From: Chloroflexota bacterium
GTDB taxonomy: Bacteria; Chloroflexota; Limnocylindria; QHBO01
Assembly: GCA_025937535.1 (NCBI GenBank)
Contig: JAICRD010000003.1
Span: 1 to 35,431, forward strand
DNA: 35,431 nt
Direction of reading: 5' to 3'
Part shown: piece by piece, positions 1-35,431 of the stretch
Layout: each line of letters starts with the position of its first letter
Numbering within the stretch: the first letter of the stretch is position 1
Translations under genes and position numbers: made by a program
The notes under the pieces: generated by a model
Told to the model about the DNA's origin: nothing
Seen by the model: the letters and a program-made list of their open reading frames with translations, nothing else
Database searches by the model: none

Positions 1-449
1 ACACGCGCACCGATCGCGTGACCGTCGTCTCCCGCTCGGGTGCCCAGCACCACGCCATCAGCGTGGACGCGTCGTCGGAGATCGAGGGCGTCATCGGCGG
101 CGCCGATATCGTGGCCATCGAGGAGGCCCAGTTCTTCGACGAGCGCCTGCCGGAGGCGGTCGAGCGGCTGGCCGAGATGGGCAAGCAGGTGGTCGCCACC
201 GGCCTCGATCGCGACTTCCGCGGCATCCCGTTCGGCACCATGCCACGCCTGCTGGCGCTGGCCGACCAGGTCACGAAGCTGACCGCCATATGCGTGGTCT
301 GCGGCGAGCCCGCGACGCGAACGCAGCGGCTCATCGACGGCGCGCCGGCGCCGGCCGATTCGCCGCTGATCGTCATCGGCGGCATGGGCGACGAGACCTA
401 CGAGGCGCGGTGCCGGCTGCATCACGAGGTCCCCGGCCTGGGCTCGTAG
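1..449 (+). CDS. tdk: Thymidine kinase (type II, Zn-binding), 5' end cut by window edge
   Basis: This enzyme phosphorylates thymidine to dTMP with ATP in the salvage pathway. The reading frame is open from the left edge (frame of base 3). The first in-frame GTG, at 18, is not the true start, because homologous sequence already runs before it and the N-terminal P-loop half is missing. The visible part has IEEAQFF, the family's catalytic-glutamate and Mg region, then a GLDRDFRG segment typical of the deoxynucleoside-binding region. A CVVC pair with a later YEARCRLHH completes the usual Zn site; the tyrosine lies in the lasso loop. The stop is TAG at 447-449. Identification is firm. Regulation and the upstream neighbour cannot be seen. 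Confidence 0.93.
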   Translation, partial: TRTDRVTVVSRSGAQHHAISVDASSEIEGVIGGADIVAIEEAQFFDERLPEAVERLAEMGKQVVATGLDRDFRGIPFGTMPRLLALADQVTKLTAICVVCGEPATRTQRLIDGAPAPADSPLIVIGGMGDETYEARCRLHHEVPGLGS

Positions 450-576
450 GTCCTGCGAATGACGTAGATGCCGGCCGTCGCTTGTCGGCGGGCGGATCGG
501 CGGCCTGCGCGTGTCGATCCGCGGAACGCGGCGTCAGGATCGGTCCAGCTGACACACCGATGGAGCCGACAGACCG

Positions 577-771
577 ATGACGATGAATGCCCTGGCCATG
601 CCGGCCGCGACGACCGTGACCCTGCGCGTGATCGACGGTGGCGCGACGCGCCGCAGCGCGACCTGGTGGGAGCGTCGCTCGATGCGGCGCTCGATCGTGG
701 GTGGCTGCCCCGACCACTGGTGGAAGCCGACCGCCACGCGCACCGCCGCCTGCACCTGCGACCGCTTCTGA
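577..771 (+). CDS. Possible small hypothetical protein (64 aa)
   Basis: This short ORF lies between tdk and the tRNA-Ser gene. An in-frame TGA at 550-552 limits it upstream, so ATG 577 (or ATG 583) is the start; a weak GGAG sits about 11 nt before. Of its 64 codons, 60 end in G or C, which is the bias of real genes in this genome and argues for coding. The product is basic and rich in Trp and Arg, with cysteines near the C-terminus (GGCPDHWW and CTCDRF). I recognise no family. There is no clear promoter or conserved partner. It could still be a chance ORF in GC-rich DNA. Confidence 0.4.
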   Translation: MTMNALAMPAATTVTLRVIDGGATRRSATWWERRSMRRSIVGGCPDHWWKPTATRTAACTCDRF

Positions 772-775
772 GCGA

Positions 776-865
776 TGGCGGAGGGGGTGGGATTCGAACC
801 CACGGAGGGCTTGCACCCTCTCCGGTTTTCAAGACCGGCGCATTCGTCCGCTCTGCCACCCCTCC
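776..865 (-). tRNA. tRNA-Ser (anticodon UGA)
   Basis: Read on the minus strand, the gene starts GGAGGGG and closes with CCCCUCC, discriminator G and an encoded CCA (776-778). The anticodon arm is CCGGU-CUUGAAA-ACCGG, giving anticodon UGA (reads UCA). The T arm is GUGGG-UUCGAAU-CCCAC. A long variable arm with an AGGGUGCAAGCCCU core is the class II hallmark of tRNA-Ser. It lies in the same orientation as, and about 800 nt downstream of, the seryl-tRNA synthetase gene, with one gene between them. Confidence 0.97.
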
Positions 866-894
866 GGGGGCGCGCCATTGTCGCATGAGCGCCT

Positions 895-1671
895 TCAGGC
901 CTCTGCGGCAGCGCGACGGATCTCGCCGACGATGTGCTCGACGAACGGACCGATGCGCTCGGCCAGGTCATCCCAGCCCTCTGGCGCCTGGTCGATGTAG
1001 ATCGCCCGCGCGCGCTCGAGGACCGGCCGGTGCTCGCCAGGCAGGCGTTCGAGGACCCAGTCGGCGGCTTCGTCCTTGGGACGGATCGCACCGGTGACGA
1101 GCGTGGTCCAGATTCGCGCCAGGGTGAGGATGACGTTCCGCTCGTCGCCCTCCAGATCGGCGAGCAGGCCATCCAGGCCATCGAGCATGGCGCGTCGGAG
1201 GTCGTCTGCCGGGACGGGATCGAGGAGATCCTCCGGCGGTGGACCAAGCAGTGATCGGCCGCTCTCGAGGAGAGTCGTGATGAGGACGGCGAGGTCAGGA
1301 TTCGAAGCCGCCATCGTCGGCGTGTCGCCGACGTCGAGCTCATCGCGCATCCACTCGCCGTACTGGAAGTCATGGCGCGGCGGGTAGCGCCAGGGCCGGG
1401 CCTCATCGAGCACGACGGCAGTCAGCTCGACCGGGCGCCATGACGCCGGGCGCTGGCCGAGGCGCGAGATCGGCGTCAAGCGCTCAATGAGGTCGCGCCG
1501 CTGGGCGGGCGTCATGGCGTGCTGGAGAATCACGACGACATCCAGGTCGCTGCGACGCCGTAGCCCGCCGGCCACCGAGGAGCCATACAGATAGGCCGCC
1601 AGGACGTTCGAACCGAGGACGTCGATGGCGGCGGCCACCACCGCGGCGGCCTGATCGTCCTCAGGCGCCAA
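895..1671 (-). CDS. ANT(3'')-family (AadA-like) aminoglycoside nucleotidyltransferase
   Basis: The family adenylylates streptomycin or spectinomycin; chromosomal relatives in soil bacteria may have other substrates. The N-terminal nucleotidyltransferase domain shows YLYGSSVAGG followed by SDLDVVV, the GS...DxD metal site. It continues with RPVELTAVV, which holds the catalytic-base glutamate of the family, and WRYPP...FQYGEW, the region carrying the substrate-contacting Trp of AadA. The helical C-terminal domain follows (GDERNVILTLARIWTT, PKDEAADWVLERLP). TTG at 1671 is chosen as start because it gives 258 aa, the usual family length, and overlaps the serS stop by 11 nt; a GTG at 1641 would cut into the first helix. 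Being last after serS suggests co-transcription. The enzyme class is clear; activity on drugs is not shown. Confidence 0.85.
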   Translation of the reverse strand: MAPEDDQAAAVVAAAIDVLGSNVLAAYLYGSSVAGGLRRRSDLDVVVILQHAMTPAQRRDLIERLTPISRLGQRPASWRPVELTAVVLDEARPWRYPPRHDFQYGEWMRDELDVGDTPTMAASNPDLAVLITTLLESGRSLLGPPPEDLLDPVPADDLRRAMLDGLDGLLADLEGDERNVILTLARIWTTLVTGAIRPKDEAADWVLERLPGEHRPVLERARAIYIDQAPEGWDDLAERIGPFVEHIVGEIRRAAAEA

Positions 1672-2980
1672 GCAGTTCGCGGCCGCCGAAGTAGGGCTGG
1701 AGGACGTCGGGGATGGCGACCGACCCGTCGGGCTGCTGGTACGTCTCGATGATGGCGGCGACGGTCCGCGGCAGCGCCAGCGCCGAACCATTGAGCGTGT
1801 GGACCAGCTCCGGCTTGGCGCCGGCCTCGGGCCGGTAGCGGATGGCCATGCGACGCGCCTGGTAGTCGCGGAAGTTGCTCACGCTGCTCACCTCCAGCCA
1901 GCGCTCGACGCCGGGCGCCCAGACCTCCAGGTCGTACTTCCGCGCCTGGACGAAGCCCATCTCGCGCGTGCTCATGAGCAGTACCCGGTAGGCGAGGCCG
2001 AGCCGCTGGAGGAGCACCTCGGCGCGCTCGGTCAGCCACTCCAGCTCGGCCTCCGATTCACCCGGACGAACGAGGCTGACCATCTCGACCTTGTCGAACT
2101 GGTGGACCCGCAGGATGCCGCGCGTGTCGCGCCCGGCAGCTCCCGCCTCGCGCCGGAAGGACGCGGAGTAGGCGGCATAGCGGCGCGGGAGCGCATCGGC
2201 CTCGAGGATCTCGTCGCGATGGAGGTTCGTCACCGGGACTTCGGCGGTCGGGATCAGATACAGATCGTCGCGCGTCGCGACGTACATCTGGTCCTCCTTG
2301 TCCGGGATCTGCCCGGTGCCGCGCGCCGAGTCGGCATTGACCAGGACCGGGGGCCAAACCTCGGTCATGCCGTGCTCGTTGGCGTGGACGTCGAGGAACC
2401 AGCTGATGAGCGCGCGCTGGAGGTGGGCGCCATCGCCGATGTAGACCGGCCAGCCGGAGCCCGTGATCTTGGCGCCGCGCGCGTTGTCGATCAGGCCGAG
2501 GTCGTCCGCGATCTCCCAGTGCGGGCGCCGCGCCCACGGGCCGTACTCGGGATCCGAGTCGTCGACGCGGAGGAGCGGTTCCCCCACCTCGCGCACGACG
2601 ACGTTCGCCTCCTCGCCGCCGATCGGCACGTCGGCGTCGGGCGGGTTCGGGATACGCAGCATGGCGTCGGCGAGCTCGGCCTGGATCCTCTCGAGCTCCG
2701 TCTCGAGCTGCGCGATGCGTTCGCCGACCCGGCGCGACGCCTCCTTGAGCTCGGCGACCTCGCCGCCGTTGGGGTCGGCGCCGCCGCGAATGACCTCGCC
2801 GACGCGGCGGCTGGCGTCGTTGCGCTCCGCCTTGAGGGCGTCGGACGCGGCGAGCAGCGAGCGCCGCCGCTCGTCGAGCTCGACGGCGCGATCGACGACG
2901 GACGGATCCTCGCCCTTGTCCGCGGCGCCGCGCCGGAGCGCGTCGGGGTCGTCGCGGAGCCGCTGCAGGCCGACGCTCAT
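1661..2980 (-). CDS. serS: Seryl-tRNA synthetase
   Basis: This class II synthetase charges tRNA-Ser with serine. The 439-residue product is of normal length. An N-terminal coiled-coil arm (about residues 1-110, rich in Glu/Arg/Leu heptads) binds the long variable arm of tRNA-Ser. The catalytic core follows, with TAEVP, motif 2 (SFRREAG...RGILRVHQF), WLEVSSVSNFRDYQARR and motif 3 (TLNGSALALPRTVAAIIE). Its ATG overlaps the lysK stop in ATGA, which implies translational coupling. It is the third gene of the greA-lysK-serS group. Confidence 0.97.
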   Translation of the reverse strand: MSVGLQRLRDDPDALRRGAADKGEDPSVVDRAVELDERRRSLLAASDALKAERNDASRRVGEVIRGGADPNGGEVAELKEASRRVGERIAQLETELERIQAELADAMLRIPNPPDADVPIGGEEANVVVREVGEPLLRVDDSDPEYGPWARRPHWEIADDLGLIDNARGAKITGSGWPVYIGDGAHLQRALISWFLDVHANEHGMTEVWPPVLVNADSARGTGQIPDKEDQMYVATRDDLYLIPTAEVPVTNLHRDEILEADALPRRYAAYSASFRREAGAAGRDTRGILRVHQFDKVEMVSLVRPGESEAELEWLTERAEVLLQRLGLAYRVLLMSTREMGFVQARKYDLEVWAPGVERWLEVSSVSNFRDYQARRMAIRYRPEAGAKPELVHTLNGSALALPRTVAAIIETYQQPDGSVAIPDVLQPYFGGRELLGA

Positions 2981-4569
2981 GCGGCCACCGCCCCGGCGGC
3001 GTCGCGCAGCCGATCGAGGACGAAGGAGCGGTCGAGCGCAGCCAGGAGCCAGCCCGCGCGCGGGCCGGAGCTGCGGCCAAGGAAGGCCAGGTAGAGCGCG
3101 GCGAACGCTCGGCCGAACGGCAGGCCGCGCTCCTTGGCGGTGCCGAAGATGGCGGCCTGGACAGCCTCGCCGTCCCACTCGGCCGCCTCGAGCGCCGGGC
3201 GCAGCGTCGCCAGGTAGGTGCGCTGCGACTCGTCGAGCTCCGCGGCGACGTCCGGCAGCTCCGGCTGCACGGCGATGCGCGCCGACTCGGGCGCGTACGC
3301 CTCGAGCCACGCTCGCGCGGCCGCCCGCCGCTCGTCGACGATCGCGAGCTCGCGATCGGTCAGGGCGGCGCCCTTCTCCGCGGTCACGCGCTCCACCGGG
3401 TCCACGCCGGGCACCTGCTCGAGGAGCGCGAGATGGCTGAAGGCAGGCCGGTAGGCGGCCGCCTCGGCGCGCACATCGGCATCGGGCTCGACCAGGCTCA
3501 CGGCGAAGAGGCGCTCGTGATCGGCCGGCAGCTCGCCGCGGACCTCGCGACCGGCCGTCGCGGCGGCGAGGCGATCCGACTCGTCGAACAGGCGCGGGAC
3601 GGCGTCGGTCCCGTCGGGATCGAACTCGATTGCCGTGTTCGGGCCGGGGCGCAGGAACAGGAGGCGCAGCTGCTCGGGCGGGATGACCTCGGCCACCCGC
3701 GTCGCCGACGCGCCCAGTCCCTTGGAGGTCGACATCTTCTTGCCGCGGATGTTGAGGAACTCATACGGCACGTTCAGCGGAGGCTCGTTGCCGAAGACCT
3801 CGCGCGCGATAGCATCGGATCGGTCGCGCGAGCCGCCCCTGGTCGACAGGTCCTTGCCGGCCGGCTCGATCGTGACCCCGAACAGGTCCCACTTCGCGGC
3901 CCAGTCGACGTTGTACGGCAGCTTGGCACGGCCACCGAAGGGCGAGACGTCGCCGGCGTGGCCGCAGCCGGTCGCCCATTCGACGAGATCGACACGGCAC
4001 TCGTAGTGAACGCGCTCGCCATCCCAGCCGGTCACGATGGTGGTGCCGATTCGGCCGCAGCTCTCGCAGATGACGAACAGTGGGTGCCAGTCATCGGCAT
4101 GGTTGACGTTCGCCACTCGCCGATAGATCTCGCGGATCGTGGCGGCCGCGTCGAGGGCGGCGCGGATGTATCGGTCCATGGCGCCCGAGCCATACACCTC
4201 GCTCATCCAGTAGTAGGTATCGGGGCGGATGCCGAGCCCGTCGAAGGTGTCGATGAAGACGCCGGCGAAGTGCCGTGCGTACGAGGCGTGGCAGTCGCCC
4301 GCGGGATCCGGAACGTGCGCCAGCGGCACGCCCATCGAGCGCTCGATGGCGTCGGGAGTGAGCAGTGCCTGAGCGTCCATCGGATCGAGGTCGTCGACGC
4401 CGTAGCGCAGCTCGACCTCGACGCCCGCGTCGCGGAGCGCGCGGGCGATGGTGTCGACCACCACCGGCCCGCGCAGGCTGCCGACGTGGACGGTCCCCGA
4501 CGGGGTCTTCGAGTCGTTGACGACCTGGCGGCCGACGGCCGACGCCGCGAGCTCGTCAGCCCAGAACAC
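2977..4569 (-). CDS. lysK: Class I lysyl-tRNA synthetase
   Basis: It charges tRNA-Lys, but with the class I Rossmann fold rather than the class II fold of the common bacterial LysRS. The HIGH signature appears as TPSGTVHVGSLRG (HVGS at residues 28-31) and the KMSKS loop as KMSTSK (278-283). A CESCG...CRVDLVEWATGCGH segment is probably the Zn-finger insertion. The length of 530 aa fits the family. The start is GTG at 4569, 6 nt after the greA stop; the stop overlaps serS. Class I LysRS is typical of archaea and scattered bacteria such as spirochaetes and some alphaproteobacteria. No class II LysRS is visible here. Confidence 0.95.
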   Translation of the reverse strand: MFWADELAASAVGRQVVNDSKTPSGTVHVGSLRGPVVVDTIARALRDAGVEVELRYGVDDLDPMDAQALLTPDAIERSMGVPLAHVPDPAGDCHASYARHFAGVFIDTFDGLGIRPDTYYWMSEVYGSGAMDRYIRAALDAAATIREIYRRVANVNHADDWHPLFVICESCGRIGTTIVTGWDGERVHYECRVDLVEWATGCGHAGDVSPFGGRAKLPYNVDWAAKWDLFGVTIEPAGKDLSTRGGSRDRSDAIAREVFGNEPPLNVPYEFLNIRGKKMSTSKGLGASATRVAEVIPPEQLRLLFLRPGPNTAIEFDPDGTDAVPRLFDESDRLAAATAGREVRGELPADHERLFAVSLVEPDADVRAEAAAYRPAFSHLALLEQVPGVDPVERVTAEKGAALTDRELAIVDERRAAARAWLEAYAPESARIAVQPELPDVAAELDESQRTYLATLRPALEAAEWDGEAVQAAIFGTAKERGLPFGRAFAALYLAFLGRSSGPRAGWLLAALDRSFVLDRLRDAAGAVAA

Positions 4570-4575
4570 GCGTGC

Positions 4576-5037
4576 CTAGCCGATGCGGAGCAGCGTGTAC
4601 TCGATCGGGCCCGACGGCGCCTGCACCGTGAAGGTCTCCCCCTTCTTCAGGCCCATGAGCGCCGACCCGACCGGGGACTCGTTGCTGATGCGGCCCTCGC
4701 GGGGCGCAGCCTCGGCCGAACCGACGATGGTGAAGGTCTCCTCGCCGTCGCTGCCCTTGATGACGACCTTCGAGCCGATCCCGACCTTGTCGCCGTTGCC
4801 CTTCTCGATGACCGCCGCGTTGCGCAGCTGAAGCTCGAGCGTGGCGATTCGGCCCTCCAGGAACGACTGCTCCTGCTTGGCATCCTCGTACTCGGCGTTC
4901 TCACTGAGGTCGCCGTCCAGCTTGGCCTCGTGGATGCGCGCGGCGACGCGCGGACGCTCGACGGTCACGAGCTCGTTCAGCTCGGCCTTGAGCTTCTCGA
5001 GCCCCTCGGCGGTCAGGTAGACAGGCTTGGTGTTCAT
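4576..5037 (-). CDS. greA: Transcription elongation factor GreA
   Basis: GreA enters the RNA polymerase secondary channel and stimulates cleavage of backtracked transcripts. The 153-residue product has the N-terminal antiparallel coiled coil with the acidic tip (LDGDLSENAEYEDAK, the invariant D and E that hold Mg) and the C-terminal FKBP-like domain (SPVGSALMGLKKGE). ATG 5037 is chosen: it begins the conserved VYLTAEGLEKL segment, and a GAGGGGG sequence lies about 8 nt upstream. GTG 5043 is an alternative with AGGAGG further upstream. It is the first gene of the operon with lysK and serS. Confidence 0.96.
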   Translation of the reverse strand: MNTKPVYLTAEGLEKLKAELNELVTVERPRVAARIHEAKLDGDLSENAEYEDAKQEQSFLEGRIATLELQLRNAAVIEKGNGDKVGIGSKVVIKGSDGEETFTIVGSAEAAPREGRISNESPVGSALMGLKKGETFTVQAPSGPIEYTLLRIG

Positions 5038-5250
5038 CGTCACGACCCCCTCATCCTCCTGCGGCGGCCCCGCGGTCGGGTCGTCCTGTCGTGGGGTTCG
5101 ACAGGCCGGCATTCCGCACAATCTGATAACAAAAAACGCTCCAGGCCCCGCCCTCGTCCCATGACGTGGTGCGGCATCTCCTGAAGCTGGCCGTACCCCC
5201 AATCTGCGAGAGATGCGGGCCAGGCGTCTTGCGCCGGCGGCTGCCAGCGC
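5038..5250 (-). ncRNA. Long, possibly structured 5' leader of greA-lysK-serS
   Basis: About 210 nt separate the inferred start of transcription from greA. The leader has complementary pairs that cross: 5210-5216 with 5174-5180 (GCATCTC/GAGATGC) and 5218-5223 with 5187-5192 (CTGGCC/GGCCAG). These could form a pseudoknot or two alternative folds. A T6 run lies at 5131-5136. Near the start codon, 5078-5084 (ACGACCC) can pair with 5042-5048 (GGGTCGT), placing the AGGAGG in a loop. I see no T-box sequence and recognise no known riboswitch. The structure is inferred by eye only. Confidence 0.35.
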
Positions 5251-5285
5251 CGGCAGATTGTAGGTCGGCGCCCCGGCGAAGTCAA
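5241..5285 (-). promoter_or_regulatory. Sigma-70-type promoter of greA operon with adjoining palindrome
   Basis: On the minus strand a -35 box TTGACT (5280-5285), a 17-bp spacer and a -10 box TACAAT (5257-5262) make a near-consensus promoter, the best in the window. Directly after the -10 box lies an imperfect 16-bp palindrome, CTGCCGGCGCTGGCAG (5241-5256), which would cover the transcription start and may be an operator. Together with the leader this accounts for the gap between uppP and greA. Confidence 0.75.
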
Positions 5286-5360
5286 AGGTCTGCGGCCACT
5301 CGGTGCGGCCCTCGCGCGAGCTCCTACCGTCGCTCCACCCGACGCGATCCGGCGGCCGGG

Positions 5361-6206
5361 CTACCTCCCGGTGGCGACCAGCAGAACGATGACCGCCGCG
5401 AAACCGATGCGGTAGAGGCTGAAGATCGCGACCGATCGGCGACGAAGCCACGCCAGCAGGAAGCCGATGGCGGCGAGGCCCGCGAGTGCGGCCACCGCGA
5501 AGCCGACGCCGATGGCCAGCCACTCGATCGACGTGTGCGTCTCCGTCAGGAGCTTGCGCGAGCCGTACAGGCCGGCGCCGAGCGTGATCGGCGTGGCCAG
5601 CAGGAAGCTGAATCGGGCGGCGGCCTCGCGGGTCAGGCCGAGCGCCAGCCCCGCGGTGATGGTCGCGCCCGAGCGACTGATGCCCGGCAGCAGCGCCAAC
5701 GCCTGCGAGAAGCCAATGGTGACCGCCGTGCCCGTCGTGAGCTCCGAGAGCTCGCGCCGGCGGCTGCCGAGGCGGTCGGCGATCCACAGCGCCGTCGCGC
5801 CGATGACCAGGAAGCCCGCAATGATCAGGCGCGCGGCGTCGTTGTCGCCGTGGAAGACGTCCTCGATGACGCCCTCCAGCGCAAACCCGATGATGGCGGC
5901 CGGGATGGTGGCCACGACCAGGAGCCAGGCGATGCGCCGGTCCGAATCATCGCCGATGCGCCGCTCGCCTATGCTCGCGAACCAGGCGCGCGCATAGCGG
6001 ACCCAGTCGCGGGCGAAGTAGATCAGCAGCGCGACGAGCGTGCCGAGGTGCAGGAAGACGTCGAACGCCAGCGATCCGATGAGCCCATCGGCGTCCCATC
6101 CGGCGATCCACGGCGCGAGCTCGAGGTGGGCCGACGAGCTGATCGGGATGAACTCGGTCAGCCCCTGCAGGAGCCCGACGAGCGCGGCCTGGATGACGAT
6201 ATCCAT
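5361..6206 (-). CDS. uppP: Undecaprenyl-diphosphate phosphatase
   Basis: This integral membrane enzyme (BacA family) dephosphorylates undecaprenyl pyrophosphate to recycle the lipid carrier of cell-wall synthesis. The 281-residue product is strongly hydrophobic with about eight membrane segments. Near the N-terminus, GLLQGLTEFIPISSSAHL carries the catalytic Glu and the SSSAH motif; LPGISRSGATI in the second half is the other signature. The start is ATG 6206. It lies just after hppA on the same strand, separated by a strong hairpin. Family members often confer bacitracin tolerance. Confidence 0.96.
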   Translation of the reverse strand: MDIVIQAALVGLLQGLTEFIPISSSAHLELAPWIAGWDADGLIGSLAFDVFLHLGTLVALLIYFARDWVRYARAWFASIGERRIGDDSDRRIAWLLVVATIPAAIIGFALEGVIEDVFHGDNDAARLIIAGFLVIGATALWIADRLGSRRRELSELTTGTAVTIGFSQALALLPGISRSGATITAGLALGLTREAAARFSFLLATPITLGAGLYGSRKLLTETHTSIEWLAIGVGFAVAALAGLAAIGFLLAWLRRRSVAIFSLYRIGFAAVIVLLVATGR

Positions 6207-6215
6207 GCGTGTGAT

Positions 6216-6246
6216 GAGGCCGCCGCGTCGGGAACGCGGCGGCCTC
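6216..6246 (-). terminator. Strong hairpin between hppA and uppP
   Basis: A perfect 11-bp stem (6216-6226 with 6236-6246, GAGGCCGCCGC on both strands' reading) with a 9-nt loop follows the hppA stop by a few bases and ends about 10 nt before the uppP start. No T run follows, so it may act as a weak or Rho-assisted terminator, or protect the hppA mRNA end. Confidence 0.55.
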
Positions 6247-6254
6247 GGAATTCC

Positions 6255-8474
6255 CTAGCGGATGAAGAGCGGTGCGAGCACCAGGGTGATCGTCGCCAGC
6301 AGCTTCACCAGGACGTGGAGCGACGGGCCGGCCGTGTCCTTGAACGGGTCACCGACCGTGTCACCCACGACTGCGGCCGCGTGTGCCTCTGAACCCTTGC
6401 CGAGCACGTTGCCGGCCGCGTCCTTCAGCTGGCCCGATTCGATGTACTTCTTGGCGTTGTCCCACGCACCTCCGCCGTTGTTGAGGACGGTGGCGAGCAG
6501 GACGCCGGCGATGGTGCCGACCATGAGCAGGCCCGCGACGGCCTCGTGGCCGAGCAGCAGCCCGACGATGATGGGCGTGGCGACGGCAACAACGCCGGGC
6601 AGGACCATCTGGCGCAGCGCGGCCTGCGTGGTGATGTCGACGACACGCGCATAGTCCGGCCGCTGGGTGTAATCCATGATCCCCGGCATCTCGCGGAACT
6701 GGCGCCGCACTTCGATGATGATCGCCTGTGCCGCCGTGCCGACGGCCCGGATGGCAAGGCTGGAGAAGAAGTAGACCAGCATGGCGCCGATCATGGCCGC
6801 GATGAACACGTCCACGTTGGCGAGGTCCACCGACTCGAGCAGCGTCCCGGCCTCGCGCAGGCCGTTCTCGATCTGGCGCTCCAGGATGAGGTTGACCTTG
6901 TCGATGTAGGCGCTGAACAGGAGGAAGGCGGCCAGCGACGCCGACGCGATGGCGTAGCCCTTGGTGAGCGCCTTCGTCGTGTTGCCGACCGCATCAAGGT
7001 TGTCCGTGATCTCACGGGCACCCGCCTCGGCATGGCTGAACTGCGCGATGCCGCCGGCGTTGTCGGTGATCGGGCCGAACGTGTCCATGGCCAGGATGTA
7101 GGCGGTCGTCATGAGCATGCCCATGGTGGCCACCGCCGTCCCGAAGATGCCGCCGTTACGGGCGCCCTCGATGCCGGCGAAGGCCTGCTCGCCGAGCCAG
7201 TGGCTCGCAAACAGGGCGATGCCGATGGTGATGGCGGTCACCGCCGTCGTCTCGAAGCCGACCGCCGTTCCACTGATGATGTTCGTCGCCGGACCCGTCT
7301 TCGAGGCCTCGGCGATCTCGCGCACCGGACGGAACGAGCCGGCGGTGTAGTACTGGGTGATGTAGACGAACGCGACGCTGGTGGCGAGGCCGATGATGCC
7401 GGCGCCGAAGAACCAGACCCACGGCGGGATGCCGTTGTCCGGCAGCTGACCACCGGTGTCCATCATCACGTACGTGGTGAGGGCAAGGCCTGCGACGGAC
7501 AGGATCGTGGTGGCCCAGTAGCCCCGGTTCAGGATGTTCATCGGGTTCTCGTCCTCGCGCCCGCGGACGAAGAACATGGCCACGATGGTCGCCAGCAGGC
7601 CGAAGCCGCGGACGACGAGCGGGAAGAAGATCCACAGCTCCGGATGCGGCCAGTTGCTGGCGACGGCCAGCCCGTAGACCGCCACGCCGAGGATCATGGC
7701 GCCGATGTTCTCGGCCGCCGTCGACTCGAAGAGGTCGGCGCCGCGTCCCGCGCAGTCGCCGACGTTGTCGCCAACCAGGTCCGCCACGACGGCCGCGTTG
7801 CGCGGGTCGTCCTCGGGGATGCCGGCCTCCACTTTGCCGACGAGGTCCGCACCGACGTCGGCGGCCTTGGTGTAGATTCCGCCGCCGAGCTGCGCGAAGA
7901 GCGCCACGAACGAGGCGCCGAAGCCGAAGCCCACGATCAGGAATGGCGCCTCATCGGGATTCGTGAAGCCGCCGAACGCAGCGAAGATCCCGTACACCCC
8001 GAGCAAGCTGAGCGCGACCACCAGGAAGCCGGAGACGGCCCCTCCGCGCATGGCAACCTGCACCGCGCGAACCAGGCTGTGCTGGGCCGCAGCCGCGGTG
8101 CGCACGTTCGCCTTGACGCTGATGTACATGCCGATGATGCCCGACGCCATCGAGCACGCCGCTCCCACGAGGAATGCGATGGCCGTGCGCCAACCGAGGT
8201 CGAAGCCGAAGATGCTCGTGTCGGCCACCTCGCTGCCCTCGACGAGGCTGATGACGGCGCCGATGACGACCGCGCCACCGAGGGCAAGCACCCCGATGGT
8301 CAGGTACTGGCGGCGGATGAAGGCCACCGCGCCCTCGAAGATGATGCCGGCGATGTCGCGCATCGCATCGGTGCCCGTGTCGGCCCGCAGGACGTCCCAG
8401 GCGAGGTAGAGCGCAAAGGCGATGGCGGCGAGCCCGGCGAGCGGGATCACGAACGTGATGGGCTGGAGCTCCAT
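6255..8474 (-). CDS. hppA: Membrane-bound H+-translocating pyrophosphatase (K+-independent type)
   Basis: It couples hydrolysis of pyrophosphate to proton export across the membrane. The 739-residue product has about 16 membrane segments. The substrate site DVGADLVGKVE and the acidic GDNVGDCAGRGADLFES are present, as is the second site GDTVGDPFKDTAGPSLH near the C-terminus. In GNTTKALTKG (Lys near residue 501), Lys and Thr replace the Ala/Gly pair of K+-dependent enzymes, the known mark of the K+-independent class. ATG 8474 is chosen, with GGAGG 5 nt upstream; an in-frame extension to 8540 lacks similarity. Confidence 0.96.
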   Translation of the reverse strand: MELQPITFVIPLAGLAAIAFALYLAWDVLRADTGTDAMRDIAGIIFEGAVAFIRRQYLTIGVLALGGAVVIGAVISLVEGSEVADTSIFGFDLGWRTAIAFLVGAACSMASGIIGMYISVKANVRTAAAAQHSLVRAVQVAMRGGAVSGFLVVALSLLGVYGIFAAFGGFTNPDEAPFLIVGFGFGASFVALFAQLGGGIYTKAADVGADLVGKVEAGIPEDDPRNAAVVADLVGDNVGDCAGRGADLFESTAAENIGAMILGVAVYGLAVASNWPHPELWIFFPLVVRGFGLLATIVAMFFVRGREDENPMNILNRGYWATTILSVAGLALTTYVMMDTGGQLPDNGIPPWVWFFGAGIIGLATSVAFVYITQYYTAGSFRPVREIAEASKTGPATNIISGTAVGFETTAVTAITIGIALFASHWLGEQAFAGIEGARNGGIFGTAVATMGMLMTTAYILAMDTFGPITDNAGGIAQFSHAEAGAREITDNLDAVGNTTKALTKGYAIASASLAAFLLFSAYIDKVNLILERQIENGLREAGTLLESVDLANVDVFIAAMIGAMLVYFFSSLAIRAVGTAAQAIIIEVRRQFREMPGIMDYTQRPDYARVVDITTQAALRQMVLPGVVAVATPIIVGLLLGHEAVAGLLMVGTIAGVLLATVLNNGGGAWDNAKKYIESGQLKDAAGNVLGKGSEAHAAAVVGDTVGDPFKDTAGPSLHVLVKLLATITLVLAPLFIR

Positions 8475-8573
8475 GGATCCTCCGAGTGCGGCCGGCGGCC
8501 TCCAAGTGGGCGCGCTGAACGGCCGGGGTTTGTCGCACACGAAACGCCGGCGGGGGACGGAGCATGTCTCGTG

Positions 8574-8600
8574 CCCGCCAGCGCTGGCGGGCGGATTCTA
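8574..8600 (-). promoter_or_regulatory. Probable hppA promoter -10 box with perfect palindrome
   Basis: A -10-like TAGAAT lies at 8595-8600 (minus strand), with no good -35 box. Just downstream, overlapping the expected transcription start, is a perfect 18-bp palindrome CCCGCCAGCGCTGGCGGG (8574-8591). Its core GCCAGCGCTGGC resembles the palindrome next to the greA -10 box, which suggests a shared operator. A hairpin ending transcription of the upstream gene is the other reading. The leader to hppA would be about 110 nt. Confidence 0.5.
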
Positions 8601-8620
8601 GCAGGTCGCGCCCGGGCGAT

Positions 8621-10663
8621 TCACGGCACCCAGCGCGGCAGCGAGCCGCGAGGGGCGATCTCGGTCCGAGCGCCGCTGGCCGGGTCGACGCGTTCGACCG
8701 GACCATCGGTTTCGCCGCGCTCCAGCACGACCACGAGCGCCGGCTCGCCGGGGGCGAACGCCGCGTCGGCGACGGCCTCTCCACCGAGCACTTCCTCCCC
8801 GCTCGTCGACCCGGAGCGCGCCGCCACGTGCAGCCTGCCCAGGCCATCGACGTAGGCGACCTCGCCCTCCTGGGACACCGCGACCAGTCGCGAGCCGATG
8901 CCGAACGCGGTCGCGGCGGCTGCCGTGCCGGACCGCGCGACACGGAAGACCTGGTCCGCGCGGCCGGGCGCCAGCGGCGTCACCGGCACGTCGAGCTCGT
9001 CGCCGTCGCCCTGACCGGCACCCTGGGTGGTGTGGCCGGTGATGAGGATGCCGCTCGATGAGGGCAGCCACAGCGGCGGCCCGCCGGCGACGAACGGCAC
9101 GACAGTCAGGCGTTCCGCGGCCAGCTCGAGAATGCCGACCGCACCGCTGGCGTCGACGAAGGCCAGCGCCTGCCCATCCGGGGAGAAGCGCGGCGCGCGC
9201 AGGATCGAGGACTCGGCGTCGGCGGTGCTGGGCGACGGCGAGGCGACCTCCGCCGATGGCAGCTCGAGCTCCGTGGGCTCGCCGCCCTCGACCTGCCACT
9301 GCCACAGGCCGCGGCCGGCGCCCGATTCGGCGTCCGCGCGGCCGAAGACGATGCGTTGCCCATCCGGCGCGTAGGCGGGGTCGTACTCGACGCTGGCGGC
9401 GTCGGTCAGGACGCGCCGCTCGGTCCCATCGGCGCGCTGGTAGACGAGGCGCCGCCCGTCGCTGACCACCAGGGAGCTGCCATCCGGCGCGACCGCATAG
9501 TCGAGGACCGGGGCGAGCTCGACGGTCAGCTGGCGCTTGCCGGTGCCATCGGGGTTCATTGCCCACACGTTGGCGATGCCCGCGCGGTCGGTCACGAAGG
9601 TGACCTGGTTCGAGATGGCGGCCACGGGCGCGCCGGTCGTGAAGCTCCACTCCGTGGTTCGACCCAGCCCGCCGCCTCCCGCGCTCGTGACGCCGGTGCC
9701 CAGCGCCACCTCGAAGGTGGTGTTCGCCGGAAGCGGCCCTGACGGCACGAACTGCAGCACGCGGCCACCGCCGTCGTCGGTCGCCTCCTCGCCGGGGAGG
9801 GTCGTGACCGAGACGCTGCCCGCGACATCCGGCGTGATGGTGAGTGCGTCGCCGTCGACGGAGTCGGCGTCGACCGGCCGGTCGAAGACGATGGCAATGG
9901 GCGAGAAGGGCGCCACGCCGTCGATGCCATCGGCCGGCACGAGGGTCTCCACCGCGAGACCGGGTGCGACGGTCGTGAATCGGAGGGAGATCGGCTCGGA
10001 CAGGGCGACGCCGGCGACGTCGGTGGCATCATCCTGGATGCTCACCTCGTACGACGAGCCCGGTCGAAGCGGCTGCATCGGAACGATCTCCAGCAGCTCG
10101 CCGCTCCAGCGCAGCTCGTGAGGGAACGAGGGCCGCAGACGCAGGGCGCTCTCGACGGACGAGGTGTCCATCAGGCTCGAGAAGGTCAGCGCGATCGGCT
10201 CGTCGATCGGCACGTCGGTGGCGGCATCGGCCGGGGACGCCTCGACGAGGGTCGGCCGGCCGGCCGTGCGGAACTCGAACGGCGGCGGCGGCTCACTCAT
10301 CTCGTTGCCGGCAAGGTCGCGGATGCCGGCCCCGAGCTCGAGACGGTAGGCGGCGTCGAGCGTCAGCGGTTCGCTCGGCGTGAAGATCATGGTGCTCCCG
10401 CTCCAGCTCACCGCCCCGTCGACGTCGGGCTGCACCTCAAGCGCCCCGGAGGCGGTGTCCGGCTCGACCGGCTCGCTGAAGACGATCTCGAGGCTGGTGG
10501 TGATGAGCGCGACGTCGGGCTCGCCCTCGACCGGCTGGGTCAGGTTCACCTCCAGCACCTGCGGCGCGCGAGCATCGATCGTGCTCGCGACGTACAGGAG
10601 GCCAGCCAGGACCAACCCTCCCACGCCGATGACGAGGAGGCTGCGGAGGATCACCGACCGCAT
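8621..10663 (-). CDS. Membrane-anchored protein with three Ig-like domains and a TolB-like beta-propeller
   Basis: The 680-residue product has one N-terminal membrane segment (about residues 7-27) and is otherwise extracellular. Three bacterial Ig-like (Big_5/SbsA type) repeats follow at about 35-130, 135-230 and 235-345. Each has the pattern of a possible-divergence FSEPV/FDRPV strand, a FTPSEPL or FVPSGPL strand, and a final FRT/FTT strand. Residues 350-680 carry PD40/WD40-like repeats (NVWAMNPDGTGKRQLT, PAYAPDGQRIVFGR, PRFSPDGQALAFV), a TolB-type propeller. The likely role is binding or sensing at the cell surface; no catalytic site is seen. It starts 21 nt after rpoN and so is probably in the same transcript. 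Confidence 0.8.
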   Translation of the reverse strand: MRSVILRSLLVIGVGGLVLAGLLYVASTIDARAPQVLEVNLTQPVEGEPDVALITTSLEIVFSEPVEPDTASGALEVQPDVDGAVSWSGSTMIFTPSEPLTLDAAYRLELGAGIRDLAGNEMSEPPPPFEFRTAGRPTLVEASPADAATDVPIDEPIALTFSSLMDTSSVESALRLRPSFPHELRWSGELLEIVPMQPLRPGSSYEVSIQDDATDVAGVALSEPISLRFTTVAPGLAVETLVPADGIDGVAPFSPIAIVFDRPVDADSVDGDALTITPDVAGSVSVTTLPGEEATDDGGGRVLQFVPSGPLPANTTFEVALGTGVTSAGGGGLGRTTEWSFTTGAPVAAISNQVTFVTDRAGIANVWAMNPDGTGKRQLTVELAPVLDYAVAPDGSSLVVSDGRRLVYQRADGTERRVLTDAASVEYDPAYAPDGQRIVFGRADAESGAGRGLWQWQVEGGEPTELELPSAEVASPSPSTADAESSILRAPRFSPDGQALAFVDASGAVGILELAAERLTVVPFVAGGPPLWLPSSSGILITGHTTQGAGQGDGDELDVPVTPLAPGRADQVFRVARSGTAAAATAFGIGSRLVAVSQEGEVAYVDGLGRLHVAARSGSTSGEEVLGGEAVADAAFAPGEPALVVVLERGETDGPVERVDPASGARTEIAPRGSLPRWVP

Positions 10664-10684
10664 CGGCGACGCGACCGACGGTCG

Positions 10685-12103
10685 CTAGCGATGTCGGAGG
10701 CGCGCTGGGAGGATCTGCAGCTCGTCGCGGTACTTGGCGACGGTTCGACGTGCCAGCGCGATCCCCTCTTCGGCCAGCGCGTCGGCGATCTCCTGGTCCG
10801 AGAGCGGATGCTTCGGATCCTCGGCCTCGATCATGCGCTTGATCTGGTCCTTCACCCCCAGCGAGGCGGTGAAGAAGTGGCTGAAGGGCACGACCTCGCC
10901 GGAGGGGATCATCACGTACTTCTCGGCGGTGGCACGGCTGACGGTGGACTCATGCATGCCGATCAGCTCGCCGACCTCGGCTCGCGTCAGGGGCACGAGG
11001 TGCTGGACGCCGTTGACGAGATAGTCGCGCTGACGATCCACCAGCGCCTCGGCGATGCGCTGGATCGTGGCACGGCGGCGATTGATGTTGTCGATGAAGA
11101 ACTTCGCGCGGCCCACGTACTGGCGGACGTGCTGCTTCTCGACCTCGGTGGTCTCGTTGCTGCGCAGCTTCGAGCTCAGGCTCGAGTAGATCGGCGCCAC
11201 GCGGAGGCTGAAGCGACGCGACTCGACGACCTCGACGGTGAGCTCGCCGTCGATGTCCCGGATCAGGACGTCGGGCCGGATGATCGGGCGGGAGGCGTCG
11301 GGGCTGACCGCGGCGGTGAAGGCGGCCGTCGGATAGGGATTGAGGTTGCCCTTCACGAACTCCCAGACGCCGATGACGTCGCGCTGGGTGATCCCGACCG
11401 ATGCGGCAACCTCGCGGAAACGGCGTTCGCCGAGGTCCGCCAGGTGTTGCCCGACGACCTCCTCGGCGCGAGCCGGAATCTCCACCTCGCCCTGCTCGCG
11501 CAGGTACTCGATCTGCGCCAGCAACGACTCGGTGATGGAGCGTGAGCCGATGCCGATCGGCTCGAGCCCCTTCATCGCTGCCAGCACTTCCTCGACGTCG
11601 TCGACCGTGACGCCCGTGGCGTCGGCGATCTCGACATCGGTCTGGGTCAGGAAGCCGTTCGAGTCGAGCGCGCCAATGACGTGGTCGGCGACCGGGTGCA
11701 GGCGTGACGGCAGGAGCGCATGCAGGTTCCAGGTCAGGTGGTCCTCCAGCGTGAAGTCGGCCTCGGCCCGAGCGATCGGGTCGAACTCGTCGGCCTCGTC
11801 GCGCAGCCTGGTCTGACCGTCGCCAGGGAGGTCATCGGCGCTCGTGAGGCGACCGCCGTCCTCGGCGTCCTCTGCCTTGCGCGGCATGCACTCGGTGCAG
11901 TAGTTGCCCGCGATCGGGCTGCCGCAGATCGGGCAGGTCGCCTGCTCCTGCATCTCGAGCGCAGGGTTCTCGTCGAGCTCCTGCGCGATCGCCTCCTGGA
12001 GCTCGACGGAGCTCATCTGGAGGATGTAGTTCGCCGCGATCTGCTTCGGGGTGACCTTGACGTGCATCACCGGCTGAAGCTGCTGGCTGATCTCGACGGA
12101 CAT
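10685..12103 (-). CDS. rpoN: RNA polymerase sigma-54 factor with a CxxC...CxxC insertion
   Basis: Sigma-54 directs transcription that depends on AAA+ activators, at -24/-12 promoters. The 472-residue product has a Gln-rich region I (QQLQPVMHVKVTPKQ), the core-binding region, the HTH (LTRAEVGELIGMHESTVSRA) and the RpoN box ARRTVAKYR (451-459). Between region I and the core-binding region it carries four cysteines, C57PIC60 and C69TEC72, which look like a Zn ribbon and are absent from the E. coli or Aquifex proteins. ATG 12103 is chosen over TTG 12115 because GAGG lies just upstream and homologous sequence starts there. No sigma-54 activator is in the window. Confidence 0.95.
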   Translation of the reverse strand: MSVEISQQLQPVMHVKVTPKQIAANYILQMSSVELQEAIAQELDENPALEMQEQATCPICGSPIAGNYCTECMPRKAEDAEDGGRLTSADDLPGDGQTRLRDEADEFDPIARAEADFTLEDHLTWNLHALLPSRLHPVADHVIGALDSNGFLTQTDVEIADATGVTVDDVEEVLAAMKGLEPIGIGSRSITESLLAQIEYLREQGEVEIPARAEEVVGQHLADLGERRFREVAASVGITQRDVIGVWEFVKGNLNPYPTAAFTAAVSPDASRPIIRPDVLIRDIDGELTVEVVESRRFSLRVAPIYSSLSSKLRSNETTEVEKQHVRQYVGRAKFFIDNINRRRATIQRIAEALVDRQRDYLVNGVQHLVPLTRAEVGELIGMHESTVSRATAEKYVMIPSGEVVPFSHFFTASLGVKDQIKRMIEAEDPKHPLSDQEIADALAEEGIALARRTVAKYRDELQILPARLRHR

Positions 12104-12132
12104 CGGACCTCGCAAGAGTGTGGGAAGGAAGA

Positions 12133-12161
12133 ATTATAGGTTCCGGGGCCCGATCGGCCCC
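12133..12161 (-). promoter_or_regulatory. Probable rpoN promoter with overlapping inverted repeat
   Basis: A perfect -10 box TATAAT lies at 12133-12138 on the minus strand, about 30 nt before the rpoN ATG. Immediately upstream is an inverted repeat GGGGCC-GATCG-GGCCCC (12145-12161). It could be an operator in the spacer/-35 region or the terminator hairpin of the phosphatase gene. No convincing -35 hexamer is present. Confidence 0.6.
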
Positions 12162-12168
12162 AAGGCGG

Positions 12169-12810
12169 TCAGGCCGGAGCGGCGTTGACGCGACGGATGA
12201 CCGGCGTGTCGCCGCCGAGGCCGATGAGGCTGTAGCCGGCCGGATCCTGCGCCAGCCGGTCGCGGTACTCGCGCATCGGCCAACCCAGCAGGGCGCATAA
12301 CCGAAGTCGGTTCACGTGGTTGTGAGCCACGACGATCGCACATCGGGCACGGTCCTCCGCAAGCCAGGCCTCGAGCGGCTCGAGTATCGCGAAGGCCCGC
12401 AATGCAACATCCGCGCCACTTTCGCCATCGGGGCAGCGGGTCGCGTACGGGTCCGCCTCCCACGCGGCGCGAAGCTCCGGGTCGCGAGCGTGGCACTCCT
12501 CGGCGGTCAGCCCGTCCCAGGCGCCGTAGTCGATCTCCATCAGCCGGCCGTCGAGCTCGACCGCACGCTCCGGCATCCCCAGCGCCGTCGCGATCGGCGC
12601 GGCCGTCTGGCGGCAGCGGAGTGCGGGGCTGCTCAGCAGCCGCAGCTCGTCGTGGGGCAGCTCGGCCAGTTCGGTGGACAGCGTCTGGGCCAGGCGGGCG
12701 GCAAGATTCGCGCCCTCGGTGGCCAGTGGCGGGTCGTCGCTCCGACCGAGATTGCGGCCCGCGGCCGAGGCGGCCGTGGTCGAGTGACGCACCAAAATGA
12801 GGCTGCCCAT
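12169..12810 (-). CDS. Histidine phosphatase family protein (phosphoglycerate-mutase-like)
   Basis: The family transfers phosphate through a phospho-histidine intermediate; substrates range from 3-phosphoglycerate to alpha-ribazole phosphate and cannot be fixed here. The 213-residue product starts MGSLILVRHST, where RHS replaces the usual RHG. It has the second Arg in SSPALRCRQTA, the acid in LMEIDYGAWDGL and the second His in VVAHNHVNR. ATG 12810 is chosen; it lies only 9 nt from a -10 box, so the mRNA is probably leaderless or nearly so. It is divergent from lepB. Confidence 0.88.
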   Translation of the reverse strand: MGSLILVRHSTTAASAAGRNLGRSDDPPLATEGANLAARLAQTLSTELAELPHDELRLLSSPALRCRQTAAPIATALGMPERAVELDGRLMEIDYGAWDGLTAEECHARDPELRAAWEADPYATRCPDGESGADVALRAFAILEPLEAWLAEDRARCAIVVAHNHVNRLRLCALLGWPMREYRDRLAQDPAGYSLIGLGGDTPVIRRVNAAPA

Positions 12811-12819
12811 GGGCCTGCG

Positions 12820-12825
12820 AGTCTA
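12820..12825 (-). promoter_or_regulatory. -10 box (TAGACT) of phosphatase gene, near-leaderless
   Basis: TAGACT lies 9 nt upstream of the ATG at 12810, so transcription would start at or a few bases before the start codon. It is one of a repeated set of such boxes in this window. Confidence 0.55.
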
Positions 12826-12839
12826 GCCGGGTGGTGCGC

Positions 12840-12845
12840 TATCCT
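12840..12845 (+). promoter_or_regulatory. Possible lepB -10 box (TATCCT)
   Basis: TATCCT ends 30 nt before the lepB ATG at 12876 and would give a short leader of about 24 nt. There is no clear -35 box or Shine-Dalgarno sequence. The evidence is weak. Confidence 0.35.
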
Positions 12846-12875
12846 GTCGCGGCCGTCCCCCGCAGCCCAGGCGTC

Positions 12876-13559
12876 ATGACCTACGTCCCCGACGACACCG
12901 ATGATTCCGGCGCGCCCGCCACCGGCGAGCGCGCCGGTTCGCGCCGTGCCCTGGGATGCGCCTTCGAGATCGTCGAGACGCTCGTCCTGACCCTGCTGAT
13001 CTACCTCGTCATCCACAACTTCGTGGCCCAGCCGTTCGAGGTGCAGCAGACGTCGATGTTCCCGACCATCGCCGACGGCGAATACATCCTCATCGACAAG
13101 CTGACCGTCCGGTTCGACGGCTATCACTACGGCGACGTGGTCGTCTTCAACCCGCCGTCGAGCTCCGGGCTGTCGACCGATGGGGTCCCGTTCATCAAGC
13201 GCATCATCGGCATGCCGGGCGACACGGTCAGCCTGGAGAACGGGCGCGTGTTCGTCACGCAGCCGGGCCAGAATCCCGTCCGCATCGACGAGCCCTACGT
13301 GCGCAAGACCGATTCGGGCGAGACCTCGCCCACGATCTGCAGCCGACCCGATTGCCCCTTGAGCTGGATCGTGGGCGAGCACGAGTACTTCGTGATGGGC
13401 GACAACCGCCCCTCCAGCCAGGACTCGCGCGTCTTCGGGCCGGTCGACGAGGACCTCATCCTGGGTCGCGCCTGGCTGCGCTACTTCCCGCTCGAGCGCG
13501 TCGGACTGATCGAGCGCCCGGACTATCCGGCGTTGGACACGGTGACGGCGGGGAACTAG
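12876..13559 (+). CDS. lepB: Signal peptidase I
   Basis: It cleaves signal peptides from exported proteins at the outer face of the membrane. The 227-residue product has a short acidic cytoplasmic head, one membrane anchor (about residues 29-47) and the Ser/Lys dyad: Ser60 in QQTSMFPTI and Lys108 in FIKRIIGMPGD. The later box MGDNRPSSQDSR is also present. ATG 12876 is chosen because the upstream GTG at 12831 would precede the likely promoter. A short CSRPDC segment could form a disulfide outside. It converges with ndk, 16 nt between the stops. Confidence 0.95.
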   Translation: MTYVPDDTDDSGAPATGERAGSRRALGCAFEIVETLVLTLLIYLVIHNFVAQPFEVQQTSMFPTIADGEYILIDKLTVRFDGYHYGDVVVFNPPSSSGLSTDGVPFIKRIIGMPGDTVSLENGRVFVTQPGQNPVRIDEPYVRKTDSGETSPTICSRPDCPLSWIVGEHEYFVMGDNRPSSQDSRVFGPVDEDLILGRAWLRYFPLERVGLIERPDYPALDTVTAGN

Positions 13560-13575
13560 CCGCGGGTCCGCGTGG

Positions 13576-14043
13576 TCAGGTGCGGGCCGGCTCCTCGGCG
13601 ACGATCCACGCATCGATCTCGCGCTCGTAGGAGACGAGCGCATCGGCCCCGAACCACAGCGCCAGCTCGGCGGCGGCCGTCTCGGGCGCGTCCGACGCGT
13701 GGATGAGGTTGCGAAGGCCACTGATGCCGAGATCGCCACGGATGGTTCCCGGCTCCGCCTCGTTCGGCATCGTCTTGCCCACCATCTTGCGCACCACGGC
13801 GATCGCATCCGGCCCTTCCAGGGCGAACGCCGCCACCGGGCCGGAGGTGATGAACTCGACGAGGCCCGCGTAGAAGTGCTTGCCGGCGTGGACGGCGTAA
13901 TGCTCCTCCGCCATCTCGCGGGAAACGGACAGCAGGCGCAGTCCGACGACCTTCAGGCCCTTGCGCTCGAAGCGGCCGATGATCTCGCCGATGAGGCCGC
14001 GCTGCACGGCGTCGGGCTTGGCCAGGACGAGGGTGCGCTGCAT
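13576..14043 (-). CDS. ndk: Nucleoside diphosphate kinase
   Basis: It balances nucleoside triphosphate pools by phosphate transfer through a phospho-histidine. The 155-residue product starts MQRTLVLAKPDAVQRGL, with the conserved KPD, and carries the active-site His in NLIHASD (usual NxxHGSD form). The C-terminal tail is slightly longer than in the short bacterial forms. Its ATG overlaps the TAA of the upstream gene by one base (TAATG), so translation is probably coupled. Confidence 0.96.
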   Translation of the reverse strand: MQRTLVLAKPDAVQRGLIGEIIGRFERKGLKVVGLRLLSVSREMAEEHYAVHAGKHFYAGLVEFITSGPVAAFALEGPDAIAVVRKMVGKTMPNEAEPGTIRGDLGISGLRNLIHASDAPETAAAELALWFGADALVSYEREIDAWIVAEEPART

Positions 14044-14852
14044 TACGAAGAACGTCTCCCGGTGCGAGTGGATCGGCTCCGGCGGTTCGCGGCGCGGTCG
14101 TAGGCGTCGGTGGCCTCGACATCGCGTCCCGCGGCACGGAGCAGGTCGCCGTAGAGTAGCAGACGCTCCGCCGCCGCCTGCCGGCCGAGGGTCGGCTCGA
14201 TGATCGCGACGCCGTCGGAGGCGAGGGCCGGATCGAGCCGAACCGCGAGCGACATCTCGGAGTCGCCGCGCGCGAGGTCGCCTGCGACATAGGCGACGCG
14301 CGCCTCCTCGAGCCTCGCGCGCCCCGCCGCCAGGCGCTCGTCGTCGGCAGCCGGGCTCCCTTCCCCGTTCGCCTCGGCAGCGGGCTGCGACCATGGCGGC
14401 CGCGCCGGCTCGGCCGGGCCGGGCCGGATGGCGCTCGGCAACGGCCACGCCAGGCGACCCTCGACGCCGCCACGCAGCGCGAATGCCTCGTCGACCCCGA
14501 TGGCGGCCAGCAGCCGCTCCTGCGCGCCGGCCGCGCGATCCGCCTCCCCGGCGTTCGCCAGCGTCTCGGCGTCGATCAAAAGCGCCATGGGCAGACGGCG
14601 CTGCGGGCTCGACGGCCGGATGCCGTCCAGCGCGTGGCGGGCCGAGATCGACCGGCCCTGCCGCCAGAGCGCCTCGGCCAGCAGGAGCCGCAGGGCATCG
14701 GCCTCGTCGTCGGCACCCCCGTCGGCCTCGATCCGTGCCAGGCGTCGACGCAGCGTGCCCTCGGCCAGCGACGAGAGGCCGGCGTCGATCTGGGCGCGCG
14801 CAAGGCCGAGCTCATCGGCGACCAGGTCGATGAGGTGCGAATCGTCGGTCAC
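14043..14852 (-). CDS. TPR-like helical protein, function unknown
   Basis: The 269-residue product is alpha-helical and Ala/Leu-rich. It has repeated helix pairs resembling TPR units (DALRLLLAEALWRQGRSISARHAL; LLIDAETLANAGEADRAAGAQ; YVAGDLARGDSEMSLAVRLDP; ERLLLYGDLLRAAGRDVEATDAY) and a Pro-rich linker in the middle (about residues 135-170). The start is GTG 14852, overlapping the M16 peptidase stop in GTGA; the stop overlaps the ndk start. The role may be scaffolding for the neighbouring peptidase; this is inference. Confidence 0.7.
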   Translation of the reverse strand: MTDDSHLIDLVADELGLARAQIDAGLSSLAEGTLRRRLARIEADGGADDEADALRLLLAEALWRQGRSISARHALDGIRPSSPQRRLPMALLIDAETLANAGEADRAAGAQERLLAAIGVDEAFALRGGVEGRLAWPLPSAIRPGPAEPARPPWSQPAAEANGEGSPAADDERLAAGRARLEEARVAYVAGDLARGDSEMSLAVRLDPALASDGVAIIEPTLGRQAAAERLLLYGDLLRAAGRDVEATDAYDRAANRRSRSTRTGRRSS

Positions 14853-16186
14853 GAGCGCAGCGCTCGGGCGAACGGCTTCCGGGATCGGAATGGACCCAGG
14901 ACGGCGAGCCTCGCCTCGGACGGCGCGATGAAGCGCTGCGCCACGCGAAGGAGGTCGTCCACGGTGACGGCCTCGAGGCGCTCGATGACCTCGTCGACGG
15001 TGAGGATTCGCGGCAGCAGCGACTCGCCGCTGCCGATCCAGCCAGCAACCGCACCGGAGTCCTCCATGCGCAGCTCGAGGCGGCCGCGAGTGTAGGCGCG
15101 CGCACGTTCGAGCTCGTCGGCGTCGACCGGATCGGTCGTGATGCGGTCGAGCTGCTCGAGGACGGCGCGAACGACGCGCTCGGCGTCCTCCGGGTTGAAG
15201 CCGGCATGCACTCCGAAGGTGCCGGTATCGGCGTAGCTGGCGCTGAAGGTCGAGACGTCGTACACCAGCGAGCGCCGCTCGCGAAGCTCCAGGAAGAGCC
15301 GGCTGCCCATCCCGTCGCCGAGGATGGCGCCAAGCAGGTCCAGCGCCCACCTGTCCGGATGATCGCGGGCGACGCCGGGCATGCCCAGGCACAGGTTGCC
15401 CTGGCTCAGTCGCCGATGCGAGACGCGCAGGGCGCCACCGGGCGCCGGGGCGGGGGCCGGGGCGGCGACCGGCGGCCGACGACGCGGGCCGCCCACGTCG
15501 GGCGGGCCGGCGGCATGCCACTCGGCTGCGGCGCGGACGACCTCGTCGTGGTCGACGCGGCCGGCGGCCGCGAGGACCATCGCGCCCGGCCGGTAGGCGG
15601 CGCGCCAGTGGCCGACGACGGCCTCGTGCGTGGCGCGCCGCACCGAGCCGATGGTGCCGGCGATCTCACGCCCCAGCGGATGCCGCCCGTACAGCAGCTC
15701 GTCGAACAGGGTGAAGACGTGGTCCGACGGCGAGTCGACGTACATCCGGATCTCGTCGACGATCACCGGCTTCTCGGCGGCGAGATCGCGGCGCCTCAGC
15801 AGCGGGTGGAGCGCCAGCTCACTGACGGCGTGGAGGGCCGTGTCGACGTGCTCGGCCGGGACCTTGGAGCTGAAGACCGTCAGCTCGCGGTCCGTGCTGG
15901 CATTGACGCTGCCGCCGATGCCCTCCACCACCTGCGACAGCGAGCCCGCCTCCGGATGGGCGCGCGTTCCCTTGAAGACGAGGTGCTCGAGGAAGTGTGA
16001 GAGGCCGGCGTGCTGCTCGTCCTCGTGGCGGGACCCCACCGGCACGAAGATGGCCACGCTGGCCGAGCGGGCGCCGGGCATCGACTGGGTGACGACGCGA
16101 AGGCCGCTCTCGAGCACGCTCCGCTGGTGCCCGGGCGCTGCCGCGGCGACGGCCCGTGGCCGCGCGCGCACGGGCGTGGCGGTCAC
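14849..16186 (-). CDS. M16-family zinc peptidase (processing-peptidase-like)
   Basis: The 445-residue product is a single M16 unit with an N-terminal peptidase half and a C-terminal half. The inverted zinc motif HFLEH (with LVFKGT after it) and the downstream Glu in VIVDEIRMYVDSPSDHVF give the HxxEH...E site. The second half has the YDVSTFSASYADTGTFGVHAG segment. Bacterial members degrade or process short peptides; the true substrate is unknown. GTG 16186 overlaps the upstream stop (GTGA). No signal peptide is seen, so it is probably cytoplasmic. Confidence 0.92.
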   Translation of the reverse strand: MTATPVRARPRAVAAAAPGHQRSVLESGLRVVTQSMPGARSASVAIFVPVGSRHEDEQHAGLSHFLEHLVFKGTRAHPEAGSLSQVVEGIGGSVNASTDRELTVFSSKVPAEHVDTALHAVSELALHPLLRRRDLAAEKPVIVDEIRMYVDSPSDHVFTLFDELLYGRHPLGREIAGTIGSVRRATHEAVVGHWRAAYRPGAMVLAAAGRVDHDEVVRAAAEWHAAGPPDVGGPRRRPPVAAPAPAPAPGGALRVSHRRLSQGNLCLGMPGVARDHPDRWALDLLGAILGDGMGSRLFLELRERRSLVYDVSTFSASYADTGTFGVHAGFNPEDAERVVRAVLEQLDRITTDPVDADELERARAYTRGRLELRMEDSGAVAGWIGSGESLLPRILTVDEVIERLEAVTVDDLLRVAQRFIAPSEARLAVLGPFRSRKPFARALRS

Positions 16187-16701
16187 GGCCCGTCCTCGTC
16201 CTCGTCCGACCGCTCACCGTCGGCGGCGTCGGCGTCGGCCGACATGAGCAGCTCCATCTGGATGAAGCGCAGGTCGCGAGCGAGCTCCTCGGCGTTGCGG
16301 GGGAGCGGCCGGCCGTTCGGTGGGTGTGCCGCATCGGTCTCTCCGTCGGCGGCGAGGCGCGGTTGGCCGCTCGCGGCGAACTCGAGCACGACGCGCTCGT
16401 TGCCGACGGTCAGTGTGTAGACCAGGAGCTGCTCCGAGGTGGTGTCGAACTGGAGGTAGTCGAACGAGTCGAGGTTGACGCAGATGGCGAGCGGCGTGAA
16501 GTACGAGGCGATCTCCGGGTGATCCACCACGATGCGCTCAACCCACCCCGTGCCGCTCGACTCGACCTTCGATCCCCGAACGTAGGTGTAGCTGACCGTC
16601 TGCTTCAGGAGCGGGCGCAGGATGTTGTAGATGTCGCTCTTTCCGGTGACCACGCCGGTGTTGATGTAGAGCTTGGCGCGCGCGTCTGACATCGGGCTCA
16701 T
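16183..16701 (-). CDS. Conserved-looking protein of unknown function
   Basis: I do not recognise this 172-residue protein. Its middle is a mixed alpha/beta domain (KLYINTGVVTGKSDIYNIL, SYTYVRGSKVESSGTGWV, FDYLQFDTTSEQLLVYTL, RVVLEFAASG). The C-terminus is acidic and Asp/Ala-rich. It is first in a tight operon with an M16 peptidase, a TPR-like protein and ndk. The ATG is at 16701, with an alternative at 16692; TAGACT at 16721-16726 is a likely -10 box 19 nt upstream. Confidence 0.75.
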   Translation of the reverse strand: MSPMSDARAKLYINTGVVTGKSDIYNILRPLLKQTVSYTYVRGSKVESSGTGWVERIVVDHPEIASYFTPLAICVNLDSFDYLQFDTTSEQLLVYTLTVGNERVVLEFAASGQPRLAADGETDAAHPPNGRPLPRNAEELARDLRFIQMELLMSADADAADGERSDEDEDGP

Positions 16702-16720
16702 GGTAGGGGGATCGCGGGCG

Positions 16721-16726
16721 AGTCTA
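16721..16726 (-). promoter_or_regulatory. -10 box (TAGACT) of the M16 peptidase operon
   Basis: TAGACT 19 nt before ATG 16701 would give a leader of about 12 nt. It stands back to back with the coaX promoter in a 80-bp divergent region. Confidence 0.5.
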
Positions 16727-16768
16727 GCACCGCCCTCCGCGCCGGAAGGTCCCGCCGGGAACGACTGC

Positions 16769-16774
16769 TACGAT
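16769..16774 (+). promoter_or_regulatory. -10 box (TACGAT) of coaX, leaderless spacing
   Basis: TACGAT is followed by exactly 7 nt and then the coaX GTG. Transcription would therefore start at the start codon. No Shine-Dalgarno sequence fits in this space. Confidence 0.55.
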
Positions 16775-16781
16775 ACGGCCC

Positions 16782-17603
16782 GTGAAGCTGCTGGCGGCCG
16801 ACATCGGCAACACGAACGTCTCGATCGGCCTCTTCACCGACGACCGACTGGCGCGCTCCTGGCGCGCCATCACGCGTGCGAACGCGACCTCCGATGAAGT
16901 TGCGGCCATGCTCACCGGCCTGCTCGCGCTGGACGGGCACCGCCTCGACGAGCTCGACGCGGTTGCACTCGCCAGCGTCGTCCCGCCGCTGACCGAGACG
17001 TGGGAGCGCCTCAGTGCCGATCGGATCGGCGTGGCGCCCGCCATCGTCGACGCCGCCTCGCTCGACGGCATCCTCGACATCCGGATCGATCGGCCGTCGG
17101 AGGCCGGTGCGGACCGCCTGGCCAACGCGTTGGCCGCGCGGACCGAGTTCGGCGGGCCGGCCATCGTCATCGACCTCGGCACCAGCACGAACTTCGACCT
17201 CGTCGACGCCGATGGCGCCTACATCGGCGGGGCGATCGCGCCGGGCATGGGCCTCAGCCTGGAGGCGCTGGTCGGGCGCGCCAGCAAGCTGCCGCGCATC
17301 GAGCTGCGGCGTCCGCCGTCGGCGATCGGCGCCAACACCATCCACGCCATGCAGTCCGGAGCGGTGCTCGGCTACATCGGCCTGGTCAGCGGGCTGCTGA
17401 CCGCGCTGCGCGGCGAGCTGATCGAGCGGTCGCCGCGCGAGACCCGCATCACGGTCGTGGCGACCGGCGGATACACCCACCAGCCGTGGCTGGCCGAGGT
17501 GCCCGGCATCGACCGGGTCGAGCCCGACCTCACCCTGCGCGGCATCCGATACGCATGGGCCGCCATCCGCGATCGGTCACGCGCCGCGGCAGGCGAGCGA
17601 TGA
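16782..17603 (+). CDS. coaX: Type III pantothenate kinase
   Basis: It phosphorylates pantothenate in the first step of coenzyme A synthesis. The 273-residue product starts with the ATP-binding DIGNTNVSIGLF. It has the catalytic GADR (SEAGADRLANAL), the second phosphate loop IDLGTSTNFD (usual form D-F-G-T-A-T-T-x-D) and GGAIAPGMGLSLEAL. The start is GTG 16782. The stop overlaps the coaBC start in ATGA. It is first in a coaX-coaBC-panC operon. Confidence 0.94.
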   Translation: MKLLAADIGNTNVSIGLFTDDRLARSWRAITRANATSDEVAAMLTGLLALDGHRLDELDAVALASVVPPLTETWERLSADRIGVAPAIVDAASLDGILDIRIDRPSEAGADRLANALAARTEFGGPAIVIDLGTSTNFDLVDADGAYIGGAIAPGMGLSLEALVGRASKLPRIELRRPPSAIGANTIHAMQSGAVLGYIGLVSGLLTALRGELIERSPRETRITVVATGGYTHQPWLAEVPGIDRVEPDLTLRGIRYAWAAIRDRSRAAAGER

Positions 17604-18868
17604 ACGAGGGCCTGGGCCCACTCGCCGGTCGGCGCATCGTCGTCGGCGTCTCGGGCAGCATCGCCGCCTACAAGGCGGTGAGCCTGGTCCGCATGCTGGG
17701 GGACCGAGGCGCCGTGGTCGACGTCGCCATGACCGCCGCGGCGACGCGCTTCGTCGGTCCGCTGACCTTCGAGAGCCTCACCCACCGGCCCGTGCTCGAC
17801 GACGTCTTCGAGCTCGACGCTGAACAGCAGATCGCGCACATCGAGCTGGCCGAGGCGGCCGATGCGATCGTCCTCGCCCCTGCGACCGCCAACCTCATCG
17901 GCGAGCTGGCGGCCGGCCTGGTGGGTGACGCGGTGACCGCCATCGCGTGTGCCAGCCGCGCACCGGTCATCGTGGCGCCGGCGATGGACGCCGGCATGTG
18001 GACGCACCCGGCCACGCAGCGGAACGTGGCCACCCTGCGAGACTTCGGCTACATCCTGGTCGAGCCGGAGGTCGGCGAGCTCGCGTCGGGGCTGACGGGC
18101 ATCGGCCGCCTGGCGGAGCCGCCGACCATCGTCGCCGCGGTCGAGCACCTGTTCGCGCGTGCGGGCGACCTCGAGGGCCTGCACGTCGTGGTCAGCGCCG
18201 GCGGCACGCGGGAGCCGCTCGATCCCGTCCGCTTCATCGGCAATCGCAGCAGCGGCAAGATGGGCGCCGCCCTTGCAGAGGCCGCCCGCGATCGCGGTGC
18301 GGCGGTGACCCTGATCGCCGGCGTCATGAGCGTCACGCCACCGCGGGGCGTCACGGTGATCGAAGCAACGACCGCGCACGCGATGCGCGAGTCGGTCCTG
18401 CGGGCGGCGCCGAACGCCGACATCCTGGTCATGGCCGCCGCCGTCGCCGACTTCGCGCCGGCCCGCGCCAGCCAGCGCAAGATCAAGCGCTCCGGCGACA
18501 CGCTCCAGATCGAGCTCGTGCCGAACCCGGACATCGTGGCCGAGGTCGGCGAGATGCCCGACGAGGTGCGTCCGTTCCTCATCGGCTTCGCGGCCGAGTC
18601 GAACGACCTGGAGGCGAACGCGGCGGCGAAGCTACGCGACAAGGGGCTCGACCTCATCGTCGGGAACGTGGTGGGCGGGCCGTTCGACGCCATCGGCTCA
18701 GACGAGAACAAGGTCACCGTCTTCGCTGCCGAGGGCGCACTGACCGACTGGCCGATGCTGCCGAAGCGCCAGGTCGCCGAGCGCCTGTGGGATCTCATCG
18801 CTGACCGATACCGACACTCGAGGGGGGCGACCGAGAGCACCACCTCCCCGCGCCGCCGCCGTTCGTGA
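17600..18868 (+). CDS. coaBC: Bifunctional phosphopantothenoylcysteine decarboxylase / phosphopantothenate-cysteine ligase
   Basis: It makes 4'-phosphopantetheine from phosphopantothenate and cysteine. The 422-residue product has the CoaC flavoprotein half (about 1-190): GVSGSIAAYKAV, the FMN/His region ELAEAADAIVLAPATANLIGEL, and PAMDAGMW in place of PAMNxxMW, so the usual Asn is Asp. The CoaB half (about 195-422) has SAGGTREPLDPVRFIGNRSSGKMG, AAAVADF, KIKR and a VGN segment. ATG 17600 is chosen. The GTGA overlap at the stop couples it to panC. Confidence 0.94.
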   Translation: MNEGLGPLAGRRIVVGVSGSIAAYKAVSLVRMLGDRGAVVDVAMTAAATRFVGPLTFESLTHRPVLDDVFELDAEQQIAHIELAEAADAIVLAPATANLIGELAAGLVGDAVTAIACASRAPVIVAPAMDAGMWTHPATQRNVATLRDFGYILVEPEVGELASGLTGIGRLAEPPTIVAAVEHLFARAGDLEGLHVVVSAGGTREPLDPVRFIGNRSSGKMGAALAEAARDRGAAVTLIAGVMSVTPPRGVTVIEATTAHAMRESVLRAAPNADILVMAAAVADFAPARASQRKIKRSGDTLQIELVPNPDIVAEVGEMPDEVRPFLIGFAAESNDLEANAAAKLRDKGLDLIVGNVVGGPFDAIGSDENKVTVFAAEGALTDWPMLPKRQVAERLWDLIADRYRHSRGATESTTSPRRRRS

Positions 18869-19719
18869 TCGTCGTCCACACCGCGGACGAGCTGCGAGAC
18901 GCGATCCTCCAGCGCCGGATCGCCGGCGACAGCGTCGGCTTCGTGCCGACGATGGGCATGCTCCACGACGGCCAGCTGTCGCTCGTGCGGCGCGCGCGCG
19001 CCGACAATGGCTGCGTGGTCGTCTCGTCGTTCGTGAACCCGCATGCCTTCAGCACGCTGGACGAGGGCCAGCCCGGCGCTCGCGATCACGTTCGCGACCT
19101 TGCGCTGCTCGACCACGCCGAGGTCGACATCGCGTTCCTGCCGGAGGTCACGACGCTCTACCCACCCGACGACACGACGCGCGTGACGGTGGAGGGCCTG
19201 ACGCGGCAGCTGGAGGGCGCGTCTCGCCCCGGACACCTCGACGGGCTGACCACGGTCATGCTCAAGCTGCTCCATCTGGTCGGCCCGGCCCGCCTGTACC
19301 TCGGCCAGCGACACGCCCAGCAGGTGGTGATCGTCCGCCGCATGCTGCGCGACCTGTTCATGAACGTGGAGCTCGTCATCTGCCCCACGATCCGCGATGA
19401 CGACGGGCTGGCGCTGTCGAGCGCCAACGCCCTGCTCGGCATCGAGGAGCGCCACGCCGCGACGTGCCTGTACAACGCGCTCAACGCGGCGAAGGCCGCC
19501 TACGACGCCGGCGAGCGCTCGGCGGAGGTGCTGCGCTGGCGCATGACCGACGTGCTGGCGGCCGAGCATCGCGCGCGCATCGACTACGTCAGCGTCGCGG
19601 ACGCGGCCACCCTGGCCGAGCTGCAGCGCGTGTCCGGTCCGGCGCTGGCGCTCGTCGCGATCTGGATCGGGCGGGCGCGGCTGACCGACAACATGCCGCT
19701 TGCCTGGGACGTGGCATAG
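18865..19719 (+). CDS. panC: PanC-like pantoate-beta-alanine ligase homologue with altered active site
   Basis: PanC joins pantoate and beta-alanine with ATP. The 284-residue product aligns with PanC along its whole length (PTMGMLHDGQLSLV, FVNP, GHLDG..TVMLKLL, AQQ, LALSSAN). Several binding residues differ from the standard enzyme: the second His of HxGH is Gln37, the Gln of NPxQF is Ala61, the YPR segment is missing, the Lys-Asp of GxKD is Arg149-His150, and the Arg of SSRN is Ala187. His34, Asn58, His124, Gln153 and Ser185-186 remain. It starts with GTG 18865, overlapping coaBC. It may be a divergent PanC, or an enzyme with another substrate; the CoA operon favours the former. Confidence 0.8.
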   Translation: MIVVHTADELRDAILQRRIAGDSVGFVPTMGMLHDGQLSLVRRARADNGCVVVSSFVNPHAFSTLDEGQPGARDHVRDLALLDHAEVDIAFLPEVTTLYPPDDTTRVTVEGLTRQLEGASRPGHLDGLTTVMLKLLHLVGPARLYLGQRHAQQVVIVRRMLRDLFMNVELVICPTIRDDDGLALSSANALLGIEERHAATCLYNALNAAKAAYDAGERSAEVLRWRMTDVLAAEHRARIDYVSVADAATLAELQRVSGPALALVAIWIGRARLTDNMPLAWDVA

Positions 19720-19767
19720 CGGCGCCGCCCGACCATCCAAAGTACTAGTGCGGTCCGTATCGGCCAC

Positions 19768-19870
19768 CGTATGATTCGGCCTGTCACCGCGGTGCCGGCC
19801 GTCTCCCGGCCGCGTGCGCCAACGGTGCCCTTGGGAGGCCGGCGGGTGCCCACGTCCGGCCTCCCTTCTT
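19768..19870 (+). ncRNA. Possible small RNA with promoter-like box and terminator
   Basis: The 167-bp gap between panC and the facing BioD-like gene has a -10-like TATGAT at 19768-19773, a CACCGCGGTG palindrome, a GGCCG-CGGCC hairpin, and the terminator at 19833-19870. A transcript of roughly 90 nt is possible. I recognise no known RNA family, and there is no good -35 box. The gap may simply be the convergent terminator region. Confidence 0.25.
19833..19870. terminator. Bidirectional terminator hairpin between panC and BioD-like gene
   Basis: A perfect 10-bp stem GGGAGGCCGG/CCGGCCTCCC (19833-19842 with 19856-19865) with a 13-nt loop is followed by TTCTT on the plus strand. It stands between two convergent genes and could end transcription from both. 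Confidence 0.75.
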
Positions 19871-19886
19871 CGTGCCCGCCGATCCC

Positions 19887-20978
19887 CTACAGGCGCTGGA
19901 GCAGCCCGTCCACGTCGATCGCGCCATCGACCAGGTCGATGATGGTCGCGATCTTTTCCGTGTCAGCCGGGTGGGTCTTGACCAGGATCTCGTCCACCGC
20001 CTGGGCAGTGCGGTACGTATCGGTCCGGACGAGGTAGGCGAACAGCCCGGCTCGTCTGAGGGCGGCCAGGATCGGGGGGCGGGGCTCGAATCCGCCCGTC
20101 AGGATGACGCCGATGACCCGCGGGACGCGCGCGCCGCGGTTCGCCTCGATCGCCGCCAGCAGGAGATCGTCGCGATCCCCGGGCGTGATGAGCAGCGTTC
20201 GGTCGCGCAGCAGCTCGACGGCGTGGACCGCCTCCATGGCGCCGATGGCGACCCAGCCGATCGTCTCGCCCGGTGCCGCCTCGCCGCTGCGCAGCTCTCC
20301 CTCGAGGTGCGTCGCCACAAGCTCGAGCGACGGGTTGGCCAGCAGCTCGGAATACGGGATGCACCCGAGAAGCTCGACGCCGTGCTGTGCCAGGCCGCGG
20401 GCAAGGATCGCCGGCAGGTCGGGGTGCGAGACGACGTCGACCTTGTTGACCACCGCGCCCAGCACGCGCACGCCGTTGGCGGCGAAGAGCGAGACATTGA
20501 GCACGATCTCGTCGATCGGCCGCCCGACGCCCCCCTCGCTGACGACGATGACCGGCGCATCCAGCATGGCCGCCGCCTGGGCGTTCGAGAGGCCGATGAC
20601 CGCCCCGACGCCCGCGTGCCCGGTGCCCTCGATGACGACCACGTCGCGGTTGCGGGCGACCCGGTCGTACGCCGTGGCGACCTGCGCCGCGAGGTCGTCG
20701 CCGATGCGTCCCATGATGAAGTCGGTGGTGAAGCGCCGCGGCAGGGTCACCGGCGACATGTCGTTCAGCGCGTCGGGCAGCCCGAACACCTCGCTCATCA
20801 GGACCGCGTCCTCGTCGGCGCGCGTGCCGTCGACCACGAGGTAGCGCTGACCGACCGGCTTCAGGAATCCGAGCCGCAGCCCGCGCTCGCGGATCGCGGC
20901 GAGCAGACCGAGGCTGGTCGTCGTCTTGCCACGGTTCTGACCGGTGGCGGCCAGGAAGACGCGCCTCGCCGAGCTCAC
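19887..20978 (-). CDS. BioD-like ATPase with DRTGG domain (phosphotransacetylase N-terminal type)
   Basis: The 363-residue product has an N-terminal dethiobiotin-synthetase-like P-loop domain (FLAATGQNRGKTTTSLGLL, a modified Walker A; VVVIEGTGHAGVG; VLGAVVNKVD) and a C-terminal DRTGG domain (about 215-330: LLITPGDRDDLLLAA and GVILTGGFEP). This pairing is found as the regulatory N-terminal half of long phosphotransacetylases; the catalytic Pta half is absent. Its role is therefore unknown, possibly sensing a nucleotide or acyl phosphate. The start is GTG 20978, 7 nt after a TAGACT box, so probably leaderless. Confidence 0.85.
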   Translation of the reverse strand: MSSARRVFLAATGQNRGKTTTSLGLLAAIRERGLRLGFLKPVGQRYLVVDGTRADEDAVLMSEVFGLPDALNDMSPVTLPRRFTTDFIMGRIGDDLAAQVATAYDRVARNRDVVVIEGTGHAGVGAVIGLSNAQAAAMLDAPVIVVSEGGVGRPIDEIVLNVSLFAANGVRVLGAVVNKVDVVSHPDLPAILARGLAQHGVELLGCIPYSELLANPSLELVATHLEGELRSGEAAPGETIGWVAIGAMEAVHAVELLRDRTLLITPGDRDDLLLAAIEANRGARVPRVIGVILTGGFEPRPPILAALRRAGLFAYLVRTDTYRTAQAVDEILVKTHPADTEKIATIIDLVDGAIDVDGLLQRL

Positions 20979-20985
20979 GCTTCGG

Positions 20986-20991
20986 AGTCTA
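20986..20991 (-). promoter_or_regulatory. -10 box (TAGACT) of BioD-like gene, leaderless spacing
   Basis: TAGACT, 7 nt, then GTG 20978. It lies between this gene and the upstream gdh-linked gene, so the BioD-like gene probably has its own transcript. Confidence 0.55.
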
Positions 20992-21032
20992 CGGCCTCAG
21001 GGCTTGGCCCCGACTCGTCACCTACCCACCAG

Positions 21033-21638
21033 CTACGAACGGGACTTCGTGCGGCGCTCCACCAGCTCGACGCCCTCGCGCAGCCGGCCGATGAGCTCCG
21101 CGTCGATCATCTCGGGCTCGAGGTGCTCGCCGAGCCGCTCGAGCATGTCGGCCGCGACGGACAGCAGCACGTCCGCATCGGCGATGAAGAACTGCGGCTC
21201 GTTGTTGTAGCGCACGAGCGTCAGGCGGCCCTGGAGCGTGAGCCCGGACTCGGTGTGCGACAGCTGCGTGCCGAAGTTGTGGCCCTGGATGCCGTCCGGG
21301 TTGTTGAGGAAGTTCAGCGCGTTGTCGATGACGAGGCCGAAGCGGGCGCGCCACGACACCAGCCGCTCCTGCACGTCGGACGGCAGGCCCATCTCGCCGA
21401 GCTCCTCGAAGACGCCGCGGTCGACGGTCAGCAGCCCCACCAGCGTCGACCCGGCACGGCCGCCGAGCATGACCTGGAGCGACCGCTCCAGCGTGAACAC
21501 GTCGGCGTCGAAACGTGGGCTGGTCGTGACCTCGGCCAGCAGGTCCTCGACGTTGTCGAGCTGGCCAGGATCGGCGAGCGCGTTCGCGAGGTTGTGGATC
21601 TCCTCGCGAAACAGGAAGCGCTCTTCGTGATCGAGCAT
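21033..21638 (-). CDS. Unknown protein downstream of glutamate dehydrogenase
   Basis: I do not recognise this 201-residue protein. It is soluble and mostly helical at the N-terminus (HEERFLFREEIHNLANAL), with a central segment RFGLVIDNALNFLNNPDG and a beta-rich part (HTESGLTLQGRLTLVRYNN, FFIADADVLLSV). The C-terminus is a helix (LIGRLREGVELVERR). The start is ATG 21638, only 4 nt after the gdh stop, so it shares that transcript. A regulatory or assembly role with the dehydrogenase is possible but is only inference. Confidence 0.75.
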   Translation of the reverse strand: MLDHEERFLFREEIHNLANALADPGQLDNVEDLLAEVTTSPRFDADVFTLERSLQVMLGGRAGSTLVGLLTVDRGVFEELGEMGLPSDVQERLVSWRARFGLVIDNALNFLNNPDGIQGHNFGTQLSHTESGLTLQGRLTLVRYNNEPQFFIADADVLLSVAADMLERLGEHLEPEMIDAELIGRLREGVELVERRTKSRS

Positions 21639-21642
21639 GGCT

Positions 21643-22911
21643 CTACGGGTAGAGCCCGCGCAGCGTGGTCGCCTCGGCGACGCGGGCGACGGCGACCATG
21701 TAGGCCGCGGTCCGCATGTCGACCTCGTGGCGCTCGCTCATGGCGTAGACCGCCTCGAAGGCGCGGTCCATGATCTCCTTGAGGCTCTCGTTGATGCGCT
21801 CCTCCGTCCAGAAGAAGCTCTGCATGTCCTGGACCCACTCGAAGTAGCTGACCGTCACGCCGCCGGCGTTGCAGAGGATGTCGGGGATGAGGAAGACGCC
21901 GCGGTCGTAGAGGATCGCATCGGCTTCGGGAGTGGTCGGCCCGTTGGCGGCCTCGGCCACGACCTTGGCCTTGATGCGTGGGGCGTTGTGCCGCGTGATC
22001 TGGTTCTCGAGCGCGGCCGGGACGAGGATGTCGCAGTCGACCTCGAGCAGCTCCTGGTTGCTGACCTCGTCGGCGCCGGGGAAGCCGACCACGGTGCCGT
22101 GCTCCTGCTTCCACGTCCCTACCTTGGATGGCTCCAGGCCGTTCGCGTTGTGGATGCCGCCGCTCGAGTCACTGACGGCCACGATCGTGGCCCCCTGCTC
22201 GCGCAGCAGCGTCGCCGCGATGCTGCCGGCATTGCCGTAGCCCTGGATCGCGACGCGCGCGCCGTGGAGCGGCTGGTTCTTCGCCGCCGCCCACTGCTGA
22301 AGCGTGAAGACGGCGCCGCGCGCCGTGGCCTCGTTGCGGCCGAGCGAGCCACCGACCGCGATCGGCTTGCCGGTCACGACGCCCGGGATCGTGAAGCCGT
22401 GGTGCATGGAGTAGGTGTCCATGATCCAGGCCATGGTCTGGGCGTTGGTGTTGACGTCCGGCGCGGGGATGTCGCGCTCGGGACCGATGAGCGGGCTGAT
22501 CTCCGTCGTGAAGCGCCGCGTCAGCCCCTCGACCTCGCGCACCGACAGCTGCTTGGGATCGACGACCACGCCGCCCTTGGCGCCGCCATACGGAATGTTG
22601 ACGCACGCGCACTTCCACGTCATCCACATCGACAGCGCGCGGACCTCATCCAGGCTGACGTCCTGGTGGTAGCGGATGCCGCCCTTGCCCGGCCCGCGGC
22701 TCACGTTGTGCTGTACGCGGTGGCCGGTGAAGACGCGGACGGATCCGTCGTCCATGGTGACGGGGAAGTTGACCGTCAGCTCGCGCTGGGGAACGCGGAG
22801 GACGCGCCGCATGCCGTCGTCGAGATCGAGCTTGTCGGCTGCGTGGTCGAACTGCGACTGGGCGACTGCCCAGATGTTCGGCGCCTCCGCCACGGGGTTC
22901 TGGCTGGCCAT
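21643..22911 (-). CDS. gdhA: Glutamate dehydrogenase (Glu/Leu/Phe/Val family)
   Basis: It interconverts glutamate and 2-oxoglutarate plus ammonia with NAD(P). The 422-residue product has the substrate site GPGKGGIRYHQDV, the catalytic Lys in VNIPYGGAKGGVVVDP, PAPDVNT, and the Rossmann fold VAIQGYGNAGSIAA followed by VAVSDSSGGI. The length matches hexameric bacterial GDH of the NAD/catabolic type. ATG 22911 is chosen. A TAGAAT -10 box lies at 23010-23015, giving a leader of about 90 nt. It diverges from the kinase/PLP fusion gene. Confidence 0.94.
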   Translation of the reverse strand: MASQNPVAEAPNIWAVAQSQFDHAADKLDLDDGMRRVLRVPQRELTVNFPVTMDDGSVRVFTGHRVQHNVSRGPGKGGIRYHQDVSLDEVRALSMWMTWKCACVNIPYGGAKGGVVVDPKQLSVREVEGLTRRFTTEISPLIGPERDIPAPDVNTNAQTMAWIMDTYSMHHGFTIPGVVTGKPIAVGGSLGRNEATARGAVFTLQQWAAAKNQPLHGARVAIQGYGNAGSIAATLLREQGATIVAVSDSSGGIHNANGLEPSKVGTWKQEHGTVVGFPGADEVSNQELLEVDCDILVPAALENQITRHNAPRIKAKVVAEAANGPTTPEADAILYDRGVFLIPDILCNAGGVTVSYFEWVQDMQSFFWTEERINESLKEIMDRAFEAVYAMSERHEVDMRTAAYMVAVARVAEATTLRGLYP

Positions 22912-23009
22912 AGGTGCGCTGAGTGCCTCCTATGCGACGCGACGCCGGCGCCTCTACGCGCCGCATGGTCCGAAGGCGGAAGCAGGCCGGATCGCGGTGA
23001 CGGTTCCCG

Positions 23010-23015
23010 ATTCTA
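23010..23015 (-). promoter_or_regulatory. -10 box (TAGAAT) of gdh
   Basis: TAGAAT preceded by a GC pair (GCTAGAATC) matches the box seen before other minus-strand genes here. Unlike most of them, it lies about 100 nt from the start codon, so this mRNA has a leader. Confidence 0.45.
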
Positions 23016-23087
23016 GCGCAGGTCTCGTGCGCGGCACCGGTACGAACGAGGGATGCGCGCCGAGCGCTCCGCCGACGTCCGTCCCGC

Positions 23088-23093
23088 TAGCAT
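23088..23093 (+). promoter_or_regulatory. -10 box (TAGCAT) of kinase/PLP fusion gene, leaderless spacing
   Basis: TAGCAT is followed by 7 nt and then ATG 23101. This spacing supports 23101 as the true start rather than an upstream in-frame ATG at 23053. Confidence 0.55.
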
Positions 23094-23100
23094 CACGCCG

Positions 23101-25422
23101 ATGACAACCGCCGACGTGCTCGAGGCTCCCCCACCCCGCCTCACCACCGCCGATGCCGAGGGCGTCGCCCGAACCGCGTTCGGCATCGAGGCCACGGCCA
23201 AGCCACTCGTCAGCGAGCGCGATCAGAACTTCCGGCTCACCGATGCCGCCGGCGCCGGATGGGTCCTGAAGGTCTCCAACGCTGCGGAGGACCCCGGCGT
23301 GGTGGAGATGGAGGTTGCGGCCGTCGAGCGGATCGCACTGGTCGAACCGAGCCTGCCGCTGCCGGTGGCGCGGCCCGCGCTCGACGGATCCTCGATCGCC
23401 ACGGCCCACATCGGTGAAACGCATCACCTCGTGCGCCTCCTGCCGCTCCTGCCCGGCCGCAACGCCGGGCCGGGCGAGCTGGACGCGGTCAGCGTCCGCG
23501 ATATCGGCGAGCTGGTGGCGCGCATCGGCCATGCGTTGCGTGGCTTCTTCCATCCCGCCGCGGGCAGGACGATCCTGTGGGACCAGCAGCGGCTGCCGCT
23601 TCTCTTCAGGCACAGCGCCTTGGTCGAAGCGGGACCGCGTCGCGATCTCCTGGAACGAGTCATCGAGCGCTTCCGCGCCCGCCTGCCGGCGCTGCTGACG
23701 CTCCGGTCGCAGGTCATTCACAACGACCTGACGCTCGACAACCTCCTGGTGGACGAGGCGGGGCACGTGACGGGCGTCATCGACTTCGGCGACATGGCCC
23801 ACACCGCGCTGGTGCTCGACATCCCCGCCACGCTCCAATCGCTCGTACGTGAGCGCGATGACATCTTCGACGTGGCACAGGCATTCCTGGCCGGCTATGC
23901 GTCGGTCGTGCCGCTGGAGGAGCTGGAGGCGGAGCTGCTCGGCGATCTGCTGGCCGGGCGCATGGCGCAGACGATCCTGATCAGTGCGTTTCGCACCCGG
24001 CAGTACCCGGACAACGCCTACATCCACGGCTGGTCCGAGCCGGCCTGGGTGCTGCTCGAGCAGCTGGACGCCGTCGGCTTCGACGAGGCCTCACGCCGAC
24101 TCGCGGCCATGGCGATACAGCCGATGCGCTCCTCCGTCGCGAGCGACGAGGCCCTCGTCGCGCGGCGCGCCGTGCTCGGCAGCGCGCTCGAGCCGCTGAG
24201 CTATCGGCGTCCGCTGCACCTGATCCGCGGGCGCGGCGCCTGGCTGGAGGACGCCGATGGACGGCGCTACCTCGACGCCTACAACAACGTGCCGGTCGTC
24301 GGTCATGCGCACCCTCGGGTGGTCGACGCCATCGCGCGCCAGTCATCGTTGCTGAACACGAACACGCGCTACCTGCACCAGCACGTGGTCGAGCTGGCGG
24401 AGCGCATCACTGCGTCGATGCCGAACGAGCTCGACACCGTCATGTTCGTGAACTCCGGCAGCGAGGCGAACGACCTCGCCTGGAGGATCGCCTCGACCGT
24501 GACCGGCGGCGACGCCGGGCTCGTGACGGATTGGGCGTACCACGGCGTCACCGCCCGGATCGCCGATTTCTCACCGTCGGAGTGGAACGACGACGTGCGG
24601 CCCGATGGCGTCGAGACCTTCGCGGCACCGAACACGTACCGAGACCCGTTCGCCGACGCTGCTGACGCGCCAGCGATCGCCGCCGAGGAGGTGCAAGCCG
24701 CCGTGGCGCGACTGCGCGAGCGTGGCGGGCGACCGGCCGCGCTGTACATCGACTCGCTCTTCAGCGCCGACGGCATCTTTACGCCGGATCCCGCGGTCGT
24801 TCGGGCGCTGGTGGCCACGGCGCGGGAGGCCGGTGCGCTATGGGTGGCGGATGAGGTCCAGTCCGGCCATGGTCGCACCGGCGGTGGCCTGTGGGGCTTC
24901 AGCACGTGGGACATCACGCCGGACTTCGTCACGCTCGGCAAGCCGATGGGGAACGGCTATCCGATCGCTGCGGTCGTCACCCGCTCGGACCTCGTCGACC
25001 GGTTCGCGAAGGCGACGACGTTCTTCAGCACGTTCGGCGGCAATCCGGTGGCGTGCGCCGCGGCGCTCGCCGTGCTGGACGTGCTCGAGGACGAGGACCT
25101 GGTGGCTCGGGCAGCCACCGTCGGCGACTCGCTGCGAGGCGACCTGTCGGCGCTCACCGACCGCCATTCGTCCATCGGCGACGTGCGCGGCCGCGGGCTG
25201 ATCGCCGGCGTCGAGCTGGTGCTCGACCGCGTCACACGCGAGCCCGATCGTGAGCTGGCCGCTCGTGTCAAGGACGAGATGCGCGAGCGCGGCGTGCTGG
25301 TCGGGACGACCGGCCGCCATGGCAACATCCTGAAGATCCGTCCCCCGCTCGCGATCACCGCCGACGAGGCAGTCGTGATCCCCACCCGCCTCGGCCAGGT
25401 GCTGACGGACCTCGAGCGCTAG
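23101..25422 (+). CDS. Fusion of APH-type kinase and class III PLP enzyme (hydroxylysine/phosphoethanolamine phospho-lyase type)
   Basis: Residues 1 to about 340 form an aminoglycoside-phosphotransferase-like kinase with the catalytic loop [10 protein letters not shown] (His207-Asn208-Asp209) and metal motif VIDFGD (228-231). Residues about 350-773 form a class III PLP enzyme with [24 protein letters not shown] and the PLP lysine at 614 in [11 protein letters not shown]. The same pairing exists as separate human enzymes: hydroxylysine kinase and 5-phosphohydroxylysine phospho-lyase, or its ethanolamine-phosphate relative. A kinase that makes a phospho-amine and a lyase that removes phosphate and ammonia would form one pathway. 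The exact substrate is not fixed by the sequence. The stop overlaps that of the convergent thiolase gene. Confidence 0.88.
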
Positions 25423-26594
25423 ACGGTTTCGATCGCCATCGCCACCGCTCCACCGCCGCCGAGGCAGAGCGTCGCCAGGCCCTTGCCGCCACCCCGGCGG
25501 CGCAGCTCGTAGAGGAGCGTCGTCAGCACGCGGGCGCCGGAGGCGCCGATGGGATGGCCGAGCGCGATCGCGCCACCGTTGACGTTGACGCGGTTCCAGT
25601 CGAATCCGAGCTCGTTGCCGTCGGCCAGGACCTGGGCTGCGAAGGCCTCGTTGATCTCGATCAGGTCGAAGTCGTCCAGCGTCCCGCCGACCTTCTCGAT
25701 CAGACGCCGGACGCCATGGATCGGCGCCTCGAACAGCCACTCGGGGGCGACGTCGGCCTGGGCGTAGCCGGTGATGCGCGCCATCGGCTGGGCGCCGTTG
25801 ATGGCCTCTTCGGAGCCGATGACGACGGCAGCCGCGCCATCCGTGATCCCCGGAGCGTTTCCCGCGGTGACGGTCCCGCCATCGGGCTGGAAGGCCGGCC
25901 GGAGCTTCGCGAGCGCCTCGGCGCTCGTATCGGCCCGTGGCCCTTCATCGGCCGATACAACGGTGTCACCCTTCTTGCCCGCCACGGTGACCGGCACGAT
26001 CTCGTCGTCGAAGCGCCCCGCCTCCTGTGCCGCGATGGCTCGCTGGTGCGAGCGCAGGGCCAGCTCGTCCTGGGCCTCGCGCGTCACGTCATGCTTGGCT
26101 GCCACACGCTCGGCGTGCAGGCCCATGTGGACGTCGCAGGTCGCACACCACAGTCCGTCGTGGACCGTAGCGTCGACGAGCACGCCATTGCCGAGACGGT
26201 AGCCGGTGCGGGCCTGGGGCAGCAGGTAAGGCGCCATGTTCATGCTCTCCATGCCGCCCGCCACGATGAGATCGGCGTCGCCGGCACGGATGGCCGATGC
26301 GCCCATCATCACCGCCTTCAGGCCCGAGCCACAGACCTTGTTGATGGTCGTTGCGCTGACGCCCTCCGGCAGCCCTGCCTTCAGGGCGGCCTGGCGTGCC
26401 GGCGCCTGGCCGGCACCCGCCTGGAGCACCTGGCCGATGATCGCCTCGTCGACCCGTTCGGGCGCAATGCCGGCTCGCTCGACGGCGGCGCGGATCGCGA
26501 CCGCGCCCAAGTCGGTGGCCGGAGTGGTCGAGAGCCCACCGCCGAACTTGCCGATCGGCGTCCTGGCGGCGGAGAGGATGTACACGTCACGCAT
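25419..26594 (-). CDS. Acetyl-CoA C-acetyltransferase (thiolase)
   Basis: It condenses or cleaves acetoacetyl-CoA or longer 3-ketoacyl-CoA. The 391-residue product has the nucleophilic Cys in [12 protein letters not shown], the [10 protein letters not shown] segment, NEAFAAQ, the His in [13 protein letters not shown] and the second Cys in [13 protein letters not shown] 26594 is used; TACCAT lies 6 nt upstream, so the mRNA is probably leaderless. It has its own promoter, separated from the acyl-CoA operon by a repeat element. The stop codon TAG lies in a CTAG shared with the convergent fusion gene. Confidence 0.94.
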
Positions 26595-26600
26595 GTGGTG

Positions 26601-26606
26601 ATGGTA
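26601..26606 (-). promoter_or_regulatory. -10 box (TACCAT) of thiolase, leaderless spacing
   Basis: TACCAT, 6 nt (CACCAC), then ATG 26594. No Shine-Dalgarno sequence is present. Confidence 0.45.
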
Positions 26607-26681
26607 CTCGTCGGCGCCGTCCGCCGGGTTCGGCAGAGCCGGATCCGAAGACGCACGTGCCGGTCGTTGGCGCCGTTGGTG

Positions 26682-26851
26682 TCAGGTACCAACCAGGGGC
26701 GGCTTAGGCGCAGTCCGCCAGCCCGACGATGGGGACGGCCCGTCATCTGCCATTCGCATTGGTGCCTGGCGACGATTTGCGAGTCGCAACGGGCGTGGGA
26801 GCGAAACGCACCCGTTCGTGCTCGCCTAAGGTCGCCGTGGTTGGTATCTGA
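26682..26851. repeat. MITE- or REP-like element with 29-bp terminal inverted repeats
   Basis: The left arm (26682-26710, beginning TCAGGTACCAACCA and ending TTAGGCG) and the right arm read on the other strand (26851 to 26823, beginning TCAGATACCAACCA and ending TTAGGCG) match at 23 of 29 positions. They enclose 112 bp with no ORF, which contains a hairpin (AACGGG...CCCGTT) and a GGTGCCTGGC segment. It fills most of the gap between the thiolase start and the acyl-CoA ligase stop, ending 11 bp from that stop. GTGTCAGGTACC resembles motifs I recall from REP/RAYT-type repeats; that comparison is from memory. Confidence 0.7.
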
Positions 26852-26862
26852 CGAAACCCCCG

Positions 26863-28785
26863 CTATTTCGAGTCGGCGGGGCGCTCGTCGAACAGGTACG
26901 CGACCTTGTCGGCCCAGTTCTTCACCACGACGCGGTTCTTCGTCTTCAGCGACGGTGTCAGCTCGCCCTCTTCCTCGGACAGCAGGCGCGGCAGGAGTGC
27001 GACCCGCCGCGGCCGCTCGTGCACGCCGAAGCCGTCGAGCGTGCGCTTCACCTCGGTGTCGTACAACTTCTCGACGGATGGCTGCTCGACCAGCTGCTCG
27101 GGCGGCATCTCGGCGATGCCGTTGGCCGCGGCCCAGGCGCCGAGCTCGTCGAAGTCGGGCGCGATCAACGCCCCTGTGTACGGCTGGCCATCGCCGAGGA
27201 TGACCGCCTGGGCCACGAACCGCGAGCTCGAGAGCGCCGCCTCCATCGGCCCGGGCGAGACGTTCTTGCCGTTGCCGAGGACGATGATGTTCTTGAGCCG
27301 ATCGGTGATGCGGATGCGGCCGATCTCGTCCAGCTCGCCGATGTCGCCGGTGTGGAACCAGCCATCGGCGTCGATGGCGCGGGCGGTCTCCTCCGGCTGG
27401 TTGAGGTAGCCCTGCATGACCTGCGGGCCGCGGACCAGGATCTCGCCGGTGTCCGGATCGATGCGCACCTCGGAACCCGGTGCGGCGCGGCCGACCGTCC
27501 CGAACACGAAGTCGTCAGGACGGTTGACACTGACGAACGGCGAAGTCTCGGTCAGGCCGTATCCCTCGAGGACCAGCATGCCCATGGCGTAGAAGAACTC
27601 GCCGATCTCGCTCGACAGCGCCGCCGACCCCGAGACGAAGTAGCGCACGCGGCCGCCGGTCCGGTCACGGATCTTGCCAAAGACCAGGGCGTCGGCGACC
27701 TTCAGCTGCAGCGCGAGCCAGGGCGAGTCGCCGCGTCCTGCAAGGTGGTTGGCGTACTTCCGGCGCCCCAGGCCGGCGGCCCAGTGAAAGATGCGCTGGC
27801 GCATCGGCGAGCCGGCCTCGACGGCGGACAGCACGCGAGCGTAGACGCGTTCGTACAGCCGCGGTGGCGCGCCCATGACGGTCGGACGCACCTCGACCAT
27901 GTTCGCGGGCAGCCGCTCGATGACCGCCTCCGCGTACACCACTGCGGCCCCGCGACCGAGCGCGATGACCTCGTCGACGATCCGGCCGTAGATGTGCGAC
28001 AGCGGCAGGAAGCTCAGGAAGATATCGGTCTCGTAGAAGTCCACGACCTGGTTGGCCGCCTCGTAGTTGAACAGCACGTTGCCGTGGCTGAGGACCGCTC
28101 CCTTCGGGTTGGCCGTGGTGCCCGAGGTGTGGATGACGGTCGCGATGTGGTCGCGGTCGATGGCCTTCCAGGCGTCCTGCCACTCGAGGCGGTTGGCGGC
28201 GTCGGTATCGGCTCGGGCCATGACGTCGTCGAGCGTCAGCGTGCCCGCGGGCAGCTTGCCGCTCGGCTCGAAGGCCACGACGTGCTCGAGCGTCGGGCAC
28301 TCGGCTCGGATCGACTCGATCTTGGCGGCCTGCTGCGCATTCTCGACGAAGATCAGGCGCGCGCTGACGTTGTTGATGACGAACGCGGCCTGGCCAGCCT
28401 CCGACTGCGGATAGATCGGGCACGTGACCGCCCCGAGCGCCAGCGACGCCAGATCGGCGATCGCCCACTCCGGACGCGTGCGCGCGATGATCGCGACCGA
28501 GTCCCCGTCATGGATGCCGATGTCCTTGAGGCCGAGCGACACGCTGGTGACCCAGTCCCACATCTCGCGATACGTCCGGCTGGTCCAGACCGCCTCGGTG
28601 GCGCCCTCCGGCCGCTGCGACTTGGGAAGCTTCCAGCGCATCGCCTCGCGCCCGGAGTTGCGCTCGACGGATCGGTGGATGAGGTCGACCACGCTGCTGG
28701 CGCGGTCCTCGGGAGCGACGATCAGTGGCTCGAACTCCGGGGTCTGCAGGACGCGCGGCACGGCGGTGGCGGCGGGGGTCGTCAT
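26863..28785 (-). CDS. Long-chain acyl-CoA synthetase (AMP-forming)
   Basis: It activates fatty or other carboxylic acids to acyl-CoA through an acyl-AMP. The 640-residue product has the AMP-binding loop IHTSGTTANPKGAVLSHGN, EGYGLTETSPFVSVN, GWFHTGDIGELDEIGRIRITDR and NIIVLGNGKNVSPGPMEAAL. The length and the C-terminal insertion fit the FAA1/LC-FACS branch. ATG 28785 is chosen, with AGGAG 11 nt upstream. It is the last gene of the B12-mutase/acyl-CoA group, 72 nt after the dehydrogenase. Its last codons and stop lie in GACTCGAAAT, a 10-mer also found in the repeat at 32471-32484. Confidence 0.93.
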   Translation of the reverse strand: MTTPAATAVPRVLQTPEFEPLIVAPEDRASSVVDLIHRSVERNSGREAMRWKLPKSQRPEGATEAVWTSRTYREMWDWVTSVSLGLKDIGIHDGDSVAIIARTRPEWAIADLASLALGAVTCPIYPQSEAGQAAFVINNVSARLIFVENAQQAAKIESIRAECPTLEHVVAFEPSGKLPAGTLTLDDVMARADTDAANRLEWQDAWKAIDRDHIATVIHTSGTTANPKGAVLSHGNVLFNYEAANQVVDFYETDIFLSFLPLSHIYGRIVDEVIALGRGAAVVYAEAVIERLPANMVEVRPTVMGAPPRLYERVYARVLSAVEAGSPMRQRIFHWAAGLGRRKYANHLAGRGDSPWLALQLKVADALVFGKIRDRTGGRVRYFVSGSAALSSEIGEFFYAMGMLVLEGYGLTETSPFVSVNRPDDFVFGTVGRAAPGSEVRIDPDTGEILVRGPQVMQGYLNQPEETARAIDADGWFHTGDIGELDEIGRIRITDRLKNIIVLGNGKNVSPGPMEAALSSSRFVAQAVILGDGQPYTGALIAPDFDELGAWAAANGIAEMPPEQLVEQPSVEKLYDTEVKRTLDGFGVHERPRRVALLPRLLSEEEGELTPSLKTKNRVVVKNWADKVAYLFDERPADSK

Positions 28786-28857
28786 CGGTCTGGCGTCTCC
28801 TGGTTGATGTGGGCGTCATCGGTTTCGCGGGCGCGCTGCGGGGCTACGGTCCGGTCG

Positions 28858-30039
28858 TCATCCCTCCCGGCCCATGCCGTCGAGCAGGCCCTGCGCCACG
28901 ATGAGCCGATGGATCTGGTTGGTCCCCTCGTAGATCTGCGCTCCCTTGGCGTCCCGCATGAGACGTTCCACCGGGTTGTCGCGGGAGTAGCCGGCGCCGC
29001 CGTAGATCTGCACGGCGTCGGTCGTCACGCGCATGGCCGTGTCGGAGGCGTACCACTTGGCCATGCTCGAGGCTGAATTGATCGGCTGACCCGCGTCACG
29101 CATGCGGGCCGCCCGCCAGGTGAGCAACCGCGCGGCATCGACCTGGACCGCCATCTCGGCCAGCATCGCCTGGATCATCTCCTGGTCGGCGATGGCGCGA
29201 CCGAACTGGCGCCGCTCGAGCGCATAGCGCGTGGCGAGCTCGAGCGCGTTGCGTGCCAGGCCAACGCAGCAGGCGGCGATGCTGATCCTTCCCGCTCCGA
29301 GCGACGAGAGCGCCACGCGCAGGCCCTCGCCCTCCTCGCCCAGACGGTTGTCGGCCGGGACGCGGGCGTCCTCGAACACGATCTCGTACCCGGTGGTGCC
29401 GCGAATGCCCATCTTCCGCTCCTTCGAGCCGAGGCGGAAGCCGGGGGTGTCGGCCTCGACGACGAAGGCGGTGATGCCGTCCTTTCCCCTGCTGCGGTCG
29501 ACGGTGGCGAAGACGACGTAGCGGGCCGCCTCGCCGGCGTTCGTGATCCAGATCTTCGTGCCGTTGAGGACGTACGCGTCGCCGTCGCGGCGCGCGGAGA
29601 GCGAGAGCGCCGCCGCATCGGAGCCGGCGCCCGGTTCGGTGAGCGCGAAGGCGCCGAGCTCGCGGCCGGCGGTCATCGGCGGGAGGAAACGCTGCTTCTG
29701 CTCGTCGCTGCCGCTGGCGAAGATGCACAGCTGGCTCAGGATGTGGACCGAGAAGCTGACGGCCAGGCCCATGTCGGCGGCGCCGATCTCCTCGGCAGCG
29801 ACGGCCCACGCGAAGCTGCCCATCCCGGCACCGCCGTACGCCTCGGGATACGGGAGCCCGGTCAGCCCGAGCTCGCCGGCGCGATGGAAGAGCGAGACGT
29901 CGTAGCGTTCGGCCTCGTCACGCTCCGCGGCGCCGGGCAGCACCTCCCGCCGCGCCCAATCGCGGACCGTGTCGCGGACGACCCGCTCTTCCTCCGTCAG
30001 CGCGAACGAGTCGCGGGTGGGCGCCGTCTCGACCGCCAC
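28858..30039 (-). CDS. Acyl-CoA dehydrogenase
   Basis: This FAD enzyme makes the 2,3-double bond in acyl-CoA, passing electrons to an electron-transfer flavoprotein. The 393-residue product has FALTEPGAGSDAAAL, IWITNAG, ERRQFGRAIADQEMIQ and the catalytic Glu in AQIYEGTNQIHRL, in the short-chain (butyryl-CoA dehydrogenase) position. GTG 30039 follows the preceding TAG with no gap. It is one of the run of acyl-CoA genes from 32305 downward. Confidence 0.94.
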   Translation of the reverse strand: MAVETAPTRDSFALTEEERVVRDTVRDWARREVLPGAAERDEAERYDVSLFHRAGELGLTGLPYPEAYGGAGMGSFAWAVAAEEIGAADMGLAVSFSVHILSQLCIFASGSDEQKQRFLPPMTAGRELGAFALTEPGAGSDAAALSLSARRDGDAYVLNGTKIWITNAGEAARYVVFATVDRSRGKDGITAFVVEADTPGFRLGSKERKMGIRGTTGYEIVFEDARVPADNRLGEEGEGLRVALSSLGAGRISIAACCVGLARNALELATRYALERRQFGRAIADQEMIQAMLAEMAVQVDAARLLTWRAARMRDAGQPINSASSMAKWYASDTAMRVTTDAVQIYGGAGYSRDNPVERLMRDAKGAQIYEGTNQIHRLIVAQGLLDGMGREG

Positions 30040-30912
30040 CTATTCGACCTTCTTGCCCGTCTCGTCGTAGGTGTAGAACCCGCGTCCCGTCTTGCGGCCG
30101 AGATGCCCGGCCGTGACCATCTGGCGCAGCAGCGGCGCGGCGCGGAACTTCGGGTCGCCGAAGCCGCGGTACAGCACGTCCATGACGCCGAGCATCACGT
30201 CGTTGCCGATGAAGTCGCTCAGCTCGAGCGGCCCCATCGGATGGTTCAGGCCGAGCTTCGCTCCGGTGTCGATGTCCTCCGCCGTGCCGGTCGACTCCAT
30301 GAGCGCGAAGACGGCCTCGTTGATGAACGGGCCGAGCATCCGGTTCACCAGGAAGCCGGGGTAGTCCTTCGACTCGATGACCGTCTTGCCGAGCTCCTCG
30401 GCGAACGTGCGGCAGGCGTCGTAGGTCTCGTCGTCGGTCTCGAGCCCGCGGATGATCTCGATGAGGCCCATCACCGGCACGGGCGAGAAGAAGTGCAGGC
30501 CGATGAACCTCGGCGCGCGGTCGGTCGCCGTGGCGAGGCCGGTGATGCTGATGCTGCTGGTATTCGAGGCGAAGATCGCATCGGCGTCGGCGCTCTTCGT
30601 CAGCGCCTCCCAGGTCTGTCGCTTGACCGACTCGTCCTCGAACACGGCCTCGATGACGATGTCGTGCCCGGCGGCGCCATCGGCCCCTTCTCCGGTGCTG
30701 ATGCGTTCGAGGATCTCGTCCGCGGCCGACTGCTCGAGCTTGCCCTTGTCCACCTGTCGCTTCAGGTTGGAGCCGATGCGGGCCTTGCCCTTGTCGGCCA
30801 GCTCCGCCGTTCGGTCGGAGAGCGTCACCCGCTTGCCGGCGGCAGCGCTGACCTGGGCGATGCCGTGGCCCATCAGCCCGGCGCCGATGACGAAAACGCG
30901 ATCGATGCTCAT
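30040..30912 (-). CDS. 3-hydroxyacyl-CoA (3-hydroxybutyryl-CoA) dehydrogenase
   Basis: It oxidises 3-hydroxyacyl-CoA to 3-ketoacyl-CoA with NAD(P), feeding the thiolase. The 290-residue product starts MSIDRVFVIGAGLMGHGIAQ (Rossmann fold). It has the catalytic His in FIGLHFFSPVPVM, its Glu partner in FEDESVK or the adjacent region, and YPGFLVNRMLGPFINEA. The length is that of the stand-alone bacterial PaaH/Hbd form. ATG 30912 is chosen, one base after the meaB stop; longer in-frame sequence lies inside meaB. Confidence 0.94.
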   Translation of the reverse strand: MSIDRVFVIGAGLMGHGIAQVSAAAGKRVTLSDRTAELADKGKARIGSNLKRQVDKGKLEQSAADEILERISTGEGADGAAGHDIVIEAVFEDESVKRQTWEALTKSADADAIFASNTSSISITGLATATDRAPRFIGLHFFSPVPVMGLIEIIRGLETDDETYDACRTFAEELGKTVIESKDYPGFLVNRMLGPFINEAVFALMESTGTAEDIDTGAKLGLNHPMGPLELSDFIGNDVMLGVMDVLYRGFGDPKFRAAPLLRQMVTAGHLGRKTGRGFYTYDETGKKVE

Positions 30913-30913
30913 C

Positions 30914-31870
30914 TCATTCAAGCCTACCAGCGTCGAGCAGGCGTTCGGCCGCGGTGAACGGGTCCAGCTCGCGATCCGCAACGGCCTGGACCGATGCCTC
31001 CCAGCCCGGATCCGCTTCCGCATGCCTGGCGGCGAGGTCGGCCAGTGCGCGCCGCACCTGGCTCGCGGCGCGTTCGCGCGCCCGCATCGGCGAGCGCGCG
31101 GTGGACCGATGCGCCTCGATGGCGTCGACGAGCGCGGGCACGCCCTCGGCGGTCGTGGCCGTCGTCACCAGGACCGGGGGCGGCTTGCGCTCGATCCGCC
31201 CACCGGCGGTGGACAGCATGGCGCGCAGCTGCCTCGCCGCCCGATCGGCACCCGGGCGGTCACCCTTGTTCACGGCGATGATGTCGGCCACCTCGAGCAG
31301 CCCTGCCTTGATGGCCTGCACCTCGTCGCCCATCTCGGGCACCTCGACCACGACGGTCGTCTCGGCGAGCCGGGCGATCTCCACCTCCGACTGCCCCGCC
31401 CCGACCGTCTCGATCAGGATCGGGTCGAAGCCCGCCGCATCGAGCGCGGCGGCGGCGATCCAGGTCGTCGCCGCCAGCCCGCCGAGCTCGCCGCGCGACG
31501 CCATCGAGCGCATGAAGACGTCGCGATCGGCTGCGTGCTCCATCATCCGGATCCGATCGCCCAGGATCGCGCCGCGCGTGTACGGCGAGCTGGGATCGAC
31601 CGCCAGCACGCCGACCCGTCTTCCCCGCTTCCGCCACTCACCGATCAGCGCGCTGACGAGCGTCGACTTGCCGCTGCCCGGCGGCCCGGTGATGCCGACC
31701 AGGTGGCCACCGTGGCCGGCGGCGAAGAGGTCCGGCAGCAGGGCCCGGACCGATGGATCGCCGCCCTCGACCCGGGTCAGCAGCCGGGCGAGTGGCCGGC
31801 GCTCCCCCGTCCTGAGCTCACCGAGCATTGGCGACGTATGTACGTGCCTGGGCAGTTGCCAGTCGTGCAC
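30914..31870 (-). CDS. meaB: MeaB-type GTPase, chaperone of B12-dependent mutase
   Basis: This G3E-family GTPase protects and reloads the adenosylcobalamin of methylmalonyl-CoA mutase or a relative. The 318-residue product has the P-loop TGPPGSGKST (61-70), AVDPSSPYTRGAILGDRIRM, the ETVGAGQSEVE switch and NKGD for guanine. GTG 31870 gives the longest frame; ATG 31828 starts exactly at the family core (LGELRTGERRPLARLL) and is an equally good start. It lies next to the B12-binding subunit, as is usual. Confidence 0.94.
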   Translation of the reverse strand: MHDWQLPRHVHTSPMLGELRTGERRPLARLLTRVEGGDPSVRALLPDLFAAGHGGHLVGITGPPGSGKSTLVSALIGEWRKRGRRVGVLAVDPSSPYTRGAILGDRIRMMEHAADRDVFMRSMASRGELGGLAATTWIAAAALDAAGFDPILIETVGAGQSEVEIARLAETTVVVEVPEMGDEVQAIKAGLLEVADIIAVNKGDRPGADRAARQLRAMLSTAGGRIERKPPPVLVTTATTAEGVPALVDAIEAHRSTARSPMRARERAASQVRRALADLAARHAEADPGWEASVQAVADRELDPFTAAERLLDAGRLE

Positions 31871-31888
31871 CCAGGGCGCCGCCGGGGG

Positions 31889-32305
31889 TCATGAGCGCCG
31901 GGCGTTCTCGCGGAAGTAGCGCGCGATCTGTCCGATGCTGGTGCCCGGCCCGAAGATCTCCGCGACGCCCGCCGCCTTCAGCTTGGTGACGTCGGCATCG
32001 GGGATGATTCCGCCCGCGGCGACCAGGACATCGTCCATGCCCCGTTGGCGGAGGAGCTCGACGGTCCGCGGCAGCAGCGCCATGTGCGCGCCGGACAGGA
32101 TCGACAGCCCGACGACGTCGACATCCTCCTGCTCGGCGGCATCGGCGATCATCTCCGGCGTCTGGCGCAGGCCGGTGTAGATCACCTCGAAGCCCTCGTC
32201 GCGCAGTCCGCGCGCGAGCACCTTGGCGCCGCGATCGTGCCCGTCGAGGCCGGGCTTCGCGATGAGGACGCGGATGGGCGCGTCGGTCGAGCGGTCGTTC
32301 ATCAT
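31889..32305 (-). CDS. Cobalamin-binding small subunit of a B12-dependent acyl-CoA mutase
   Basis: The 138-residue product is a stand-alone B12-binding domain. DGHDRG is the DxHxxG loop whose His binds cobalt. [10 protein letters not shown] and [11 protein letters not shown] follow, with [12 protein letters not shown] at the end. It matches the C-terminal domain of methylmalonyl-CoA mutase, as in the two-subunit archaeal type. The catalytic large subunit is not in this window. ATG 32305 (or 32302) lies 10 nt after TAGAAT. It heads the operon with meaB and the acyl-CoA genes. Confidence 0.93.
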
Positions 32306-32315
32306 CGGCGGGCCG

Positions 32316-32321
32316 ATTCTA
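32316..32321 (-). promoter_or_regulatory. -10 box (TAGAAT) of the B12-mutase/acyl-CoA operon
   Basis: TAGAAT is 10 nt upstream of ATG 32305, giving a leader of only a few bases. It is the likely promoter for five genes down to 26863. Confidence 0.5.
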
Positions 32322-32350
32322 CCCGGCTCCGCGTGGGTGCCCGCCGTCGC

Positions 32351-32532
32351 GACTGGAAATTTGTGCGGCTGAGAGAGCGTTATCCGGCGAATGCGCCGTA
32401 GCGGGCGCCGATCCGAGCGTGAATCGCCCGCGAACGCGTCTCATCGGCCGCATGACGTCCCGGTGAGCGCGCAGATTTCGAGTCGCGCGCCGTGACCGGC
32501 ATAACGTGCCGATGCGGAGCAGATTTCAAGTC
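32351..32532. repeat. Cluster of three degenerate ~37-50 bp repeats, two direct and one inverted
   Basis: Units start with GACTNGAAATYTGY and carry a second conserved block, ACGTTATGCCGG or a variant, 25-27 bp later. Two lie in tandem on the minus strand (from 32532 and from 32484) and one is inverted on the plus strand (from 32351: GACTGGAAATTTGT, then GCGTTATCCGG). The arms face each other, so the whole could fold or represent a nonautonomous element. No ORF is present. It occupies most of the gap between pcd and the B12 operon. Confidence 0.6.
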
Positions 32533-32542
32533 GGGGACGACG

Positions 32543-32836
32543 TCAAGGCGCCAGTCGGTCGATCTGCTCGGCGAGCTCCGTATCGCGCGCGGTGATGGCG
32601 CCCGCCGCGTGCGTCGACAGGGTGAAGGTGACCTTCCTGTAGCCGTGGATGCAGACGTCGGGGTGGTGATTGGCCGCCTCGGCGGCCTCCGCCACCTGGT
32701 TCACGAGCCGGACCGCTGCGGTGAAGCCGCCCACCTCGACGGTCCGGGTCAGCGAGACGCCGTCGCGGCTCCATTCGGGCAGGCGCGCGAGCGCATCGGT
32801 CAGCTGGTCCTCGGTCAGTGGTTCGGCGTACGGCAT
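32543..32836 (-). CDS. 4a-hydroxytetrahydrobiopterin dehydratase (pterin carbinolamine dehydratase)
   Basis: It dehydrates 4a-hydroxytetrahydropterin, formed by aromatic amino acid hydroxylases, and is also a general pterin-repair protein. The 97-residue product has the active-site motif ANHHPDVCIHGYRKVTFTLSTH followed by the GAIT..D..LAEQID end. ATG 32836 lies 4 nt after the folE stop, so the two are co-transcribed. A longer frame from 32884 runs into folE and is rejected. No aromatic amino acid hydroxylase is in the window. Confidence 0.92.
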   Translation of the reverse strand: MPYAEPLTEDQLTDALARLPEWSRDGVSLTRTVEVGGFTAAVRLVNQVAEAAEAANHHPDVCIHGYRKVTFTLSTHAAGAITARDTELAEQIDRLAP

Positions 32837-32840
32837 CGCT

Positions 32841-33416
32841 CTATTGTGCGCCGCCCTTGCCGATGAGGCCCATGAACTCGGCACGGGTCCTGGCGTCGCG
32901 CCGGAACGTTCCGGTCATGCTGGAAGTGACCATCGTCGCCTCCTGCTTCTTCACGCCACGCATCATCGTGCACAGATGCGTTGCCTCGATCACGCACGCG
33001 ACGCCCTTCGGCTCCAGCTTCTCCATCAGGAAGTCGGCGACCTGCACGGTCAGCCGCTCCTGGACCTGGAGGCGCTGCGCGTACATGTCGACGATGCGCG
33101 GGATCTTCGACAGGCCGATGACCCGGCCGCGCGGCAGGTAGCCGACGTGCGCCTTGCCGATGAACGGCAGCAGGTGGTGCTCGCACAGGCTGAAGAACTC
33201 GATGTCGCGCACGACGACCATCTCGTCGTACTCGACCGCGAACGTCGCCCCGTTGATGAGCCGGTCGGGGTCGACGTGGTAGCCGGCCGTCAGCTCGTCG
33301 TACATGCGCCGAACCCGCTCGGGGGTTCGAAGCAGCCCCTCGCGGCCGGCGTCCTCGCCGATCTCGGACAGCAATGTGCGAACGGCATCCTCGAGCGAAG
33401 CCCTGGTCTCGACCAT
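32841..33416 (-). CDS. folE: GTP cyclohydrolase I
   Basis: It converts GTP to 7,8-dihydroneopterin triphosphate, the first step of folate and pterin synthesis. The 191-residue product has the Zn-binding Cys and His in [10 protein letters not shown] and the third ligand in [32 protein letters not shown] and [12 protein letters not shown] are also typical. ATG 33416 ([12 protein letters not shown]) is chosen; it lies 7 nt from a TATGAT box, and the upstream in-frame sequence has no family similarity. Confidence 0.96.
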
Positions 33417-33423
33417 GCGCCGC

Positions 33424-33429
33424 ATCATA
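33424..33429 (-). promoter_or_regulatory. -10 box (TATGAT) of folE-pcd, leaderless spacing
   Basis: TATGAT, 7 nt, then ATG 33416. The box is the best match to the -10 consensus among the leaderless set. Confidence 0.55.
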
Positions 33430-33485
33430 GGACCCCGGGTGGTTTGGGAGCCGATTCGGCCCTGTTCGCCGCGCCCGGCCTTCGG

Positions 33486-33491
33486 TACACT
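33486..33491 (+). promoter_or_regulatory. Possible -10 box (TACACT) of NERD-like gene
   Basis: TACACT lies about 46 nt before ATG 33538. A strong GAGAGGAGG ribosome-binding sequence ends 12 nt before that ATG, so this gene, unlike its neighbours, has a leader. Confidence 0.4.
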
Positions 33492-33537
33492 CGAAGCGCC
33501 CATCCGACGCCTTGACGAGAGGAGGTTCGACGCCGGA

Positions 33538-34107
33538 ATGATCCTCCACCCGCCCTCGCGTCCGCGACGCCTGGCAATCCCGGGGCTGTCGGCGACCGAT
33601 CGCCTCTCGAGCGCCCTGGCCCGCCGCCTGGACGACGACTATCACTGGTTCAGCCACGTCGCCTCCGGCAGCGCGGGACCGATCGATGCCGTGGTGGTGG
33701 GTCCCGGCGGCGTCTGGACGCTGACGCTGGCCGGCGAGCGCGGCCGTTTCACCCGCCGCAACACGGGCCACTGGTACCGGTTCAACCGCTCGACGGAGTC
33801 GTGGGTGCCGTGGGATCCGGCGCCGATCACCGCGTCGCGGTTGGCGGCCCGCAGCCTCGCCCTGGTCCTCGAGCGCGCCGGGGTGGATGGCACGGTCGAC
33901 GGGGTGCTGGTGGCGCCGCCCGACATGTCGGTCGAGATCCCGCGGGGCGACGACATCGGCCTGAGGGTGGAGGCCGATCCCGATCGGCTCGGCGCCCTCG
34001 TCAGCCGGGAGGAGCGCCTGACGCTGGCGCAGGTGGATCGGATCGTTGCGCTGCTGGATCCTCGGCAGCCGCTGCCGCGGCTGGCCCAGGCGACTCCGGG
34101 CGGGTGA
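33538..34107 (+). CDS. NERD-like domain protein, degenerate
   Basis: The 189-residue product resembles the NERD (nuclease-related) fold. It has [23 protein letters not shown], corresponding to the I-D-xx-xxxPxGxxxIExK part, and then a QAR-like helix region ([19 protein letters not shown]). The acidic and lysine residues expected after GGV (ExK) are replaced (TLTLAGERG), so nuclease activity is doubtful. The C-terminal helix [16 protein letters not shown] follows. ATG 33538 is chosen because of the upstream GAGGAGG. The 3' end overlaps the convergent PAP2 gene by 107 bp. Confidence 0.65.
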
Positions 34108-34717
34108 GGGCCGCGTAGACCAGCACGACGACGGCGCCGGCGCTCCAGCCGGCCAGAACGTCGGTCGGATAGTGGACCCCGAGCCAGATGCGCGACAGGC
34201 CGATGAGCCCCACCAGCAGGCCGAGCGCGACGACGATGGCGCTCCGCGCCGCACGTGGCAGGGCTGAGCGGCTGACCACCACGGCCAGCACCCCGTACGC
34301 GACCATGCCGAGCGCCGAATGGCCGGACGGGAAGCTGAAGCCATGCTCGACGATCACCGGTTCCAGCAGGTCGGGACGCTCACGCGCGATCCCGATCTTG
34401 AACGCGCTGTTGCCGAGCGACGCCAGCGTGATCGCGAGCGCACCGGCCAGCCCGCTGCGCCACGCCCGCAGCAGCAGGCCGACCGCGGCGACGACGATGG
34501 CGACGGCGGCCACCGCTGCGGTCGACCCGAGCTCCGTGATCGGGCGCAACGGCGAGAGCACCGCCGCCATCTCCGGAGCGCGAACGAGCGCGATGATCGA
34601 GGCGTCGAACGAGTCGGTGAGATCCGCGCTGACCAGGACGGCCAACCCGATGACCAGCAGCACCCCGCCCGCGGCGAGGGCGAGCTCGATGCCCGAGCGA
34701 CGTCGAAGCGAGGACAT
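34001..34717 (-). CDS. PAP2-family membrane phosphatase
   Basis: It dephosphorylates lipid phosphates or pyrophosphates at the membrane. The 238-residue product has about six membrane segments and the three family motifs: KIGIARERPD (KxxxxxxRP), FPSGHSALG (PSGH) and SRIWLGVHYPTD (SRxxxxxHxxxD). The C-terminal 30 residues are Ala/Pro-rich and lie in the overlap with the NERD-like gene. ATG 34717 is chosen; TAGACT ends 8 nt upstream, giving a leaderless mRNA. A longer frame to 35134 runs antisense to the next gene and is rejected. Confidence 0.92.
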   Translation of the reverse strand: MSSLRRRSGIELALAAGGVLLVIGLAVLVSADLTDSFDASIIALVRAPEMAAVLSPLRPITELGSTAAVAAVAIVVAAVGLLLRAWRSGLAGALAITLASLGNSAFKIGIARERPDLLEPVIVEHGFSFPSGHSALGMVAYGVLAVVVSRSALPRAARSAIVVALGLLVGLIGLSRIWLGVHYPTDVLAGWSAGAVVVLVYAALTRPESPGPAAAAAAEDPAAQRSDPPAPASGAPPG

Positions 34718-34725
34718 GGGCAGCC

Positions 34726-34731
34726 AGTCTA
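34726..34731 (-). promoter_or_regulatory. -10 box (TAGACT) of PAP2 gene, leaderless spacing
   Basis: TAGACT, 8 nt (GGCTGCCC), then ATG 34717. It sits in a 41-bp divergent gap with the membrane-protein gene. Confidence 0.5.
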
Positions 34732-34758
34732 GGGTTGGCTCGACATGATCCGCAGCCG

Positions 34759-35431
34759 ATGAGAACCCCGGCCGGCCGAGCCGTGGTGGCGACGGCGATC
34801 GTCGCGGCCGCGCTCGTTGTGGCGTGGCTTGCTCCGCCCACTGCGCCGCTGCTGGTGTGGCCGCTCCTGGTGATCGTGCCGGGCTGGTTCCTGCTCGCCC
34901 GTCTCGGTCCCCGCATCGACACGGCCGGCAGGTTGGGCCTCGCCGTCGTCGGCTCGGTAGCGCTGTCGACGCACCTCGTGTACTGGCTCTCCCAGCTGAC
35001 CGGTGGGTACACGCGCGGGACGCTCTTCCTGGCTGCGGCGCTGCTCGCGACGCCGCTGCCGGTGGCCGCGTGGGCGGCTCCTCATCGGTCGCGGCTCGGC
35101 CGCGGCGCCGTTGCGGTCGTGGCGCTCGGCGCACTGGCGGCGCTGGTCGTGGGAGTGACGCTCGCGGTCGGAATCTGGCGCGTGACGCCGGACGGCGTCT
35201 CGTCAGGCGGCTCGAACTGGAGCGACCTCGGCGTGCACCTCTCGATTGCCGAGACGCTCAATGCCGGCGCGAACTTCCCGCCGGAGGTGCCGTACTTCGC
35301 CGGTGTGCCACTGACCTATCACTGGTTCGCCGACTTCCACGCCGCCATCCTGGCCGCCGCGGCCGGCATCTTCAGCGTTCCGGCCATGGTCTTCCAGTCG
35401 GCGCTGCTTGCGTTCGCGCTGGTCCTCGTCG
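34759..35431 (+). CDS. Polytopic membrane protein, glycosyltransferase-like, 3' end cut by window edge
   Basis: The frame from ATG 34759 is open to the window end (224 codons). The first 140 residues hold about four membrane helices (AIVAAALVVAWLA, VWPLLVIVPGWFLLA, ALGALAALVVGVTLAV). An outside loop follows with SNWSDLGVHLSIAETLNAG, VPYFAGVPLTYHWFADFHAAIL. The DxxxH pattern and the YHWFADFH block resemble large GT-C or DUF2298-like membrane glycosyltransferases; this is a tentative call. A CATGAT at 34743-34748 lies 10 nt before the start. An upstream ATG at 34745 leads only to a six-codon frame. Confidence 0.75.
   Translation, partial: MRTPAGRAVVATAIVAAALVVAWLAPPTAPLLVWPLLVIVPGWFLLARLGPRIDTAGRLGLAVVGSVALSTHLVYWLSQLTGGYTRGTLFLAAALLATPLPVAAWAAPHRSRLGRGAVAVVALGALAALVVGVTLAVGIWRVTPDGVSSGGSNWSDLGVHLSIAETLNAGANFPPEVPYFAGVPLTYHWFADFHAAILAAAAGIFSVPAMVFQSALLAFALVLV

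Follow-up and report, generated by a model that had tools for sequence, protein, structure and literature searches.

A divergent PanC homologue in the coaX-coaBC operon of a Chloroflexota family, a probable PanC pseudoenzyme

PanC (pantothenate synthetase) is a well-studied drug target, and its active-site residues are almost invariant. An open reading frame in contig JAICRD010000003.1 of a Chloroflexota bacterium (assembly GCA_025937535.1), labelled an ordinary PanC by automatic annotation, departs from this pattern and raises the question of what a PanC homologue does in a CoA operon once several of these residues are replaced. The stretch of DNA analysed, here called the window, is 35,431 nt long. 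The original prediction, made from the letters of the window, was that this gene, termed panC* below, has a changed substrate or mechanism or is a non-catalytic partner of the CoA enzymes.

The panC* gene and its active-site residues

panC* is an intact open reading frame of 284 aa with a GTG start. It matches PF02569 (275 bits, cut-off 20.7) and TIGR00018 panC (264.8 bits, cut-off 212.75) from end to end, and the nearest solved structure is the Thermotoga maritima PanC, 2ejc (E-value = 1.2e-70). By full-length homology it therefore belongs with PanC, and the frames and both profiles bear out an end-to-end PanC homologue overlapping the coaX-coaBC operon. There are two 4-nt overlaps in the window, coaX/coaBC and coaBC/panC*. 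At all readable loci of the family the distance from the coaBC stop to the panC* start ranges from a 4-nt overlap to a gap of a few nt, which is consistent with coupled translation. CoaX and CoaBC are single in the family genomes and both are encoded in the panC* operon, the exception being one sub-threshold DFP match in genome G017. The possibility that the whole operon is a duplicate CoA operon was ruled out, as there is one copy each of CoaX and of the DFP domain. Positions are given in Table 1.

Table 1. Features of the panC* locus, with positions in the window
Feature	Position	Strand	Remarks
u16183, protein without Pfam match	16183..16701	-	
coaX, type III pantothenate kinase	16782..17603	+	sole copy in genome
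coaBC, bifunctional phosphopantothenoylcysteine synthetase/decarboxylase	17600..18868	+	sole copy in genome
panC*, divergent PanC homologue, probable PanC pseudoenzyme	18865..19719	+	from residues; same place across family
Gln37 codon replacing catalytic His47 (HxGH to HxGQ)	18973..18975	+	Gln throughout clade; position = 18865+3*36
Residues 61-71, loop with Ala61 (Gln72) and Gly71 (Tyr82)	19045..19077	+	clade-variable; pLDDT below 50
Residues 109-120, newly constrained	19189..19224	+	entropy 0.16 vs 0.70 in f2 PanC, ratio 0.22
Arg149-His150 codons replacing Lys160-Asp161	19309..19314	+	from alignment
Ala187 codon replacing Arg198	19423..19425	+	Ala throughout clade
Residues 217-228, newly constrained, mostly helix in model	19513..19548	+	entropy 0.20 vs 1.12 in f2 PanC, ratio 0.18
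Residues 277-284, conserved C-terminal tail MPLAWDVA	19693..19716	+	low model confidence; missing from f2 PanC and two clade members
u21033, protein without Pfam match	21033..21638	-	

In an alignment to 2ejc and M. tuberculosis PanC, the replacements named by the original prediction are correct in numbering and identity: His47 is Gln37, Gln72 is Ala61, Tyr82 is Gly71, Lys160-Asp161 is Arg149-His150 and Arg198 is Ala187. The residues said to stay (His34, Asn58, His124, Gln153 and Ser185-Ser186 in panC* numbering) are likewise present. The M. tuberculosis row is a sequence that we take to be that of its PanC. 2ejc and the retrieved PanCs show these columns too, and PMC5772511 numbers the residues in the same way.

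The substitutions were compared with a reference set of 118 other PanCs, some of them near-duplicates: 13 canonical sequences of the same family, 21 of the sister family f2, and a further 84 from elsewhere in the class and phylum and from other phyla. Gln72, Tyr82, Lys160, Asp161 and Arg198 are invariant in this set, and His47 has one exception, L170, a lone PanC from Candidatus Eisenbacteria, which shows Pro at this column with the other checked residues canonical. The Pro is either an error or a separate variant. There are 54 columns conserved in at least 95% of the set. In the panC* clade, 33 of these are kept by 90% or more of the members and 12 by less than half. His47 is replaced by Gln, Arg198 by Ala and Ile280 by Thr in every member; Gln72 is never retained (A/D/E/G/S/V instead). 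Lys160 has become Arg in 78% and Asp161 His in 89%. Further changes are Asp78 to Glu, Phe136 to Leu, Val139 to Leu and Phe157 to Leu, and Tyr82 and Pro83 are variable. His44, Gly46, Arg132 and Ser196 are invariant in the clade, and Asn69, His135, Gln164 and Ser197 are kept in 83–89%. Judged by the alignments, these substitutions are far beyond chance, and by the residue set His44/His47/Asn69/Gln72/Lys160/Gln164/Arg198 panC* falls outside PanC.

Loss of both the lysine and the arginine that hold the ATP phosphates had been proposed. The arginine part stands, with Ala clade-wide. However, Lys160 to Arg149 is a conservative change and approximately 22% of the clade still carries Lys, so the lysine loss is not clade-wide. 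Single Ala mutants of His44, His47, Asn69, Gln72 and Lys160 in M. tuberculosis PanC show a loss of approximately 1000-fold, according to the mention of Zheng et al. in PMC5772511. panC* has lost all three of His47, Gln72 and Arg198, which makes ordinary PanC activity unlikely; a loss of PanC activity thus appears well supported by the residues.

Distribution, the second panC and locus history

Among the 22 genomes of the family, which are draft assemblies, panC* is present at full length in 20 and as a fragment in G017; in the remaining genome the coaBC match stops part-way, as at a contig end. The panC* sequences form one clade in the protein tree (support 100/100) on a long stem of 0.63, in keeping with the expectation that the substitutions define a conserved clade. 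Canonical residues at this locus in related genomes, which would have pointed to a sequencing or assembly error, were not found within the family. Full-length panC* from complete family genomes score 448–568 bits with the clade profile. The next best score is 341 bits among 400 Chloroflexota genomes and 305 in the class, a gap that indicates a family-restricted form within what was searched, among the matches listed.

The assembly of the window (2.1 Mb, 253 contigs, 83% complete) carries two PanCs. The other has every catalytic residue and sits in a DUF2520-panC-panB cassette; the second, canonical panC and the panB that were sought in this genome are thus both present. Judged by residues alone, it is an active counterpart to panC*. 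Both forms are found in 6 of 6 family genomes with a completeness of 90% or more and a contamination of no more than 5%. The identical order DUF2520-panC-panB is seen at an Acidimicrobiales locus (L133). panD, searched for alongside, is absent from the genome, as from nearly the whole class: 69 of the 71 class genomes lack this pyruvoyl aspartate decarboxylase, though panB and panC are present. A tie of panC* to the lack of panD was therefore ruled out.

The sister families f2 and f3 share the order M16 peptidase - u16183 - coaX - coaBC - panB - panC - BioD/DRTGG protein - u21033 - glutamate dehydrogenase. Their panC at this locus has canonical residues and is their only panC. The family of the window shows the same order minus panB, with panC* in the panC slot. 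By parsimony, the shared order makes panC* the resident gene and the DUF2520-panC-panB cassette a later arrival. Vertical descent finds no confirmation in the protein tree, which is too weak for this: a grouping of panC* with f2 receives no support, and the AU test does not reject it either (p = 0.24). A foreign PanC might also have replaced the resident gene in place. In the likely order of events, the family ancestor would have acquired the second cassette, and the PanC encoded there, with its active site intact, would have taken over catalysis. At the coaX-coaBC locus the old panB would then have been lost, and the old panC would have lost PanC catalysis and stayed tightly coupled to coaBC under strong purifying selection.

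Other features of the locus are recorded here in their own right. The u16183 and u21033 proteins keep a conserved order around coaX-coaBC-panC in families f1–f3. The CoaC domain of CoaBC reads PAMD and Ser at residues 130 and 163 in all sequences examined from the window's family, f2 and f3, where two non-Chloroflexota outgroup sequences read PAMN and Cys; the decarboxylase half of this CoaBC is possibly altered. Since the sister families share these two replacements in the CoaC motif, Asn to Asp and Cys to Ser, they were rejected as a companion of panC*. In CoaX, residue 137 of the GTATT-type motif is Asn in 18 of 18 family sequences and Thr in 18 of 19 others; solved relatives show Thr, or Cys in 9b78.

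Constraint within the protein and predicted fold

The median dN/dS within genus (Nei-Gojobori) is 0.150 for panC* (36 pairs), 0.131 for coaX, 0.110 for coaBC and 0.249 for the canonical panC (3 pairs only), ratios that are rough because synonymous divergence is high. The panC* value is close to those of its two operon neighbours and lower than that of the canonical copy. It is a conserved clade under purifying selection, with universal catalytic residues lost in an otherwise intact protein, as is characteristic of a pseudoenzyme.

Constraint is unevenly placed. The ATP phosphate/ribose positions have an entropy of 0.24 bits in the clade, with an all-position mean of 0.67, and thus new residues became fixed there. 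Either a dead site or a new active site would fit this pattern. The pantoate/beta-alanine positions show 0.83 bits in the clade vs 0.00–0.03 in canonical sets, and the Gln72 and Tyr82 sites reach 2.32 and 2.17 bits. Loop 61–72 is looser in panC* than in f2 PanC. Two other segments are newly constrained (Table 1), and the C-terminal tail has an entropy ratio of 0.33 to f2 PanC, its LAWDVA stretch being absent in two clade members and in f2.

The AlphaFold model of panC* keeps the PanC fold (pLDDT 89.9, pTM 0.87), and a Foldseek search with it gives 2ejc first (TM = 0.94). The structure prediction called for at the outset thus yields a retained fold, as a prediction. The weak parts of the model are loop 61–71 and the last block (pLDDT 48); in the model of the canonical copy the same loop is likewise the weakest block (57).

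Function of panC* and its meaning for CoA synthesis

Both the conserved clade and the second canonical panC with panB support the original choice between a changed substrate or mechanism and a non-catalytic partner of the CoA enzymes. The best explanation, to which we give about an even chance, is that the resident panC of the coaX-coaBC(-panB)-panC locus has become a conserved pseudoenzyme, most likely a non-catalytic partner in the CoA pathway. It draws on the canonical panC beside panB elsewhere and the occurrence of both copies in all six good family genomes, on the fully supported clade with fixed Gln47 and Ala198 at the f2/f3 panC locus minus panB, on a dN/dS near that of coaX and coaBC, the tight coaBC spacing and the retained fold, and on the loss of approximately 1000-fold in Ala mutants of His47, Gln72 and Lys160, as relayed in PMC5772511. 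The non-catalytic role is favoured because constraint resembles that of the operon partners and has left the acceptor loop for other parts of the protein. The sole CoaX and CoaBC sit in the panC* operon and are thus the first candidate partners; the canonical PanC, through a PanC-type dimer, could be another. The re-specified pocket may bind a nucleotide or CoA-like ligand, and its new fixed residues would leave room for such a ligand or for a new reaction. More tentatively, this displaced bacterial PanC, kept in its old operon, might bind a ligand and control CoaBC or CoaX as a regulatory subunit, a biosynthetic enzyme turned into a sensor of CoA or of a nucleotide.

Some chemistry is possible in panC*, since His44, Ser196 and Arg132 are retained and Lys160 is replaced by Arg. 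An enzyme with a changed substrate or mechanism, with a rebuilt nucleotide site (Gln47, His161, Ala198, Leu157) and a donor or acceptor other than ATP, pantoate and beta-alanine, would account for the fixed ATP-side positions and for the invariance of His44, Gly46, Arg132 and Ser196. But the acceptor-side loop drifts with no new fixed residues there, and Asn69, His135, Gln164 or Ser197 are also gone in some members; such an enzyme is possible but doubtful. That panC* is still a pantothenate synthetase, with the unusual residues making up for those lost and perhaps active in conditions that differ from those of the canonical copy, would agree with its passing the NCBIfam panC equivalog cut-off and with the conservative Lys160 to Arg change. 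It is improbable, however, with His47, Gln72 and Arg198 jointly gone in all members, single His47 or Gln72 mutants approximately 1000-fold down by the account in PMC5772511, and a canonical copy in the genome. The genome of the window is fragmented, as would suit a decaying relic or an assembly or binning artefact without function, but intact frames with the same changes occur in 20 family assemblies, one of them with 7 contigs and 99% completeness. These 20 sequences and a dN/dS of 0.15 rule out a single-assembly artefact or decay and make a functionless panC* very improbable.

PanC enzymes are dimers, and panC* might be a heteromeric subunit that forms a mixed dimer with the canonical PanC, regulating or stabilising it. 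This sub-case of the pseudoenzyme reading is rather unlikely, as the gene sits with CoaBC and not with the canonical panC, although dead paralogues that activate or regulate a live enzyme are known in the AdoMetDC prozyme (PMC5201418) and deoxyhypusine synthase (PMC3663545). Like panC*, these are conserved paralogues without catalytic residues beside an active copy in one genome; they are trypanosomatid and shown by experiment, whereas panC* is bacterial and its partners are candidates. The apicomplexan heteromeric pantothenate kinase (PMC8366970) similarly pairs two homologues of one CoA-pathway enzyme in one organism, but it is a kinase and not PanC, eukaryotic, and its complex is experimentally shown. 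No report of a PanC pseudoenzyme was found in the open-access literature searched.

The panC* protein is like PanC (PF02569, TIGR00018) in its full-length homology, predicted fold, HxG motif with His44 and 33 of 54 universally conserved columns. It is unlike PanC in the replacement of His47, Gln72, Tyr82, Asp161 and Arg198, and unlike an ordinary PanC in having no adjoining panB and a canonical PanC elsewhere in the genome. A naturally occurring and strongly conserved PanC lacking its active-site residues would be a PanC pseudoenzyme, and panC* would indicate a regulatory layer of CoA synthesis not known before, or a new reaction in this pathway. Since the sister families have the canonical panC at the same locus, the states before and after the change can be compared in nature, and the question is open to direct testing.
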